Source: Natronolimnohabitans innermongolicus JCM 12255 (GTDB lineage: Archaea > Halobacteriota > Halobacteria > Halobacteriales > Natrialbaceae). Taken from it: DNA of 64,000 bases. The notes under the pieces were generated by a model, which saw only the letters and a list, made by a program, of their open reading frames with translations, had not been told where the DNA came from and did not search any database. The position numbers were made by a program, and so were the translations under genes. The stretch covers positions 2,468 to 66,467 of the forward strand of contig NZ_AOHZ01000030.1 of the NCBI RefSeq assembly GCF_000337215.1, given 5' to 3'. Positions 1 through 64,000 of this stretch are shown in pieces. Positions within the stretch are counted from its first letter, which is position 1, and each line of letters begins with the position of its first letter.

Positions 1-423
1 CGACAGCACCGGGATGGCGCCGCCGACGGTCGCCTCGAACCGAACCGACCCCGCGCTCTCTGCCTCGAGTGCGCGCAGGTCTTCGTAGCGTTCGGCCACG
101 GGACCCTTGTTCGCGAGCACGACGTGGCGGTCGTCCTCGAGGGCGCGTTTCACGTGCGAGAAGCCGGGCTCGGCGTCGCCGAGCGTCGTCGGGGTCGTCT
201 CGACGAGGACGTCGTAGTCGGTCTCGAAGACGTCTTCGGGGTCGTTGATACCGATGGGCTCGTCGCCTCCCTTTCGCTGGAGCGCCGATTCGACGTCGAT
301 GCCGTCGGCGTCGATCACGGCGTTCGTGGAGTCGGCGAGCGCGACGACTTCGTGGCCGTAGTCGCCGGCGAGGTCGGCGACCGACTGGCCGACTGTCCCG
401 GCGCCGAGAACTGCGAGCTTCAT
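1..423 (-). CDS. hom: Homoserine dehydrogenase, N-terminal part (runs off the window)
   Basis: The first 141 codons are present; the gene continues beyond base 1. The protein opens with a Rossmann NAD(P)-binding loop (MKLAVLGAGTVGQSVADLA) and contains the family pattern VVLANKGPVA near residue 107 followed by FEATVGGAIPVL near residue 129, typical of homoserine dehydrogenase, which reduces aspartate semialdehyde to homoserine for threonine and methionine synthesis. The start codon overlaps the stop codon of the upstream ACT-domain gene (TGATG), so the two are translationally coupled. The catalytic half is outside the window, so completeness cannot be judged. Confidence 0.9.
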   Translation of the reverse strand, partial: MKLAVLGAGTVGQSVADLAGDYGHEVVALADSTNAVIDADGIDVESALQRKGGDEPIGINDPEDVFETDYDVLVETTPTTLGDAEPGFSHVKRALEDDRHVVLANKGPVAERYEDLRALEAESAGSVRFEATVGGAIPVLS

Positions 424-998
424 CAGGCGTCCACCCCCAGAAGCGGCTCGACGACGGTAAGATCCTTCTCCGCGCTGATCGAGCGAATCGTCTCGAAGAC
501 CTCCTCGGATCGGCCGGAGTCGATCGCGAGTCGAACTCGCGCACTCGAGATGTCGCCGGTTCCTTCAGGCGCCGACAGCGACAGGTCGAGGAACGCGGCG
601 CTCGTGCTGTTTTCGATCTGGAGGATCGTATCCGAGAGATCCGTCTCGATGAGGTGGCCGACGAGGACGAGCGTGACCTCCTCGCCGTAGCGTTCGGCAC
701 CGGCCTGAATGACGTTGACGCCCGTCTCGCGGAGCCCCTCGACGATGTCGTCGAAGCGGTCCGGCGGACAGCCGAGGTCGACTTCGACCGGGATGTGGCC
801 ACGCGGCGTGATATTGCCGCGCTCGTGGTGGATACTCATGAGGTTCCCGCCGTTCTCGGCGATCGGCGCGAGCGCGTCCAGCAGTTCGCCGGGCTCGTCG
901 ACAAGCTCGAGGCGGACGGTGTACGTGCGAACGCCGCCGTCTGCGACAACCGTTCGATCCGTTCGTCGGGACGGTGTGTCACCCATGGTCGACACCAC
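423..998 (-). CDS. ACT-domain amino-acid-binding regulatory protein
   Basis: A protein of about 190 residues with an N-terminal ACT fold (around residues 24-95: YTVRLELVDEPGELLDALAP, then GGNLMSIHHERG) and a second ACT-like half. ACT domains bind amino acids. Its tight overlap with homoserine dehydrogenase suggests it senses threonine or another aspartate-family amino acid and controls that enzyme or pathway; this is inference from context. The start may be GTG at 998 or the in-frame ATG at 986; both are plausible. The family annotation is firm, the ligand is not known. Confidence 0.8.
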   Translation of the reverse strand: MVSTMGDTPSRRTDRTVVADGGVRTYTVRLELVDEPGELLDALAPIAENGGNLMSIHHERGNITPRGHIPVEVDLGCPPDRFDDIVEGLRETGVNVIQAGAERYGEEVTLVLVGHLIETDLSDTILQIENSTSAAFLDLSLSAPEGTGDISSARVRLAIDSGRSEEVFETIRSISAEKDLTVVEPLLGVDA

Positions 999-1566
999 CG
1001 CTCGACGCGTTGTAGTCCGTGCTCGTGGGCATGGTATACGACTCCGTAGCGGGCACGTAAAAGGTTATAGATATGCGTATTCTCGCCTGAGAGCCGTCGA
1101 GAGAGTCGCTACGGCGATTCAGTCTCGAGTCGGTCGTCGGTTGGCGGGACGCTCGAGAAAATCGCTACTAAGATAGTTTGTTTACTTACTATTTCTACAG
1201 ATAGCCATATACATTACCTGTCGGGAAAATTTGTTTATGAACTGTACTGGAAACGATCGGAGACTGCTAACCGACCATTTGAACCCGATTTCCGACCAGT
1301 TAGGCAAATAGTTGGCGAGGGCGGAGAAACGAGATAGCCGACAGTGTGACGCACACTGAATAAGATTCGTATGGCCGAAATTTTGGCATTTCGAGCCCAG
1401 ATACGACAATTTCTGAGTATATGCCTGATGGCGCCCGTCGGAGTTATACTTTCTCCGCTCTGTTTATTACCAGATTTAATAGTATCATATGCTTCTGGTA
1501 GGTTGGTCTGAAGAAGACGAGTGGAGCGCTCTTCGGTCGGTGACCGAAACCGTGCCTCCGGTCGGC
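999..1566. other. AT-rich intergenic region
   Basis: No convincing gene. The right part is the 3' flank of the binding-protein gene and the left part must hold the promoter of the ACT-hom operon. A perfect 7-bp stem with a 3-nt loop (CAGTGTG-ACG-CACACTG, 1342-1358) is the only clear structure and could be a processing or termination site. Base composition falls well below that of the flanking genes. Confidence 0.5.
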
Positions 1567-2571
1567 TCAAATTCCGAGTTCGTCGATAATCTCGCCGTAG
1601 GTTTCGTACTGGTCGTCCATGAAGTCGGCCAGTTCGTCGGGGCCGCGTCGAACCATCGCGTAGTCGTTCGACTGCATGAACGATTCGAACGCTTCGTCCT
1701 CGTAGACCGCGTTGTAGACCTCGAGGAGCGAATCGTAGACGGTATCTGGCGTCTCCGGCGGGACGAAGCCGGCGAGCCACGACCCGAGCTCGAGATCGTA
1801 CCCCAACTCGGACAGCGGCTCCGTTTCCGGCAGCGCGTCGTGGCGCTCGTCGCTCATGACGCCGAGTGCGCGCAGCGGTCCGTCGTGTACCTGCGGGGCG
1901 ACCTCGGGTGCGCCGACGGTCGTCGCGTCGACTTCCTCGTTGACGGTGTTCTGAATCGCCGTCTCGGCACCGTCGTAGGGGACGTGCTGGACGTCAATAT
2001 CGGCCTCGAGTTCGAAGCCGCCGGCACAGAGGTGCCAGGTACTCCCGGTTCCGGAGTTGCCGATCTGGAGTTCTCCGGAGTTGTCGTCGGCGTAGTCGAC
2101 GAGGTCGTCGATGGTCTCGAACGACGAGTCCTCGTGGACGGCGACGGCCGCCGGCGTCTCGGTGTACTGAATGAGCTGGCGGACGTCCTCCGGGCCGAGG
2201 TCCGCGAGTCCGAGGTGGTCGAACATCGTGATTTCGCCGGCGATAACGCCGATCGTGTGGCCGTCGGGCCTGGCCGATCGGGCGACCGAGGCCATTCCGA
2301 CCAGTCCGGTGCCGCCGGTCTCGTTGACGACGGACCAGGACGTCTCGGTGTGCGCTTCGGCGACGTCCGCGATCGCACGGCTCGTCTGATCCGCGCTTCC
2401 GCCGGCGGCCCACGGCGAGACGATTTCGATCTGTCGCGTCGGAAAGTCGCCGGGCTCGCTCTCGAGGGCGTCCAGACAGCCCGCGACGCCGACGAGTCCG
2501 CCGACACCGGCGCTGCTGAGGAGGGATCGCCTGCTAACCGCTCGTTCCGAACCGCGGCTCGCATCGTGCAT
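1567..2571 (-). CDS. tctC: TctC-family substrate-binding lipoprotein (TTT transporter), copy 1
   Basis: 334 residues. The N-terminus has a twin-arginine motif (SRRSLLSS, RR near 14-15), a hydrophobic stretch and a lipobox ending at Cys32 (LVGVAGC), so it is probably Tat-exported and lipid-anchored. The mature part is a Bug/TctC binding protein: IEIVSPWAAGGSADQTSR early, then GNSGTGSTWH. These proteins capture carboxylates for tripartite tricarboxylate transporters. The only permease genes in the window are tctB/tctA at 11265-13255, about 8.7 kb away. It lies 63 bp downstream of the SDR gene on the same strand and may be co-transcribed with it. A paralogue sits at 7720-8727. The ligand cannot be read from sequence. 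Confidence 0.9.
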   Translation of the reverse strand: MHDASRGSERAVSRRSLLSSAGVGGLVGVAGCLDALESEPGDFPTRQIEIVSPWAAGGSADQTSRAIADVAEAHTETSWSVVNETGGTGLVGMASVARSARPDGHTIGVIAGEITMFDHLGLADLGPEDVRQLIQYTETPAAVAVHEDSSFETIDDLVDYADDNSGELQIGNSGTGSTWHLCAGGFELEADIDVQHVPYDGAETAIQNTVNEEVDATTVGAPEVAPQVHDGPLRALGVMSDERHDALPETEPLSELGYDLELGSWLAGFVPPETPDTVYDSLLEVYNAVYEDEAFESFMQSNDYAMVRRGPDELADFMDDQYETYGEIIDELGI

Positions 2572-2634
2572 TCACCGTGAGCGTTGTGTGACCGGGGTAG
2601 TAGACCTTTTCATCCGATCGCAGCGATCACGTCG

Positions 2635-3537
2635 TTACGATTGCGGCGTCTCGTTCACGTTCGGCGGCTGGTCCCACTCGGAGCCGTCGTCCTGCGGTTC
2701 GTAGCCGAGGACGTCCTTGGCGTGTTCGGTGTCGAACCAGCGGGCGGCGTTGTCGCTGACGGCGTAGAACGTGTCGTAGGTGACGGTCTCGTTCTCGAGG
2801 CAGCACTCGATCAGGTGCGCGAAGTCTCGCTGGGAGGTCCAGGAGGCTTTCAGTCGGTCGACCATCTCCTCGTACTCCTCGCTGCCGCGCTCCCACGAAC
2901 CGGTCTGGGACGGGTCCCAGGCGTCGTCGCCGTCGACCGCGTCGTCGGTGCCGCGGTGGACGCCGCGCTCGGCGTCGCCGTAGGGGTGGTCGTACGCTTC
3001 GGCGCGGACGCTCGAGATCCGAATCGAAAAGAACTGCGAGGGGGCGCCCTCTCGTCGCGCATAGACGCGACCCATGTTCTCGCCGAACACTTTCGTCGCG
3101 CCGTAGAAGCCGTCGGGCTTCGGGAGCGTCTCGTGGTCGAGGAGCAGGTCGTGGTCCTTCTCGTAGAGCTCCGGCGCGTTGTCCTCCTCGTAAAGTCCCA
3201 TCACGCGCTGGGAGGAGGCGTAGATCACTTTCTCGACGCCGGCGTCTTCCGCGGCCTCGAGGACGTTGACGGTGCCGACGATGTTCGGCTGGATAACCTC
3301 GTCCAGCTCCGCGCCGGCGTCGGACTGCGCCGCGAGGTGGATCACCGCGTCCTGGTCCTCGAACGCGGGACGGATCGCGTCGTAATCGCTGATATCCGCG
3401 ACGTGCGTCTCGTAGTCGGGGTGGTCGTTGCGGTCGAGCAGCGTGAACTCGTACTCCTCCGAGCCGATGAGATGCGTCCGTAGCGCCTGCCCGGCTTCGC
3501 CGAACGGACCCGTAACTAAGACGTTTTGCGTAGCCAT
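2635..3537 (-). CDS. NAD-dependent epimerase/dehydratase-family protein, uronate/sugar dehydrogenase-like
   Basis: 300-residue extended SDR. Seen: glycine-rich NAD loop GPFGEAG at residues 10-16, the HLAAQSDAGA segment near 67-76, Ser in YASSQ near 106-110 and the catalytic YGATK at 145-149. The arrangement resembles uronate dehydrogenases and the haloarchaeal NAD-dependent glucose-6-phosphate dehydrogenase Azf; members of this group oxidise the C1 hydroxyl to a lactone. The neighbourhood (carboxylate transporter, MBL hydrolases, RraA protein, glycerate kinase) favours oxidation of a sugar or sugar acid, but the substrate is inferred only. A TATA-like element (tatatatg on the plus strand, 3573-3580) lies about 36-43 nt upstream of the ATG. 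Confidence 0.75.
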   Translation of the reverse strand: MATQNVLVTGPFGEAGQALRTHLIGSEEYEFTLLDRNDHPDYETHVADISDYDAIRPAFEDQDAVIHLAAQSDAGAELDEVIQPNIVGTVNVLEAAEDAGVEKVIYASSQRVMGLYEEDNAPELYEKDHDLLLDHETLPKPDGFYGATKVFGENMGRVYARREGAPSQFFSIRISSVRAEAYDHPYGDAERGVHRGTDDAVDGDDAWDPSQTGSWERGSEEYEEMVDRLKASWTSQRDFAHLIECCLENETVTYDTFYAVSDNAARWFDTEHAKDVLGYEPQDDGSEWDQPPNVNETPQS

Positions 3538-3786
3538 TTCTGGAGTCTATCGGTCGCTACAGCCGAATCGCCTATATATGTTTCGGAGCCCCGCCCTATG
3601 CCGGTTCCGCGCTCGACGCGACTCCGCCGCCGCGCAGGCCTTTCAATATTATCGAAACTCGAGCGATCGCAATCAATCCGTTATTACACCCATACAATCG
3701 TAATACCAGTGTGAGAACGACGGGACGGTGTCTGGGTACCAGCCTCCGGTTGACGGCGAAAATCGGGAACGGACGCGGCCGCGTCG

Positions 3787-4563
3787 CTACTGGTGCTGGC
3801 GAATTTTCAGTTCGATAATGTTCTGCTTGTTGTGCAGTTTGGGGACGAGTTCGTCCTCGATTCGGTCCGTCCCCATCCGACTGAGCGGACCGCTGACGCT
3901 GATCGCACCGATTACCCCGTCCGGTTCCGACACTATTGAAGTCGCGACGGCACAGACGCCCGGATAGTGTTCGCCGCGATTGATCGAGTAGCCTCGGTCG
4001 CGGATCGTCCGTAGCTCGTCGCGGAGGTCGTCCTCGTCGGTCACCGTGTTTTCGGTGACGGCGGGGAGGCCGCGCTTCTCGAGGACGGCCTCGAGTCGCT
4101 CCTCGGACAGTCGCGCCAGGATCGCCTTCCCGGTCGCCGTCGAGTGAAGGTGGAGGTGCCGGCCGAGGGGCGCGTTGTCGTCGACCGAATCGGGGCTCTC
4201 GGACTTGTACAGCTGAACCGCGTAGCCGTTCTCCTCGACCGTGAGGTTCGCGTGTTCTCCTAACTGCTCCCGTAGATCGTCGATCTCGGGCTTCGTCGCC
4301 TGAAAGAGCGCCATGGTGTCTCGCATTTCGCCGCCCGTCGCGAGAAACCGAAAACTGCAGTCGTACTCGCCGTCAACCTTGACGACGTACCCGGTATCGA
4401 GTAGCGTCGACAGGTGGATGTGGGCGGTGCTGACCGGCATCTCGAGATCGTCGGCGATCTCCGTGAGCGTCGCGCCGTCGCGCTCTCGCAGGTATTCGAC
4501 GATGGTGAACGACTGCTCGACGCTCTTCAGCCGCCGCGTGTCCGTTTTCGTGTTCTCCCCCAT
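3787..4563 (-). CDS. IclR-family transcriptional regulator
   Basis: 258 residues from the chosen ATG. An N-terminal winged helix (about 10-70: FTIVEYLRERDGATLTEIAD, then TAHIHLSTLLDTGYV) is followed by an IclR effector domain with HLHSTATGKAILA near the middle and the Cys-containing segment PGVCAVATSI. IclR proteins sense small organic acids. It sits inside the transporter/catabolic island and is the obvious candidate to control it. The ATG at 4563 is chosen over a GTG at 4581 because an AT-rich TATA-like element (4585-4593) lies about 22-30 nt upstream, consistent with a leaderless message. Confidence 0.92.
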   Translation of the reverse strand: MGENTKTDTRRLKSVEQSFTIVEYLRERDGATLTEIADDLEMPVSTAHIHLSTLLDTGYVVKVDGEYDCSFRFLATGGEMRDTMALFQATKPEIDDLREQLGEHANLTVEENGYAVQLYKSESPDSVDDNAPLGRHLHLHSTATGKAILARLSEERLEAVLEKRGLPAVTENTVTDEDDLRDELRTIRDRGYSINRGEHYPGVCAVATSIVSEPDGVIGAISVSGPLSRMGTDRIEDELVPKLHNKQNIIELKIRQHQ

Positions 4564-4814
4564 ACCGCGTGGTACGGTCACGCGCTATTAAGGGCTACGG
4601 GTTCTTTCGACCATTTTGAAACTCGGTCGTCGTCGGCGATCTGCAGCCGTCACTTCGTGACCGTCCGCTGGTACGACGGACCCGATCGCAGAGGGCAGAC
4701 GACTCGAGTCGTCGATTATCGATCAATAACGGAAATAAAGGATGAATATATATGGCGGCAATATCACCGCGTGTTTCGGCGTCTCGACGCGTCAGTCCGA
4801 GTCGAGAACGACTA

Positions 4815-5504
4815 TCACTGGATCGAGTCTTCCGGACCGACGACCTCGAGGTCCTCGAACAGGCTGTCGTAGCCGTTGCGTTCGAAGAGGTACTCGCCCT
4901 CGAGGACGTCCTCGCGGACGTCGTCCTCGGAGGCGAGCTTCTCGCGCGAGCGCTCCAGGACGGTCTCGGCGCTGTCGGCGGGGACGACCGCGAGGCCGTC
5001 GTCATCGCCGACGACGACGTCGCCGGGTTCGACGGTGACGCCGCCACAGGAGACGGGCACGTTGATCGAACCGGGGTCTTGCTTGAGCGGACCGCGCGGG
5101 TGGACGGCGCGGCCGTAGACGGGGAACTCCATCTCGGCGATCTCGCGACTGTCGCGGTAGGCGCCGTCGATGACGAGACCGGCGAGATCGTTCGCCTGGC
5201 AGGAGGTACACATGAGTTCGCCGATGTGGCCCGTCTCGGTGAAGCCGTCGGCGTCGATGACGAGCACGTCGCCGGGTTCGGCCATCGTGATCGCCTTGTG
5301 GATGATCAGGTTGTCTCCCGGGGCAGCCTTGACGGTGATCGCGGTTCCCGCCACGTCGATCCCGTCGTAGGCGGGACGAATGCCCGAGTCTATCGTCAGC
5401 CCGACGTTCCCCGTCACGTCGGAAACGATGGTGCTCGGAACGTCTTCGAACGCCGCCACGATATCGCGGTCCGGTCGCTCCACGTCGTACTCTATCGTAT
5501 GCAT
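4815..5504 (-). CDS. RraA-family protein (HMG/4-hydroxy-2-oxoacid aldolase-like)
   Basis: 229 residues. The fold signature is clear: G95-E96 in HIGELMCTS and DGAYRD at 113-118, the residues that in HMG aldolases and related enzymes hold the metal and substrate. Family members cleave 4-hydroxy-2-oxo acids or decarboxylate oxaloacetate; others (bacterial RraA) bind RNase E, which archaea lack in this form. In this island an aldolase-type role on a ketoacid is the most economical reading. The ATG at 5504 is preferred to a GTG at 5516 because a TATA-like element lies at about 5528-5538. Confidence 0.85.
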   Translation of the reverse strand: MHTIEYDVERPDRDIVAAFEDVPSTIVSDVTGNVGLTIDSGIRPAYDGIDVAGTAITVKAAPGDNLIIHKAITMAEPGDVLVIDADGFTETGHIGELMCTSCQANDLAGLVIDGAYRDSREIAEMEFPVYGRAVHPRGPLKQDPGSINVPVSCGGVTVEPGDVVVGDDDGLAVVPADSAETVLERSREKLASEDDVREDVLEGEYLFERNGYDSLFEDLEVVGPEDSIQ

Positions 5505-5600
5505 AGTGGGGAACACAGCCGAGCGTTACGTTAATCTACCGGTTCTCGAGCACCCGGGCCGGCGGAGCGAAACTCCACGCCGCTGGGAAGTCCACTCGCG

Positions 5601-5608
5601 GTTTATAC
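5601..5608 (+). promoter_or_regulatory. TATA box for the first MBL-fold gene
   Basis: GTTTATAC ends 27 nt before the ATG at 5635, the spacing expected for an archaeal TATA element that drives a leaderless transcript. This spacing decides the start at 5635 rather than the earlier in-frame codons. Confidence 0.6.
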
Positions 5609-5634
5609 GGACGGTCGCCGATTGTTCGGACGCA

Positions 5635-6291
5635 ATGTCCGTCCGAGAGCTATCCGACGGTATCCACGCCATCGAGTTCGACCACATCCGCGTCTTCGTC
5701 CTCGAAGACCGGCCCGAAGACACGATCACGCTCGTCGACGCAGCCTTCCCCGACGACGGCGACGAACTGGTGACGATCGTCGAGGCGGAGTTCGGCGGCC
5801 TCGACCGCGTCCTCATCACTCACGGCGACGAGGGACACTTCGGCGGGCTTCCGACGTTGATCGAACGCTTCGATCCCGAAATCGCCGCGCCGGCGGGTGC
5901 GAAACACTTCTACGAGTCCCTCGACGTTCGACCGGACGTCGAGTTCGTCGACGGCGACCGGCTCGCCGGAAACGTCCGCGCGATCGAGATCCCCGGCCAC
6001 ACGGTCGCGACGACCGCGTTCTTACTCGAGGACGATCGAACGCTGATCTCGGGGGACGCACTCGAGGGCTCCGACCGGCGCGGCCTGCCGCCGGGCTACC
6101 TCGTGCCGCCGGCCGAGCAGTTCAACGATCACGGTCACGCCGCGGCGGAGCGCAACCTGGTCAAACTGTTCGACCACGACGTCGAGACAGTGCTGGTCCA
6201 TCACGGGACCAGCGTCCACGAGGAGCCACTCGAGAAACTCAACGACTGGCTGCTCGACCGGGAGTGGACGCTCACCTACGACCGGGAGTGA
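5635..6291 (+). CDS. MBL-fold metallo-hydrolase with variant metal motif, paralogue 1
   Basis: 218 residues with a metallo-beta-lactamase fold: LVDAAFPDDG strand/turn, the metal loop ITHGDEGHFGG at about 61-71, PGHT near 125 and ISGDALEGSDRRG, plus HHGTS near the end. The loop reads H-x-D-x-G-H (H63, D65, G67, H68) where the usual family loop is H-x-H-x-D-H, so one metal ligand position is changed and another is lost. A paralogue with the same change is at 10351-11028. A lactonase or thioesterase role is possible; in this island opening of a sugar lactone made by the SDR would make sense. The 3' end overlaps the convergent glycerate kinase gene by 16 nt. Confidence 0.85.
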   Translation: MSVRELSDGIHAIEFDHIRVFVLEDRPEDTITLVDAAFPDDGDELVTIVEAEFGGLDRVLITHGDEGHFGGLPTLIERFDPEIAAPAGAKHFYESLDVRPDVEFVDGDRLAGNVRAIEIPGHTVATTAFLLEDDRTLISGDALEGSDRRGLPPGYLVPPAEQFNDHGHAAAERNLVKLFDHDVETVLVHHGTSVHEEPLEKLNDWLLDREWTLTYDRE

Positions 6292-7625
6292 TCGTCGGTC
6301 GCGGGAACGAGCAGCACGCGCAGATCGTTCACGTTCGTCCCGGTCGCGCCGGATCGCACGAGCGCGCCGCGCTCGTCCAGATACGGGTAGGCGTCGTTGT
6401 CGGCCAGCATCGCTCGAGCGCGACGCTCGTCGTCGACGACGTCGGGTGTGACGACCGCCCCCGCGGCGTCGGTCGGCCCGTCGATCCCGTCCGTGTCGAC
6501 GGCCCCGAGTACCGTCTCGGCCGGTAGCTCGAGCGCCGCGCCGAGTGCGAACTCCTGGTTCGGGCCGCCCGTTCCGTCGCCGGTAACCGTCACCGTCGTC
6601 TCGCCGCCCGAGACGATCGCAGCGGGTGGGGAGACGGGGCGGCCGCTCCGACGGATCTCCTCGGCGATAGCGACGTGGGTCGTGGCGGCCGCTCGAGCCT
6701 CGCCGCGGATCGACGACGACAGGAGCAGCGGCTCGAACCCCGCGCGTTCGCAGACCGCGGCGGCCGCCGTCAGCGCGGTGGCGTTGTCCGCGAGGATGGT
6801 CACGGACGCCGACTCGAGGGCCGGATCGTTCGGTCCCGGCGTCTCGGCGACGGTTCCCTCGACGCCGGCCCGAAGCTGGCGCGTGACGGCCGCCGGCGCG
6901 TCGATTTCGTACGTCGCTAACACCTCGAGTGCGTCCTCGTACGTGGTCGGGTCGGGAGACAGGGGGCCGCTGGCGACGACGGACGGATCGTTCGACGTCA
7001 CGTCGCTGAAGACGAGGCCGACGGTCGTCGCGGGGGCGAGTTCGCGAGCCAACTGCCCTCCCTTCAGCGCGGAGACGTGCTTTCGGACGGCGTTGATTCG
7101 ATCGATCGGCGCGCCGCTCCGGAGGAGTTCGTCGGTCAGGGTCCGAACGTCGTCCAGGTCGACGCCCTCGACCGGCGCGGTCAGCAACGCGCTGCCGCCG
7201 CCGGTCACCGGCGCCAACACCAGCGTCTCGTCATCGCACGCCCGCGCTCGCTCGAGAACGCGACGCGCGCCGTCGACGTTCGGTTCGCTCGGCGTCGGAT
7301 GGGTGCCCTCGATTACATCGACGGGACCCGCCGGCGCCGGATCGTCCGTTACGACGACGCCGCCCGCCAGTCGCTCGCCGAGGCGGTCGGCGAGGTGACT
7401 CGCGATCCGTCCCGCGGCGTTGCCGCCGCCGAGGACGACGACCGACTCGTAGCTATCGAGGTCGTACTCGTCGACGGCGATCCGGAGCGTCGATCCCTCG
7501 AGGTCGATCGCGTCCGAGAGAACGGTATCCGGATGGGCGGCCGTGATCCCGGCCTCGAGTGCGTCGAGTACCGCTCGAGTCCCCCGCTCCCGAGATCCGC
7601 CGTGGCGCGTGTCGCGGTCGAACAT
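6276..7625 (-). CDS. Glycerate 2-kinase, type-2 (MOFRL) family
   Basis: 449 residues, normal family length. Seen: the N-terminal nucleotide-binding part with VVLGGGNAAGRIA, then VTGGGSALLTAP, and the C-terminal MOFRL domain with SGGETTVTVTGDGTGGPNQ and DTDGIDGPTDAAGAVV. These enzymes phosphorylate glycerate to 2-phosphoglycerate using ATP and feed it into lower glycolysis. The gene marks a likely end point of the pathway encoded by the island: glycerate produced from a cleaved sugar acid. A TATA-like CCTTTAGG on the coding strand near 7650-7657 fits a leaderless start at 7625. Confidence 0.93.
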   Translation of the reverse strand: MFDRDTRHGGSRERGTRAVLDALEAGITAAHPDTVLSDAIDLEGSTLRIAVDEYDLDSYESVVVLGGGNAAGRIASHLADRLGERLAGGVVVTDDPAPAGPVDVIEGTHPTPSEPNVDGARRVLERARACDDETLVLAPVTGGGSALLTAPVEGVDLDDVRTLTDELLRSGAPIDRINAVRKHVSALKGGQLARELAPATTVGLVFSDVTSNDPSVVASGPLSPDPTTYEDALEVLATYEIDAPAAVTRQLRAGVEGTVAETPGPNDPALESASVTILADNATALTAAAAVCERAGFEPLLLSSSIRGEARAAATTHVAIAEEIRRSGRPVSPPAAIVSGGETTVTVTGDGTGGPNQEFALGAALELPAETVLGAVDTDGIDGPTDAAGAVVTPDVVDDERRARAMLADNDAYPYLDERGALVRSGATGTNVNDLRVLLVPATDDHSRS

Positions 7626-7719
7626 GGTCGAGAATATCGCTGTGACGACCTAAAGGTTCGGCCGATCCACGGCTGAATCCGTGAGCTTCTCGAGGCGGTC
7701 GTCGTTCGGCAATCGGGGC

Positions 7720-8727
7720 TTAGATGTCGAGGTCGTCGATGAGGTCGCCGTAGTACTCGTACTGCTCGTCGAGGAAGTCGGCGAACTCGTCCGGGCCGCG
7801 CTGGACCAGCATGAAGTCGTTGTTATCCATGAACTCCTCGAACTCCTCGTCCTCGAACACCGACTCGTACACGTCAACGATCTCGTCGCGCGTCTCGTCG
7901 TCGACGTCGCCCGGCGCGAAGTGGCCGAGCCAGGACCCGATCTCGATGTCGAGGCCCTGGTCCGCAAGCGTCTCCACGTCCGGCAGCGCGTCGGCCGGCT
8001 CCTCGAACGCGACGCCGAGGGCCTGCAGTTCGCCGTCGTGAACCTGCGGCGCGGCTTCGGCGGCACCGACTGCGGTACAGTCGGCTTCACCGTTGATGAC
8101 GTGCGACATCGCGTCGGATGCACCGTCGTAACTGATGTGTTCGACCTCGACCCCCGCCTCGTCGGCGATCCCGGCTGCGGCCAGGTGCCAGGAGGAGCCC
8201 GTCCCGGAGTTCGCCATCTGGAGTTCTCCCGGATTGTCCTCGGCGTACGCGATCCAGTCGTCGAGCGAATCGATGTCGTCGTTGTCCTCGTGAACGACGA
8301 GCGTCGCCGGCATCTCCGTGTACTGCATGATCGGCGTGATGTCGTCGGGGCCGAGATCCTCGATGTCGCGGTGTTCGAACATCGCGATTTCCGGCGCCGT
8401 ACAGCCGAGCGTGTGGCCGTCGGGATCGCTGGTGGCGACGGCGTTCATTCCCACCGAACCGGAGCCGCCGGTCTGGTTGCTCACGTTCCAGGAGACGTCG
8501 GTGTGGCTTTCGGCCACCTCTGCGATCTGTCGACTCGTCCGGTCGGCGCCGCCGCCGGCGGACCACGGCGCGACGACTTCGACCGAACGCGACGGCCAGT
8601 CGCCGTCGCCCTGCAGTTCGTCGAGACAGCCTGCCGTCAATCCGAACCCAGCGGCACCCACCGCTGCCAGTGCGGTGCGTCGACTGACCGTGCGCTGTTC
8701 CCCACAACCATTGGTATTCTCTACCAT
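7720..8727 (-). CDS. tctC: TctC-family substrate-binding lipoprotein (TTT transporter), copy 2
   Basis: 335 residues from the ATG at 8727. A Tat-type signal (SRRTALAA, RR at 16-17) leads to a lipobox Cys at about 34 (GLTAGC). The binding domain carries VEVVAPWSAGGGADRTSR and ANSGTGSSWHLAAAG, closely paralleling copy 1 at 1567-2571, so the two are paralogues that could serve one permease with different ligands. An upstream in-frame ATG at 8748 exists, but a strong TATA-like element (8752-8763) is centred 30 nt before 8727, which favours the shorter form. Confidence 0.9.
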   Translation of the reverse strand: MVENTNGCGEQRTVSRRTALAAVGAAGFGLTAGCLDELQGDGDWPSRSVEVVAPWSAGGGADRTSRQIAEVAESHTDVSWNVSNQTGGSGSVGMNAVATSDPDGHTLGCTAPEIAMFEHRDIEDLGPDDITPIMQYTEMPATLVVHEDNDDIDSLDDWIAYAEDNPGELQMANSGTGSSWHLAAAGIADEAGVEVEHISYDGASDAMSHVINGEADCTAVGAAEAAPQVHDGELQALGVAFEEPADALPDVETLADQGLDIEIGSWLGHFAPGDVDDETRDEIVDVYESVFEDEEFEEFMDNNDFMLVQRGPDEFADFLDEQYEYYGDLIDDLDI

Positions 8728-8751
8728 TATACCTGAAGGAATTCTCATGCC

Positions 8752-8763
8752 AATATTTAAAAC
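8752..8763 (-). promoter_or_regulatory. TATA box for tctC copy 2
   Basis: GTTTTAAATATT on the coding strand, centred about 30 nt upstream of the ATG at 8727. It implies a transcript starting at or a few bases before that codon, which is why 8727 was chosen as the start. Confidence 0.6.
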
Positions 8764-8916
8764 CTTCGAATATGGAGATGGAACGGTATTTTATTGACAG
8801 AATATATGTCATAATATCTCGATACGGGTCGCCAGCCGGTTCTGTGCCGGACGGGGCGACGAGCACCGATCGACGGCCAGTGAGAGACAGCGGACCGTTC
8901 TCTCCCGATCCGTAAG

Positions 8917-8923
8917 TTTATAG
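8917..8923 (+). promoter_or_regulatory. TATA box for the MDR dehydrogenase
   Basis: TTTATAG, 24-30 nt before the ATG at 8947, consistent with a leaderless mRNA. Confidence 0.6.
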
Positions 8924-8946
8924 CTCGGTAGCGAGGAAGGGAGACC

Positions 8947-9990
8947 ATGCGCGGCCTAGCCAAGACCAGTCGTAGCGCTGGGAGTATGGAACTCGTCACC
9001 GCCGACCGTCCAGAGCCGGCGGCGGACGAGGCGCTGATCGAGGTGGAGTACGCCGGACTCTGTGGAAGCGACGCCGGTATCTACGCGTTCAAGCCGGCGT
9101 TCGAACGGATGGAACTCCCGACGATCATCGGTCACGAGTACACCGGCCGAATCGTCGAGACCGGCGACGCGGTCACGACGTTCGACGTCGGCGACCGCGT
9201 CGTCGAGCGACCGATCCGGAGCTGTGGTGTCTGCTATCAGTGCGAGATGGGACAGGCGAACGTCTGTCCGAACAAGGAGATCACCGGCGTCGACCACGAC
9301 GGCGCCTACGCCGGCTACATCGCCGTCCCCGAAGAAGACCTCCACCCGGTTCCCGACGACATCGAGCCACAACACGCCGCGCTCGTCGAACCGACCGCGA
9401 TCACCACGCGCGCGGTCATCCAGAACTCGAGAGTCAAACCCGGCGACCGCGTCCTCGTCGCCGGACCCGGACCGATGGGAATCCTCAGTGCGCAGGTCGC
9501 GGACGCACAGGGCGCCGAGGTCGTCGTCGCCGGCGTCGGTCAGGATACGGCCTACCGTCTCCCCCTCGCCGAGGAACTCGGTTACCCGACGATCAACGTC
9601 GAACGCGACGACCTCGAGGCCTATCGCGAGGAGCGAACCGACGGCGTCGGCTACGACGTCGTCTTCGACACGACCGGCCACCCCTCGGGACTGGCGATGG
9701 CGATCGACGAGGTCCGAACCGGCGGACAGATCGTTCTCGTCGGGCAAACCGGCGAGACGACGGTCGACCTCACGCCGCTCGTCCGCTCGGAGATCGATCT
9801 CCAGTGTACCTACAGCGCGATGTACGAGGACTTCGAGCGCGCGTTCCGGCTGATCGACTCCGGCGACGTCGACCACGACACGTTCCTCGACGATCGGTTC
9901 AGCCTGCTCGAGGCCGAGTCGGCGTTCGAAACGTTCCTCGAGGGAGAGACCTGCAAACCCGTCTTCGACGTTTCGGTGCTTCGCGACTGA
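8947..9990 (+). CDS. Zinc-dependent MDR alcohol/polyol dehydrogenase
   Basis: 347 residues. Catalytic zinc ligands Cys39 (LCGSD) and His63-Glu64 (GHEYTG); structural zinc Cys93, Cys96, Cys99 and Cys107 (CGVCYQCEMGQANVC); Rossmann loop VAGPGPMGILSAQ. This is the sorbitol/threonine dehydrogenase branch of the medium-chain family, which oxidises a secondary alcohol with NAD(P). In the island it probably oxidises a hydroxy acid or polyol; the substrate is not determinable. It has its own TATA box and is divergent from tctC copy 2, with 219 bp between the two start codons. Confidence 0.9.
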   Translation: MRGLAKTSRSAGSMELVTADRPEPAADEALIEVEYAGLCGSDAGIYAFKPAFERMELPTIIGHEYTGRIVETGDAVTTFDVGDRVVERPIRSCGVCYQCEMGQANVCPNKEITGVDHDGAYAGYIAVPEEDLHPVPDDIEPQHAALVEPTAITTRAVIQNSRVKPGDRVLVAGPGPMGILSAQVADAQGAEVVVAGVGQDTAYRLPLAEELGYPTINVERDDLEAYREERTDGVGYDVVFDTTGHPSGLAMAIDEVRTGGQIVLVGQTGETTVDLTPLVRSEIDLQCTYSAMYEDFERAFRLIDSGDVDHDTFLDDRFSLLEAESAFETFLEGETCKPVFDVSVLRD

Positions 9991-10350
9991 CGAGGCGCGA
10001 TCGACGGCGCTAGTGTGACCGCGATCCGTTCAGCGATCGTACCGGTTGTCAGTCCGCACGCTGTTCGACGTCGAGTCGACCGCGAGTCGCGTTCGGTCGA
10101 CTGGCGGGAGAAAAGAGCCCGTTCGATCACTGACGCTGTTCCTGTCGACTGCTTGACTCTCGAGTGTCCGACTCGTTATCACCCTGTGACCTCGCGCTCG
10201 AGCCTCGACGCTCCTACCCCGTTCCGTGCCCGTCGAGCCTCGACACTCGAGCGAATCCGTGTACAGAAAACTGCCCGTCGATCCCGACACGGCCGCGGGT
10301 CGAGTCGCGGGTTCGCCGGGACGTCGTCATCGTCGCTGCCGAGATCCGTC
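9991..10350. other. Intergenic region between convergent genes
   Basis: 360 bp separating the 3' ends of the MDR dehydrogenase and the second MBL-fold gene. It is rich in TCGA-type haloarchaeal dinucleotides; I see no gene, tRNA, clear hairpin or repeat in it. Confidence 0.5.
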
Positions 10351-11028
10351 TTACTCGTCGTCCGTCCGCGGGTCCCACTCGTTCCACTCGCGCTCGACCA
10401 GGAAGTCGTCGAGTTTCTGCTTCGGGTTCTCGAAGACGTGCGAGCCGTGGAAGACGAGTACCGCCTCGAAGTCGTACTCGAGCAGGTTGTAGAGGTTGAG
10501 TTCGGCGGCCTCGTGGTCGTCGTTGAACAGCGCCGGCGGCGGGAGAAGGTATCCCTCCGGCATTCCGCCGCGGTCGGCGCCGTCGAGCGTGTCGCCCGAG
10601 ATCAGAATCTCGCGGTCCTCGAGCAACAGGGCCGACGTCGCCTCGGTGTGGCCGGGCACCTGAACGACGCGGATGTTCCCCTCGAGCAGGTCGCCGTCCT
10701 CGTAGGCGACGTCGGGTTCGACGTCGAGGTCCGCTTCCTCGAGGTGGTCGTAGAGCTTGGATTCGTCTGCCGGCATGACGAGTTTCGGATCGAACGCGTC
10801 GACGACGTGGGCGAGACCGCCGTGGTGGCCGTGGTCGCCGTGCGTGAGGATAACGCGATCGATGTCGCCGTACTCGGCCTCGAGCGTCTCGACGAGTTCC
10901 TCGCCGTTCTCCTCGAAGGCGGTGTCGACCAGCGTCGTCTGGCCCGTCGGCACGTCCTCGAGCACTAACACGCGGACGTGTTCGAACTGAACCTGATCGA
11001 TACCGTCGGTTACGCTGCTCAGGGTCAT
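10351..11028 (-). CDS. MBL-fold metallo-hydrolase with variant metal motif, paralogue 2
   Basis: 225 residues, clearly homologous along its length to the protein at 5635-6291: same LEDxP...TTLVDTAF start, ILTHGDHGHHGG loop, VPGHTEATSALLLED, ISGDTLDGADRGGMPEGYL and FHGSH near the end. The metal loop again lacks the usual second His and Asp (H63-G-D65-H-G67-H68). Conservation of the altered loop in both copies argues that it is functional, not decay. A TATA-like element (GGTTAATGA on the coding strand, about 11055-11063) fits a leaderless start at 11028. Biochemical activity is unknown; hydrolase or lactonase is a guess. Confidence 0.85.
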   Translation of the reverse strand: MTLSSVTDGIDQVQFEHVRVLVLEDVPTGQTTLVDTAFEENGEELVETLEAEYGDIDRVILTHGDHGHHGGLAHVVDAFDPKLVMPADESKLYDHLEEADLDVEPDVAYEDGDLLEGNIRVVQVPGHTEATSALLLEDREILISGDTLDGADRGGMPEGYLLPPPALFNDDHEAAELNLYNLLEYDFEAVLVFHGSHVFENPKQKLDDFLVEREWNEWDPRTDDE

Positions 11029-11264
11029 GAACGGTTATCGATAGCGTCAGTTCCCTCATTAACCTGTCGGTGGGATAGCGACGGCGAGATGGCCGAATCG
11101 GCCCCCCTCGGGACGACCGGTCGCCGGCCGGGGCGCTCGAGTCGCCGTCGACCGAAACCGGTCAACGGGACCGAATGTCCGGTAGCCGCGCGGCAGGGCC
11201 GCTCTTTCAGTAAATTTATGACGATCCATGATAGTCAGTGCACTACGAGCACGGGAGATTACAG

Positions 11265-11774
11265 ATGATAAAGAAATTCACACGGAGCGTTCGACAGCTA
11301 AACGTAGACAACATCACGTCGAATCCGCTCGCGGCCGTCTTCATACTGCTTTCGTTCGCGACGATCTACTACGCGAGCCAGTTCCCGAGCGGAGAGGGAC
11401 TCGGGGCCGGATTCTTTCCGATCGTCATCTCCCTGACGATCATCGTCTTCGCGGTCGCAGATATCATCGTCGACGACGATACGGAACTCGACGTGAGTGA
11501 CTTCGAACTGACGCCAGCAGTGATCGTCACCGGGTTGCTCCTGGCGTACCTCGCTGTGATGCCGTACACCGGCTTTCTCGTCGGTTCGATGCTGTTCCTG
11601 CCGCCGATCATGTACTACTCCGACGTTCGATCGAAGCCGCTGATCGCGACAGTGTCGCTTCTCTTGCCGATCGTCCTGTTCTACATCTTCAGTCGGATCT
11701 TCATGGTTCGACTGCCGGAGGGGATTATTCCGATCTCACGGCTACTCCCTGAGCTTCCGCTGATGGTGATATAA
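11265..11774 (+). CDS. tctB: TctB-family small membrane subunit of a TTT transporter
   Basis: 169 residues with four hydrophobic segments (about 22-40, 48-66, 80-105 and 125-150) and the early motif FPSGEGLGAGFFPIV, typical of TctB. It forms the small integral subunit with TctA. Its stop overlaps the start of tctA (TAATG). The ATG at 11265 has a GGGAG purine tract 8 nt upstream; an in-frame GTG at 11238 placed about 20-26 nt after a TATA-like AAATTTATG (11212-11220) could be a leaderless alternative, adding nine residues. Confidence 0.9.
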   Translation: MIKKFTRSVRQLNVDNITSNPLAAVFILLSFATIYYASQFPSGEGLGAGFFPIVISLTIIVFAVADIIVDDDTELDVSDFELTPAVIVTGLLLAYLAVMPYTGFLVGSMLFLPPIMYYSDVRSKPLIATVSLLLPIVLFYIFSRIFMVRLPEGIIPISRLLPELPLMVI

Positions 11775-13255
11775 TGGTCGTCGAACACATCGCAACCGGC
11801 GTTTCGAACGTCATGGATCCGGCCGTTCTGGCCGTCATGATCGGTGGGGTGTTGCTGGGGATGCTCATGGGATCGATCCCCGGTATGACCGCGACGATGA
11901 CCATCGCGGTCATGCTGTCGTTTACGTTCACGATGGAGCCCGCGACCGGGATGATGCTCCTGCTCGGCATCTACGGCGGAGCCGTCTACGCGGGGTCCAT
12001 TCCGGCGATCCTGATCCGGACGCCCGGGACGCCGTCGGCCGCGGCGACGATCTTCGACGGCTACCCGCTCTCGCAGAAGGGAGAGGCCGGACGGGCGATC
12101 AGGGTTGCGACGATCGCGTCGTTCGTCGGCGGATTCATCAGCGTTCTCGCGTTGATGTTCTTCTCGCCGGTCATCGCGGACGCGGCGATGCAGTTTCGCT
12201 CGCCCGAGTTCTTCGCGCTCGCGATCTTCGGACTGACGATCATCGCGAGCGTCAGCGGCGACTCGCTGACGAAGGGGATGATCTCCGGGCTGCTCGGGAT
12301 GCTCGTCGCGACGGTCGGGATCGACCCGGTGTCGGGCTACCAGCGGTTTACGTTCGACGTTCCGGAACTCCTCACCGGCGTCGAGTTCATCGCGGTGATG
12401 ATCGGCCTGTTCGGGATCGCCGAGGGACTCAGAAAGTACTCCCAGGGGATCAGCGACGAACAAAACAAGATCAACCAGCAGATCACGGGCTTTCTCCCGT
12501 CGAAATCCGACCTGAAGGCGATCGCACCGACCTCCGTCGGCTCCGGCGTGATCGGCTCGCTCATCGGCGCGATTCCCGGCGCCGGCGGTGACATCGCCGC
12601 GTTCATCACGTACAACGAGGCGACCCGATGGCTCAAGGACACGATGCCGTCGTTCGGCGACGGAAACGTTCGCGGCGTCGCCGCCGCGGAGTCCGGTAAC
12701 AACGCGAGTACCGGCGGCGCGTTGATTCCGACGTTCACGCTCGGGATTCCCGGCGACTCGGTGTCGGCGATCCTCATCGGCGCGTTGCTCGTCCACAACG
12801 TCAACGCCGGACCGGAGCTCTACCAGGACGAGACCGGCCTGCTGTACACGATCTTCGTCGGCTTCCTGCTCATCTACGTCTTCATCCTGATCTTCGGGCT
12901 TCTCGGCGCGAACTACTGGGCGCGGCTGATCAACATTCCCCAGTCGCTCATCTGGCCCGTCATCTTCGTCCTCTGTGTCGTCGGGGCGATCGCGCTCCGC
13001 GGAAACGTCTTCGACGCCTGGATCATGCTCGCCGCGGGCGGGCTCGGGTTCATCATGCGACTGCGGGGCTATCCGCTCGCGCCGATGGTCCTCGGACTGA
13101 TCCTCGCGCCGATCGCCGAGGAGAACCTCCGGCGCTCGCTCGTTATCTACGACGGGCCGATGGAAGTCCTCACCGCCAGCCCGATCGCCGTCGTCGTCTT
13201 GCTCCTGAGCGTGGCCACGATCCTGCTCCCGGTCGTGCGAGCCATGCGAAGCTAA
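11774..13255 (+). CDS. tctA: TctA-family large permease subunit of a TTT transporter
   Basis: 493 residues, full family length, with about 12 hydrophobic segments. Diagnostic stretches: GMLMGSIPGMTATMTIAVML near 30-48, YGGAVYAGSIPAILIRTPGTP near 67-87 and a second conserved loop IGAIPGAGGDIAAFITYNEA near 265-284. It is the proton- or sodium-coupled channel that takes carboxylates from the TctC lipoproteins. It ends the tctBA pair; with two tctC genes in the island this gives a complete transporter plus a spare binding protein. Confidence 0.95.
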   Translation: MVVEHIATGVSNVMDPAVLAVMIGGVLLGMLMGSIPGMTATMTIAVMLSFTFTMEPATGMMLLLGIYGGAVYAGSIPAILIRTPGTPSAAATIFDGYPLSQKGEAGRAIRVATIASFVGGFISVLALMFFSPVIADAAMQFRSPEFFALAIFGLTIIASVSGDSLTKGMISGLLGMLVATVGIDPVSGYQRFTFDVPELLTGVEFIAVMIGLFGIAEGLRKYSQGISDEQNKINQQITGFLPSKSDLKAIAPTSVGSGVIGSLIGAIPGAGGDIAAFITYNEATRWLKDTMPSFGDGNVRGVAAAESGNNASTGGALIPTFTLGIPGDSVSAILIGALLVHNVNAGPELYQDETGLLYTIFVGFLLIYVFILIFGLLGANYWARLINIPQSLIWPVIFVLCVVGAIALRGNVFDAWIMLAAGGLGFIMRLRGYPLAPMVLGLILAPIAEENLRRSLVIYDGPMEVLTASPIAVVVLLLSVATILLPVVRAMRS

Positions 13256-13874
13256 CGACGAACCGCACCCCTTCGGTTCGTTGATATCGACTCTTTTCAC
13301 TCTGTCCTGCGGGTGTCGACTGACGCGCTCGACGCGCGAGTGACCCACCCGTCGTCCTCGTAGACCGTCGTTCGAATTCAGCGATGGTTCTGAGTAGCAG
13401 TTGAAACGAGTTACACACCGACCGCGACGTCGTCCGGCGATCGAGTGGGCAACGAGATCGGTGATCGATAGCTGGCACTCGCGACGGAAAAAGCGAGGTC
13501 GACACTCGAGTCGCTGCGACGAAGCGTCGTCGGCGTATACGAACGATCGAATCGATGGTGCGTCGACGAACGCTACACTGTTTCAATAATGGTGAAACCC
13601 TGTATCTGCCTGCAAATCGGGCTCTCTCGAGGTCTCCTCACAGGCATTTACAGTAGTACCTCTGTATACAATTGGGTGGTTCGCTACACAGCTAGTTTCA
13701 ACAGTACTGAAATCGTCTGATTTGGGTCTGAAACAAACCACTCGGTAGTGGTACTCTCGTGGCGACCTCTTCGACGGAAAAGAACACACGGTTCAGCAGA
13801 CCGAACCGAGCCCATATACGAACCCGTGATACACGGGAGCGTAACTTTTTGTGCCTCGCACTGTATCCTCGGAT
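13256..13874. other. Intergenic region with low-GC part and paired inverted repeats
   Basis: No credible gene. From about 13580 the GC content drops. Two inverted repeats of the form TTTCA-N7-TGAAA occur at 13581-13597 and 13696-13712, each preceded within a few bases by CGCTACAC. They look like a duplicated operator or the remains of a mobile sequence. A T-rich element near 13844-13852 is a possible promoter of the downstream UspA gene. Confidence 0.5.
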
Positions 13875-14315
13875 ATGCACACGGCGTTAGTCGTCTTGAC
13901 CGAAGAATCGGCAGATGAACAGTTGTTGGCGGCCGCAAAGCGATACGCGACCGGAACCGACACCGAACTCCTCGTCTGTACGTTCGTCGACCGGCAAGAG
14001 TACCAGCGCGAGGCTCGCACCGACGCCCGGGACGGGAACCAGGTTTCGACGCTCGAGATGATCGAATCGGACGCCGAAGCCGAGGCCGAGTCCGTCGCGT
14101 CGCAGGCGTTCGAAGGGACCGATATCTCGTATACCGCCCTCGGTGCGGCGGGTGAGTTGCCGGAACGGATCATCGAATTGGCGAACGAACGGGACTGCGA
14201 TCACGTCTTCGTGACCGGGCGAAACCGATCGCCGACGGGGAAGGCGCTGTTCGGCGACGTCGCCCAGACGGTGTTGTTGCGATTCGACGGGGCGACGACG
14301 GTGACGACGAAGTGA
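13875..14315 (+). CDS. Universal stress protein (UspA family)
   Basis: 146 residues from the ATG at 13875. The C-terminal ATP-binding signature G-2x-G-9x-G-T/S is nearly complete as GRNRSPTGKALFGDVAQTVL, and the N-terminus begins with a short beta strand (TALVVLTE). UspA-type proteins bind ATP or act as dimers in stress responses. The gene stands alone between an AT-rich island and a convergent MFS gene. No partner is apparent. Confidence 0.88.
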   Translation: MHTALVVLTEESADEQLLAAAKRYATGTDTELLVCTFVDRQEYQREARTDARDGNQVSTLEMIESDAEAEAESVASQAFEGTDISYTALGAAGELPERIIELANERDCDHVFVTGRNRSPTGKALFGDVAQTVLLRFDGATTVTTK

Positions 14316-14385
14316 TCGCGAGCTGGCGTTGGCTCGAGTGACGCGCAACCCTCATGACCGGTGACGAGATGGTCCAGGAGCGATC

Positions 14386-15558
14386 TCAGTAGCCGAGGTC
14401 GAACAGGGCGTTGACGAGCAGGAGGGCGCAGACGAGTCCGAGGAGTGCGGTCAGGAATCCGAAGGAGACGGCCCAGCCGAACAGATCGGCGAGGAGTCCG
14501 ACGACGACGGAGCCACTCGCCGCGACGGTCATATACACCGTCCTGAACAGCCCGAATCCGAACGACTGTTCGTCCGCCGAGAGCCGATCCATGAATCGCG
14601 GGAACACCGCCGCGCCCCACCCCATCCCGATGCCGAGGAGAAGCGTCCCGGCCGTAAGCGTCACGAGATCGCCACCGGTGACGAGCAGCGCGAGTCCCGC
14701 GATGCCGGCAGCCATACAGAGACCGATCGCGACGTCGCGACCGAAGCGGTCGGCGATCGCGCCGACGCCGACCTGTAACGTCCCCTGAATCAGGAAGTAG
14801 ACGCCGAAGAAGATCCCCGCGACCGTGGTCGAATACCCGTGGTACTGGGCGAAAAACGCCGGCAGAAACGAGGCCACGGCTTGCCAGGTGAACTCGACGA
14901 TAATCGCGATGACGCCGGTGAAGATCACCGCCGGTCGGGAGAGCAGCCCTCGCATCGCTCCGAGGTCGAACAGGTCACGCAGCGGCTGCGTCGGTTGGCG
15001 CGGTTCGGTAGGCCGGATTCGCCACGCCGCGAGAACGAATACGGGAACGCCGACGGCGACGGTGAGCGCGACGGCCGGCCGCCAGCCGTACCGGACGGCG
15101 ACCCACGAGACGATAACCGGGGCGGCGAGGCCCGCCAGCGGGGCCCCGGAGTTGTGGACGCCGATCGCGGTGCCGATATCGTCGTAGACGCGCGTGAGCA
15201 GCGTCGTCGCGACGCTGTAGTGTAATCCCGCGAGGGCGCCGAGCACCAACACGCCGGCCGAGAACACGACGAACCCGGGCGCCGCGACGATGACGAACGT
15301 CGCGAGGACGGTTCCGGCGATCGAGGCGAGAATCACCAGCCGCTCGCCGTACCGTTCGGCGAGGAGACCGCTCGGAAACTGCGTCAGCGCGTAGGTGAGC
15401 CACATGCCGGAGAGCGCGGCGCCGATCATCGCGTTCGAGACGTCGAACTCGGTCGCGACGTCGGGGACGACCGGACTCAGCGCTAACCGGCCGTACACCG
15501 TCACGAAGAGCGCGAGCGTACAGATGACCAACACCGTATCGCGATACTGCCAGCGCAT
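14386..15558 (-). CDS. Major facilitator superfamily transporter
   Basis: 390 residues and about 12 transmembrane helices. The MFS loop 2-3 motif is visible as GLLAERYGERLVILA near 66-80 and its repeat in the second half as GAIADRFGRDVAIGL. MFS proteins move small molecules using ion gradients; nothing in the sequence or neighbours fixes the substrate. The ATG at 15558 is chosen over the GTG one codon earlier. Confidence 0.9.
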   Translation of the reverse strand: MRWQYRDTVLVICTLALFVTVYGRLALSPVVPDVATEFDVSNAMIGAALSGMWLTYALTQFPSGLLAERYGERLVILASIAGTVLATFVIVAAPGFVVFSAGVLVLGALAGLHYSVATTLLTRVYDDIGTAIGVHNSGAPLAGLAAPVIVSWVAVRYGWRPAVALTVAVGVPVFVLAAWRIRPTEPRQPTQPLRDLFDLGAMRGLLSRPAVIFTGVIAIIVEFTWQAVASFLPAFFAQYHGYSTTVAGIFFGVYFLIQGTLQVGVGAIADRFGRDVAIGLCMAAGIAGLALLVTGGDLVTLTAGTLLLGIGMGWGAAVFPRFMDRLSADEQSFGFGLFRTVYMTVAASGSVVVGLLADLFGWAVSFGFLTALLGLVCALLLVNALFDLGY

Positions 15559-16093
15559 CACCGATTCGTCGGTTCGAGCGACCGGTACCTAAACGCTGCG
15601 ACAGACGCTCGCGTCCCGTCTCCGCGAAGAACCGAGACTCGAGGCGACGTTCGGCGTCTCCGAAGGAGCGCCGAGGCTGGTCGCTCCCGCCGGAACCGTC
15701 GGCGTCCTCGTCGCCGTCGTCGCGACGGGATCGATCGCTGGACGTGTTCCGTGACAACTCGACGGATTCAACGATCAGACGACTATTATTTCGCTAAGCA
15801 AACTACTAGATAGCCATTATAGTATGGGATATGACTGGTTTAGAGAAGAGAGTAAAACACCGGCAGTAAATCAGCTTAGAAGCCGCTGAAGTGCATGTGT
15901 TCGTGTACACCGAGTCGAGAGATACAACAGTAACATCTATTTTCTCACCTTATTTCCCGATAAGATAGACACACATGCCCGGAGAGCTTCAATATCTATA
16001 ACACAGCAGTTATAACGGACACAAAAACTAGCTTCTTCAACAAGCCTACGAATAGCTATCATAAGTTAGAACTGACTCTCGAACTATCTGTAT
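15559..16093. other. AT-rich intergenic island with palindromes
   Basis: About 330 bp (15760-16090) is markedly AT-rich against the surrounding genome. It contains an inverted repeat TATAAC-N6-GTTATA (15997-16014) and CTTAT-N6-ATAAG (15949-15964). A 21-codon ORF at 15824-15889 is too short to call. No transposase remnant is recognisable. Confidence 0.45.
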
Positions 16094-16180
16094 ATGGATG
16101 TTTTGAGATGGGCTCGAGCAGACACCGATCCGAAACTGTATGAGGTAGTCACGCACGCCTATCGGGAGTCAAACCAGTAA
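16094..16180 (+). CDS. Possible micro-protein of 28 residues
   Basis: ATG-initiated ORF of 28 codons reading MDVLRWARADTDP and ending YRESNQ. It is balanced in composition (Trp, Tyr, acidic and basic residues), has haloarchaeal-like codon choice in its second half and follows an AT-rich stretch that could hold a promoter. It is convergent with the TFB gene. It could be a true small protein, the end of a degraded gene or chance. I do not recognise it. Confidence 0.25.
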   Translation: MDVLRWARADTDPKLYEVVTHAYRESNQ

Positions 16181-16263
16181 GGACGAGACGCGGTCTCGAG
16201 CGAACCGAGAAAGACAAACAGCAAAGAGATCGTCGAACGTCGACGACTGTCGACGAGTGCCGA

Positions 16264-17253
16264 TTACGCCAGACCGAGAGTCTCCTCGGCCTCGAGGAGT
16301 TCGTGGTAGCGGTTCCGGATCGTGACTTCGGAGATGTCCGCAACGTCGCTGACGGCGGCCTGGGTCGTCTTTTCGTTGGTGAGAAGCGCTGCGGCGTAGA
16401 CGGCGGCGGCTGCGAGGCCGACCGGCGACTTCCCGCTGTGGACGCCCTTCTCCTTGGCGTTCTGGAGGAGTGCGCGGGCGCGGTGTTCGGCTTCGTCGGA
16501 GAGTTCGAGTCCCGAGGCGAACCGGGGGACGTAGCTCTCGGGGTCGGCGGGCTGGACCTCGAGGCCGAGTTCGCGGACGACGTAGCGGTAGGTGCGAGCG
16601 ATCTCGTTTTTCTCGACGCGGGAGACGTCGGCGATTTCGTCGAGGCTGCGGGGAACGCCGGCCTGGCGGGCCGCGGCGTAGACGCAGGCCGTCGAGACGC
16701 CCTCGATGGAGCGGCCGGGGAGCAGGTCCTCGTCGAGCGCGCGGCGATAGATGACCGACGCGGTCTCACGGACGTTCGTCGGGAGGCCGAGCGCGGAGGC
16801 CATGCGGTCGATCTCGCCCAGTGCCTGTTTCAGGTTGCGCTCCTTGGAGTCGCGGGTCCGGAAGCGCTCGTTCCACTTGCGCAGGCGCTGCATCTTCTCG
16901 CGCTGGCGTGAGCCGAGGGAGTTACCGTAGGCGTCCTTGTTACGCCAGTCGATGTTCGTCGAGAGCCCCTTGTCGTGCATCGTGTTCGTCGTGGGCGCGC
17001 CCACGCGTGACTTCTCGTTTTTCTCGGTGGCGTCGAAGGCCCGCCACTCGGGGCCGCGGTCGACGGAATCCTCCTCGACGACGAGGCCGCAGTCCTCACA
17101 GACGGTTTCGCCGTGTTCGTCGTCGACGACGAGGTTGCCTGCACACTCCGGACAGGCGAGGTCGTTTTGCTCGGATTCGGTCGCGGTCTCTTCGGTGTCG
17201 GTTGTTTCGCGTTCGGTACGTCGTACTCTGGTGTTCGATGGTGTGTTGCTCAT
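16264..17253 (-). CDS. tfb: Transcription initiation factor B (TFB)
   Basis: 329 residues. N-terminal zinc ribbon with CPEC and CEDC pairs (about 34-57), the conserved B-finger/linker region with GPEWRAFDATEKNEKSRVG, then two cyclin repeats; the second ends with VSDVADISEVTIRNRYHEL. TFB binds TBP-TATA complexes and recruits RNA polymerase. Haloarchaea carry several TFBs with different promoter preferences; which one this is cannot be decided. The ATG at 17253 is used because longer readings would need a TTG start. It is divergent from the DUF84 gene. Confidence 0.97.
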   Translation of the reverse strand: MSNTPSNTRVRRTERETTDTEETATESEQNDLACPECAGNLVVDDEHGETVCEDCGLVVEEDSVDRGPEWRAFDATEKNEKSRVGAPTTNTMHDKGLSTNIDWRNKDAYGNSLGSRQREKMQRLRKWNERFRTRDSKERNLKQALGEIDRMASALGLPTNVRETASVIYRRALDEDLLPGRSIEGVSTACVYAAARQAGVPRSLDEIADVSRVEKNEIARTYRYVVRELGLEVQPADPESYVPRFASGLELSDEAEHRARALLQNAKEKGVHSGKSPVGLAAAAVYAAALLTNEKTTQAAVSDVADISEVTIRNRYHELLEAEETLGLA

Positions 17254-17477
17254 GCGATGGCGAATGCTGACCGGCCGAACTGGCTGCAAAAGCCCGGACG
17301 GGTTCGTTACCTTCCACGTTCAGAGACCCGATGGTTAAGGGTTTCGGAATCGAAAGCCGACACCTCTCGAGACCGGGTAATTCGTCGAAACTAGTATGAT
17401 CGATAGAAACATTAAAGGTGAGAAGCAGTGCCAAACCGGTACGCCCAACCGCGTCCGCGACCAGCGGCCACACAACG

Positions 17478-18017
17478 ATGGAACCCGCAGTCGTAGTCGC
17501 AGTCGGAAGCACGAACCCCGTCAAACGTGAGGCCGTCGAACTGGCCCTCGAGCGATTCGAACCGACAGTCGTTACTGCCGCCGTCGAGTCCGGCGTGTCG
17601 GAACAGCCCCGGTCGATCGAGGAAACCGTCACCGGTGCGGAAAACCGCGCTCGCCGAGCGCTCGCGGCGACCGACGCGGACTACGGCATCGGTCTCGAGG
17701 GCGGCGTCGCTCGAATCGACGGCGTGCCGGGACTTTCGCTCATCATGTGGGCCGCCGCGACGGACGGGGACCGACTCGAACGCGGCGGTGGACCGACGCT
17801 TCGCCTTCCCGACGCTATCGCCGAGCGACTCGACGGCGGCGGCGAGCTGGGGCCGGTACTGGACGACAGACGCGGCACCGACGGCCTCGCCGAAGCCGAG
17901 GGCGCCGCAGGCGTTCTCACCGGCGGACTCACCGATCGCACGCGAGCCCTCGCTGAGGCGGTCGCCTGCGCGGCCGGCCCCTTCGTCGCCGACGCTGGGA
18001 CGCACACTACGTCGTAG
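17478..18017 (+). CDS. DUF84 family inosine/xanthosine triphosphatase
   Basis: 179 residues from the ATG at 17478. The NTPase fold begins with VVVAVGSTNPVKREAVELAL, the phosphate-binding start of YjjX/DUF84 proteins, and includes GAENRARRAL and DYGIGLEGGV. Members hydrolyse ITP and XTP to clean the nucleotide pool. The C-terminal part (GPVLDDRRGTDGL...GVLTGGLTDR) matches the family. The in-frame codons upstream of 17478 show no coding character. Confidence 0.85.
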   Translation: MEPAVVVAVGSTNPVKREAVELALERFEPTVVTAAVESGVSEQPRSIEETVTGAENRARRALAATDADYGIGLEGGVARIDGVPGLSLIMWAAATDGDRLERGGGPTLRLPDAIAERLDGGGELGPVLDDRRGTDGLAEAEGAAGVLTGGLTDRTRALAEAVACAAGPFVADAGTHTTS

Positions 18018-18222
18018 TTCGAGACAGTCACGAGTAGCATTCAGTTACAAAAGACGGTATACACCCAGTGACAGTCAAGAATACACCTATATTAACCGGA
18101 CGTACCAACGAAAGCTTTCTGCCGGGTTATGGGTCCATTAACCGGCGGAAAAATCGCCAGACTGCGGCGGGGTAACTGCACGTACCAAACCCCCTAAGGG
18201 CATTCCTGGCATCCAATCGGGT

Positions 18223-18456
18223 ATGAGCACTGCAATGGCGGCCGACCTCACGAGCAAGCAACGACAGATCCTCCAGTATCTTCGCGATAACGCCGGAACG
18301 AAGACGTACTTCAAATCACGGCTCATCGGGAAGGAACTCGGGATGACCGCAAAGGAGGTTGGCTCGAACATCACCGCGCTACAGGACGGTAACTACGACG
18401 TCGAGATCGAAAAATGGGGTTACTCCTCGAGCACGACGTGGAAGGTTAGTACGTAG
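18223..18456 (+). CDS. Small conserved haloarchaeal helix-turn-helix-like protein
   Basis: 77 residues. The sequence LTSKQRQILQYLRDNAGTK followed by GKELGMTAKEVGSNITALQ reads as a compact winged-helix DNA-binding fold. I believe it belongs to a small haloarchaeal family (DUF7123), but this is memory, not a search. The C-terminal WGYSSSTTWKV is a probable wing. No partner gene is evident; a regulatory role is inferred from the fold alone. Confidence 0.75.
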   Translation: MSTAMAADLTSKQRQILQYLRDNAGTKTYFKSRLIGKELGMTAKEVGSNITALQDGNYDVEIEKWGYSSSTTWKVST

Positions 18457-18566
18457 CGTTCACGCGACCGGTCTTCCAGACACGCAGTGCCGTTCGGCCT
18501 GCTGCTTTCCTCCGGGTTGACGGCGTTCATCGTTATTATTCTCCAGTTGGTAGTTGACAATCAGCA

Positions 18567-19235
18567 ATGCCAACGCCACTAGCGATCTGCTTCGATATGG
18601 ACGGCGTCGTTCTCGAGGGGCCGCGGACCGATCCCGCCGTCTACGCCGACGCCGCCGACGCTGCGCTCGAAACGCTCGACGCGGATCCAACCCCCGATCA
18701 GCGTTCCGATCTCAGACGCAACGATCTCGAGGGCGTCAGAGAACACTGCGAGCGGCTGGGGATCGACCCGACGCGGTTCTGGGAACTGCGAGAACGGTAC
18801 GCGTCCGAACGAACACACGACAGAATCCGATCGGACGAGCGCGGGTTCTACGACGACGTCGACGCGATCGCCGCCCTAGCCGACCGAACCACCGTCGGAC
18901 TCGTGACGAACAACAGACAGGCGACCGCCGAATTCGTCGCCGAGACGGTCGCCGCGGACTTCGACGTCGTTCGCGGTCGCGACCCGACGTTCGAAGGCTT
19001 CGAGCGTCGCAAACCCGACCCCTACTACCTCGAGGATGCCCTCGACGACCTCGGCGTGACGAACGGCCTCTACGTCGGCGACTCGATCAAAGACGTGACC
19101 GCCGGTCGCGCCGCCGGCCTCGAGACCGCGTTTCTCCGCCGTCCGCACAACGACCACCTCGAGCGACCCGCTGACGCGACCTACGAACTCGAGTCGCTGG
19201 CGGCGCTGCCGTCGCTGGTCGAGGCGAGCGAGTAA
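18567..19235 (+). CDS. HAD-superfamily hydrolase (phosphoglycolate phosphatase-like)
   Basis: 222 residues. HAD motifs in order: I, CFDMDGVVLEG near 8-18; II, VGLVTNNR near 111-118; III, the Lys in RRKPDPYYLEDAL near 150; IV, YVGDSIKDVTAGRAAGL near 171-187. A cap insertion follows motif I. These enzymes are usually phosphomonoesterases on small metabolites. Substrate unknown. Confidence 0.9.
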   Translation: MPTPLAICFDMDGVVLEGPRTDPAVYADAADAALETLDADPTPDQRSDLRRNDLEGVREHCERLGIDPTRFWELRERYASERTHDRIRSDERGFYDDVDAIAALADRTTVGLVTNNRQATAEFVAETVAADFDVVRGRDPTFEGFERRKPDPYYLEDALDDLGVTNGLYVGDSIKDVTAGRAAGLETAFLRRPHNDHLERPADATYELESLAALPSLVEASE

Positions 19236-19313
19236 CCGTCGCAGAACGCGAACCCGACGCAAAACGAATCCGAATCGGTGAGTAATAGCGTATTACCGGC
19301 CGATAAGATACGC

Positions 19314-19931
19314 TTATTCGACGTACTCGAGATACTGGTCGGCGTTCCGGGCGAGTTCCTGTGCGGCCACACCGAAGGAGTCGGCGTGGCGGACGACGAG
19401 GAGCAACACTGTCGCCGGACGGTCGACGGCATATCCGTCCTCCCGGGAGAGCAACCCGGCCTCCTCGAGTTCGCCGGCGTACTTGCTTACCGTCGGCGGC
19501 GAGACCTCGAGCGCGTCGGCGAGATCGCCCGCGGTCGCCTCCGGCCGTCGGAGGAGTTCGATCAGCATGCCCCTGGGTGTTTCCCGGCGGAGATAGCCGA
19601 GCGCTTGCTTTTCGAACTCGTCGAACCGACCCGAGGTGACGAACCGCTTGTAATCGCCGTCGCGATAACGCTCTATTACCTCGAGCTCTTCGAGGCGGCG
19701 CAGGTGATGTTGGGTCTCTCCCGTTCCGAGCTGGAGATCGTCCCGAATCTTCGAAAAGTGCGCTCCTGGAGTCGTCGACAGGTAACCAGCAATCGCGTCG
19801 CGAGCGTCGCTCTCGCCGGTTTCGGCCGCGGCGGTCTCGGAGAGTCCGACCACCGATGATGCCGCACCGATCGCGGCGAAGCGACGGAGGGTCGCTCGCT
19901 TCTCGTCGTCGACCCCGTTTGATGTCGTCAT
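19314..19931 (-). CDS. Two-part winged-helix regulator with Tat-like hydrophobic N-terminus
   Basis: 205 residues. Residues about 12-38 (RATLRRFAAIGAASSVVGLS, then AAA) look like a twin-arginine signal or a membrane anchor. After it come two winged-helix modules: about 45-100 (HFSKIRDDLQLGTGETQHHL) and about 118-180 (TAGDLADALEVSPPTVSKYA). Winged-helix regulators are cytoplasmic, so a signal-like N-terminus is odd; a membrane-tethered regulator is the simplest explanation. Tandem wHTH proteins of this kind are common in haloarchaea. Target genes are unknown. Confidence 0.75.
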   Translation of the reverse strand: MTTSNGVDDEKRATLRRFAAIGAASSVVGLSETAAAETGESDARDAIAGYLSTTPGAHFSKIRDDLQLGTGETQHHLRRLEELEVIERYRDGDYKRFVTSGRFDEFEKQALGYLRRETPRGMLIELLRRPEATAGDLADALEVSPPTVSKYAGELEEAGLLSREDGYAVDRPATVLLLVVRHADSFGVAAQELARNADQYLEYVE

Positions 19932-20011
19932 ACTGTGCGTACTACCGGGGACGGGTTGGCCCCTAAAACAGGTTTCGCTCCGCTTTATTCACCGAAAACG
20001 GACTCTCTGGA

Positions 20012-21154
20012 CTACGGACTCTTATCGGAGTTGGCGTCACCCGCAAACTCCTGATCCATCTCTTCGATGACGTCGTCCGGATCCGAGATTTCGGCGGCGT
20101 CTTTGCCTTCCTTGATCGCCTGGGCCTCCTGTTCCATCGCCTCGAGGTCCATCTCGGCCTCCTCGTCGATCTCGCCGATGATCTCGGCGATGTCGTCGAG
20201 GCCGATCAGTTCGCGCGTCTCCTCGTCGAAGTCCAGGCTCTCGAGGGAGTCGCCGTCTTCCTTGACGTCGCTGCCCGAGAGGTGCTTGCCGTAGCGGCCG
20301 ACCATCGACGTGAGTTCCTGGGGCATGACGAACGTCGTCGACTCGCTCTGGCCGATTTCGGTGAGGGTCTCCATCCCCTGGTCGATGATGGCGCGTTCGC
20401 CCATCGATTCGGCGGACTTGGCGCGTAGGACCGTCGAAATCGAGTCACCCTGTGCCTCCAGGATCTGACTCTGCTTTTCACCCTGTGCGCGGATGATCTC
20501 ACTCTGCTTGTCACCTTCGGCCTTCTCGACGGCGCTGCGGCGTTCACCCTGGGCCTCGAGGATCATGGCACGGCGCTTTCGCTCGGCGGAGGTCTGTTGT
20601 TCCATCGCGCGCTGGACGTCCTTCGAGGGATTGACCTCGCGGACCTCGACGGACTCGACGCGGATTCCCCACTCGTCGGTGGGTTCGTCGAGTTCCTGGC
20701 GGATGCGGGCGTTGATCTCCTGGCGCTTGTTGAGCGTGTCGTCGAGTTCCATATCGCCCAGCACGGCGCGGAGGGTCGTCTGGGCGAGGTTGGAGACGGC
20801 CTTCTTGTAGTCGTCGACCTGCAGGAACGCCTTCTTGGCGTCCATGACCTTGATGTAGACGACGGCGTCGGCCGTGACCGGCGAGTTGTCCCGCGTGATC
20901 GCTTCCTGACGGGGAACGTCCAGCGTTTGCGTTCGCATGTCGAACCGGTAGGTGTTCGAGACGAACGGCGGGACGAAGTTGATACCCGGCTCGAGCAGTT
21001 TACGGTACTCGCCGAAGACCGTGAGTGCGCGCTTTTCGTACGCGTCGACGATTTCGATCGCACTGAGCAGTGCGGCGATAACGACGAGGAGGACGAGGGC
21101 GCCGAGGAACAGGAGGGCGCCACCGGTTTGCAACGGGAGTAGTTCTACGACCAT
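20012..21154 (-). CDS. SPFH/band-7 (stomatin/prohibitin-like) membrane protein
   Basis: 380 residues. An N-terminal transmembrane segment (about 8-32) leads into a band-7 domain: YEKRALTVFGEYRKLLEPG, RTQTLDVPRQEAITRDNSP and VEVREVNPSKDVQRAMEQQ. A coiled-coil of AEGDKQSEIIRAQGEKQSQ-type repeats follows and an acidic C-terminal tail closes it. These proteins oligomerise and organise membrane microdomains or proteases. The NfeD-like gene immediately upstream on the same strand is the classical partner. ATG at 21154 preferred to a TTG at 21181. Confidence 0.93.
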   Translation of the reverse strand: MVVELLPLQTGGALLFLGALVLLVVIAALLSAIEIVDAYEKRALTVFGEYRKLLEPGINFVPPFVSNTYRFDMRTQTLDVPRQEAITRDNSPVTADAVVYIKVMDAKKAFLQVDDYKKAVSNLAQTTLRAVLGDMELDDTLNKRQEINARIRQELDEPTDEWGIRVESVEVREVNPSKDVQRAMEQQTSAERKRRAMILEAQGERRSAVEKAEGDKQSEIIRAQGEKQSQILEAQGDSISTVLRAKSAESMGERAIIDQGMETLTEIGQSESTTFVMPQELTSMVGRYGKHLSGSDVKEDGDSLESLDFDEETRELIGLDDIAEIIGEIDEEAEMDLEAMEQEAQAIKEGKDAAEISDPDDVIEEMDQEFAGDANSDKSP

Positions 21155-21303
21155 AGTTTCGTCTTGTGAGTCTGGCGGCAAAAACGTTCCCTTATTTCAG
21201 CAACATATACGGGTCGATGAGTGTCGGTGGGCGGAATCGAGACCGCCGCACGGGGCGCACGGTACTGGTCTACCGGCCCGTTTCGTCGGACCGGTCGGAC
21301 GGA

Positions 21304-21888
21304 TCAGTTCGACCGCTCGGTTTCGGTTTCGGTCTCTGGGTCGGTCTCCGACTCCTCGTTCTGTGACGTCTCGTCCGAATCGACACCCTGTGCGAGCGCG
21401 CGGTCGATCTCGTCTTCGCCGATCGCGCCGAGGGATTCGACGGTCAGGACGTTCCCGCCGCCGGGATCGAGAACGATGATCTCTTCGCCCTCCTCGATCG
21501 TTCCGCTCGCGGTTCGCGCGCTGTAGTATGGCGCAAAGCCGCCTTCGTCGAGTTTGACCTGGCCGTCTCGCGTCGTGATCGTCTCCGTGGCGTACCCCGT
21601 CGTTCCGGACAGCGAGCTCGAGTCCGACGTTTGGGCGGTCCCCTTCCCGCCGTAGAAGTCGAACTCGTTGTAGACGTACGCCGCGGCGAGACCGATGACG
21701 AGGGTCAGTCCCGCCAGTATGAACGGGCTCAGCGCCGTTGGAAAGAGCACGCCGATGAGCCCCGCGCCGACCAGCGCGACGCCGACGACGATGAGGTGTG
21801 CGCCGGGCGAGAGGGCCTCAAGACCCATCAGTATGAGCCCCACGACCAGCAACGCAAGCGGCATGTTCCCGAAGAGGAGTTCCAGCAT
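21304..21888 (-). CDS. NfeD-like membrane protein
   Basis: 194 residues. Three to four hydrophobic segments in the first 90 residues (GLILMGLEALSPGAHLIVVG is the recognisable NfeD start) are followed by an OB-fold-like domain with GQVKLDEGGFAPYYSARTAS and GEEIIVLDPGGGNVLTVESL. The C-terminus is a long acidic Glu/Thr tail. NfeD proteins pair with SPFH proteins, and the SPFH gene lies 149 bp downstream on the same strand, so a joint role in membrane organisation is likely. Confidence 0.88.
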   Translation of the reverse strand: MLELLFGNMPLALLVVGLILMGLEALSPGAHLIVVGVALVGAGLIGVLFPTALSPFILAGLTLVIGLAAAYVYNEFDFYGGKGTAQTSDSSSLSGTTGYATETITTRDGQVKLDEGGFAPYYSARTASGTIEEGEEIIVLDPGGGNVLTVESLGAIGEDEIDRALAQGVDSDETSQNEESETDPETETETERSN

Positions 21889-21967
21889 GTGCCGAGCTAA
21901 GTTCTCACCCGAATTAAAGGTTGTCGAGCCATCGCGCGTTTCGCCCGGCCGCCGGTCGTGATCGGCG

Positions 21968-22444
21968 TCACATAACCAGTCCGAAGAGCCGAACCATCAC
22001 GAACATCATCGCCATCGCACCGAGGATGACGAAAACCGCAGCCTCGAGGCTCGGATTTCCCGGCTCGACCGGCGTCGAACTCGGCTCCGGGCCGTACTGC
22101 GGCTCCTCGCCGGCGTCCGACTCGCCGTCGGTGTTCGCCCCCTCGTCGGCGTCGCCGCCGGAGAGGTCGAGCGGGATTCGGTACTCGTCGTCGCGGTCTA
22201 CGGCCGCGGTATCGTCCACCGCTCCGATCCCGGCACGGTCGTCGGCGTCGGTACCACCGTTTTCGCCGTTTTCGCTGTCTCCGCGCCGACGGTCGTGGTC
22301 CGTTCGATCTCGCTCGTCGTTCGTCAGGTCCCAGTCGTCGCTCCCCGTCCGCTGATCCGCGGTCGATCGCGAGCCGTCCGGATCGGTCGGCGACGACGGC
22401 TGTTCCTCGCCGTCGTCACCGCTTCCGGACGCGTCGTCTGCCAT
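21968..22444 (-). CDS. Acidic, tail-anchored haloarchaeal protein of unknown function
   Basis: 158 residues. The first 125 are low-complexity and very acidic (Asp, Glu, Gly, Ser), likely disordered; one hydrophobic helix lies near 133-155 (AAVFVILGAMAMMFVMVRLF), leaving only a few residues outside. The topology is that of a C-tail-anchored membrane protein with a charged cytoplasmic domain. It is between the NfeD/SPFH pair and pyruvate kinase on the same strand; a link with the former is possible. I do not recognise a named domain. Confidence 0.7.
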   Translation of the reverse strand: MADDASGSGDDGEEQPSSPTDPDGSRSTADQRTGSDDWDLTNDERDRTDHDRRRGDSENGENGGTDADDRAGIGAVDDTAAVDRDDEYRIPLDLSGGDADEGANTDGESDAGEEPQYGPEPSSTPVEPGNPSLEAAVFVILGAMAMMFVMVRLFGLVM

Positions 22445-22522
22445 GGGTGCCCGTAGTAGTTCCGCCGTCAAAAACCCGCGGTCCGACCGGCGGCCGTATC
22501 GAAACCGACGGACAGCAGTCGC

Positions 22523-24280
22523 TCAGTCGCGGTCGGTCCGCGTTCCGATCTCGCCGCCGTAGACGACCCCGCGCTCCGCGTCGACGGTCACGACGTCGCC
22601 GTCGACGAGTTCGGTTCGGTCGACGCCGCTGATCATCGGCACGTCCATCTCGCGGGCGACCAGCGCCGGATACCCCGTCAGTCCCCGCTGGGCGTCGACG
22701 ATGCCGCCGATCTTCGTCAGGTCGCCCTCGAACTCCTCGTCGTAGTCGGCCGACAGCGAGAGGATCGCCCCCTCGGGAACCCTCGAGAGGTCGCCGTCGG
22801 AGAGTTCGGCGACGGGACCCGTCACTCGGCCTTCGACGACGACGCGGCCGGTCGTCAGCGCCTCCGCAGCGACGTGGACCTTCAACATGTTCGTCGTGTT
22901 CGCCCCCTCGAGGTCGGTCATCATTCCACAGAGAACGACGACGGTGTCGCCGCTGTCGGCGACGCCGGCGTTCAGCGCCGACTGGACGGCCCGCTCGACG
23001 ACGGCGTCGGCGCCCTGATCCGACACGTGGGCGTACAGCGGCGTCACCCCCCACGAGAGGGCGAGCCGTCGCCGAACGTCGCGGTTCGGCGTCGATGCGA
23101 CGACGGGGACGCCGGGGCGGTACTTCGCAGTCTTTAGCGCCGTGTACCCGGATTCGGTCGCCGCGACGACGGCATCGGCGTCGACGTCGCGCGCGAGAAA
23201 CCGTGCGGACCGCGCCAGCGCGTCCGTTCGCGCCTCTCCGGCGGTGGGAACGCGTTGTTCGAGCAGTTCGTCGTACTCCTCGGAGCCCTCGACCTGTCTG
23301 ACGATGCTGTCCATCGCGTCGACGACCGCGACGGGGTGGTCGCCGATGGCAGTCTCGGCCGACAACATTACCGCGTCGGTGCCGTCCAGGACGGCGTTGG
23401 CGACGTCCGAGGCCTCCGCTCGCGTCGGCCGGCGCGCGTGGACCATCGAATCCAGCATCTCGGTCGCCGTGATGACCGGCGAGCCGGCCTCGCGACACCG
23501 GCGGATGATCTGCTTTTGGATCATCGGGACGTCCTCCATCGGACACTCGACGCCGAGGTCGCCGCGGGCGACCATGATCCCGTAGGACGCCTCGATGATC
23601 TCCTCGAGGTTTTCGACCGCGCCCGAGCGTTCGATCTTCGCGACGAGCGGAATCTCCGCGCCCAGTTCCTCGAGCACCTCGCTGACCTCGTAGACGTCCT
23701 CGGCGTCGCGGACGAAACTCGCGGCGACGAAGTCGACGTCCTTCTCGGCGGCCAGTTCGAGGTCCTCGCGGTCCGAGTCGGTGACGATATCGAGGTCGAG
23801 GTCGACGCCGGGGACGTTGACCCCCTTTCGGCCGGCCAGTTCGCCGCCGGTGTCGACGCGAGCACGGACCCCGTTTTCCGTTCGGTCTAGCACCGTCGTC
23901 TCGATCAGACCGTCGTCGAGTAAGATCGTATCACCCGCTTCGACAGCGTCAATCGGCAGCGAGAGCCCGACCGTCTCCGGCGACGCCTCGTCGCCGTCGA
24001 CGAATCGGATTTCGGAACCCGTCTCGAGGGTCACCGTCTCGCCCTCCGGCAAGGGTGCGGTTCGGACCTCCGGCCCCTGCATGTCGAGCATCACCGCGAC
24101 GGGTTCGTCGCGTTCCTCGTCGATGGCTCGAACGCGATCGATCAACTCGGCACGATCCGCTCGGCTCCCGTGGCTCGCGTTCAACCGAGCGACGGACATC
24201 CCCGCCTCGGCGAGCTCCCGGATCGTCCCCCGATCGCTCGAGGCCGGCCCCAGCGTACAGACGATCTTCGCGTTTCTCAT
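22523..24280 (-). CDS. pyk: Pyruvate kinase with C-terminal PEP-utiliser-type domain
   Basis: 585 residues, longer than the roughly 470 of the basic enzyme. MRNAKIVCTLGPASSDRGT opens the barrel; the active-site strand LVAKIERSGAVENLEEII, the MVARGDLGVECPMEDVP loop and ITATEMLDSMVHARRPTRAE are present. The last 110 residues (GAILSLSADYDEEFEGDL, then GYPALVAREMDVPMISG) form a swivelling phosphohistidine-like domain like that of PEP synthase but without an obvious catalytic His in the loop; such extended enzymes are known in haloarchaea and Bacillus. Converts PEP and ADP to pyruvate and ATP. An ATG at 24280 with a T-rich element 24-32 nt upstream decides the start. Confidence 0.96.
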   Translation of the reverse strand: MRNAKIVCTLGPASSDRGTIRELAEAGMSVARLNASHGSRADRAELIDRVRAIDEERDEPVAVMLDMQGPEVRTAPLPEGETVTLETGSEIRFVDGDEASPETVGLSLPIDAVEAGDTILLDDGLIETTVLDRTENGVRARVDTGGELAGRKGVNVPGVDLDLDIVTDSDREDLELAAEKDVDFVAASFVRDAEDVYEVSEVLEELGAEIPLVAKIERSGAVENLEEIIEASYGIMVARGDLGVECPMEDVPMIQKQIIRRCREAGSPVITATEMLDSMVHARRPTRAEASDVANAVLDGTDAVMLSAETAIGDHPVAVVDAMDSIVRQVEGSEEYDELLEQRVPTAGEARTDALARSARFLARDVDADAVVAATESGYTALKTAKYRPGVPVVASTPNRDVRRRLALSWGVTPLYAHVSDQGADAVVERAVQSALNAGVADSGDTVVVLCGMMTDLEGANTTNMLKVHVAAEALTTGRVVVEGRVTGPVAELSDGDLSRVPEGAILSLSADYDEEFEGDLTKIGGIVDAQRGLTGYPALVAREMDVPMISGVDRTELVDGDVVTVDAERGVVYGGEIGTRTDRD

Positions 24281-24414
24281 GGCTCGAGCTAGCGCGGGCA
24301 CGGACAAAAAGATGGCCGGTTTACTCGATATCGAGTATACATTCCATCCACCGACTGGCCAGCCCGTCGACTGCCACGTGAACGGTTTTCCGCGGGACAA
24401 CCCTCTATCGAGAT

Positions 24415-24702
24415 ATGGCTACGTACGCCTCGCTCGTACACGTCGACGACCGTAACGTGCAGAACGCACAGGAGCTCTCGTCGATCTGGGGCGAGATCAA
24501 AACCGAGTTCGAGGAACACGAGGCCGAGGTGATCGACTCCTACGCGATCCTCGGCGAGCACGATTTCCTCGTCACCTTCGACGCCCCCGACCGCGAGTCG
24601 GCGTTCAAATCGGCGCTGACGCTGCGCCGACACGGGCTGTCGGCCCAGACGATGGAGGTCGTCGATACCGACGACTTCTCACAGCTGGTCGACGAGATCT
24701 AG
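24415..24702 (+). CDS. GYD-domain protein
   Basis: 95 residues with alpha/beta ferredoxin-like organisation: strand ASLVHVDDR, helix QELSSIWGEIKTEFEEHEAE, strand YAILGEHDFLVTFDAPD and helix ESAFKSALTLRRHG. It matches the GYD family, small proteins of unknown role. It is convergent with metG and overlaps its stop by 4 nt. Confidence 0.8.
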   Translation: MATYASLVHVDDRNVQNAQELSSIWGEIKTEFEEHEAEVIDSYAILGEHDFLVTFDAPDRESAFKSALTLRRHGLSAQTMEVVDTDDFSQLVDEI

Positions 24703-26798
24703 CGGACCTTCTCGCCGACCTCGGCGTCGCCGTGGGTCGTCAGCAGGTCCGCCTCCTCGCCCGCCGCGAGGATCATCCCGTTGGACTCGACGCCGAACAG
24801 TTCGGCCTTGGCCATGTTCGCCAACAGGATGCACTTCTCGCCCGGAAGCTCCTCGAGGTCGTGTAGCTGCTTGATTCCCGCGACCACCTGCCGGGTCTCG
24901 AAGCCGATGTCGACCTCGAGTCGCGCGAGGTCGTCCGCTCCCTCGATGCCCTCGGCCGACTCGATGCGGCCGACGCGGATGTCGACGTCCTGGAAGTCCT
25001 CGAACTCGATGCGCTCGTCGGCGAGCGGTTCGAGATCGTCGGTGTCTGCCATACTGCCCGCTTCGTCCGCGGCGGTGTCGTCGCTTTCGGTTTCCGCGTC
25101 CGCACCGTCGTCCTCGTCGTCCGATGCGGCGGCGACGCGCTCCGCGAGTTTCTCGTTCAGTTCGTCGACGCGGTCGTCTTCGATCTTCTCGAAGAGTTCG
25201 CCGGGCTCGTCGAAGTTTCGGGGTGGCGCCTCGAGGGCGTCCTCGAGGTGGGCGTCGGCGACCGCACCGTCCTCGCCCAGCTGTTCCCACAGCGCCTGGG
25301 CTTTGTCGGGCGCGATCGGTTCCAGGAGGACGCCGACGGCCTTGGCGATCTGGACGCAATCGCGGATGACCTGTGCCGCGCGTTCGGGCTCGTCGTCGGT
25401 GAGCTTCCAGGGCTCGTTGCGCTGGATGTACTCGTTGCCGAACTGCGCGAGTTGCGTGGCGGCCCGGCCGAGTTCCCGAAGGTCGTAGTCGTTGACCGCC
25501 TCGCGGGTCTGGCCGATGGCGCCCTCGATCCGTTCCTGGACGTCTTCGGAGACATCCGTGTCCGGCGTCCCCTCGTAGTTCCGGTAGGCAAAGAGCAGCG
25601 ACCGGTACCAGAAGTTGCCGACCGTCCCCACCAGCTCGCCGTTGACCTTCTCCTGGAAGGCGTCCCAGGAGAAGTCGACGTCCTGCTGGAGGCCGCCCGT
25701 CGTCGTCAGGTAGTACCGCAGCAGGTCGGGGTGGAAGCCTTCCTCGAGGTATTCTTTCGCCCAGATCGCGCGGTTGCGGCTGGTCGAGAGCCCCTTCCCG
25801 TTGATCGTGATGAAACCAGTCGCGGCGACGGCACGCGGGGCGTTGTAGCCGGCGCCTTCGAGCATCGCGGGCCAGAAGATCGTGTGGTGCTGGATGATGT
25901 CGCGACCGATGATGTGAACGATCTCGCCTTCGTCCTTCCAGACCTGTTCCCAGTCGTACTCGTCGCGTCCGACGCGTTCGGTGTACTGCTTCGTACTGGC
26001 GATGTACTCGATCGGCGCATCGACCCAGACGTAGAGAACGAGATCCTCGCCGCCCTCACCGGGGTAATCGATCCCCCAGTCCATGTCGCGGGTGATACAC
26101 CAGTCCTGAAGCCCGTCTTCGATCCACTGTCGGGGCTGGTTGCGGGCGTTCGAGGTTCCCTCGAGGCCGTCCAGGAACTCGGTCAAGTAGTCTGCAAACT
26201 CCGAGACCGCGAAGAACTTGTGGGCGCGCTCGCGGTACTCCGCGTCGTTGCCCGTGATCGTGCTTCGCGGATCCTCAACCTCGCCCGGCTCTAAGTGGCG
26301 CTGACAGCCCTCGTCGCACTCGTCGCCGCGGGCCTTCTCGCCGCAGTAGGGACAGGTTCCCTCGACGTAGCGATCGGGGAGGTACTGGTCGGCGTCGGGG
26401 TCGTAGGCGACCTGAATCTCCTTCTCGTAGACGTAGCCCTCCTCGTCTAAGGTACGGACGATCTCCTGGGTGAGTTCAGTGTTGGTCTCGTCGTGGGTGT
26501 GGCCGTAGTTGTCGAACTCGACGTTGAACTTGGGGAACGTCTCCTCGTACTGGTCGTGCCACTCCAGTGCGAAGTCCTCCGGTTCGACGCCTTCCTGCTC
26601 GGCGTTGACGGCGACCGGCGTCCCGTGCATGTCCGAGCCGCTGACGTAGGCCGTCTCCTGTCCCAGCGTCTCGAGGGCGCGCGCGAACGCGTCGCCGCCC
26701 ACGTACGTTCGGAGGTGACCGACGTGCAGGTCGCCGTTGGCGTAGGGCAACCCACAGGTCACGACTGCGGGCGTCTCCGTCGGAAAGTCGTTGCTCAT
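24699..26798 (-). CDS. metG: Methionyl-tRNA synthetase
   Basis: 699 residues. Seen: the HIGH-like signature HVGHL near residue 24, a zinc knuckle CPYCGEKARGDECDEGC, and the KMSKS equivalent as NGKGLSTSRNRAI. The anticodon-binding helical domain follows, then an acidic linker (DEDDGADAETESDDTAADEA) and a C-terminal EMAP/Trbp111-type tRNA-binding domain (FQDVDIRVGRIESAEG). The enzyme charges tRNA-Met. ATG at 26798 fits the family start (ETPAVVTCGLPYANGDLHVG); upstream in-frame codons do not. Confidence 0.97.
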   Translation of the reverse strand: MSNDFPTETPAVVTCGLPYANGDLHVGHLRTYVGGDAFARALETLGQETAYVSGSDMHGTPVAVNAEQEGVEPEDFALEWHDQYEETFPKFNVEFDNYGHTHDETNTELTQEIVRTLDEEGYVYEKEIQVAYDPDADQYLPDRYVEGTCPYCGEKARGDECDEGCQRHLEPGEVEDPRSTITGNDAEYRERAHKFFAVSEFADYLTEFLDGLEGTSNARNQPRQWIEDGLQDWCITRDMDWGIDYPGEGGEDLVLYVWVDAPIEYIASTKQYTERVGRDEYDWEQVWKDEGEIVHIIGRDIIQHHTIFWPAMLEGAGYNAPRAVAATGFITINGKGLSTSRNRAIWAKEYLEEGFHPDLLRYYLTTTGGLQQDVDFSWDAFQEKVNGELVGTVGNFWYRSLLFAYRNYEGTPDTDVSEDVQERIEGAIGQTREAVNDYDLRELGRAATQLAQFGNEYIQRNEPWKLTDDEPERAAQVIRDCVQIAKAVGVLLEPIAPDKAQALWEQLGEDGAVADAHLEDALEAPPRNFDEPGELFEKIEDDRVDELNEKLAERVAAASDDEDDGADAETESDDTAADEAGSMADTDDLEPLADERIEFEDFQDVDIRVGRIESAEGIEGADDLARLEVDIGFETRQVVAGIKQLHDLEELPGEKCILLANMAKAELFGVESNGMILAAGEEADLLTTHGDAEVGEKVR

Positions 26799-27005
26799 AC
26801 CAGTGTGGTGTCGGTGGCGGGCGTAAAACCCGCCGGTTTTCGGTCGCGAACGACCGGCGCAATCGTGACGCCACACTCGCGACGCGTCGCCCGCCAGTTC
26901 CCGTTCGGAATCCGAACAGTTACCGTGACAATACGGTGTCAAACGTTCCGTTTCTGATGACGACGGTCGTGTACTGTTTTGACACCCCTCGTGAGTCGGT
27001 AACAC

Positions 27006-28361
27006 ATGGCTGCCGACAGTCCGCGCGAACAGTGGGCGACTCGAGTGGGCTTTATTTTCGCGGCCGTCGGGAGCGCCGTCGGCCTGGGGAACATCTGGCG
27101 GTTCCCGTTTCAGGTCGGTCAGGAAGGCGGCGCCGCGTTCCTCTTGATCTACCTGCTATTCATTGTCCTCATCGGCTTCCCTGCGATGCTGGTCGAGTTC
27201 GTCGTCGGACGCCACACCAAACGCAACCCCGTCGGCGCGCTCAAACGCATCGGCGGCGGCGTCTGGCAGTACGTCGGCTGGATCTTCATCGCGACCGGAT
27301 TCGTCATCCTCTCGTACTACAGTGTCGTCGCCGGCTGGACGATTCGCTATACGTTGTTGGGACTCCAGGACGGCTACCTCGGCGACGCCGCCGAAGCCGA
27401 AGCACAGTTCGTCACGCTCGCCAGCGGTCTCGACGCGATCCTCTTTCACGCGATCTTCATGGCCATCGTGATCGCCATCGTCGCCGTCGGTATTCAGCGC
27501 GGCATCGAACTCGCGGTGAAGGTGATCGTTCCCGCAATCGTCGTCATCACGGTCGGACTGGCGATCTACGCGGCCACGCTCGCGGGCGCCGGCGACGCCT
27601 ACAGCTACTACCTCTCGCCGGAGTGGGGCACGATCGCCGCCGAGTGGCAGAGCATCCTCCCCGCGGCCGCCGGCCAGGCGTTCTTCACCCTCTCGCTCGG
27701 GATGGGCGTCATGATCACCTACGCGTCGTATCTCGACGAGGATCGCAACCTCGCCGAGGACGGCGCGATCATCATCGGCTTCGACACCGCGATCGCGTTC
27801 GTGACGGGTCTGATCGTCTTCCCGATCCTCTTTACCGCGGGGGTCGATCCAGCCGACCCGGGCGCCGGCGCGATCTTCGTCTCGCTCGCGGCCGCGTTCG
27901 GCGATCTCACGCTGGGGTGGCTCATCGGCGCCGTCTTCTTCGGCACCGTCGCCATCGCCGCCCTCTCGAGCGCGATCAGTCTCATGGAGGTGGTCGTCTC
28001 CTACGTCGTCGACGAACGGGACGTCGACCGCGCCACCGCAGCGCTCGTCATCGGCGGGGCGATCTTTCTGCTCGGCATTCCGTCGGCGTACGACCTCGTC
28101 TTGCTCGACCTGTTCGACCTGTTCGCCGACCAGATCCTGCTCGTCTTCGGCGGGCTCCTCCTGATGATCCTCGTTAGCTGGTCGCTCTCCGAACTCGCGG
28201 TCGACGAACTCGAGCGCGGAATCGGCGACCTCGGCTCGCTCGGTCCGGTCTGGATCTGGACCGTGCGGCTGCTCGTCGTGCTCGTCCTGATCATCGCGCT
28301 CGTCCTCGGCATCCTCGACTACTACGAGTTCCTCACGACCGACTTCGCCGACTGGCTCTGA
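27006..28361 (+). CDS. Sodium-dependent SNF-family (NSS) transporter
   Basis: 451 residues and about 11 or 12 transmembrane helices. The opening FIFAAVGSAVGLGNIWRFPF is the NSS sodium/substrate site of helix 1; FAAVGSAVGLGN holds the unwound region. Eleven-helix microbial members such as MhsT and TnaT carry amino acids. The substrate is presumably an amino acid. The gene is followed 17 bp later by the end of a convergent small membrane protein. Confidence 0.95.
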   Translation: MAADSPREQWATRVGFIFAAVGSAVGLGNIWRFPFQVGQEGGAAFLLIYLLFIVLIGFPAMLVEFVVGRHTKRNPVGALKRIGGGVWQYVGWIFIATGFVILSYYSVVAGWTIRYTLLGLQDGYLGDAAEAEAQFVTLASGLDAILFHAIFMAIVIAIVAVGIQRGIELAVKVIVPAIVVITVGLAIYAATLAGAGDAYSYYLSPEWGTIAAEWQSILPAAAGQAFFTLSLGMGVMITYASYLDEDRNLAEDGAIIIGFDTAIAFVTGLIVFPILFTAGVDPADPGAGAIFVSLAAAFGDLTLGWLIGAVFFGTVAIAALSSAISLMEVVVSYVVDERDVDRATAALVIGGAIFLLGIPSAYDLVLLDLFDLFADQILLVFGGLLLMILVSWSLSELAVDELERGIGDLGSLGPVWIWTVRLLVVLVLIIALVLGILDYYEFLTTDFADWL

Positions 28362-28378
28362 GGGTCGTCCCCGCGCCG

Positions 28379-28726
28379 TCAGTCGGCCCGCTCGTCGACC
28401 TCCGCCGGCTCCGTCGCGTCCCAGATCGACGGCAGCCACTCGAGTCGCGCCGCGAGCAACAGTCCCAGTCCTCCCAGCAGACAGCCGAAGAAGGCGACGA
28501 CGAACGGCGCGCCGCCGGGAACCACGACGATCGAGACCGCCGCGCCGACCCACGCCAGCCAGGCCAGCGCCTCCCACGGCCGACCGCCGTACAGGCGCCA
28601 ACTCGCGAGCGAGAGCGCGAAGCCGCCCAGCGCGGCCGCGACGAGGACGCCCTCGAGAACCGTCGACGCGGCGATCAGGGCGACGAAGCCGACGATCGCC
28701 GCAGCGTCGATCCGATCCAGTGCCAT
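28379..28726 (-). CDS. Small four-helix membrane protein, unknown function
   Basis: 115 residues, with three or four hydrophobic helices (about 8-25, 26-42, 52-68 and 73-93) and a short acidic C-terminus. No motif is recognised. It is convergent with the SNF transporter and has no evident partner. Confidence 0.65.
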   Translation of the reverse strand: MALDRIDAAAIVGFVALIAASTVLEGVLVAAALGGFALSLASWRLYGGRPWEALAWLAWVGAAVSIVVVPGGAPFVVAFFGCLLGGLGLLLAARLEWLPSIWDATEPAEVDERAD

Positions 28727-29117
28727 ACGCGGTCCTCGCAGCGACGGGACAAACGGCTACCGATTGCGCATTCCCCGACACTTCACCGCGGTGGTGCGCG
28801 CTGCGATCGGATCGAGCGAAGCGAGGTGTGAGCGTCGCGAGCACCTCGAAATGCGAACGGCGAACGGAGTGAGCCGTGAGCGATAGCGAGGGCCGATCGG
28901 CAATGCCGCGCGAGGGACGAGCGACCGAACGAAGTGAGCGAGCGAGTCGGCTGGGGAGGACGTGGAAATCCCCCGTTGCCAGTGCGAGCAGCGCGCTCGA
29001 GTCTCTGAACGCTTCCCAGTAGACGAAAAACCACTGACCTCCTCTCAGGAGACACCCGCCTCGATCTCGAACCCGTCCCTCGAGAATCGTCCGAGACGTC
29101 CAACCGACTCGCCCCGG
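28727..29117. other. Intergenic region with purine-rich repeats
   Basis: 391 bp upstream of the small membrane protein. It is full of short GAAGTGAG/GAGCGAAGCGAG-type purine repeats and ends with the repeat unit described at 28948-28976. I see no gene in it. Confidence 0.5.
28948..28976 (+). repeat. Copy A of an 18-bp hairpin-associated repeat
   Basis: CGGCTGGGGAGGACGTGG (28948-28965) is exactly repeated at 51109-51126. In both places GGGGA pairs with a downstream TCCCC, giving a stem with the loop GGACGTGG plus three variable bases. The surrounding purine-rich sequence is similar in style. Confidence 0.55.
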
Positions 29118-30203
29118 CTAGTCGTCGCTCATAACGGGCACGCTCGCGCGCACCTCGAGTCGGTCCAGATCCCCGATGAACGAGGCCAGCATCTCCCGGG
29201 TGACGTGGGGCATACAGACGACTCGCAGTTCCCCGGTCGCGGTCCGGGAGATGCGCCAGCCCTTGGCGCGCAGCGCGTCGAACGTCGACCGCGGAACGTC
29301 GGCCGCGACCAGCGGCAGCGTCGGATCGGCGACCTCGTAGCCGCGCTTTTCGAGGGCGTCGGCGAGCCACTCGGCGTTGTTCTGCGAGCGGACGTACTGC
29401 CGGCGGTAGCCGTCGGGCCACAGCTCCTCCATCGCAGCCACGGCGCTCGCGACGCCGGCGCCCGAGCGCGTCCCCGTCAGCGTCGCCTGCGAGGTCGACT
29501 CGAGGTAGGGCGTATCGACGGCGAGTTCGTCAAGCAGGTCCGCCGAACGAGCGAGCAATCCGCCTGCGGGGACGGCGGCCTGTCCCATCTTGTGGGGATC
29601 GATCGCCATCGTGTCGACCGCCGCGTGGCCGAAGTGCCACTCGTGGTCGGTAAACGGCAGCACGAATCCGCCCCAGGCGGCGTCGACGTGACACATCGCG
29701 TCGACCGACCGGGCGATCTCGCCCAGTTCGGGAATCGGATCGACGCGGCCGTACTCGGTCGTCCCCGCGACGCCGATCACCAGCGCCGTCTCCGAATCCA
29801 CCGAGGCGCGGACGGCCTCGAGGTCGGCTCGGTACTGCTCGTCGGTCGGAACGATTCGCAACTCGACGCCGAGAACGTCGGCGGCCTTCTGAAAGCTGAA
29901 GTGGGCCGACTCGGGCATAACGACGTTCGGCGTCCGCGTCTCCGCGCGGTTGCGAGCGATACGAACGGCCTGAATGTTCGCTTCCGTCCCCCCGCTGGCG
30001 ATGTATCCGGCGGGATCCTCGAGGCCGGCGATCTCCCCCAGCAACGCGATCGCGTCGTCCTCGAGCGCCGAAACCGTCGGATACGTTCCCGGATCGCCGG
30101 GGTTCGTCGCGAGAAACCGCTCGGCCGCCTCGCGCGCCACCGGGTGTGGCTCCGTACACATCGACGACAGAACCCGGTCGAACGCTTGCGGCTCGATTTG
30201 CAT
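29118..30203 (-). CDS. mfnA: PLP-dependent tyrosine/aspartate decarboxylase (MfnA family)
   Basis: 361 residues from the ATG at 30203. Group II decarboxylase features: [15 protein letters not shown] near 67, [25 protein letters not shown] with the cofactor-binding Asp, and the PLP Lys in [15 protein letters not shown] near 217-231. In archaea these enzymes make tyramine (methanofuran synthesis, absent here) or beta-alanine from aspartate for coenzyme A; haloarchaea are expected to use the aspartate activity. The longer reading from 30233 needs a TTG start and is less likely. Confidence 0.9.
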
Positions 30204-30457
30204 ATCACGCACAAGTACGTTCTCTGGTTTCAACGTTGCGCTTAGCCCCGCCGTGACCGTTCGTCGCGACGATCGGCATCAATGAGAACACTGCACACAG
30301 GAGGGAGAGAGAAATTCTCGAGTGTTCAACGTATTCGCGGATCTATGCGGAAGATGTCAATTACGCTCGGCGGCCGAGACGAACGCGATCGGCGATCGGT
30401 ATCGGTGGTCGAGCGCGCTCCGGTTCGAACGAAAATATCCCGACAGCGCGGGCTGGG

Positions 30458-32797
30458 CTATCGAACCGAATCGAGCAGCAGTTTCTGTTCGACGCGTTTG
30501 ACCTCGTGTTGGACGTCGCGGACGGCGTCGATGTTCGCCGAGATGGAGCTGGTTCCCTCTCGGACGAGGAACTGAACCATCTCGGGCTTGGAGCCGGCCT
30601 GCCCGCAGATGCTCGTGTCGACGTCGTGTTCGCGACAGGTCTCAATGACGTCGCCGATCAGGCGCAACACCGACGGATGAAGCTCGTCGAAGCGGTCAGC
30701 GACGTTCTCGTTGTTGCGGTCGACGGCGAGCGTGTACTGGGTGAGGTCGTTCGTCCCGAAGGACGCGAAGTCGATACCGGCTTCGGCCAGTTCGTCGATC
30801 GCCAGCGCCGCCGCCGGCGTCTCGATCATCGCTCCCCACTTGCGCTTCTCGGGATCGATGCCGGCCTCGCGCATCAGCGATTTGGCCTGGTAGACGTCCT
30901 CGGCGTCGTTGACCAGCGGCAGCATGATTTCGACGTTGTCGTAGCCCATCTCGTACAGGCGCCGGAACGCCTCGAGTTCGTGGGCGAAAACGTCGGGTCG
31001 ATCGAGCGAGCGCCGAATGCCGCGGTAGCCGAGCATCGGGTTGTGCTCGTTCGGCTCGTCCTCGCCGCCCTCGAGCTGACGGAACTCGTCAGTTGGGGCG
31101 TCGAGCGTGCGCACGCGGACGGGCCGCGGATAGAACTCGTCGGCGACGCCGCGGATGCCGTCGACCAGTTCCGTGATGTAGGCGTCCTCGCCGTTTTCCT
31201 CGATGAACTTGGCGGGCGTCTGGTTCAGCGAGAGGATCATGTGCTCGGTCCGCAGCAGGCCGACGCCGTCGGCGCCGGTCGCGGCCGCGCGCTCTGCGGC
31301 CTCCGGAATGGAGACGTTGACCTTCACTTCGGTCGCGGTCATCGGCTTGACCGGCGACTGCGGGCGAACCTCTTCGACCGGCTCGGTCTCCTCGTCGGGT
31401 TCGACCTCCTGGCCCTCGAGGACCTGGCCCTTGTCGCCGTCGAGCGTGACGACCTGGCCGTCATCGAGGACGGTCGTCGCGTTGGTCGTCCCGACGATAG
31501 CGGGGACGCCCAGTTCGCGGGACACGATGGCAGCGTGGCTGGTCATGCCGCCCTCGTCGGTGATGATCCCCGAGGCGCGTTTCATCGCCGGCACCATATC
31601 GGGCATCGTCATCTCGGTGACGATAATGTCGCCGTCGCCGACCTTGTCCAGATCGTCGAGTTTCTTGACGATCCGGGCCGCGCCGCTGACGGTACCCGGA
31701 CTCGAGCCGAGTCCGTCGACGATGACCTCGCCGGAGGCGTCCGGACTCGAGGCGCCGCCGCTTGCAGCCTGTGCAGCGCCGCTACCGTCGGTGAGACCCT
31801 TGGAGGCGTCGACGCTGCCGGCGTCGGCGGCTTCGGTCCCGGCCCCGGCGCCCCCTTCGTCGATGGTCGTGATCGGGCGCGACTGGAGCATGAAGACCTC
31901 GCCGTCGACGATGGCCCACTCGACGTCTTGCGGGTCGTCGTAGTGGTCCTCGACGCGCTCGCCGAGGTCCATGAGCGCGTTGATCTCCTCGTCGGAGACG
32001 ACGCGTTCGTTTCGCTTCTCCTCGGGGACCTCGCGCTCGACGGTCTCGCCGGTCTCCTCGTCTTTTTCGTGCATCACCTTCTTCTCGGCGACGGTGACGT
32101 CGACTTCGCGGTCCTCGCGCTCGACGACGTAGTTGTCAGGCGAGACGGCGCCGGAGACGACGGCTTCGCCGAGTCCCCACGCGGCCTCGATGATCATCGT
32201 CGGCTCGCCCGTCGAAGGGTGACTCGTAAACATCACGCCCGATTTCTCGGCGTCGACCATCTGCTGGACGACGACCGCGATGTTCACGGCGGAGTGGTCG
32301 AAGCCCTGCTCCTGGCGGTAGTAGATCGCCCGCTGGGTGAACAGCGACGCCCAGCACTCGCGGACGCGGTTGAGCAGGTTTTCCTCGGTGACGTTCAGGA
32401 ACGTCTCCTGCTGGCCCGCAAACGAGGCGTCGGGCAGGTCTTCGGCCGTCGCCGACGACCGAACGGCGACGAACGCCTCGCCGTCGCCGACCTCGCGGTA
32501 GGACTCGAGGATCTCCTCGCGCAGGTCGTCGGGGAAGGGCGTCTCGAGAATGAGGTTCTGTGCACGGTCGGCCGCGTCGGCAAGCGCCGCGGAGTCGTCG
32601 ACGTCGACGTCGACGGCCTCGAACAGTTCGTCGTCGATTGCAGCTTCTTCGATAAACGATCGATAGGTCCCGGCAGTTACGACGAATCCCGGTGGCACGG
32701 GCAGCCCAGCACCCGTGAGTTCGCCCAGGGAGGCGCCTTTGCCGCCGACCTTCTCGAGGTCGTCGGCACTGATCTCGTCCAGCCAGAGTACAGCCAT
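30458..32797 (-). CDS. ppsA: Phosphoenolpyruvate synthase
   Basis: 779 residues. Order: N-terminal ATP-grasp part (KVGGKGASLGELTGAGLPVP near 16-35, then VRSSATAEDLPDASFAGQQE), the swivelling phosphohistidine domain with GGMTSHAAIVSRELGVPAIV (His about 413) and the C-terminal PEP/pyruvate barrel ending in SICGQAGSKPEMVQFLV. It converts pyruvate, ATP and water to PEP, AMP and phosphate for gluconeogenesis. A TATA-like element (CTTTATTC on the coding strand, 32822-32829) sits 25-32 nt before the ATG. Confidence 0.97.
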   Translation of the reverse strand: MAVLWLDEISADDLEKVGGKGASLGELTGAGLPVPPGFVVTAGTYRSFIEEAAIDDELFEAVDVDVDDSAALADAADRAQNLILETPFPDDLREEILESYREVGDGEAFVAVRSSATAEDLPDASFAGQQETFLNVTEENLLNRVRECWASLFTQRAIYYRQEQGFDHSAVNIAVVVQQMVDAEKSGVMFTSHPSTGEPTMIIEAAWGLGEAVVSGAVSPDNYVVEREDREVDVTVAEKKVMHEKDEETGETVEREVPEEKRNERVVSDEEINALMDLGERVEDHYDDPQDVEWAIVDGEVFMLQSRPITTIDEGGAGAGTEAADAGSVDASKGLTDGSGAAQAASGGASSPDASGEVIVDGLGSSPGTVSGAARIVKKLDDLDKVGDGDIIVTEMTMPDMVPAMKRASGIITDEGGMTSHAAIVSRELGVPAIVGTTNATTVLDDGQVVTLDGDKGQVLEGQEVEPDEETEPVEEVRPQSPVKPMTATEVKVNVSIPEAAERAAATGADGVGLLRTEHMILSLNQTPAKFIEENGEDAYITELVDGIRGVADEFYPRPVRVRTLDAPTDEFRQLEGGEDEPNEHNPMLGYRGIRRSLDRPDVFAHELEAFRRLYEMGYDNVEIMLPLVNDAEDVYQAKSLMREAGIDPEKRKWGAMIETPAAALAIDELAEAGIDFASFGTNDLTQYTLAVDRNNENVADRFDELHPSVLRLIGDVIETCREHDVDTSICGQAGSKPEMVQFLVREGTSSISANIDAVRDVQHEVKRVEQKLLLDSVR

Positions 32798-32821
32798 TGC
32801 TATCTGGTTCGACACCCGAGC

Positions 32822-32829
32822 GAATAAAG
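32822..32829 (-). promoter_or_regulatory. TATA box for ppsA
   Basis: CTTTATTC on the coding strand, 25-32 nt upstream of the ATG at 32797, implying a leaderless mRNA. Confidence 0.55.
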
Positions 32830-32970
32830 AAGGTTGCGAACAGCCGCGGGAGTTCGCAACTCACAACCGAATGAATATTTTTCAGTAAGAGGCTGTTTAC
32901 AATCCGATCTCGGCGGTTTCGCGAGGGTGCGTCACACACTTACGACCTAGCCGAGCGGCGGTTCGTCCGA

Positions 32971-33873
32971 TCAGACGTTTCGGGCGAGTGTGAGGTACCC
33001 GGTGTGGCCGACCGGCGCCGTCGACGGACGCGAGCCGCGGTCGTCGAACTGCATCTCTCGCTGGATCGTTTCGCGCGTGCGAACGTTCGAGAGGTCGACC
33101 GCACGAGCCGTTTCGACGACCTCGCGAGTCGACTCGATGAACGGGCTGTAGACCGCGACGAAACCGCCGTCGACCAGCAGTTCGGGCGCGTACTCGACGA
33201 TATCGGCCGCGTCCCCCGTATCGAGCGTGAGGACGTCGAACGAGGACGGCTCGAGGTCGGTCCCGTCGCCGGTCTCACTCTCGAGGCCGCCGTCCTCGAG
33301 GATCGTCGCCAGATCGCCCGTCCGGACGTCGACGGCGTCCTCGACGCCGCCCAGCTCCATGTTCTCGCGGGCGACGTCCGCGAACTCCGGATCGCGCTCG
33401 TAGGAGACGACGTCGGCGCCAGCGCGGGCCATCGAGGCCGCGAGGACGCCGGTTCCGGTCCCCGTATCGAGCACGCGATCGCCCTGCGAGACGCCGGTCT
33501 CGCCGATCACGAGGCCGACGTCGCGGGGGACCATCGGCGCGCCCGTGCGCTCGAACTGGTGGAACAGATCCGGACCGCGGAGCCGTCGCACCTGAAACGC
33601 CTCGCCCAGGTGAGTTTCGACGGTGTCGCCGGGCTGGACGTCCTCGGGAACCTCGAGGACGCCCAGGTCCGTCCCCTGCTCCGCGCCGGGTTCGATCAGG
33701 AACTCCCGGTCGCCTCGAACGAGCAGGACGGGGACGCGGTCGTCAGCCGTGGCTTCGTCCGCGGCTGCGTCGGTCTCTGTCGTCGTGTTCGTGTTCGTGT
33801 CCGTGTCAGTATCAGTACCTGCGTCCACGTCCGCCGTCTCACCGGACGGATCGGAATCGGAATCGTCGCTCAC
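32971..33873 (-). CDS. tRNA (adenine-N1)-methyltransferase, TrmI type
   Basis: 300 residues from the GTG at 33873. After an acidic low-complexity N-terminus (runs of Asp-Thr and Asn-Thr, about 15-35) a TrmI-like beta-barrel (VRGDREFLIEPGAEQGTDLG) precedes a Rossmann methyltransferase with VLDTGTGTGVLAASMARAGA and VVSYERDPEFADVARENM. The family methylates A57/A58 in tRNA. The start codon lies 1 nt after the stop of the NAC gene, so the pair is one operon; NAC next to TrmI is common in haloarchaea. Confidence 0.88.
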   Translation of the reverse strand: MSDDSDSDPSGETADVDAGTDTDTDTNTNTTTETDAAADEATADDRVPVLLVRGDREFLIEPGAEQGTDLGVLEVPEDVQPGDTVETHLGEAFQVRRLRGPDLFHQFERTGAPMVPRDVGLVIGETGVSQGDRVLDTGTGTGVLAASMARAGADVVSYERDPEFADVARENMELGGVEDAVDVRTGDLATILEDGGLESETGDGTDLEPSSFDVLTLDTGDAADIVEYAPELLVDGGFVAVYSPFIESTREVVETARAVDLSNVRTRETIQREMQFDDRGSRPSTAPVGHTGYLTLARNV

Positions 33874-33874
33874 G

Positions 33875-34255
33875 TCACTCGAGGGATTCGACCGCCGCGG
33901 CGAGGTCGCCGTCGACGTCCTCGAGGGCCGCGCGGGCCTCGTCCTCGCTGACGCCGGCGCGGGTCGCGACGAGTTCGACGTCGTCGTCGGGGATCGCACT
34001 GCCGGCGTCCGCGTCGCCGGCGCCGGACGCGCCGGCCGAACCGGCTTCGACCTGTTCCGGAGAGCCGATGACCTGGTAGGTTTCCTGGCCGCGAGCGTCC
34101 ATCTTCGTGACTTCGGCGTCGTTGAAGACGAGGTCGTACTCGTCGGTTCGGATGATTACCTCCTCGGCGTCGATGTCCTCGACGTCGATTCCCATCTGTT
34201 GCATCATCTGTTCCATCTTGCGCGGATTCAGTCCGCCGCCGCCTCCTCCAAACAT
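33875..34255 (-). CDS. Nascent polypeptide-associated complex protein
   Basis: 126 residues: an N-terminal Gly-rich start then [19 protein letters not shown], the NAC beta-barrel with [20 protein letters not shown] and an acidic linker, then a C-terminal UBA domain ([20 protein letters not shown]). Archaeal NAC is a homodimer that binds ribosomes near the exit tunnel. It is the first gene of the pair with the tRNA methyltransferase. Confidence 0.93.
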
Positions 34256-34320
34256 ACGCGACACGTCGCTCCCGGCAACCTTTTACCCTGCGGTCTGGGT
34301 CGCCGACCCGCCGCCGGCGC

Positions 34321-34839
34321 TCACGCCAGCATCGCGAGGCCGAGCAGCGGAACGGCGACGTAGACCGTGTGGTACAGCAGCGTCGACGTACCGACGTGGA
34401 CGAGATAGCGTCGGCGCGGATACGAGCTCACGCCGGCCGGAATCGCGATCAGGCCGCGACTCCAGGGGATCACGTTCGTCCCGAAGACGGCCACCCCGCC
34501 GTAGCGGGTAAACCAGTCGTCGACGCGCTGGAATCGATCCGACGAGGGATCGAGGTCGACGTACGGGATCGACGAGACGATCTGCTCGCCGTACCGTCTG
34601 CTGCCGGTGTAGACGACGAACTGCCCGATCACGTGGGCGACCGTGACGAGCACGATGATCGTGATGGCACCGACGTACGTCGGCGTGGTGATGGCGACGT
34701 ACCCCGAGAGGAAGACGCTCGTCGGAAAGATCTTCCCGACGAGGGCGCCTTTCATCACGAAGACGACGAACAGCGCCGGTAACCCGAGGACGTTGAGCAC
34801 TGCGAGGGCGTACTCGAGGGAGAGCGTTTCGGGGGACAT
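34321..34839 (-). CDS. DedA/SNARE-associated-family membrane protein
   Basis: 172 residues with four to five hydrophobic segments. The DedA-type signature is seen in KGALVGKIFPTSVFLSGY and in TNVIPWSRGLIAIPAGVSSY, which contains the conserved Arg. The family flips or moves polyprenyl phosphates and phospholipids across the membrane. No partner is evident nearby. Confidence 0.85.
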   Translation of the reverse strand: MSPETLSLEYALAVLNVLGLPALFVVFVMKGALVGKIFPTSVFLSGYVAITTPTYVGAITIIVLVTVAHVIGQFVVYTGSRRYGEQIVSSIPYVDLDPSSDRFQRVDDWFTRYGGVAVFGTNVIPWSRGLIAIPAGVSSYPRRRYLVHVGTSTLLYHTVYVAVPLLGLAMLA

Positions 34840-35031
34840 GGTTGGAGGGGAGTCGAGCCCGGTGGAGGGGATGTGTTTGTGGCTCGAACTGTACGCGATA
34901 GTTGTGATATCGAATACATAAAAGTGTATCGTGAGTTTCTGAGTCGGAAATTCGTCCCGTTCGGAGTCCCGAACGAACCAAAGCGGATGACGACGGTGGG
35001 ATTGAATGGTCGAAGTGCGACGCCGGTCCGC

Positions 35032-35601
35032 TCAGTTCTCGGCGGACGCCCCCTCGCGGACGTTCACCGCCATCCCCGTCTCGAAGTCAGCGATGGCCTC
35101 GGCCGCGAGCTGGGCCGTCCCGACCGCGATCAGTTCGCCGCGCTCGTGGACCACCAGAACCTCGTCGCCCGGCCGGATTTCCTCGCCCGCCTCGAGGACG
35201 AACTTCGCGAAGACGTTCTTCTCGTCGCGGACGAACGGCTCGCTCTCGTCGTCGACGACGACCCTGTACGCCGGGTGCGAAAGAACGTCGTGGAGTCGAC
35301 GGCCGCCCTCGAGGCCGAGCGTAAACCGGCCGTCGGTGCCAAACGAGACGATCCGGCCAGCGTCGGCGTGAATCTGCTCGGGGCGACCGGACGTGGTTCG
35401 TTTGACCCGCAGCGATTCCCCGGACGGGAACAGCGCCTCGCCCGCGCCGGCACCGAACTGGTAGTCAGCGATGACCCGTAGCTGTGGGAGTCCGGCCTGC
35501 CCAGTATTCGTCCGTCCGCTGTCGCTCGCAGTCCGTTCCCCGTCCGCACTCTCGGTTTCGCCTCGACTCCCGTCCCCGTTCGCGTCGCCAGCGTCGCTCA
35601 T
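35032..35601 (-). CDS. PUA-domain protein
   Basis: 189 residues from the ATG at 35601. An acidic disordered start (about 1-40) is followed by LRVIADYQFGAGAGEALFP and a C-terminal PUA RNA-binding domain (about 105-185: GRIVSFGTDGRFTLGLEGG, FVRDEKNVFAKFVLEAG). The layout resembles the C-terminal part of archaeosine tRNA-guanine transglycosylase, and haloarchaea have split or stand-alone relatives of that region. An RNA-binding or tRNA-modification role is inferred. Confidence 0.78.
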   Translation of the reverse strand: MSDAGDANGDGSRGETESADGERTASDSGRTNTGQAGLPQLRVIADYQFGAGAGEALFPSGESLRVKRTTSGRPEQIHADAGRIVSFGTDGRFTLGLEGGRRLHDVLSHPAYRVVVDDESEPFVRDEKNVFAKFVLEAGEEIRPGDEVLVVHERGELIAVGTAQLAAEAIADFETGMAVNVREGASAEN

Positions 35602-35752
35602 TGCCCGCCCTTTCGCGCGGCCGGTCGAAAGCCCTTCGACCTCGACCGCGGTCTCGCGGCGATCGACGCTCACGGTCGGCTAACTATCAAAACTGATCAC
35701 AGCAACGAGATAGCGAACGTTATGGTGCTCGATTCGGTAGTGACGCTACCGA

Positions 35753-35935
35753 ATGGACGTCACGCAAATCACCCTCGGGGTCGCCTTGCTGGTACTCGGT
35801 GCCATGACGCTCGCGGGGCCGGCAACCATCGTTTCCGGTCCGGTCGCGTATCTCCTCACGGGTGCGACGCTGGCTGTTACCGGCTACGCGCTGTTGATCG
35901 GCCTCTCGCGGAGCCGAAGTCCGAACCGCTTCTGA
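35753..35935 (+). CDS. Small two-helix membrane protein
   Basis: 60 residues with two hydrophobic helices (about 6-25 and 28-50) separated by a short turn, and a basic C-terminus (SRSRSPNRF), so the N-terminus probably faces outside or both ends inside. No family is recognised. Standalone between PUA and NYN genes. Confidence 0.6.
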   Translation: MDVTQITLGVALLVLGAMTLAGPATIVSGPVAYLLTGATLAVTGYALLIGLSRSRSPNRF

Positions 35936-36043
35936 CGCCGACGCTCGACGCGATTGCAACCGCGAGTCTCCGCGGGCGCTCGAGCGCGCTCGAGAGCGAG
36001 CGTCGCAGCGACGTCACAACGGCGACGCAGCGACGATAGCCGC

Positions 36044-36541
36044 CTACAGAAGGAACGTTTCGGGTCGCTCGCCCAGATCGAGAAACGAGTCGGCGGCCGT
36101 GATCAGTTCCTCGGCGGTCGAAGACTCGAAGGCCATCACCTCGACGCGGACGCCCTCGTGGCGCAGGTGCGAGCAGAGCCGCGAGAAGTCGCCGTCGCCC
36201 GTACAGAGCACGAGCGTATCGATGTGGTTCGCGAGCGTCACTGCGTCCAGACTCATTCCGACGTCCCAGTCGGCCTTTTTCGAGCCGTCGGCGAACGTCT
36301 TGATATCCTTGATCTTCGGCTCGAAGCCGATGTCGACCAGCGCTTCGAAGAAGCTCTCTTCTTCGGGTGAGTCCGCGCGGATCACGTACGCGATCGCGCG
36401 GGTGAGCTGGCGGTCCTGAACCGCTTTGTCGAGCAGCGCGGAGTAGTCGATGTTTCGGCTGTGGAGGCTCTGTGCCGTATGGTAGAGGTTCTGGGCGTCG
36501 ACGAGGACGGCGACGCGCTGGCCGGGGTGAATTTCGGTCAC
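36044..36541 (-). CDS. NYN-domain (LabA-like, PIN-fold) putative ribonuclease
   Basis: 165 residues. Acidic active-site pattern of NYN/LabA proteins: VDAQNLYHTA near 14-23, DWDVGMSLDA near 92-101 and CTGDGDFSRL near 112-121. The fold is a PIN-like nuclease that cuts RNA with metal ions. Physiological target is unknown. Confidence 0.88.
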   Translation of the reverse strand: MTEIHPGQRVAVLVDAQNLYHTAQSLHSRNIDYSALLDKAVQDRQLTRAIAYVIRADSPEEESFFEALVDIGFEPKIKDIKTFADGSKKADWDVGMSLDAVTLANHIDTLVLCTGDGDFSRLCSHLRHEGVRVEVMAFESSTAEELITAADSFLDLGERPETFLL

Positions 36542-36730
36542 GTGCTAGATTGTGGCGGCCGCCGGTAAAAAATCGCGTCGGTTACCGTGCTCGTTTCCGA
36601 ACGAGTCGCGACCCGCATCGCGCGACGGGCGGATCCGAAACTGACGGGAGGACGGTGACGACGCTGGCCGTGTGAACCCGTGAAAAAGATCGAAACGGAC
36701 CGGAACGTCGTGGAACGGATTGTATCCGTT

Positions 36731-37555
36731 CTAGCTGCGGAGTTTCTCGATGCGCTTTTCCGTCGGCGGGTGGGTCGCGAACACCGTCTCGAGCAGTCCG
36801 CGCTCGGAATTGAAGATACAGAGCGCAGCCTGCCCGTCGTCGATGGTCGACTCGCGGTTCTCGGCGCCCTGGGAAATCTTCTCGAGGGCGCGGGCGAGCG
36901 GGTCGCCGCTGCCGATGTACTGGCGGGCGTCGTCGTCGGCGACGTACTCGCGGTACCGCGAGATGGCCATCACGAGCACCGTCACGAGCATCTGGGCGAT
37001 CATCGAGAGCACCATCCCGACGATGAAGCCACCGGGGTTGTCCTCGCCGGCGAAGACGTAGACGAAGTAGACGGCGTAGCCGACCATCATCCCGATGGAG
37101 CTGCCGACCGTCATCATGAGGACGTCGCGGTTCTTGATGTGGGCGAGCTCGTGGGCGACGACGCCCTCGAGTTCGTCGCGGTCGAGCAGTCGGATGAGTT
37201 CCTCGCTGACGACGACGACGCCGTTGCCTTTCCGGCCGGTCGCGAAGGCGTTCGGGACGCCCATCTGCTGGACCATCAGCTTGGGCTTGTCGATGCCCAT
37301 GTCGCGGGAGAGCGATTCGGTCATCCGGTGGATATCCGCGTACTGGCCGCTCTCGGGCATCTCCTCGGCGCCACGGGTGGCGGCCCAGGTCCCGATCTTA
37401 TACTGGATGAACGGGAACGTGACCAGCAACAGCAAGACGATCGGCCACGCGCCCGTGCCGAGGAACGCCAACCCGACAGCCCCGACGAACAGGTACAGCG
37501 CCGCCAGCATCGAACCGACGATGAACATCCGCACTTTCAGTCCGAAGTCTGTCAT
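36731..37555 (-). CDS. htpX: Membrane zinc metalloprotease HtpX
   Basis: 274 residues. Two hydrophobic segments near the N-terminus, then the zinc motif HELAHIKN near residue 122, further membrane helices, and ISRYREYVADDDA containing the third ligand Glu. M48 proteases degrade misfolded membrane proteins. The ATG at 37555 is chosen because TATAAATT (37580-37587) lies 25-32 nt upstream; a longer reading from 37606 would put coding sequence across this promoter. Confidence 0.95.
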   Translation of the reverse strand: MTDFGLKVRMFIVGSMLAALYLFVGAVGLAFLGTGAWPIVLLLLVTFPFIQYKIGTWAATRGAEEMPESGQYADIHRMTESLSRDMGIDKPKLMVQQMGVPNAFATGRKGNGVVVVSEELIRLLDRDELEGVVAHELAHIKNRDVLMMTVGSSIGMMVGYAVYFVYVFAGEDNPGGFIVGMVLSMIAQMLVTVLVMAISRYREYVADDDARQYIGSGDPLARALEKISQGAENRESTIDDGQAALCIFNSERGLLETVFATHPPTEKRIEKLRS

Positions 37556-37579
37556 AGGCGGGGGTAAGTCGTCACCATG

Positions 37580-37587
37580 TATAAATT
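37580..37587 (-). promoter_or_regulatory. TATA box for htpX
   Basis: AATTTATA on the coding strand, 25-32 nt upstream of the ATG at 37555, predicting a leaderless transcript. Confidence 0.6.
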
Positions 37588-37774
37588 CAGCGGGATATTC
37601 GTCCATCGTGACAGGGGATACCAATCATTTTAGAATCGCCAGCCGCCGCGACCCCGGAACGAGTAGAGACGGCTCCGTAACGACAGGCGTGTCAACGCGT
37701 GTATATATCGTGTTCCTCGGAGAGGGCCACCGAAGAGCGAAATCCATAAGTCCGTTCCCGCTGAGTGTTCGCCT

Positions 37775-37855
37775 ATGCGTCGCTCCGCTCCCGCCACGGT
37801 CAGTGTCGACAGCAGCGGAGCGAGTGCGGTTCCCTTTCCTAAAAAACGCCCGTAA
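37775..37855 (+). CDS. Possible 26-residue leader ORF with tandem lysine codons upstream of dapA
   Basis: ATG ORF of 26 codons ending SAVPFPKKRP. It contains two adjacent AAA codons, uncommon in this GC-rich gene set, just before its stop. A TATA-like ATCCATAAG at 37742-37750 is placed 25-33 nt upstream of the ATG. A hairpin (37846-37875) begins within the second Lys codon and covers the stop. The lysine operon starts at 38007. A leader peptide sensing charged tRNA-Lys is an inference; the ORF may also be chance. Confidence 0.3.
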   Translation: MRRSAPATVSVDSSGASAVPFPKKRP

Positions 37856-37875
37856 GCAGCGCTCGAGGCGGGCGT
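37846..37875 (+). promoter_or_regulatory. Hairpin at the end of the leader ORF, possible attenuator
   Basis: Inverted repeat ACGCCCG (37846-37852) and CGGGCGT (37869-37875), a 7-bp stem with a 16-nt loop that includes AGCGCT. A second 8-bp stem GACTCGAG/CTCGAGTC lies at 37911-37941. The CTCGAG core is common in haloarchaeal DNA, so the second stem may be fortuitous. Confidence 0.35.
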
Positions 37876-38006
37876 AGCGTCCCCGTCTCGGGTGCGATTC
37901 GGGCGCGACTGACTCGAGGTCGCCGCGACTGCACTCGAGTCGAAATGCGACAGTCACACGCAAGTACGCGGTACGCGACTACCACACCACGGACACCGAC
38001 ACACAC

Positions 38007-38957
38007 ATGACATCCAACATCGACTTCAGCGGCGTCTTCCCCGCGATGTGCACGCCGTTCGACGAGGACGAACGAATCGACTTCGAAACGCTGCAGGCCG
38101 ACGCCCAGCGACTCGAGAAGGCAGGCGTCGACGGGCTCGTGCCCGTCGGTTCGACCGGCGAATCGGCGACGCTGACCCACGACGAACACGTCCAGGTCGT
38201 CGAGGCGGTCATCGACGCCGTCGAGGACGTCCCGGTCATCGCGGGCACGGGCTCGAACAACACCCGCGAGGCGCTCGAACTCTCCGAGCGGGCCGCCGAC
38301 GCCGGCGCCGACGGCCTCCTGCTCATCTCGCCGTACTACAACAAGCCCGAACAGCGCGGGCTGATCGACCACTACGAGACGATCGCCGACGCCGTCGACG
38401 TTCCCCAGATCGTCTACAACGTCCCCTCGCGGACGGGCCGGAACATCGAACCCGACACCGTCGTCGAACTCGCCGCCCACGAAAACATCGCGGGCTTCAA
38501 GGCCGCGAGCGGCGACCTCGGCCAGATCGGTGAGATCGCCGAGCGGACGATCGACGAGGACTTCGCGGTCCTTTCGGGCGACGACGCGCTTACCCTTCCG
38601 ATCCTCTCGGTCGGCGGCACCGGCACGATCAGCGTCTGTGCGAACATCGAACCCGAACTGACCTGCGCGATGGTCGGCGCCGCGCTCGACGGCGACTATA
38701 CGCGTGCGCGAAACATTCATCATACGCTCGGGCCGCTCTACCGCCACCTCTTCGTCGAAACCAACCCGATCCCGGTCAAGGAGGCCATGGAGATCCGCGG
38801 CTACGGCCCGGCCCGGCTGCGCTCGCCGCTTTCCCGGCTCGCCGACGAGTACCGCGACGACCTCGCAGCCGTCCTCGAGGACCTCGAGAACGAGTCGCCT
38901 GCGGGCGGCGACGGCGGCGACTCCGAACCCGAGGCCGCGGTGGAGGGTGATCGATGA
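38007..38957 (+). CDS. dapA: 4-hydroxy-tetrahydrodipicolinate synthase
   Basis: 316 residues. TIM-barrel with GSTGESATLTHDE near 46-58 and the catalytic Tyr in YNVPSRTGRN and Schiff-base Lys in GFKAASGD near 167. It condenses pyruvate with aspartate semialdehyde, the first lysine-specific step. The stop overlaps dapB (ATGA). First gene of the lysine operon. The C-terminal tail (about 295-316) is a short acidic Gly/Asp-rich extension. Confidence 0.95.
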   Translation: MTSNIDFSGVFPAMCTPFDEDERIDFETLQADAQRLEKAGVDGLVPVGSTGESATLTHDEHVQVVEAVIDAVEDVPVIAGTGSNNTREALELSERAADAGADGLLLISPYYNKPEQRGLIDHYETIADAVDVPQIVYNVPSRTGRNIEPDTVVELAAHENIAGFKAASGDLGQIGEIAERTIDEDFAVLSGDDALTLPILSVGGTGTISVCANIEPELTCAMVGAALDGDYTRARNIHHTLGPLYRHLFVETNPIPVKEAMEIRGYGPARLRSPLSRLADEYRDDLAAVLEDLENESPAGGDGGDSEPEAAVEGDR

Positions 38958-39721
38958 CGGTCGGGATCGGCGTCACCGGTGCGACGGGTCGCATGGGCCA
39001 GGAAGTGATCGCCGCGGTCGCCGATCACGACGACTGTGAGGTCGCGTTCGCGGTCAACCGCGAGCCCGACGGCGAGGCCGTCGACGGTGTCGAGATCGAA
39101 CCCGCCGCCGAGTTCGACTCGCTGGTCGTCGAGCGCGACCCGACGGTCGTGATCGACTTCACCGGCCCCGAGTCGGCTCTCGGCTACGCCGAGGCCTGCG
39201 TCGACGCCGACGTCGCCTTCGTCACCGGGACGACGGGCTTCGACGACGACCAACTCGAGTCTCTGGAGGCCGCCGCCGACGAGATTCCGCTCTTGCACGC
39301 GCCGAACTTCGCCCGCGGCGTGCAGGCGCTGGTCAACGTCGTCGGCGAGGCCGTCCGGAACCTGCCCGGCTACGACGTCGAACTGGTCGAGACCCACCAC
39401 AACGGCAAACGCGACGCGCCGAGTGGAACCGCGAACCGACTGCTCGACGAGATCGAAGCCAACGGCGAGTTCACCGAGCGAACCCACGGCCGCGAGGGCG
39501 ACCAGCCCCGCGAGGGGCCCGAGATCGGCGTCCATGCGCTCCGCGCGGGCGACGTGACGGGCGAACACGAGATTCTCCTCGCGGGCAACCACGAGGAAGT
39601 TCGGCTCACCCACCGCGCCGAGGACCGCGGCGTTTTCGCCGCCGGCGCCGTCGACGCGGCGGTCTGGATCGCTGGACAGAAGGCGGGTCGCTACGACTTT
39701 ACGGACGTGATCGGACAATGA
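38954..39721 (+). CDS. dapB: 4-hydroxy-tetrahydrodipicolinate reductase
   Basis: 255 residues. N-terminal NAD(P) loop GVTGATGRMGQEVIAAV, FVTGTTGFDDDQL, the catalytic VETHHNGKRDAPSGTA with two His and Lys near 146-152, and the C-terminal AEDRGVFAAGAVDAAVWI. Reduces the product of DapA to tetrahydrodipicolinate. Overlaps dapA and dapD by 4 nt each, so the three are translationally coupled. Confidence 0.95.
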   Translation: MTVGIGVTGATGRMGQEVIAAVADHDDCEVAFAVNREPDGEAVDGVEIEPAAEFDSLVVERDPTVVIDFTGPESALGYAEACVDADVAFVTGTTGFDDDQLESLEAAADEIPLLHAPNFARGVQALVNVVGEAVRNLPGYDVELVETHHNGKRDAPSGTANRLLDEIEANGEFTERTHGREGDQPREGPEIGVHALRAGDVTGEHEILLAGNHEEVRLTHRAEDRGVFAAGAVDAAVWIAGQKAGRYDFTDVIGQ

Positions 39722-40554
39722 GCGCACTGCAGAGCGACGTTTCGACGCTGTGGGACCGGTACCAGAACGACGAGATCGACGCCGACTCGGCCGGCGAGGA
39801 CGCCTACGCCACCCTCGAGGAGTTCCTCGACGCCCTCGAGGCCGGCGAGGTTCGCGCCGCCGAGAAACAGGGCGACACCTGGGAGGCAAACGAGTGGGTC
39901 AAGCAGGGCATCCTGCTCAACTTCGGCCTCCGATCGATCCAGCAGTACGAACACGGCGGGACGACGTACAACGACGTCCTGCCGCTCGCCGACTCGGGCG
40001 AGTACGGCGACCGCGGGAGCCGCAACACGCCCGACGGGACGGTCGTCCGCCAGGGCGCCCACATCGGCTCGGACTGCATCCTCATGAGCCCCGCGTTCGT
40101 CAACATCGGCGCCCACGTCGGCGACGGCACGCTCGTCGACTCCTGTGACACCGTCGGCTCCTGCGCCCAGATCGGCGAAAACGTCAAACTCGGCGCCAAC
40201 ACGCTCATCGGCGGCGTGCTCGAGCCGGTCGAAAACGCCCCCGTGATCGTCGAGGACAACGTCTCGCTTGGCGCCGGCTGTCGCGTCACCAGCGGCTTCG
40301 TCGTCGGCGAGAACAGCGTCGTCGGCGAGAACACCCTCCTGACGCCCCGAATTCCCGTCTACGACCTCGTCGAGGAGGAAGTCGTCTACGGCGAACTGCC
40401 GGCGAACCGCCGCGCGTTCACCCGCTTCGTTGAGTCCTCGATCAGCGACCACGACCTCTTCGAGGGCGGCGCCTACAAGCCCGCCGTCGTGGCGACGGAT
40501 CTGGAGACGGAGACGCTCGAGGCAACCGAGCGCGAGGACGCGCTTCGCGAATAG
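39718..40554 (+). CDS. dapD: Tetrahydrodipicolinate N-succinyltransferase
   Basis: 278 residues. The C-terminal two thirds is a left-handed beta-helix with hexapeptide repeats: VVRQGAHIGSDCILMSPAF, IGAHVGDGTLVDSCDTVGS, IGENVKLGANTLIGGVLE. DapD transfers succinyl from succinyl-CoA and commits the pathway to the succinylase branch. Presence with dapE shows this branch, not the acetylase or dehydrogenase one. Confidence 0.93.
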   Translation: MSALQSDVSTLWDRYQNDEIDADSAGEDAYATLEEFLDALEAGEVRAAEKQGDTWEANEWVKQGILLNFGLRSIQQYEHGGTTYNDVLPLADSGEYGDRGSRNTPDGTVVRQGAHIGSDCILMSPAFVNIGAHVGDGTLVDSCDTVGSCAQIGENVKLGANTLIGGVLEPVENAPVIVEDNVSLGAGCRVTSGFVVGENSVVGENTLLTPRIPVYDLVEEEVVYGELPANRRAFTRFVESSISDHDLFEGGAYKPAVVATDLETETLEATEREDALRE

Positions 40555-40622
40555 AGCGGTCGACTTCGTGAAACGGATTCGACCGTAACCGACCGGGGAT
40601 TTCTTCGATTTCCGTGGGAGAC

Positions 40623-40630
40623 TTTTTATC
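40623..40630 (+). promoter_or_regulatory. TATA box for the vapBC-like pair
   Basis: TTTTTATC, 25-32 nt before the ATG at 40655. It gives the toxin-antitoxin pair its own leaderless promoter inside the lysine gene cluster and decides the start at 40655 over the GTG at 40646. Confidence 0.6.
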
Positions 40631-40654
40631 GATTCCCGCACTACTGTGAACACG

Positions 40655-40906
40655 ATGAGTAAAACGGCCGAGGCGGACGACCGCGGTCGAATCGTCATCC
40701 CCCGCGAGATCCGTGAGAAACACGGCGACCGATATCGTGTCGTCGAACTTGAGGATCGAGTCGAACTGATCCCGCTAAAAGATGACCCCATTCAGGGACT
40801 CCGGGATGCCGTCGGCGACGCCTTCGATGAGACATCCATCGAGGAGATCAAGCGAGAGTCACGCGACGTCGCTCGAGACAACGCCGTCGACAACGTAACG
40901 GAGTAG
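40655..40906 (+). CDS. vapB: AbrB/SpoVT-type antitoxin (VapB-like)
   Basis: 83 residues. A swapped-hairpin DNA-binding N-terminus (DDRGRIVIPREIREKHGD) is followed by VELEDRVELIPLKDD and an acidic tail expected to wrap the toxin. It lies 6 bp before the PIN-domain toxin gene. Antitoxins of this type repress their own promoter. The pair splits the lysine genes between dapD and lysA. Confidence 0.88.
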   Translation: MSKTAEADDRGRIVIPREIREKHGDRYRVVELEDRVELIPLKDDPIQGLRDAVGDAFDETSIEEIKRESRDVARDNAVDNVTE

Positions 40907-40912
40907 GACTCG

Positions 40913-41293
40913 ATGATCTACGCCGACACGGACTTCTTTATCGCGCTGGTAAAAGACGACGACTGGTTGCAGGACCGGGCAGCGAAGGTCGCACTCGAGA
41001 ACGAGGGTGAGATCTACACCTCACGAGCGACGCTGCTCGAGTTGCTCTTGATCTCGGAGCGGTTCGAGTTCGATCAGATGGAAGCGCTCACCTACGCGCT
41101 CGAGATCGCGACGGTCCCCGAAGACGAGGACGTTCTGTTCCAGGCAGCGGACTACATGGAACAAGACGGGCTGACTGCGTTCGATGCATACCACGTCGCC
41201 TACGCGGACGAGGACGCCATTATCTCCTCAGACAAGTCGTTCGACGACGTAACGGACGGCCGGATCGCGATAGAAGAGCGTGAACTCGAGTAA
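40913..41293 (+). CDS. vapC: PIN-domain toxin (VapC-like ribonuclease)
   Basis: 126 residues. PIN active-site acids: IYADTDFFIALV (Asp4/Asp6), Glu in TLLELLLIS near 43, Asp in FDAYHVAYAD near 94, and SSDKSFDD near 106. VapC toxins cleave tRNA or rRNA. It sits right behind the AbrB-type antitoxin, which neutralises it. The gene ends 52 bp before lysA. Confidence 0.9.
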   Translation: MIYADTDFFIALVKDDDWLQDRAAKVALENEGEIYTSRATLLELLLISERFEFDQMEALTYALEIATVPEDEDVLFQAADYMEQDGLTAFDAYHVAYADEDAIISSDKSFDDVTDGRIAIEERELE

Positions 41294-41345
41294 ACGAGAG
41301 CTCGAATCCAAACCCTTGAATTCTCACGCTCACTACGAACGACCA

Positions 41346-42722
41346 ATGACCGAACTCGCGGAGTCGCCGGCCGTTCGCCGTCTCAGTGACTGGGACGCGG
41401 CCGCCCTCCAGGAGCTCGTCGACGACTACGGGTCGCCGCTGTACGTCCTCGATCTCGAGCGCGTACGCGAGAACTACCGTCGCCTCGAATCGGCGTTTCC
41501 CGACGCGGAGATCCTCTACGCGGTGAAGGCCAACGCGTTGAGCGACGTCCTCGAGGCGCTCTCCGAGGAGGGCGCGGGCCTCGAGTGCGCCTCTGCGGGC
41601 GAAGTCAAACGCGCACTGGAAGCCAGCGAATCGGGCGCCGACGTCCACTACACCGCGGTCAACCCGCCCGCGCGGGACCTGGACTGGGTCGTCGACGCGT
41701 GGGAAGCGTATCCCGACCTGACGATCACCGTCGGCGCCGAGGACACGATCGACCGACTCGAGGAACGCGGCTACGACGGGCGGCTCTGTCTCCGCGTCAA
41801 CCCCGGCATCGGCGCGGGCCACCACGAGAAGGTCCAGACCGGCGCGGCCGCGAAGTTCGGCGTGCCCGCCGAGCGTGCCGTCGACGTGCTCGCGGACGCC
41901 GCCGAGCGCGGCTTCGACGTCGTCGGGATCCACGCCCACGTCGGCTCGGGCGTCTCGAGCGACCAGCTGGACGACCACCGGGAGTTCGTCTCGCGGATGG
42001 GCGACCTCGCCCGCTCCGTCGAGAGCGAAATCGGCGGCCTCGAGTTCGTCGACGTCGGCGGCGGCTTCGGCGTCCCCTACCGCGAGGACAAAGAGCCGCT
42101 CGACCTCGAGGCGGTCGCCGAGGCGACCCGCGACGCGCTCGGCGAGGTCGACGCGCGGCTGACGGTCGAACCCGGCCGCTACTTCGTCGCCGACGCGGGC
42201 GTCCTGCTGACGGACGTCAACACGGTCAAGGAGGCCCGCGACACCCTCGCGGTCGGCGTCGACGCCGGCATGACGACGCTCCTGCGGCCCGCGATGTACG
42301 ACGCCTACCACCCGATTCGGAACCTGACGGCCGCCCTCGAGGGCGATGCGGGTGAATCGGTCCGAGAGACGGTCCCGCAGACGATCGCCGGCCCGATCTG
42401 CGAGAGCGGGGACGTCTTCTGTTCGGACCGCGACCTCCCCGCGAGCGAGCGCGGAGACGTCCTCGCGATCGGCAACGCCGGGGCGTACGGCTACGAGATG
42501 GCGAACCAGTACAACTCACGGCCCCGGCCCGCGTCGGTCGTCCTCGAGAGCGAGACCCGACGCGCTTCGGACGACGGTGACACGGCGCGGCTCGCGCGCC
42601 GACGCGAGACGTTCGACGACGTGACGCGACCCGAGACGAACCGATCCCGGTCGGCGGACGGAGACGCGGACGGGAACACTGATGCGGACCGAGAAGCACA
42701 TAACGACTACGACACTCGATAG
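41346..42722 (+). CDS. lysA: Diaminopimelate decarboxylase
   Basis: 458 residues. PLP Lys in LYAVKANALSDVLEAL near 61, HAHVGSGVSSDQL near 199, EPGRYFVADAGVLLT and the dimer-site stretch GPICESGDVFCSDRDLP with AGAYGYEMANQYNSRPRP. Decarboxylates meso-diaminopimelate to lysine. The last 50 residues are an Arg/Asp-rich extension beyond the usual end. The start at 41346 is preferred; it lies 52 bp after vapC. Confidence 0.95.
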   Translation: MTELAESPAVRRLSDWDAAALQELVDDYGSPLYVLDLERVRENYRRLESAFPDAEILYAVKANALSDVLEALSEEGAGLECASAGEVKRALEASESGADVHYTAVNPPARDLDWVVDAWEAYPDLTITVGAEDTIDRLEERGYDGRLCLRVNPGIGAGHHEKVQTGAAAKFGVPAERAVDVLADAAERGFDVVGIHAHVGSGVSSDQLDDHREFVSRMGDLARSVESEIGGLEFVDVGGGFGVPYREDKEPLDLEAVAEATRDALGEVDARLTVEPGRYFVADAGVLLTDVNTVKEARDTLAVGVDAGMTTLLRPAMYDAYHPIRNLTAALEGDAGESVRETVPQTIAGPICESGDVFCSDRDLPASERGDVLAIGNAGAYGYEMANQYNSRPRPASVVLESETRRASDDGDTARLARRRETFDDVTRPETNRSRSADGDADGNTDADREAHNDYDTR

Positions 42723-42726
42723 CACG

Positions 42727-43557
42727 ATGAGCGTTCCATTCCAAAAATACCACGGCACCGGCAACGACTTCCTGATCATCCACGCGGACGAATACGTCCC
42801 CGACCGCGGCGCGCTCGCCGAGCGCGAGTGCGACCGCGAGGACGGCGTCGGTGCCGACGGCATCCTCTATCTCGCCCTCGAAGAACGGTTCCGCCCGCCC
42901 CGCGTCATCATGACCCTCGTCCAGCCCGACGGCGCGACGGCCCCGATGTGCGGTAACGGCGCGCGCTGTGCGGCCGACTGGGCCATGAAGAAAACCGGCA
43001 GCGACAGCGTCATGATCGACACGCAAGCCGGCACCCTCCGCGCGGACCGCGAGGGTGACGAAATCACCATCGAGATGGGGACGCCCACCTTCGACCCCGA
43101 GGAAGTCCCCGTCAGGGCCGACGAACCGGTCTTCGAGGAAGAGATCGACGGCCTCGAGGTTACGATGGTCAACACGGGCGTCCCCCACGCGGTCGCGTTC
43201 GTCGACGACGTCGACGACGTCGACCTCGCGACGGTCGCGCCGCCGATCCGCTACGGCGACGAGTTCCCCGCGGGGACGAACGTCACGATCGCCAGCCCCG
43301 ACGGCGACGGCGGCTTCGACCAGCGCAGCTACGAGCGCGGCGTCGAGGCCGAGACCGACTCCTGTGGCACCGGCGCGGTCGCCATCGCCGTCGTCGCCCG
43401 ACGGCTCGGGCTGACCGACGCCGATCCGGTCTCCGTCAACCCGCCGGGCGGCGAGTTGCTGGTGAGCTTCAACGATCGCGGAAACGCGACGCTCACCGGT
43501 CCCGTCGAACACGAGTTCGACGGCGAAGTGGCCGTCGAGTCGCCGACCGAACTGTAG
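42727..43557 (+). CDS. dapF: Diaminopimelate epimerase
   Basis: 276 residues. Paired active-site Cys in MCGNGARCAADW and DSCGTGAVAIAV, with the opening FQKYHGTGNDFLIIHADE. It interconverts LL- and meso-diaminopimelate before LysA. The start codon follows the lysA stop by only 4 nt. Confidence 0.95.
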   Translation: MSVPFQKYHGTGNDFLIIHADEYVPDRGALAERECDREDGVGADGILYLALEERFRPPRVIMTLVQPDGATAPMCGNGARCAADWAMKKTGSDSVMIDTQAGTLRADREGDEITIEMGTPTFDPEEVPVRADEPVFEEEIDGLEVTMVNTGVPHAVAFVDDVDDVDLATVAPPIRYGDEFPAGTNVTIASPDGDGGFDQRSYERGVEAETDSCGTGAVAIAVVARRLGLTDADPVSVNPPGGELLVSFNDRGNATLTGPVEHEFDGEVAVESPTEL

Positions 43558-43559
43558 CC

Positions 43560-44789
43560 GTGAACGGAGACGACGCCGACGCGACGGCGACTTCCCCAGC
43601 GGCCAACGCCGGCGACGGGTTCGACCCCATCGCCTTCCTCGAGACGGCGGTTCAATATCCCTCCCACGAGGACGTCGAACCGATGCGAGGCTTTCTCCGT
43701 GAAACCCTCGAAAGTCGCGGCGTCGAGGCGCGCGTCGACGAGGCGGGCAACGTCGTCGCGACCCGCGGGCCGGCCGACGCCGAGACGCACGTCGTGTTGA
43801 ACACTCACATCGACACCGTCTCGCCCCACGTCCCCTTCGAGCGGGACGCGACCGGTCCGGTGGCGGGCGACGCCGACGCTGGCGCTGACGCCGATTCCGA
43901 CTTCGGCTCCGCCGACGGCGCCGCAGACGACGTGATCCGCGGCCGCGGCTCCTGTGACGCCAAGGGGCCGCTGGCCGCGCTCTTAGCCGCGTTCTTCGCC
44001 GTCGAACCGACCGACGGCCGCGTCACGCTCGCGATCACGCCCGACGAGGAGGTGCTCTCGATCGGCGCGTACGAACTCGTCACCGGCGAGAACTCACCCA
44101 CGCGAGACGCCGACGCCGTGATCGTCGGCGAGCCCACGGATCTCGACGTCTGTACGGCCGCGAAGGGGCGCTTTCAGGGAACGATCCACCTCGAGGGGGC
44201 GAACGCCCACGCGGCCGAACCCGAGACGGGAAGCAACGCGGTCGCGGCGCTCGAGTCCGTTCTCTCCGCGATCCGTACCTTCGACGAGCGCGATGACGCG
44301 CCGCCCGCGCATCTGCAACTCGGCGCGGCGACGCTGACGCCGACGGTCGTCGAGGGCGGGGCGGCGACGAATCAGGTACCTGCCGACTGCGCGCTGACGG
44401 TCGACCGCCGGAGCGTCCCGCCCGAGACGGCCGACGAGTTCCACGCGGCGCTGACCGACCGACTGGCGCGGGCGGTGCCAGACGACGTCGGCGTCGACTT
44501 TCGCTTTACCGACCGGCCGACGCCGTTCCTCGAGGCCTGGGACACCGACCCCGACGCCGAAATCGTCGAGATTCTCTCGAGCGCCTCGGGGGGTGCGGTA
44601 CGTCCCTTCACCGCTGCGACGGAGGCCTCCTACTTCGCGGCGGACGCGCCGACGGTCGTCTTCGGCCCCGGCGTGCTCGCCGACGAGACGGGCGCTGTCG
44701 CTCACGCACCCCGAGAGTACGTCCGCGTCGAGCAGGTCCGAAAAGCCGCGAGCGCGCTCGAGGAGACGCTTCGGACGCTGGTCGAATAG
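43560..44789 (+). CDS. dapE: Succinyl-diaminopimelate desuccinylase (M20 family)
   Basis: 409 residues from a GTG start 2 nt after the dapF stop. M20 metal ligands: HIDTVSPHVPF near 80, GRGSCDAKGPLAALL near 125 and ITPDEEVLSIGA near 160; the dimerisation lid domain follows. Removes succinate from N-succinyl-diaminopimelate. Its place at the end of the lysine genes supports DapE over ArgE or a general peptidase. An acidic insert (GDADAGADADSDFGSADGAA) interrupts the catalytic domain. Confidence 0.88.
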   Translation: MNGDDADATATSPAANAGDGFDPIAFLETAVQYPSHEDVEPMRGFLRETLESRGVEARVDEAGNVVATRGPADAETHVVLNTHIDTVSPHVPFERDATGPVAGDADAGADADSDFGSADGAADDVIRGRGSCDAKGPLAALLAAFFAVEPTDGRVTLAITPDEEVLSIGAYELVTGENSPTRDADAVIVGEPTDLDVCTAAKGRFQGTIHLEGANAHAAEPETGSNAVAALESVLSAIRTFDERDDAPPAHLQLGAATLTPTVVEGGAATNQVPADCALTVDRRSVPPETADEFHAALTDRLARAVPDDVGVDFRFTDRPTPFLEAWDTDPDAEIVEILSSASGGAVRPFTAATEASYFAADAPTVVFGPGVLADETGAVAHAPREYVRVEQVRKAASALEETLRTLVE

Positions 44790-44868
44790 TCGACCTTCCG
44801 GGTTCGATCGTCCGACCAACTCCAAGCGAGACCAAACGAGTTGTTTTGCTGTACACTTACGTTCCTGG

Positions 44869-44881
44869 TTGGCAATAACAC
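44869..44881 (+). promoter_or_regulatory. Candidate operator shared by acyl-CoA genes, copy 1
   Basis: TTGGCAATAACAC lies just upstream of a TATA-like TACTTATGG (about 44886-44894). Twelve of 13 bases match a site before the acyl-CoA synthetase gene (53068-53080) and 10 of 13 match one before the acyl-CoA dehydrogenase (49441-49453). Confidence 0.4.
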
Positions 44882-44982
44882 GCACGTACTTATGGACGAT
44901 CCGTGCGCCACTGACGAACTGGTCCCGGCCGAGGGAATCGGAGGGGTCGATCGATCGACGAGTTCCCGGCTCGAGGTGTCCG

Positions 44983-45789
44983 ATGATCGACGCTGACGCC
45001 CGCTCGAACGAGGATCTCTCGGTCTCGGTCAGCGACGACGAGGTGGTGATCCGGGCGACGATCGACCGCCCGGATCGGCACAACGCGCTCAACGAGAACG
45101 TCATGTCCGGACTGTACGACGCGCTCGAGGCGGCCGACGAGGGGCCGGCGCGGGTCGTCGTCGTTCGCGGCGCCGAGGGTACGTTCTGCTCGGGTGGTGA
45201 CCTCACCGAGATGGCCCAACTCGTCGACGCTGGCCCCCAGGCGTACCGCGATCAGCTCTCGTCGATTTCGGTGCTGATGCGTTCGATGCGCGAGACCGAC
45301 GCGCTCGTCGTCGCCGCGGTCGAGGGCTACTGTCTGGCAGGCGGGATGGGCGTGGCGACGGCGGCCGATATCGTCGTCGCGGCCGACGACGCGACGTTCG
45401 GCACCCCCGAGAAGGAGAGCGGGCTGTTCCCGATGCAAGCGATGGCCCCGATCATGCGCACCGTACACGAAAAGAAGGGGCTCAAGCTGCTGTTTACCGG
45501 CGAGAAGTTCGACGCGGCGACGGCCGACGAACTGGGGCTGGTGAGCGAACTGGTCCCGGCCGAGGCGTTCGACGAGGAACTCGACGACCTGGTCGACACA
45601 CTGGCGAACAGCAGTCCGACGATGATCTCGATGGGCAAGGAAGCCTACTACCACCAGCAGGGGATGGACTTCGCGGAGTCGCTGGCCTACCTGCGGGAGA
45701 TGTTCGCGCTGTTGGTGATGAGCGAGGACACCGAGGAAGGGTTGAACGCGCGGCTGATGGACGAAGAACCGGACTGGAGGGTGCGGTGA
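44983..45789 (+). CDS. Enoyl-CoA hydratase/isomerase family protein
   Basis: 268 residues of crotonase fold: RPDRHNALNENVMSGLYDAL near 27-46, oxyanion loop GTFCSGGDLTEMAQL near 67-81 and EGYCLAGGMGVATAADIVVA near 114-133. The first catalytic position around residue 120 is AGGMG with the expected Gly pair; the Glu pair of classic hydratases is not obvious, so an isomerase or hydrolase is possible. It leads the acyl-CoA gene cluster and has an about 70-nt leader if the TATA element near 44886 is used. Confidence 0.88.
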   Translation: MIDADARSNEDLSVSVSDDEVVIRATIDRPDRHNALNENVMSGLYDALEAADEGPARVVVVRGAEGTFCSGGDLTEMAQLVDAGPQAYRDQLSSISVLMRSMRETDALVVAAVEGYCLAGGMGVATAADIVVAADDATFGTPEKESGLFPMQAMAPIMRTVHEKKGLKLLFTGEKFDAATADELGLVSELVPAEAFDEELDDLVDTLANSSPTMISMGKEAYYHQQGMDFAESLAYLREMFALLVMSEDTEEGLNARLMDEEPDWRVR

Positions 45790-45895
45790 CGATGAAACCC
45801 CGAAAGAACGCGGTGACGACGTCGACCAGAACGGCATCGCGAGTACAGCCACGAAACCGACACGCTGTGGCGATCGACGCGGCAGATCCACGACC

Positions 45896-46798
45896 ATGAC
45901 CATCGAACTGTACGACCGACAGGAGTCGACCAAGGGGAACCACCCGGCGAAACCGATCATCTCGGCGGCGCTGACCGGCGCGCTCACGACCCGCGACCAG
46001 TGCGAGGCGATCCCCTACACTCCGGAGGAGATCGCGGAAGACGCGGCCGCCGCCCGCGAGGCCGGCGCCGCCGTCGCGCACATCCACGCGCGCACCGAAA
46101 ACGGCGCGCCGACGTTTTCGACCGAGACCTACCAGGAGATCTCCGACGAGGTTCGCGAGCGGACCGACATCATCATCAACTTCTCGACCGGGGCGCTGGA
46201 CGAACCCCTCGAGAACCGCCTCGAGTACGTTCAGGCGGTCCAGCCCGAGATCGCCGCGCTCAACATGGGCTCGATGAACTACGCGAAGTACTCGAACTCC
46301 CGCGAGGAGTTCGTCTTCGATATGGTGTTCGAGAACCCCTTCTCGGAGATCCACGACCTGGTTTCGGGGATGAACGAGGCCGGCGTCGCGCCCGAACTCG
46401 AGTGTTTCGACACCGGCCACATCAACAACGCGACGCCGCTGTTCGAGGAGGGCGTCCTCTCCCCACCGTACACGGTGAGTCTAATCATGGGCGTCCTCGG
46501 CGGGATTCCGGCGACGGTGGAGAACCTGGCCCACCAGGTCCGCCAGTTGCCAGACGACGCGCCGTGGCAGGTGATCGGCATCAGCCGGGATCAGTGGCCG
46601 CTGGTCTCGGCGGCGCTCGCGATGGGCGGAAACGTCCGAGTCGGCCTCGAGGACAACTTCTACCTGCCGAACGGCGAGATGGCCGACGGCAACGCCGAAC
46701 TCGTCGAGGCGGCCGCCGACCTCGCGCGAGGGGTGGGCCGCGAGCCCGCGACGCCCGACGAGGCCCGCGAAATCATCGGACTGGAGGACGGCCGATGA
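45896..46798 (+). CDS. BKACE-family beta-keto acid cleavage enzyme
   Basis: 300 residues. TIM-barrel with the zinc motif HIHARTE near 61-67, early PIISAALTGALTTRDQ, FSTGALDEPLENRLEYVQ in mid-barrel and GLEDNFYLPNGEMADGNAEL with the conserved Glu near 250. The family takes a beta-keto acid plus acetyl-CoA and yields acetoacetate and a new CoA ester (founding reaction: 3-keto-5-aminohexanoate cleavage). Substrate class depends on residues I cannot assign. The stop overlaps the SDR gene (ATGA), so the keto acid may be made or consumed by that reductase. Confidence 0.92.
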   Translation: MTIELYDRQESTKGNHPAKPIISAALTGALTTRDQCEAIPYTPEEIAEDAAAAREAGAAVAHIHARTENGAPTFSTETYQEISDEVRERTDIIINFSTGALDEPLENRLEYVQAVQPEIAALNMGSMNYAKYSNSREEFVFDMVFENPFSEIHDLVSGMNEAGVAPELECFDTGHINNATPLFEEGVLSPPYTVSLIMGVLGGIPATVENLAHQVRQLPDDAPWQVIGISRDQWPLVSAALAMGGNVRVGLEDNFYLPNGEMADGNAELVEAAADLARGVGREPATPDEAREIIGLEDGR

Positions 46799-47604
46799 GT
46801 TTCGGCGAGACGCCACCCAGCACGGACGTCTTCGCCGACGACCTCTTGACCGGCGAGACGGCGCTGATAACCGGCGGCGGGACGGGGATCGGCAAGGCGC
46901 TTGCGCTGGCCTACGCCGACCACGGCGCGGACGTGGCGATCGCGAGTCGGTCGATGGAGCACCTCGAGCCCGTGGCCGAGGAGATCGAGTCGAAAGGCGT
47001 CGACGCCTGCGCGACGACCGTCGACGTCCGGGAGCCGGACGCGGTCGACGCGATGGTCGAGACCGTCCTCGAGGAACTGGGCGACCTCTCGATCCTCGTC
47101 AACAACGCGGGCGCGAACTTCCTCTCGCCCGCCGAAACCCTCTCGGCGAACGGCTGGCGCTCCGTCGTCGGGACGATTCTCGACGGCACCGCCAACTGCA
47201 CGTTCGCCGCGGGCGAGCACATGATCGAGCGCGAGGACGGCGGCGCGATCATCTCGATGGGGGCGACGAACTCCGTTCGAGGCGCGCCCTACCACGCCCA
47301 CTCGGGTGCGGGAAAAGCCGGCGTCCACAACCTGATGCAAACGATCGCCGCGGAGTGGGCCGAGTACGGAATCCGTGCGAACACCGTCGCGCCAGGTGTG
47401 ATCCGAACCGAGGGCGTCATGGAGGTGATGGGCGAGGCCGTCGCCGAACGAGTGATCGAGGACGACCTCGCGGCAGACCGGCTCGGGACGCCTGCAGACT
47501 GCGTCTCCGTCGCGCTCTTTCTCTCGAGTCCGGCCGCAGCGTACGTGACGGGGTCGTACTACGCGGTCGACGGCGGGCAGTTGCTGGCGCCGACCCCGAT
47601 GTGA
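46795..47604 (+). CDS. SDR-family oxidoreductase (2,4-dienoyl-CoA reductase/enoyl-type)
   Basis: 269 residues. NAD(P) loop TALITGGGTGIGKALALAYA near 23-42, NNAGANFLSP near 103 and the active site GAPYHAHSGAGKAGVHN near 162-178, where S-x-x-x-K replaces the classic Y-x-x-x-K, as in 2,4-dienoyl-CoA reductases. C-terminal YYAVDGGQ is the usual SDR end. It overlaps the BKACE gene, implying a coupled step. The role as an acyl-CoA reductase is inferred from the active-site form. Confidence 0.87.
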   Translation: MSFGETPPSTDVFADDLLTGETALITGGGTGIGKALALAYADHGADVAIASRSMEHLEPVAEEIESKGVDACATTVDVREPDAVDAMVETVLEELGDLSILVNNAGANFLSPAETLSANGWRSVVGTILDGTANCTFAAGEHMIEREDGGAIISMGATNSVRGAPYHAHSGAGKAGVHNLMQTIAAEWAEYGIRANTVAPGVIRTEGVMEVMGEAVAERVIEDDLAADRLGTPADCVSVALFLSSPAAAYVTGSYYAVDGGQLLAPTPM

Positions 47605-47619
47605 GTCGACGACGCGTGA

Positions 47620-49317
47620 TCAGAACAGCACCGTCCCGTGGTACCGATCCCGCTCGGTGCGGCGCTTGTTTTGCAACGTGCGCAGGCGTGCCGCCAGCTG
47701 ATCGCGGAGGTCGCCAGCGGGCAGCAGTTCGTCGACCTGCATCTTCCCGGCCTGGGCGCGAATATCGATCTGTTTCTCGTACTCCGCCCGCATGCTCTCC
47801 TCGAACCCCTCAGCCGTCTCCGGATCCATGTCCTCGAGCTGGTCGGCGAACAGGGCGTTGATCGCGGCGTCGGGCCCCATCACGGAGATCTCCGCGCTGG
47901 GGAGTGCGAGGGTGGCGTCGGGATCGAAGGAGGGGCCGGCCATCCCGTAGATCCCCGCGCCGTAGGCCTTGCGCGTGATCGTACAGATCTTCGGCACCTG
48001 CGCGTTCGAGGTCGCGTAGATGAACTTCCGGCCCTTCTGGAGGACTCCCTCGCGCTCGACGGCCGAGCCGACCATGTAGCCCGGCGTGTCACAGAGGTAG
48101 ACCAGCGGGATGCCGAAGGCGTCGCACTTCCAGACGAAGTCGGCCCCCTTCTCCGCGGAGTCGGGGAAGATCGCGCCGCTTTTGACCGCGGGCTGGTTGG
48201 CGACGACGCCGACCGGTCGGCCATCGATGCGGCCGAACCCGGTGACCAGCTCCGGTGCGAAGTCGGGTTTGAGCTCGAACCAGGAGTCGTCGTCGACCAG
48301 CCGGGCGATGACGTCGTGGACGTCGTAGGCGGCGTTTGGCTCCTCCGGGATGATCGCGTCGAGTCCCTTCGGATTGGCTCCCGGCGGGGCGGGCTCCCGC
48401 GTCGGCAGCGGCGCGTCGTGGCGCTGCGGGAGAAAGCCGAACAGCTCCCGGACCGAGTCGGCGGCCTCGCGTTCGTTCTCGACGACGAGATCCGCGCTGC
48501 CGGACTGGGTGGCGTGGATCTCGGGACCGCCGAGTTCCTGCATCGTCGTCTCCTCGCCGGTCACGGCCTCGACGACCCGCGGGCTGGCGATGGCCATCCC
48601 GCTGATCTCCTCGACCATGATCAGGTAGTCACAGAAGACGGGCGTGTACGCCGAGCCCGCGATGTTGGGGCCGTAGAGGACGCCGATCTGGGGCACCTGC
48701 CCGGAGTGGATACACTGATTGTAGAACATCTTCCCGCCGCGGTAGCGGTCCATGTGGGTGTCGCCGGGCTCTCGGTCGTCCAGGTTCAGCCGCGCGCCCG
48801 TCGAGTCGATCAGCCGGAGGATCGGCGCGCCGGCCTCCGCGGCGCGCTCGGCCAGCCGAATCTCCTTTTCGACGCCCATCTGTCCGAGCGAGCCCGCCTT
48901 GACCGTGTAGTCGTTGGCCGCGAAGAAGACGGTCCGGCCGCGGATCGTCCCGACGCCCGTGATCATCCCGTCGGCCGGCAGCTCGCCGTCCGCGTCGTGG
49001 CGGGCGAACGTACCGTCCTCGTACTCGATTTCGTCGAAGATCATATCCAGCCGATCGCGGACGAACACCTTTCCCAGCTCCTCGATCTTCTCGTGGCCGC
49101 GTTCGGGGCCACCCGAGAGGATCGACTCGACCTCCTCGCGCAGTTCCTGCTCGCGGTCGGTGACGACCGCATCCTCCCAGCTCCCCTCGCCGGCGGACGC
49201 GATCGATTCCCCGCCGTCGGTGACCAGTTCGACCGAACGTCCGAGGTGTTCCGACAGCGCGGTCGCGATCGCGCGGGCAGTCTCCTCGTCCGGCGTGGCG
49301 TCGAGAGTGACCTTCAT
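47620..49317 (-). CDS. Acyl-CoA carboxylase, carboxyltransferase subunit
   Basis: 565 residues, about 50 longer than usual because of an extra acidic N-terminus (1-60). Crotonase-like carboxyltransferase halves: FFAANDYTVKAGSLGQMGVEKE-type N-half (partial quotation), GPNIAGSAYTPVFCDYLIMV, ELGGPEIHATQSGSADLV and the C-half YLCDTPGYMVGSAVEREGVL with KAYGAGIYGMAGPSFDPDA. It moves CO2 from biotin to propionyl-, acetyl- or another acyl-CoA, or belongs to a decarboxylase. No biotin carboxylase or biotin carrier gene is in the window. Divergent from acyl-CoA dehydrogenase. Confidence 0.9.
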   Translation of the reverse strand: MKVTLDATPDEETARAIATALSEHLGRSVELVTDGGESIASAGEGSWEDAVVTDREQELREEVESILSGGPERGHEKIEELGKVFVRDRLDMIFDEIEYEDGTFARHDADGELPADGMITGVGTIRGRTVFFAANDYTVKAGSLGQMGVEKEIRLAERAAEAGAPILRLIDSTGARLNLDDREPGDTHMDRYRGGKMFYNQCIHSGQVPQIGVLYGPNIAGSAYTPVFCDYLIMVEEISGMAIASPRVVEAVTGEETTMQELGGPEIHATQSGSADLVVENEREAADSVRELFGFLPQRHDAPLPTREPAPPGANPKGLDAIIPEEPNAAYDVHDVIARLVDDDSWFELKPDFAPELVTGFGRIDGRPVGVVANQPAVKSGAIFPDSAEKGADFVWKCDAFGIPLVYLCDTPGYMVGSAVEREGVLQKGRKFIYATSNAQVPKICTITRKAYGAGIYGMAGPSFDPDATLALPSAEISVMGPDAAINALFADQLEDMDPETAEGFEESMRAEYEKQIDIRAQAGKMQVDELLPAGDLRDQLAARLRTLQNKRRTERDRYHGTVLF

Positions 49318-49436
49318 GCGCTCACCCCGGCTCCGTCGTGCCGTCGGATATCCCGTTGCATAGGGAGATTATTGGTAGCAAGTGTCAAAACCGTTCGGCC
49401 AGTTGCTCGAGTTGAACGCAGTTTCCGTTTCATGTC

Positions 49437-49458
49437 ATGGTTAACCATAACAATATTG
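49437..49458 (+). promoter_or_regulatory. Palindromic operator and TATA-like element between carboxyltransferase and acyl-CoA dehydrogenase
   Basis: ATGGTTAACCAT (49437-49448) is a perfect 12-bp palindrome. It overlaps the TTAACCATAACAA variant of the cluster motif (49441-49453) and abuts CAATATTG (49451-49458), 24-31 nt before the ATG at 49482, which would serve as the TATA element. A repressor here could block both divergent genes. Confidence 0.5.
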
Positions 49459-49481
49459 CACGTCCCTAGCGACGATCTGTC

Positions 49482-50648
49482 ATGGACTACGGTGAAACCG
49501 AGGAACACGAGCTGATCCGCAACAGCGTGCGTGAGATCGCCGCCGACTACGACCACGGCTACTGGCGAGAACACGTCGAGAACAAGACGTTCCCGGAGGA
49601 GTACTGGGACGACCTCGCTCGAGACGGCTGGCTCGGCGTCACGATCGACGAGGAGTACGGCGGCGCCGGCCTCGGGATGCTCGAGATGTCGATGGTGATC
49701 GAAGAGCTCTCTCGCGGCGGCGGACAGGGGGGCGTCATCTTCGTTCTCACGCCCGTCTTCGGCGGGATCAGCGTCCAGCGCCACGGCACCGAAGCGCAAA
49801 AAGAGCGGATCCTGCCGGCGATCGCGAACGGCGAGATGCGCTTCGCGATGGGACTGACGGAGGCCAGTGCGGGGACGAACCTGCTGAACATCGATACGAT
49901 CGCCGAGCGCGAGGGAGACGAGTTCATCCTGGACGGCCAGAAGATGTGGATCAGCGGCGTCGAGAACGCCGACGAGATGCTGCTCGTGACCCGCACCAGC
50001 GAGTACGACCCGAGCAACCCGACCCACGGTATCACGCTGTTTCTCGTGCCCAACCCCGCCGAGCAGGACGCCATCTCGCTGACGCCCCTCGAGGTCGAGG
50101 TGCCGTGGTTCGAGACCCAGTATCAGGTCGATATCGACGACCTGCGGCTCCACGAGGACCGGATTCTCGGGAGCGAGGACGGCGGGCTCTACCTGCTGTG
50201 GGACACGCTGAACACCGAGCGCATCGGCGGCGCCGCGAGCGCCGTCGGCGCCGGGCTGCGCGCGACCGACCTCGCCGTCGAGTATGCGAACGATCGGTCG
50301 GTGTTCGGCCAGAAGATCGGCGGCCACCAGGCGATTCAACACCCGATCGCCGACGCCTACTCGGAGGTCATGTGCGCCCGCGAGATGATGTACAAGGCCG
50401 CCTGGAAGTGGGACAACGGCGAGGACGCCAGCGCCGAAGCGAACATGGCGAAACTGCGCTCGAGCGAGGCCGCGACCTACGCCGCCGACCGGGCTCTCCA
50501 GACCCACGGGGGCAGCGGCTTCTCCGCCGACTACGAGATCTTCGGTCTCTGGGCGAACGCCCGGCTGCTCCAGACGGTGCCGATCACCAACGAGATGGTC
50601 AAGAACTTCCTGGGCGAACACGAACTCGGGATGCCGCGGTCCTACTAA
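49482..50648 (+). CDS. Acyl-CoA dehydrogenase
   Basis: 388 residues, standard length. GLTEASAGTNLLNIDTIAE and KMWISGVENADEMLLVTRT form the flavin/substrate domain; NTERIGGAASAVGAGLRATD and DRSVFGQKIGGHQAIQHPIAD lie in the C-terminal helical domain, closing with ALQTHGGSGFSADYEIFGLW. FAD-dependent alpha,beta-dehydrogenation of an acyl-CoA, with electrons passed to ETF. Promoter features suggest a leaderless message under the palindromic site. Confidence 0.93.
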   Translation: MDYGETEEHELIRNSVREIAADYDHGYWREHVENKTFPEEYWDDLARDGWLGVTIDEEYGGAGLGMLEMSMVIEELSRGGGQGGVIFVLTPVFGGISVQRHGTEAQKERILPAIANGEMRFAMGLTEASAGTNLLNIDTIAEREGDEFILDGQKMWISGVENADEMLLVTRTSEYDPSNPTHGITLFLVPNPAEQDAISLTPLEVEVPWFETQYQVDIDDLRLHEDRILGSEDGGLYLLWDTLNTERIGGAASAVGAGLRATDLAVEYANDRSVFGQKIGGHQAIQHPIADAYSEVMCAREMMYKAAWKWDNGEDASAEANMAKLRSSEAATYAADRALQTHGGSGFSADYEIFGLWANARLLQTVPITNEMVKNFLGEHELGMPRSY

Positions 50649-50673
50649 CCAACCTCTTTTCCCGGGGGCATCA

Positions 50674-50963
50674 GCTGGCGTCTACGACGCCAGCTCAACC
50701 CCCGTCTGCTCACGGGCGCGTAGCGCCCGTTCTCACGGCTCGCGGGACCTCCGGTCCCGCGCTGGCAAAACCCGTTGATGCCGTCAGAACGCGTCGCGTT
50801 CTGACTGCCAATCAGAACCGTACGCGGTTCTGATGATGCCAAAAGGCCGACGGATCGGCCTTCGGCCTCACCGTCGGTGTCGTTCGAAAGAGCGCTTGCG
50901 CTCTTTCGTGATGCCGAGAGCGCTCGCGCTCTCGTAGCAAAACGCCTCGCGTTGCTCGGCGTA
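50674..50963 (+). repeat. Array of eight or nine consecutive hairpins
   Basis: Between acyl-CoA dehydrogenase and the following genes lie strong hairpins with tiny loops in close series: 50674-50696 (10-bp stem, loop TAC), 50713-50731 (8 bp, loop GTA), 50742-50762 (9 bp, TCC), 50784-50806 (10 bp, GTC), 50812-50835 (10 bp, TACG), 50848-50878 (outer 7 bp with an inner GGCC/GGCC), 50886-50909 (10-11 bp), 50916-50935 (9 bp), and a weak one at 50943-50963. The linker TGATGCC or GATGCC recurs at about 50777, 50834 and 50910, and AAAA follows several linkers. Stem sequences differ, so it is not a CRISPR or a simple tandem repeat. Confidence 0.75.
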
Positions 50964-51108
50964 TGCGAGTTTAGAATGACACCGTGCCGTGGCGCGTGCT
51001 GTCGGCCGGCCGAGCAACTGCGAGGGCGGCCGATACCATCACGCGAGGGATGAGAACCGCAGCGGACGAACGCGGCGCGTCGCGCCGCGAGGAAGCGAGG
51101 ACCGCAAT

Positions 51109-51136
51109 CGGCTGGGGAGGACGTGGCGATCCCCAG
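51109..51136 (+). repeat. Copy B of an 18-bp hairpin-associated repeat
   Basis: Same CGGCTGGGGAGGACGTGG (51109-51126) as at 28948. Here CTGGGGA pairs with TCCCCAG downstream, a 7-bp stem with an 11-nt loop. It follows a purine-rich stretch containing GAGGAAGCGAGGACC. The tail after the stem also matches copy A loosely and ends in GCAG in both. Confidence 0.55.
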
Positions 51137-51220
51137 CGCCCACGATAGCAGAGTCACCGTACTCTGTCTTCGGTCACCGTGACAGCCGCGTACGACGTCC
51201 GGATGCGTCGAGGCGGAGCG

Positions 51221-51358
51221 TCACCTCCGCGTTGCGGTGTACAGCAGCGCGATCAGCAGGGCGATCACCAACACGAACGATAATACGGTGACGATCTCGA
51301 GCCGTTCGACCGTGTCGACCGTTCGCCGTCGGATCAAAATCGATGTCGGTCGGTGCAC
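51221..51358 (-). CDS. Small single-helix membrane protein downstream of acyl-CoA synthetase
   Basis: 45 residues from a GTG start: a basic N-terminus (HRPTSILIRRRTVDTVERL) then a clear hydrophobic helix (EIVTVLSFVLVIALLIALLY) and a short TATRR end. The start is 25 nt after the synthetase stop, so it could be co-transcribed. No family is recognised. The topology (positive N-terminal side inside, one helix) and position make a real protein likely, but the start codon and expression are unproved. Confidence 0.45.
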   Translation of the reverse strand: MHRPTSILIRRRTVDTVERLEIVTVLSFVLVIALLIALLYTATRR

Positions 51359-51383
51359 CACCCGTCAGCAAGACGCTACGTCG

Positions 51384-53060
51384 TCACAGCTCTTCGTCGC
51401 TGGACTCGAGCGACCCCTCGAGTCGCTCTTCGACTTCCGCCTCGAGTTTGAACCGCTGGACCTTCTGGGTCGCGCTCCGCGGAAGTTCGTCGACGACGAA
51501 CACCCGTCGCGGGTGGGCGTAGGTCGCGACGCGCTCGAGGGCGAACGACCGGATCTCGTCCTCTGCGAGGTCGGCGTCGGGTTCGGGGACGACGAACGCC
51601 ACCGGAGCCTCGCCTTTGACTTCGTGTGGGGCGGCGACGACGGCGGCCTCGGCGATATCTGGGTGGTCGTAGAGGGCGTCCTCGATCTCGGCCGGATAGA
51701 TGTTGTGTCCCCCGGCGATGATCATGTCGTCGGCGCGGTCGACCATCCAGAAGTAGCCGTCCTCGTCGACGCGGGCGATGTCCTCGGTGTAGAACCAGCC
51801 TTCGTCGTCGAAAACCGCCTCGTTCTTCTCGGGGCGATTGTAGTAGCCCTCGAACACCGTCGGGCCACGGATAGCAATCTCGCCCGTGACCTGCTCCTCG
51901 TCCTCGAAGTCGATGTCCTCGTCCGGGTATGGCTCGAGTTGCTCCGTACTGATCCGCGTCTCGCGGCTGTCGGGGTCGACGAGTCTGAGGTCTACGTTCC
52001 GGAGCACCGGGCCGATACAACCGGCGGACTTGCGAACGCCGCGAGCGGGCTCGACTGTGCCGGCGGGACCGGTCTCGGTCATCCCCCAGCCCTCGACCAT
52101 CGGCACGCCCCAGGCTTCTTCGATGGTCCGACGGGTGTCGTCGGCCAGCGGCGCGGCCGCACAGATGACGTCCTCGAGCGAACTCAAATCGTAGGCCTCG
52201 GGGTTCTCCCGGTACTCCTGCCACATCATCGTAAACAGTGCGGGGACACCTGCGAAGTTAGTGACCTCCTTTTCCGAGAGCGTCTGGAGGAGCATCTGTG
52301 GGTCCGGGCGCGGCACCATGTGCATCGTCGCGCCGTTGTAGAGGAAGGTCCCCTGGATGGCGTTGAGCGCGTAGATGTGAAACAGCGGCAGGACGAGCGC
52401 GATACTGTTGTCGGGATCGACCGCGATCCCACCCTTGGCGTAGGCCTCGATCGTCGACAGCAGGTTCTCGTGGGTCAATAGAACGCCCTTCGGTTTGCCG
52501 GTCGTCCCCGAGGTGTAGGGTTGACAAACCACGTCGTCGAACGCCCGCGGGACCGTCTCGAACTCCGTAGCGGCGTCGGCAACCGCCGCGGAGTAGTCGA
52601 TGACGCTGTCGTCGGTAACCGCCGAGACGTAGACGTTGGACACGCCAGCCCGCTCAGCGAGGTCCGTCGGCGGAATGATCCGTCCGTCGTCGGTGTCCAT
52701 CCCACCGGCGAGCAGCGGCGAGGCGATCATGTGGTCGACGTTGCCGTCCTCGAGGACGAACTCCAGCGTGGACGGATCCATCCGAAGGTTCAGCGGCACC
52801 GGAATCGAACCGGCCTTGATCACCCCGAAGTAGGCTTCCGGAAACTGGTCGGTGTTCGGGATGTAGAGTCCGACGCGGTCGTCGGGTTCGACGCCGTTGT
52901 CGACCAGCACGTTCGCGACGCTGTTCGCTCGCGCCTCGAGATCCCGAAACGACGTTTCGGATCCCATGAACGACAGCGCCGTCTTCTCGCCGTATCGATC
53001 GGCAGCCATCGTCGGCAATGCACCCATGTGTGTCAGCCGTTCTCCGTTGTGGTACTCCAT
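51384..53060 (-). CDS. Acyl-CoA synthetase (AMP-forming)
   Basis: 558 residues from the ATG at 53060. ANL-family motifs: P-loop PYTSGTTGKPKGVLLTH near 192, GWGMTETGPAG near 335, GWFYTEDIARVDEDGYFWMV near 432 and the hinge MIIAGGHNIYPAEIEDALY; the C-terminal catalytic Lys lies in SATQKVQRFKLE. It makes acyl-CoA from a free carboxylic acid, ATP and CoA; chain length is not readable. TATAAATT at 53090-53097 is 30-37 nt upstream, with the candidate operator between it and the start. Confidence 0.94.
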   Translation of the reverse strand: MEYHNGERLTHMGALPTMAADRYGEKTALSFMGSETSFRDLEARANSVANVLVDNGVEPDDRVGLYIPNTDQFPEAYFGVIKAGSIPVPLNLRMDPSTLEFVLEDGNVDHMIASPLLAGGMDTDDGRIIPPTDLAERAGVSNVYVSAVTDDSVIDYSAAVADAATEFETVPRAFDDVVCQPYTSGTTGKPKGVLLTHENLLSTIEAYAKGGIAVDPDNSIALVLPLFHIYALNAIQGTFLYNGATMHMVPRPDPQMLLQTLSEKEVTNFAGVPALFTMMWQEYRENPEAYDLSSLEDVICAAAPLADDTRRTIEEAWGVPMVEGWGMTETGPAGTVEPARGVRKSAGCIGPVLRNVDLRLVDPDSRETRISTEQLEPYPDEDIDFEDEEQVTGEIAIRGPTVFEGYYNRPEKNEAVFDDEGWFYTEDIARVDEDGYFWMVDRADDMIIAGGHNIYPAEIEDALYDHPDIAEAAVVAAPHEVKGEAPVAFVVPEPDADLAEDEIRSFALERVATYAHPRRVFVVDELPRSATQKVQRFKLEAEVEERLEGSLESSDEEL

Positions 53061-53067
53061 ATCGCGA

Positions 53068-53080
53068 TTGACAATAACAC
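53068..53080. promoter_or_regulatory. Candidate operator shared by acyl-CoA genes, copy 2
   Basis: TTGACAATAACAC (plus-strand reading) lies between the synthetase TATA box and its ATG, where a bound repressor would block initiation. It differs in one base from the site before the enoyl-CoA hydratase gene, which however reads in the opposite orientation relative to transcription. Confidence 0.4.
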
Positions 53081-53229
53081 CCAATATGGTATAAATTATC
53101 GTTATGGATCTACCAGTTCGACACGGGAGAACTCGGATCGCCGCTCGGCGGCCAGAAGCGCCTCGGGCACAGGCAACGTCGATGTCGATGTCGACGCTGA
53201 CGCTGACGTCCGTCGATCCGTCCGGCGAG

Positions 53230-53340
53230 CTACCACCGTGTGGAGATGTAAAGAAGCACGATCATGCCGATAATCGCCACCACGAACAGGGCAGCGGTGG
53301 CGATCTCCGGAAAGAGCAGGTCGACTATCGAATCGCTCAT
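53230..53340 (-). CDS. Small single-helix membrane protein upstream of acyl-CoA synthetase
   Basis: 36 residues starting at the ATG at 53340: a short acidic start (MSDSIVDLLFPE) and one hydrophobic helix (IATAALFVVAIIGMIVLLYI) ending STRW. It is on the same strand as the synthetase and precedes it by about 130 bp of promoter. Together with the 45-residue protein at the other side the synthetase is bracketed by two one-helix proteins. Function unknown. Confidence 0.45.
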   Translation of the reverse strand: MSDSIVDLLFPEIATAALFVVAIIGMIVLLYISTRW

Positions 53341-53486
53341 ACGCGTCCTTGGCAGCACCCGCCCAAAGCGGTGTTGATGTCGTTTTCGGTACCGGTCCGG
53401 TTGGGCTACACCCTCGCTGCGTGGGAACGCAAACCGCCCCGATCGCACGTTTTTTGTCGGCAGTGACTAATCTACGCGACACGCAC

Positions 53487-54458
53487 GTGTCTCCGCTCTC
53501 CGCCGCCGATACCGACGTCGTCGCCACCGCGATCGAAGCGCCAGCAGCGCTCTCGAGCCTCGAGGCGAGCCTGTCCGGCCCGCTCGGAATCGCACTCGGC
53601 TCGACCGCGCTCGCCGTGACGATCGGCGTCGTTCTCCTCGCTGCCGCCCCGACGACGGTCCGGTCGGTCAACGACGAACTCTCGCGGTCGCCGGATCGCA
53701 CCCTCGCGGCCGGCTTCCTCGGCTTCTTCGGCGCGCTCGTGGTCGCCGCGGGCCCGCTGATGGCCGCGACGCTGCTCGAGCACCCGCTCGTGACCCCGTT
53801 TGCGATCCTCTCGGTTCCGGGGTTGCTGGCGTGGGGACTGCTGTGGGTCGTCGGGGGCTGTCTCGGCGCGATCGCCGTCGGCGACCGCCTCGTCCGACGG
53901 CTCGGGATCGGCGGCGAGTCGCCGTCGCTCGGCTGGGGGATCGCCGGCGGCGGCGTCGTCCTGGGTGCGAGCCAGGCGGTCCCGGTCGTCGGAGCGCTGG
54001 TCGCGATGGGCTGTGCGACCGCCGCAACCGGCGTGTTCCTGCGTCGGCGGTTCGACGTCGACGGACGGCTCTTCGACGGCCCCGAGTCCGCGCCGACTCC
54101 GACCGCGACGCCGACGCGCTCGGCGACGGCGCCGGCGCCGTCTCCCGCACGGTCGCCGGGACAGACGGCCGGCTGGGAAGCCGACCGCTCGAGACCGACG
54201 GACGGCGTGTGGGAAGAGAGCGCACAGACAGGCGACGCTCGAGCCGGCGCCGAAACGAGCACCACCCGCTGGACGGCTGACGGCGACGGTCGAACGGCCG
54301 ACAGCGACGATTGGACGGTCGACGATTGGGAGTGGGAGACTGACGACAGTGGCGAGGATAAGGGGACGGATGAGAACGAGAACGAGACTAAGGACGCTCG
54401 GTCGAACGACGAGTGGACGAAACGGGGCAAGGACGGCGAGGCGGGAAACCGGCGCTGA
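53487..54458 (+). CDS. Membrane protein with long acidic C-terminal tail
   Basis: About 323 residues from the GTG at 53487; a GTG at 53463 is an alternative. Five or six hydrophobic helices fill residues 20-195 (GIALGSTALAVTIGVVLLAA, GFLGFFGALVVAAGPLMAAT, FAILSVPGLLAWGLLWVVGG, GWGIAGGGVVLGASQAVPVV). The rest is a disordered Pro/Thr/Asp-rich acidic tail with several Trp-Asp pairs. It resembles a haloarchaeal membrane family of unknown function; I cannot assign a role. A T-rich element near 53449-53458 could be its TATA region. Confidence 0.7.
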   Translation: MSPLSAADTDVVATAIEAPAALSSLEASLSGPLGIALGSTALAVTIGVVLLAAAPTTVRSVNDELSRSPDRTLAAGFLGFFGALVVAAGPLMAATLLEHPLVTPFAILSVPGLLAWGLLWVVGGCLGAIAVGDRLVRRLGIGGESPSLGWGIAGGGVVLGASQAVPVVGALVAMGCATAATGVFLRRRFDVDGRLFDGPESAPTPTATPTRSATAPAPSPARSPGQTAGWEADRSRPTDGVWEESAQTGDARAGAETSTTRWTADGDGRTADSDDWTVDDWEWETDDSGEDKGTDENENETKDARSNDEWTKRGKDGEAGNRR

Positions 54459-54523
54459 CGGGCTCGAGGGGCGAGTCGAACGCGGACGACCTCAGGCGCC
54501 GTCGAGGACGGAGAGTTCGGGTC

Positions 54524-55348
54524 TCAGGCGTACGTCAGGTAATTCGAGAGGTAGACCGTCGCGTTGTACAGCCCGTGGATCAACGCGGGGACGAACAGGC
54601 TGTTCGAGAGTTCGTAGAGCACGCCGAAGTAGAGTCCGAGCATTCCCACCGTCCCGAGGCTCACGAGCACGGCCCCGAAGTCGTCGCCCATGTAGACGGG
54701 CAGGTGCACGATGGCGAAGACGAACGAGGCGACAACGACCGCGACGGCCGTCGGGAACGACTCGCCCAGCCGGGACTGGATCACGCCCCGGTAGAGCAGT
54801 TCCTCGCCCGGGCCGGTCAGGAAGATGGCGATCGGAATCGCGACCAGGAACAAGACCGGATACTCGCGGTTTTCCTCGATACTCGAGTGCGTCTCGCCCT
54901 CGCCGCCGGTTCCGAACGGGTCGACGAGTTCGATGAACGCGTGGTAGCTCGTGAGGACGACGAACGCGCCGACGAGGCCGAAAACGATCCAGGCGAGGTC
55001 CCACACCGTTGGCTTTCGAATGCGAAGAAACGAGAGCGCGAACTCGAGGTCGAATCCGTTCCGACGGACGATCAGGTACGTCAGCGCGAGTCCGGCGGCG
55101 CCGACGACGTTGAACGCGACGGAGCTGCCGATCTGGAGGATCGCCGCGGCGTCGTAGCCGAGCGCGAGGGTGTGAAGTTCGACGCCGAGCGTCGCAGCGA
55201 AGCCGGTGAACCAGCCGCCGAACGCGAGGGCGAGGCAGACGGCGACGGCGCGACTCCGCGACCGGACCGACACCGCGATCGAACGTCTCGTGGACACAGA
55301 CGCCGCTAGTCGTTCGTGATAGAAGTAGGTACTGACACGTCCGCGCAT
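54524..55348 (-). CDS. CPBP-family intramembrane glutamic protease (Rce1/CAAX-like)
   Basis: 274 residues with about seven or eight helices. The paired Glu/Arg motif GPGEELLYRGVIQSRLGES near 180-198 and the His in FVFAIVHLPVYMGDDFGA near 216-222, with ALIHGLYNATVYL near 257, are the ABI/CPBP catalytic features. Members cut prenylated or membrane substrates or protect against bacteriocins; the role here is unknown. Confidence 0.9.
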   Translation of the reverse strand: MRGRVSTYFYHERLAASVSTRRSIAVSVRSRSRAVAVCLALAFGGWFTGFAATLGVELHTLALGYDAAAILQIGSSVAFNVVGAAGLALTYLIVRRNGFDLEFALSFLRIRKPTVWDLAWIVFGLVGAFVVLTSYHAFIELVDPFGTGGEGETHSSIEENREYPVLFLVAIPIAIFLTGPGEELLYRGVIQSRLGESFPTAVAVVVASFVFAIVHLPVYMGDDFGAVLVSLGTVGMLGLYFGVLYELSNSLFVPALIHGLYNATVYLSNYLTYA

Positions 55349-55417
55349 TCGACTCGAGACTCGAACCTGGATTCTGCCTCCCTGATAACCGGGTCGGGAG
55401 AACGAAACCCGGCGCGA

Positions 55418-56806
55418 CTACTCGAGGTCGTCCACCAACTCGCCCGCGACGCCCGTATAGCCAGTCGGCGTCAGCGCGTGCAGTTCCTCGCGGACGTCCT
55501 CGTCGACCTCGAGGTCGTCGAACATCTCGCGGAAGTCCTCGAGCGAAACGTCCTGGCCCCGGGTCACGGCCTTGACGCGCTCGTAGGCGTCGGCCTGGCC
55601 CTCCCGGCGGAGGATGGTCTGGACGGCCTCGCCGATGATCTCGGGAGTCGACTCGAGGTCCTCGCGCATGACCCGCTCGGTGGGGACGACCTTCGACAGG
55701 CCCGCCTGCGTCTTCCCGTAGCCGATCAGGCAGTGGGCGAAGGCGGCGCCGATGTTGCGCTTGACGGTCGAGTCGGAGAGGTCCCGCTGGAGGCGGGAGG
55801 TGGTGACGTAGTCGGCGAGGAACGTGAGATCCGAGTTCGCCTTCGAGAGGTTGCCCTCGCTGTTCTCGAAGTCGATCGGGTTGACCTTGTGGGGCATCGT
55901 CGACGACCCCGTCTCGCCCTCGACGGCCTCCTGGCCGAGGTAGCGGTCGGAGACGTAGAGCCACATATCGAGATCCAGATCGAGGAGCACGTCGTTCGCG
56001 CCGCGGAAGGCGTCGAAGACGGCCGCGAGGTCGTCACACGGGTTGACCTGCGTCGTGAGCGACTCGAACTCGAGGCCCAGTTCGTCGGTGACGAACGCCT
56101 CGGCGAACGCCGACCAGTCGACGTCCGGGTAGGCGGCAACGTGGGCGGCGTAGGTCCCGGAGGCGCCGCCGAGCTTGCCGCTGAGTTCGTCGGTCGCCCG
56201 TCGGATGCGCCCCGTCGCGCGACCGAGCCGAGCGGCGTAGACGGCCATCTCCTTGCCGAACGTCGTGGGCGTCGCGGGCTGGCCGTGGGTGCGGGCGAGC
56301 ATCGGGAGGTCGCGGTACTCCCTGGCCAGTTCCGCGAGCGCGTCGCGAACGTCGTAGAGTTCGGGCAGCAGCACCTCGTCGACGGCGTCCCGGACGAGCA
56401 GCCGGTGAGCGAGGTTGTTCACGTCCTCGCTGGTCAGCCCGAAGTGGATCCACGGCGAGGCATCGCTGTCGTCGTCGAGGTTGTGCCGGAGGAAGTACTC
56501 GACGGCCTTGACGTCGTGGTTGGTCGCCTCGAAGTCGGCGTAGCCCTCCGTCTCGAGCGTCTTGATCAGGCGGGCGTCCTCCTCCGCGAAGTGCTGGTAG
56601 AGCCCGCGCAGTCGCTCTCGCTCGTCGCCGTCGATCTCGAGGGGCGTCGCCTCGAGGTCGGCCAGCGCGAGCAGGTACTCGACTTCGACGCGGACGCGGG
56701 CCCGCATGAGCGCGGCCTCGCTGGCGTACGGCGACAGCGGTGCGGTCCGGTTGCTATAGCGGCCGTCTAGCGGCGAGACGGCGTACAGGGCGTCGGTATC
56801 GGTCAT
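55418..56806 (-). CDS. purB: Adenylosuccinate lyase
   Basis: 462 residues. Fumarase/aspartase-superfamily features: HFGLTSEDVNNLAHRLLVRD near 92-111, ARTHGQPATPTTFGKEMAVY with the catalytic His near 158 and the signature loop GSSTMPHKVNPIDFENSEGN near 283-302. It acts twice in purine synthesis, releasing fumarate from SAICAR and adenylosuccinate. Divergent from the PurN fusion gene, so the two purine genes share an intergenic control region. Confidence 0.96.
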   Translation of the reverse strand: MTDTDALYAVSPLDGRYSNRTAPLSPYASEAALMRARVRVEVEYLLALADLEATPLEIDGDERERLRGLYQHFAEEDARLIKTLETEGYADFEATNHDVKAVEYFLRHNLDDDSDASPWIHFGLTSEDVNNLAHRLLVRDAVDEVLLPELYDVRDALAELAREYRDLPMLARTHGQPATPTTFGKEMAVYAARLGRATGRIRRATDELSGKLGGASGTYAAHVAAYPDVDWSAFAEAFVTDELGLEFESLTTQVNPCDDLAAVFDAFRGANDVLLDLDLDMWLYVSDRYLGQEAVEGETGSSTMPHKVNPIDFENSEGNLSKANSDLTFLADYVTTSRLQRDLSDSTVKRNIGAAFAHCLIGYGKTQAGLSKVVPTERVMREDLESTPEIIGEAVQTILRREGQADAYERVKAVTRGQDVSLEDFREMFDDLEVDEDVREELHALTPTGYTGVAGELVDDLE

Positions 56807-56983
56807 TGCGCGACTCTTCCGGCACGCGGTGCAAAAACGTATCGAAGTTACGGTCCGGCGAAGCCACGAGCATGCATATATTCGGCTCCCGTCTCGGAAA
56901 TACTGTCGTAGTAATGCATTGTCGTGTATAACTCCGGGACCGAGACCGCAACCACTTTGCCTCTCGCGGGCGGCCCTACGCTC

Positions 56984-58621
56984 ATGACGCGAATCGCCGG
57001 GCTGGCCGGTAACCGGGGGCGCAACCTACTGAACATCGCCGATCGAGCGCCGGGCGGGGTCGAACTCGCCGTCGTCCTGACGAACGACGCGGACGCGCCG
57101 GTCCTCGAGGCCGCCGCGGAACGTGAGATTCCGACCGAGACCGTTCCGCAGGAAGACGGAATGAGCCGCAGCGAACACGAGGAGGCCGTCCTAGAGGCCC
57201 TCGCGGAGTACGAGTTCGACCTCGTCTGTCTCGACGGCTACATGCGCATCCTCTCGGATACCTTCCTCGAGGAGGCCCCGACGACGCTCAACGTCCACCC
57301 CTCGCTGCTCCCGTCGTTCCCCGGCATGGACGCCTGGGGCGACGCGCTCGAGGCGGACGTCTCCGTGACGGGCTGTACGGTTCACGTCGTCACGGACGCG
57401 ACCGACGAGGACGGCGAGGTCCTCGAGGAGGAAGTCGACGCCGGCCCGATCGTCACTCAGGAGCCGATTCCGGTCTACGAGGGCGACGACGCCGACTCGC
57501 TGAAAGAACGGGTCCTCTACGAGGGCGAGTTCCGCGCCTACCCGCGTGCGGTGAAGTGGTTCGCCGAGGGTGTGGTCGACGTCGATACGGACGCCGGCAC
57601 GGTCAGCGTCGACGCCGACGTCGCTACCGTGGGCGACGACGACCACGACGGACTCCCCGCGCGTCGACTCGTCTCGAGCGACCGCGTCGACACCCTCCGC
57701 TACGGGGAAAACCCCCACCAGGACGCCGCCGTGTACGCCGACTACACCGCAGACGAGGCCAGCGTCGTCCACGCCGACCAGCTCAACGAGGGTGCGAAAG
57801 CGCTGTCGTACAACAACTACAACGACGCCGACGGGGCCCTGAACCTCATCAAGGAGTTCGACGACCCCGCCGCCGCGGTGATCAAACACACCAACCCGGC
57901 CGGCTGTGCGACCGCCGACTCCCTGTCGGCGGCCTACGAGAAGGCCCTCTCGACGGACCCGATGAGCGCCTTCGGCGGCATCGTCGCGCTCAACCGCGAG
58001 TGTGACGCCGAGACCGCCGAACTGATCATCGACTCCTTCAAGGAGGTGGTCGTCGCCCCCGGCTACACCGACGACGCCCTCGAGGTGCTCTTCGAGAAGG
58101 ACAATCTCCGCGTGCTCGACGTCGGCGAGTTAGGCGAGCGCACCGAGCGCTTCACCGAGAAGCCCCTCGTCGGCGGTCGACTCGTCCAAGAGCGCGACCT
58201 GCAGTCGATTTCGGTCGACGACCTCGAGGTCGTCACCGAGCGCGAGCCGACCGAGGCGGAACTCGAGTCGATGGTGTTCGCCTGGCAGACGCTCAAGCAC
58301 GTCAAATCGAACGGCATCCTCTTCGCCGACGGCACCGAGACGGTCGGTATCGGCATGGGACAGGTCTCCCGCGTCGACGCGGTCCGGCTCGCGTCCATGA
58401 AGGCCGACGAACACGCGGAGGGCAAGGACGCCGAGGGCGCCGTGATGGCGTCTGACGCCTTCTTCCCGTTCCCGGACGGCATCGAGGAGGCCGCGAAGGC
58501 GGGCATCGAGGCGGTCGTCCAGCCCGGCGGCTCGGTCAACGACGACGACGTGATCGAGGCCGCGGACGAACACGGCATGGCGATGGCGTTTACGGGGCAG
58601 CGGAGTTTTAGACACGACTGA
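56984..58621 (+). CDS. purH: Fusion of phosphoribosylglycinamide formyltransferase (PurN) and AICAR transformylase
   Basis: 545 residues from the ATG at 56984. The first about 180 residues are PurN (GNRGRNLLNIADRAPGG, FDLVCLDGYMRILSD, NVHPSLLPSFPG with the catalytic Asn-His). After a linker, the AICAR transformylase domain starts with LRYGENPHQDAAVYADY near 242 and contains AVIKHTNPAGCATADSLSAA and DPMSAFGGIVALNRECD. The N-terminal IMP cyclohydrolase part of bacterial PurH is missing; archaea use a separate PurO. Both halves use formyl-tetrahydrofolate. The start at 56924 is a GTG that coincides with a TATA-like region and is rejected. Confidence 0.93.
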   Translation: MTRIAGLAGNRGRNLLNIADRAPGGVELAVVLTNDADAPVLEAAAEREIPTETVPQEDGMSRSEHEEAVLEALAEYEFDLVCLDGYMRILSDTFLEEAPTTLNVHPSLLPSFPGMDAWGDALEADVSVTGCTVHVVTDATDEDGEVLEEEVDAGPIVTQEPIPVYEGDDADSLKERVLYEGEFRAYPRAVKWFAEGVVDVDTDAGTVSVDADVATVGDDDHDGLPARRLVSSDRVDTLRYGENPHQDAAVYADYTADEASVVHADQLNEGAKALSYNNYNDADGALNLIKEFDDPAAAVIKHTNPAGCATADSLSAAYEKALSTDPMSAFGGIVALNRECDAETAELIIDSFKEVVVAPGYTDDALEVLFEKDNLRVLDVGELGERTERFTEKPLVGGRLVQERDLQSISVDDLEVVTEREPTEAELESMVFAWQTLKHVKSNGILFADGTETVGIGMGQVSRVDAVRLASMKADEHAEGKDAEGAVMASDAFFPFPDGIEEAAKAGIEAVVQPGGSVNDDDVIEAADEHGMAMAFTGQRSFRHD

Positions 58622-58922
58622 GCAGCGCGAAGGAGTGTCTAAAGCTCGAAAGACGAGCGGAGCGAGTCTTTCGTTGTTTCCGGCACGATTGAACGGCCGC
58701 GAACGAAGTGAGCGGCTTTTTGGTCGAGAAAAAGGTCGATGCCGCGATGGCGTTTACGGGGAAGCTCGAAAGACGAACGGAACGAGGCTTTCGTTGTTTT
58801 AGACAGGATTGTTGGAAGCGATCCCGCCAGCGTTCACGCCGAGAGCACCGTCGTAGAACGCACCGATACTGGCGGTAAGACGGCCATACGACTTATGATA
58901 GTTTGATAGAAAATCACCCCTG
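58622..58922. repeat. Partial tandem duplication of the purH 3' region
   Basis: A 38-bp sequence with a self-pairing core (AAGCTCGAAAGACGAGCGGA, then GCGAGTCTTTCGTTGTTT) at 58642-58679 recurs at 58762-58799 with three changes. Just before the second copy is CGATGGCGTTTACGGGG (58745-58761), identical to 58581-58597 inside purH, and after it TTTTAGACA repeats the end of purH. Segments of the gene end and its flank were copied about 160 bp downstream with some loss. The CGAAAGAC/GTCTTTCG stem followed by a T-rich tail could act as a terminator. Confidence 0.7.
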
Positions 58923-60047
58923 ATGCAACGAAGAGCGGTACTCGGAACGTCCGCCGCGGTCCTGGCGGCGCTGGCCGGTTGTAGCGAAACGAGCGAAGAG
59001 TCGGAAAACGGAGCCGATGACGGTGACGGAGCCGATGAGGGGGCCCACAATGGTGACGAGGAAGAGCTGACGCTCGAGACGTTCGACTATCCGGAAGGGG
59101 TAAGCGAGGACGGGTTCGACAGTGACCTAGCGAGCGTACAGGAGGCCTATCTCTCGGAAGCCGGATCGGTGACGGTGACTCGAGAGCAGACGTTCGAAAT
59201 GGGCGGTCACGGAGCGGATCCCTCGGTAGAGACTGCCGAGATAGAGGGAGATCAAGCGCTACTGTCGACTGAGCAGGGGGGTACAGCCCTGGAAATATGG
59301 GTCGACTCGATGAGCGAGGAGGATCCGGTTCTCCTCCGCAGTGACGACGGGTCGAACGTCCGGTATCTGGCGAGCGAGCACCTACACGAGATCGTCGACG
59401 ACGCAGACGGAATCGCCGCGCTCGACGCGATGGTGAACGCCGCATCGTTCGATGCAGCCGAACTCGATGACGACGACGATACGCCGGTCGTGGTGTTCGA
59501 GTCGGCCGAACTGACTGACGAGGAGTCGCTTCGAGACCTCGAACACTTCGACGAGTACGACGCGTTCGATGCGAGAGCCACGGTATCGACGGACGCCCTC
59601 GTCGAGTACGAGTACGAACTCGAAGGGGCGGCCGGTGATCAAATGGCGGAGTCAACCGAGACGATAACGGTCGAGGACGTCGGTGAGACCGATCTCGGGG
59701 AGCCCGAGTGGCTCGACGAAGGACTCGACGACGCAGTCGAAATGACGATCGAGCTGACGGATGACGAGTCGGCGATCGCACTGACGATGGAAGGAGGTGA
59801 AACGATCCCGGAGGGTTCGTTTGTCCACCTCCATGCTGATCGATCCCTCGACGGTATCCTCGATCAGGACGTGTCCGAGGGAGAGACGCTCTACCTCTAC
59901 GGCGATGGCGAGGAACTTCGCACGGCGGTCGACGAGGAACCCGAGACAGATTCGACGTTCGACGACCAACACTTCTTTGTCTCGGTTCACCTCGAGACCG
60001 GTGCGCTCGCCTACGAGGGCGAACACATGACGTTCGGCGCACCCTGA
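58923..60047 (+). CDS. Secreted haloarchaeal lipoprotein of unknown function
   Basis: 374 residues. N-terminal MQRRAVLGTSAAVLAALAGC is a twin-arginine signal with lipobox (Cys20). The mature protein begins with a Ser/Glu/Asp-rich acidic linker and continues in beta-rich sequence with repeats of short acidic strands (LEIWVDSMSEEDPVLLRSDD, YLYGDGEELRTAVDEEPETD). It has the look of haloarchaeal lipoproteins with LppX/LolA-like halves, but no motif is decisive. It stands alone downstream of the purH duplication. Confidence 0.75.
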   Translation: MQRRAVLGTSAAVLAALAGCSETSEESENGADDGDGADEGAHNGDEEELTLETFDYPEGVSEDGFDSDLASVQEAYLSEAGSVTVTREQTFEMGGHGADPSVETAEIEGDQALLSTEQGGTALEIWVDSMSEEDPVLLRSDDGSNVRYLASEHLHEIVDDADGIAALDAMVNAASFDAAELDDDDDTPVVVFESAELTDEESLRDLEHFDEYDAFDARATVSTDALVEYEYELEGAAGDQMAESTETITVEDVGETDLGEPEWLDEGLDDAVEMTIELTDDESAIALTMEGGETIPEGSFVHLHADRSLDGILDQDVSEGETLYLYGDGEELRTAVDEEPETDSTFDDQHFFVSVHLETGALAYEGEHMTFGAP

Positions 60048-60162
60048 AATCGAGTCACCGATTCCTCTGCTTTTCGGTCGAGTGCGAGACGAGGAGCACG
60101 GTTCTTCGGGCGAAGCGCTCCGTGAGGCCAGAAAACGAAGTACGAATTTCGAAATCCGCAAT

Positions 60163-61239
60163 TCAGTCGTCCGCGGGGACGGCCGTCGAGGCTCGCTCGT
60201 CGGCCATCGCGAGCACGTCGTCGAAGAAGTCGAGGGTGTCCTCCGGGCCGGGGTTGGCCTCGGGGTGGTACTGACGGGTGATGACGTCGTGGACGACGCC
60301 GTCTAAGCCTTCGGGCGTGTCGTCGTTGACGTTGATCTGCGTGACCTCGAGGTGGTCACCGGGTTCGGCGACCGTGTAGCCGTGGTTCTGGGTGGTCATA
60401 ACGACCTGTCCCGACTCGAGGTCGAGGACGGGCTGGTTGACGCCGCGGTGACCGAAGGTCATCTTCTCGGTCGAGCCGCCAAGCGCCTCGGCGACGATCT
60501 GCTGACCGAGACAGATGCCGGCGACGGGGGTGTCCTCGACGAACTCCTGGACGAGGCCGATGGCCTGCTCGTAGTTGGCGGGGTCGCCGGGACCGTTCGA
60601 AATGAACAGAATATCGGGATCGATCGCGGCGACGTCATCGGCGGCCGCGTCGTAGGGAAGGACGTGAACCGTCGCATCGCGGGCGACGAGCGAGTCGACG
60701 ATCGAGCCCTTCGCACCGCAGTCGACGAGCGCGACGTCGGCGCCGTCGTTGTCCGCGCCGTAGACGGTCTCCTCGTCGACGCTGACCTGCGCGCCGATGT
60801 CGGTGTGTTCGCTCATGCCCTTGCAGGCCTCGAGTTGCTCGAGGGCGTCCTCTTCGGTGACGTCCTCACCGACGGCGATGCCACACTTCATCGCGCCCTC
60901 GTCGCGGATGTCGGTGACGATCTCGCGGGTGTCGAGGTGGTCGACGGCCGGGACGCCCTCCGATTCGAGCCACTCGGCGACGTCCGCGGTGAACTCCTTT
61001 GCCAGCGCGGCACGCGGGTGGACGCGATCGTCCTCGAACCGCTCCTCGCGGACGCCGTAGTTGCCGATCAGCGGGTAGGAGAACGTCAGGATCTGTTCCT
61101 CGTAGGATGGATCGGTCAGACTCTCCTCGTAACCCGTATACGCCGTCGTGAAAACGAGTTCGCCGCGAGCCGTTCCCGGAGCACGACCACGACCCTCGAT
61201 TACGTGGCCGCCCTCGAGTGCAACGTACGCCTGTGTCAT
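60163..61239 (-). CDS. carA: Carbamoyl-phosphate synthase small subunit
   Basis: 358 residues. N-terminal CPSase small-subunit domain (YVALEGGHVIEGRGRAPGTA, FTTAYTGYEESLTDPSYEEQ) and a class I glutaminase with the nucleophile Cys in PVAGICLGQQIVAEALGG near 244 and His-Glu in QYHPEANPGPEDTLDF near 323. It supplies ammonia from glutamine for arginine and pyrimidine synthesis. carB is not in the window. A TATA-like CACTTATGCC (61264-61273, coding strand) fits a leaderless start at 61239, and palindromic sites lie in the shared region with lrp. Confidence 0.96.
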   Translation of the reverse strand: MTQAYVALEGGHVIEGRGRAPGTARGELVFTTAYTGYEESLTDPSYEEQILTFSYPLIGNYGVREERFEDDRVHPRAALAKEFTADVAEWLESEGVPAVDHLDTREIVTDIRDEGAMKCGIAVGEDVTEEDALEQLEACKGMSEHTDIGAQVSVDEETVYGADNDGADVALVDCGAKGSIVDSLVARDATVHVLPYDAAADDVAAIDPDILFISNGPGDPANYEQAIGLVQEFVEDTPVAGICLGQQIVAEALGGSTEKMTFGHRGVNQPVLDLESGQVVMTTQNHGYTVAEPGDHLEVTQINVNDDTPEGLDGVVHDVITRQYHPEANPGPEDTLDFFDDVLAMADERASTAVPADD

Positions 61240-61253
61240 TACGATCTACGTAT
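61239..61253. promoter_or_regulatory. Imperfect palindrome at the carA start
   Basis: TTACGATCTACGTAT overlaps the carA start region and matches 11 of 15 bases of the perfect palindrome at 61291-61305 (TACG-N5-CGTA arms). Between the TATA element and start codon, it is well placed for repression. Confidence 0.45.
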
Positions 61254-61290
61254 TGGATCGACCGGCATAAGTGTTGTCTTCGAAGCTGAG

Positions 61291-61305
61291 TTACGAATTT
61301 CGTAA
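61291..61305. promoter_or_regulatory. Perfect 15-bp palindrome in the carA-lrp divergent region
   Basis: TTACGAATTTCGTAA, a two-fold symmetric site with a central T, directly upstream of the likely lrp TATA region (GGTAAATG, 61308-61315). Lrp-type proteins bind such dyads. Its 11-bp core TACGAATTTCG occurs again at 60141-60151, just beyond the 3' end of carA. Confidence 0.55.
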
Positions 61306-61341
61306 TCGGTAAATGTGAGTCACACGTACTCACGCATCTCT

Positions 61342-61755
61342 ATGGACGAGCTGGACCGACAGATCCTCGATATTCTTCGGCGAGACGCCCGAACGCCGTA
61401 TACGGAGATCGCCGACGAAGTCGAGACGAGCGAGGGGACCGTCCGCAACCGCGTCGAGCGGATGATGGACGAGGACGTCATCGAGCGCTTTACGATCTCG
61501 ACGCGGACGGGCAACGTCAAGGCGATGATCGAGATCAGCGTCGCGGTCGACGTCGATACGAAGGCGGTCGCCGAGCGAATGGCCGAGTGGGAGGAGGTCG
61601 ACTTCGTCTGGATGGTCTCGGGCGAACAGGACGTCGTCCTCGTCGTCGACGCCGCGGACACGCGCGGGGTCAACGGACTCATCACACAAGCACGCGATCA
61701 GGAGGAGGTCGTAAGTACGAAAACGCGGCTGATCCTCGACGAAGAACTCGGCTGA
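61342..61755 (+). CDS. lrp: Lrp/AsnC-family transcriptional regulator
   Basis: 137 residues from the ATG at 61342. N-terminal winged helix (LDRQILDILRRDARTPYTEI, SEGTVRNRVERMMDEDVIER) and a C-terminal RAM/ACT-like domain (FVWMVSGEQDVVLVVDAADT). Lrp proteins sense amino acids. Position divergent from carA with shared dyad sites makes glutamine/arginine-linked control of carA and itself likely, an inference. The GTG at 61315 is too close to the promoter region to be the start. Confidence 0.93.
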   Translation: MDELDRQILDILRRDARTPYTEIADEVETSEGTVRNRVERMMDEDVIERFTISTRTGNVKAMIEISVAVDVDTKAVAERMAEWEEVDFVWMVSGEQDVVLVVDAADTRGVNGLITQARDQEEVVSTKTRLILDEELG

Positions 61756-61848
61756 CCGACCGTTTCAGACCGATCCCGACGCGGTACCGGCGACGATTCC
61801 CGTCAGTCGACACCGCACGCGTCTCGAGCGATCGCCAACGGTCGTCGG

Positions 61849-62310
61849 TCAGTCGTCGTGTGGCACCGCGACGACGGGACAGTCCGCGTTCAACAACAGT
61901 GACTGGGTGATACTCCCGAACAGCGCCTGGCCTAGTGGGCGCCGCTTGCGACCGCTGACGACGATGTACTCGGTGTCGTGTTCCGCGGCGTAGTTCCGAA
62001 TCACTTCCGCGGCGTCGCCGACGAGCCCGACCGCCTCGTACTCTTCGAGCCCCTCGACCTGTTCGGCGGCCTCGACGGCGACGTCGGTCGCCCCGGCCTG
62101 GGCGCGCTCGACGATGAGTTCGGACGGCTTGCCGTCGTACGCGCGAAGCGCCTCCTCACCGACGTCGGTAAAGTCCTCTCGAGCGTCGACCGTCGGATCA
62201 CCGACGTGAATCACGTGCAAGTCGACGCCGTAGCGATCGGCCAGTTCGTTCGCCTGTTCGATGACGGCGACCGCTCGGTCGGAGCGGTCGACCGCCGCGA
62301 CGATGGTCAT
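61849..62310 (-). CDS. Universal stress protein (UspA family)
   Basis: 153 residues. TIVAAVDRSDRAVAVIEQAN at the start and the ATP-binding signature YIVVSGRKRRPLGQALFGSI with TQSLLLNADCPVVAVP at the end. All family motifs are intact. It is convergent with lrp and stands alone. Confidence 0.93.
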   Translation of the reverse strand: MTIVAAVDRSDRAVAVIEQANELADRYGVDLHVIHVGDPTVDAREDFTDVGEEALRAYDGKPSELIVERAQAGATDVAVEAAEQVEGLEEYEAVGLVGDAAEVIRNYAAEHDTEYIVVSGRKRRPLGQALFGSITQSLLLNADCPVVAVPHDD

Positions 62311-62446
62311 ACGCCCTTATTGGGGAGCCGACGATTTAGAACTGCGGGCCCGCGAGACGGTCACGCGACCGAACTGACTTCAGCGCTGTCGAGTGGAGTT
62401 CGTCGAGTCGAGACACTCTGTCGGCGCCAGTGTCGAATCCAGAGTA

Positions 62447-63565
62447 CTAAGCAGAATCTGTCGACTTGTTGTATCGGTTGTACAGCGACCGACCGGCGTC
62501 GACGACCTTCCAGGACGGGTTGGTTCCCCGCTCCCAGTAGATGTTCGGGATCAACTCGCCCCCGAACTCCTCTTTGAACTGGAACGCGCCGTCTTCGAAG
62601 TCCGCGCCGCCGCCCCCGAAGTCGTAGGTCTCGTACCCCTCGTCGATCGCCCACTGGAACAGGTAGTCGTAGAGCACCTCGGAGGCGTGATACTGGAAGT
62701 ACTCGGAGGGAACGCCCGCGAAAAAGCCGTGGACGGTGTCTTGTTCGTCGTTGAGCAGTTCGAGAAAGCCGCCGGCGTACTCGCCCTCGACGTAGAGCTG
62801 GAGGAGCAGGATTCGATCCTCCATCGCCCGCAACTGTTCGAGGAACTCGAGGGGGTAGACCTTCGCGTCGATATCCTTCATGTGTCGCTCGTACTTCTCG
62901 TGGAAGCGCGAGAGTTCCTCGTGGGTCAGATCGGCTTCGACGATTTCGTGGTCGGTCTCGCGACCGCGTCGGATCGCGCGGCGCTTCGAACTCGACATGT
63001 CGTCGAACAGCTGGTCGTACCCCTTCTCCAGGTTCATCACGAAACGGCCGCCGACGCGACTCGAGTCGTAGCCTTTGGCCTCCAGATAGTCGTTGTATCG
63101 CAGGAAGTCCGTGTTCGAGGCGCGAATCTCGTGAACGATCGTGCGCCGATCGCAGAGTTCGGGTACCGCCTCGAGGATCAGCGAGAGCGAGTCGGTGACG
63201 TCGGTCGTCAGCAGCGGCCCCCCGAAGCCGGGATAGATCGACGTCAGGCGGTAGAACGGTGTCTTCGGTAGTTCGACGATGAAGTTCGGAAAGAGACCGA
63301 TCGGGTTCGTATCCTTCTCGACGACGAGGTGTCTGGCCGGATGACCGAGGGCGTTCTCGATCGCCTCGAGCCACTCGTAGCGGTGGAAGACGGTCCCGTT
63401 GTCGGCGCGCTCGACGACGTCGTTCCACCGATCGCGGTCAATCGCCCGAACCGTGTTCAACACGTTCACCTCGAGACCGGAGTCGGTGTCCGCCACCGTC
63501 TGTACGGTCCCGGCGGTAGTTACCTCTCGGTTCGAGTGAATGTTGCCTGTCGCTTGTTTAGCCAT
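62447..63565 (-). CDS. FemAB/GNAT-like acyltransferase
   Basis: 372 residues with the two-lobed GNAT layout of FemAB-type proteins: WNDVVERADNGTVFHRYEWL near 48, LTSIYPGFGGPLLTTDVTD near 106, the basic SSSKRRAIRRGRETDHEIVE, and QLYVEGEYAGGFLELLND with YDYLFQWAIDEGYETYDFGG near 310. Relatives attach amino acids to peptidoglycan bridges; haloarchaea lack murein, so this may modify surface polysaccharide or a glycan precursor. The gene at the right edge could belong to the same function. A TATA-like AATAACTTAACC (63600-63611) is 35-46 nt upstream. Confidence 0.8.
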   Translation of the reverse strand: MAKQATGNIHSNREVTTAGTVQTVADTDSGLEVNVLNTVRAIDRDRWNDVVERADNGTVFHRYEWLEAIENALGHPARHLVVEKDTNPIGLFPNFIVELPKTPFYRLTSIYPGFGGPLLTTDVTDSLSLILEAVPELCDRRTIVHEIRASNTDFLRYNDYLEAKGYDSSRVGGRFVMNLEKGYDQLFDDMSSSKRRAIRRGRETDHEIVEADLTHEELSRFHEKYERHMKDIDAKVYPLEFLEQLRAMEDRILLLQLYVEGEYAGGFLELLNDEQDTVHGFFAGVPSEYFQYHASEVLYDYLFQWAIDEGYETYDFGGGGADFEDGAFQFKEEFGGELIPNIYWERGTNPSWKVVDAGRSLYNRYNKSTDSA

Positions 63566-63836
63566 CGGTCGTCTATTCGGTGACGTGCCAGCACGACGCG
63601 GTTAAGTTATTCCTGCTTACAGCCGTTTGCGGCCGTAATTATCAACGAACTCACCACTGTAGGACGCTCATAGTGACTCGCCGTGTCACGGTTCGGCTAT
63701 CGACCCGTCAGCCGCAAGCGAACGCGATGTGACGAAGGAAAACGAACGGTGACGGTCGAAACGATCGACGGATGAGACTCGAAACGATTCCCGTGAAGAG
63801 AGAGGAAGCCATACTCGGACCCTGTTGTTCGACGGC

Positions 63837-64000
63837 TTACCCGTTCGAACGGCGCGCGTCGAGGCGATCGATCGCCGTCCTCGGCCGTGCTAGCACGTCG
63901 TCGGGGTACTTTCGCTCGTGAATCTGTCGGTAGAACTGACGGAGCAGTTCGTCGGCTGGACTGTTCTCGACGCGCGCTTCGACGCGACCGTCGCGAATCG
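63837..64000 (-). CDS. C-terminal end of an unrecognised protein (runs off the window)
   Basis: The last 54 codons of a gene that continues beyond base 64000: IRDGRVEARVENSPADELLR, then a helix-like QFYRQIHERKYPDD and a basic end RLDARRSNG. Codon use is haloarchaeal and the frame is open to the edge. No domain can be named from this fragment. It is on the same strand as the FemAB-like gene, with 271 bp between. Confidence 0.6.
   Translation of the reverse strand, partial: IRDGRVEARVENSPADELLRQFYRQIHERKYPDDVLARPRTAIDRLDARRSNG

Follow-up and report, generated by a model that had tools for sequence, protein, structure and literature searches.

Introduction

The closest described relatives of the locus studied here are the small mobile repeats (SMRs) of Haloquadratum, which form unrelated families, lack a transposase and insert into the palindromes of IS605-type elements and of PATEs (palindrome-associated transposable elements) by a route left unexplained; in 2011 the movement of such small elements was termed enigmatic (PMC3119063). 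The SMR-A elements of Haloquadratum walsbyi (HqIRS42, HqIRS43 and HqIRS55) are ~110 bp long, with prominent inverted terminal repeats and no duplication of the target, and PATEs, short haloarchaeal elements with palindromes, are often the hosts of SMRs (PMC3119063). The REP, REPIN and BIME sequences of bacteria are likewise short palindromes that lie outside genes, dispersed and in mosaics. Bacterial REP/REPIN systems need a RAYT (REP-associated tyrosine transposase). Hairpins downstream of genes can also act in transcription: in Haloferax volcanii, termination occurs at T stretches, and a tested hairpin gave 59% termination (PMC7237163).

We analysed a 64,000-nt stretch of Natronolimnohabitans innermongolicus DNA (the window, whose positions are used throughout) that carries a dense run of small hairpins. 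The original prediction had offered a structured RNA, a recombination or anti-termination region, or a growing palindrome array, and had added that no described element has this form. That last statement is not quite right, as the Haloquadratum SMRs (PMC3119063) and bacterial REP/BIME mosaics come close. The run is a pile-up, not one structured gene or RNA, and we consider it very likely that it is a composite produced by serial, nested insertion of small dispersed hairpin elements. On this reading the frame, an older and itself dispersed repeat of ~145 nt with hairpins, situated directly after a stop codon and between convergent genes, would have been entered by three unrelated transposase-free mini-elements of 58–60 nt (modules D, A and B), each consisting of two short hairpins and a fixed linker.

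These modules resemble SMR-A in being transposase-free, dispersed, haloarchaeal and divided into several unrelated families, and in inserting within near-terminal palindromes of IS605-type elements, as found here for A (right end of TnpB elements) and B (left end). They are unlike SMR-A in their length of 58–60 nt, in their twin-hairpin form and in ranging across the class. The best reading of this comparison, made by description, is that the modules work like SMRs without being filed as SMR-A. The frame, although not tied to any IS605 end, may be a PATE; the three modules lack the length for one.

Results

The hairpins occupy part of the gap between the ends of an acyl-CoA dehydrogenase gene (49482..50648, + strand; Pfam PF00441/PF02771), whose stop codon lies 1–2 nt ahead of the array, and a convergent gene for an AMP-binding protein (acyl-CoA ligase; 51384..53084, − strand; Pfam PF00501). 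Eight disjoint perfect stems of 8–11 bp with loops of 2–4 nt occupy 262 nt (50673–50934), at 50673–50695, 50712–50730, 50741–50761, 50783–50805, 50811–50834, 50843–50862, 50885–50908 and 50915–50934, and a ninth near 50943–50964 is imperfect, in agreement with the eight or nine small-loop hairpins first noticed. In 1000 dinucleotide shuffles of the region the mean stem count was 0.058 and the maximum 2, and the remaining 33 hairpins of this type in the window are spread across the other 63.7 kb. Folding energy of the array region gave z values close to −11 for the + strand and close to −10 for the − strand. Open frames through the array matched no Pfam family, which bears out the earlier impression that none has protein character; we read them as the wrong-frame proteins common in GC-rich DNA. 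The run is thus a real and highly non-random feature. Chance, an artefact of GC-rich composition or a coding region can be set aside with near certainty, given eight stems against a shuffled mean of 0.06, frames without a protein family, and independent copies of the array's pieces at other places.

Those copies revealed its make-up. With the array as query, the host genome returned pieces at separate places, each covering another part of the array, and 40 related genomes returned more than 150; segments A, B, C and D each match separately, in the host and in other genomes. From left to right, the array begins with the left part of the frame (50650..50703, + strand; CAACCTCTTTTCCCGGGGG...hairpin...CAACCCCC), which matches dispersed repeat copies in three genomes (G002, G005 and G008). 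Module A follows (50705..50763, + strand; 59 nt and one extra G) and is missing from the frame of G005 and G002. Beyond the middle part of the frame (50764..50782, + strand; GGCAAAACCCGTTGATGCC) lies module D (50783..50840, + strand; 58 nt), which is missing from the frame of G002 and present in G005, G008 and G021. The hairpin part of the frame (50841..50879, + strand; AAAAGGCCGACGG...CCGTCGGTG) has similar segments at two other loci of the host genome (L003 and L008). It is followed by module B (50879..50938, + strand; ~60 nt; GTCGTTCGA[hp]TCGTGATGCCGA[hp]TCG), which has TAGCAA in place of the usual 3' end AACCAC, and by the right part of the frame (50939..50966, + strand; AAAACGCCTCGCGTTGCTCGGCGTATGC).

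In all three modules the linkers and ends are conserved while stems and loops vary. The patterns are TCTGCTCACGGG..CCCGTTCGCAYGGTCCGCGGGACC..GGTCCCGCGCT for A (59 nt), GTSGTTCGA[hp]TCGTSATSACGA[hp]TCGAACSAC for B and GTCGTCAGAA..TTCTGACTGCCAATCAGAA..TTCTGATGAC for D. Terminal inverted repeats are found in B (GTSGTTCGA/TCGAACSAC) and D (GTCRTCAGAA/TTCTGAYGAC) and not in A, and the two B stems in the window, at 50885 and 50915, resemble each other. This layout accounts for two regularities that had been noticed in the letters alone. The motif GATGCC recurs (50777, 50835 and 50910) because one copy belongs to the frame, the second is a repeat at the far side of D, within the 58 nt assigned to it, and the third is the B linker, which usually reads GATGAC. 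Module D accounts for the TCAGAAC arms common to the neighbouring stems at 50783 and 50811, which form its two halves. The suggestion that structure is kept while sequence varies holds across genomes within each module family; it does not hold between neighbouring stems, which belong to different families.

The frame exists by itself. In G002 it is a dispersed repeat of ~145 nt, standing alone without A, D and B; removal of the three modules (for B, about 50880–50939) from the window sequence leaves 145 nt, and these match the G002 copy from one end to the other with 85% identity (120/142) and a score of 91.5 against at most 18 in 200 shuffles. G005 has an intermediate, the frame with D and without A and B. 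All three stages, simple, intermediate and present, therefore exist, and the growing palindrome array of the original prediction gains support, recast as serial insertion of dispersed twin-hairpin elements. Four frame copies in G002 are alike, with unrelated flanks and a common right end, ...AACGTTCACTAAGCA, so that the frame, too, is probably mobile. At four loci, one of them L003, we also noticed a recurrent arrangement, CCTTTTTNCGC...[A]...GCGCAAAAATCT, often after a stop codon and with a T run on each strand, that looks like a bidirectional terminator with inserted modules.

At the corresponding loci of Natronococcus, Halostagnicola, Halorientalis and Halovenus the dehydrogenase gene and the convergent ligase gene are kept and the array is absent; two of the four carry an additional gene between them. 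In a congeneric genome the orthologous locus was not found. Among the genomes compared, one per species, no insertion that differs between strains was seen.

The targets of module A are clearest at TnpB elements. There A splits the right-end palindrome at GGAAGCCCCA^CCCT, in three genomes (G014, G012 and G076) and others that also have intact copies, and the reading frame upstream of A at these sites is the TnpB C-terminus. The entry point is the left palindrome arm, CCCCA^CCCT...AGGGTGGGG, plus one extra base. When the flanks of one G014 copy of A were joined, they matched intact TnpB right ends in nine genomes (G013, G150, G012, G008, G076, G018, G126, G264 and G014 itself), and right ends with A between their halves were found in G014, G183, G243, G013, G018, G076 and others. 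One A copy, on a plasmid of Halostagnicola larsenii, extends over the final codons of an annotated tnpB. As for possible target duplications, module A comes with one extra base, which is A at TnpB ends and G at the present locus, and D is flanked on both sides by GATGCC.

Other palindromes, too, contain modules. One B copy of the host genome lies in the palindrome at the left end of an IS605-type element (L085); an exact uninterrupted copy of that end was not found. The Y1 transposases of this genome were considered as direct donors and rejected, as the ends of their elements are unlike the modules and one end instead holds a B copy; no transposase could be linked to the modules. A twin hairpin of a further family lies inside an IS200-type right-end palindrome, CCCCGCCC...GGGCGGGG, at ~1875–1975 of locus L083 in the same genome, and at L050 D lies within the linker of a B copy. 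Extra hairpins are ~7-fold enriched within 200 nt of A: the two nearest 100-nt bins contain 35 and 34, against ~5 per bin beyond 400 nt. Pairing between the two flanks of A was not above that of mismatched flanks, so that A does not always sit at the apex of a larger palindrome and its target must be wider than hairpin tips. Insertion into a palindrome is established at the IS605 ends and some further sites, though not for each A copy.

A second, unrelated dispersed repeat adjoins the array (50983..51152, − strand; CCTCCCCAGCCGATT...CATCCCTCGCG). It has ~8 further copies in the host genome, and its relatives in several genera carry an inserted module A. Also in the host genome, near 2600 of contig C91, a tnpA is broken, with an in-frame stop, by a twin hairpin that resembles module A (GCAAAGC GTA GCTTTGC ... 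CGCGGGATC TTC GATCCCGC).

Module A is widespread. A covariance model (E ≤ 1e-4) found it in 189 of 292 haloarchaeal genomes, with up to 18 copies per genome among the matches listed, and in a phylum-wide sample of 197 genomes all 23 positives were haloarchaea. Plasmid carriers include Natrinema, Natronorubrum, Natrarchaeobaculum, Halostagnicola, Halorientalis and Natrononativus; in viral contigs the core of A had no exact counterpart. On a Halorientalis marina plasmid (L236, near 3001–3059), a copy of A shares sequence with the 3' end of a gene annotated as N-6 DNA methylase.

We surveyed the surroundings of 60 A copies with genes predicted by a home-made gene caller. Convergent gaps accounted for 23 of the copies, tandem gaps for 31 and divergent gaps for 1, with 3 copies inside predicted genes, whereas control gaps from the same loci were 10 convergent, 40 tandem and 26 divergent (convergent vs divergent, p = 1.2e-7). 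Within tandem gaps A was closer to the end of the upstream gene in 20 of 31, and its orientation relative to genes was free (11 same, 20 opposite). Either promoter-near insertions are purged or A is of benefit at 3' ends.

Finally, we examined how the stems vary. Pairing holds in 98.9% of cells across 89 distinct A copies, and two-sided changes numbered 120 vs 15.8 in shuffles, a trend repeated on the first alignment, which was built without the model. An RNA stem is expected to tolerate G-U far better than A-C. Yet the 1766 pairs of A included 13 G-T and 8 A-C, and the 409 pairs of B, in which some copies are counted in both readings, included neither. For five of the arm contexts of A, some copies carry a loop and others its reverse complement, for example GAA and TTC. 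Paired changes with almost no G-T intermediates, together with loops in both orientations, point to a palindrome kept at the level of DNA. The stems thus fit palindromes that are kept or corrected as DNA, with which an effect as RNA would also be compatible. Covariation this strong need not signify RNA, a caution for other cases, since the pairs here co-change almost without G-U steps.

Discussion

A structured non-coding RNA under selection for base pairing would predict the strong pairing and the many two-sided changes, and we nevertheless regard it as very improbable: G-U intermediates are few in A and wanting in B, the same arms carry loops in both orientations, the array is a mosaic that is absent in relatives, and Rfam gave nothing above its gathering score (best CRISPR-DR20, 19.4 bits vs 42, E 0.42). 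An RNA or anti-termination role, as proposed in the original prediction, also sits poorly with a gene orientation that is not fixed and with the lack of a clear excess of G-T over A-C. A system of the bacterial REP/REPIN kind, in which B and D would be tagged hairpins in inverted pairs, mobilised by a RAYT and assembled into BIME-like mosaics, is a somewhat better candidate that we still think unlikely. B is indeed a GTSGTT-hairpin followed by its inverse with AACSAC, and D a GTC-hairpin followed by its inverse, in a dispersed, intergenic mosaic. However, no RAYT (NF047646) exceeded the curated cut-off in any of 41 genomes, the control search giving one genome above it; the ends are GTSGTT (B), GTC (D) and TCTGCTC (A), with no GTAG or CGTC tag; and the two hairpins of A are not inverse copies of one another. 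Unlike in REP/REPIN/BIME sequences, the stems here are far more variable than the linkers, and inserts are located in other palindromes. We found no mention of haloarchaea in the RepRanger paper.

There is a possible, though tentative, case for a device of gene 3' ends, in which the frame supplies T-stretch terminators on both strands, the hairpins stop read-through, antisense transcription or exonuclease decay in the space separating the two convergent genes, and modules are kept as useful. The frame starts with CTCTTTT a few nt past the stop codon and its AAAAs face the other gene, stop codons at other places are likewise followed by T-run frames that contain A, A strongly favours convergent and tandem gaps, and both T stretches and a hairpin terminate in Haloferax volcanii (PMC7237163). 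Those haloarchaeal terminators (PMC7237163) share with the array T stretches and hairpins after genes, but they are single signals, whereas the array is put together from dispersed repeats. Against such a device, A occurs in either orientation to genes, the pairing lacks an RNA signature, the array is absent in other genera with the same gene neighbours, and avoidance of promoters is an equally good explanation of the bias. Both readings could hold together: elements of mobile origin could later acquire an effect at 3' ends.

Serial insertion remains our preferred explanation. The modules are dispersed across haloarchaea, often within existing palindromes (IS605/TnpB ends, other hairpin repeats and each other), and may have got there by an active process akin to transposition that uses single-stranded DNA or extruded hairpins. 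They persist chiefly past the ends of genes, the likely reason being that copies close to promoters or within genes are lost, and their perfect stems may be upheld by palindrome correction or by selection on DNA hairpins. More speculatively, and less likely than not in our view, there could be a class-wide guild of 60-nt twin-hairpin DNA elements with no recognised transposase that spread by inserting hairpins into hairpins, possibly in single-stranded DNA, time and again break TnpB/IS605 ends, perhaps with them the guide RNA, and have their stems perfected by palindrome correction at the DNA level.

An odd hairpin run has thus become a readable history, from simple through intermediate to present form, and the element families are now defined with searchable models. 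The exact filled and empty sites in TnpB ends are defined substrates for testing TnpA, host nucleases and replication slippage. Elsewhere in the host genome, on contigs C84 and C72, two IS605-type left-end palindromes (L233 and L232) contain runs of ~4–6 different hairpins (at least five in L233), and these are independent arrays resembling that of the window.
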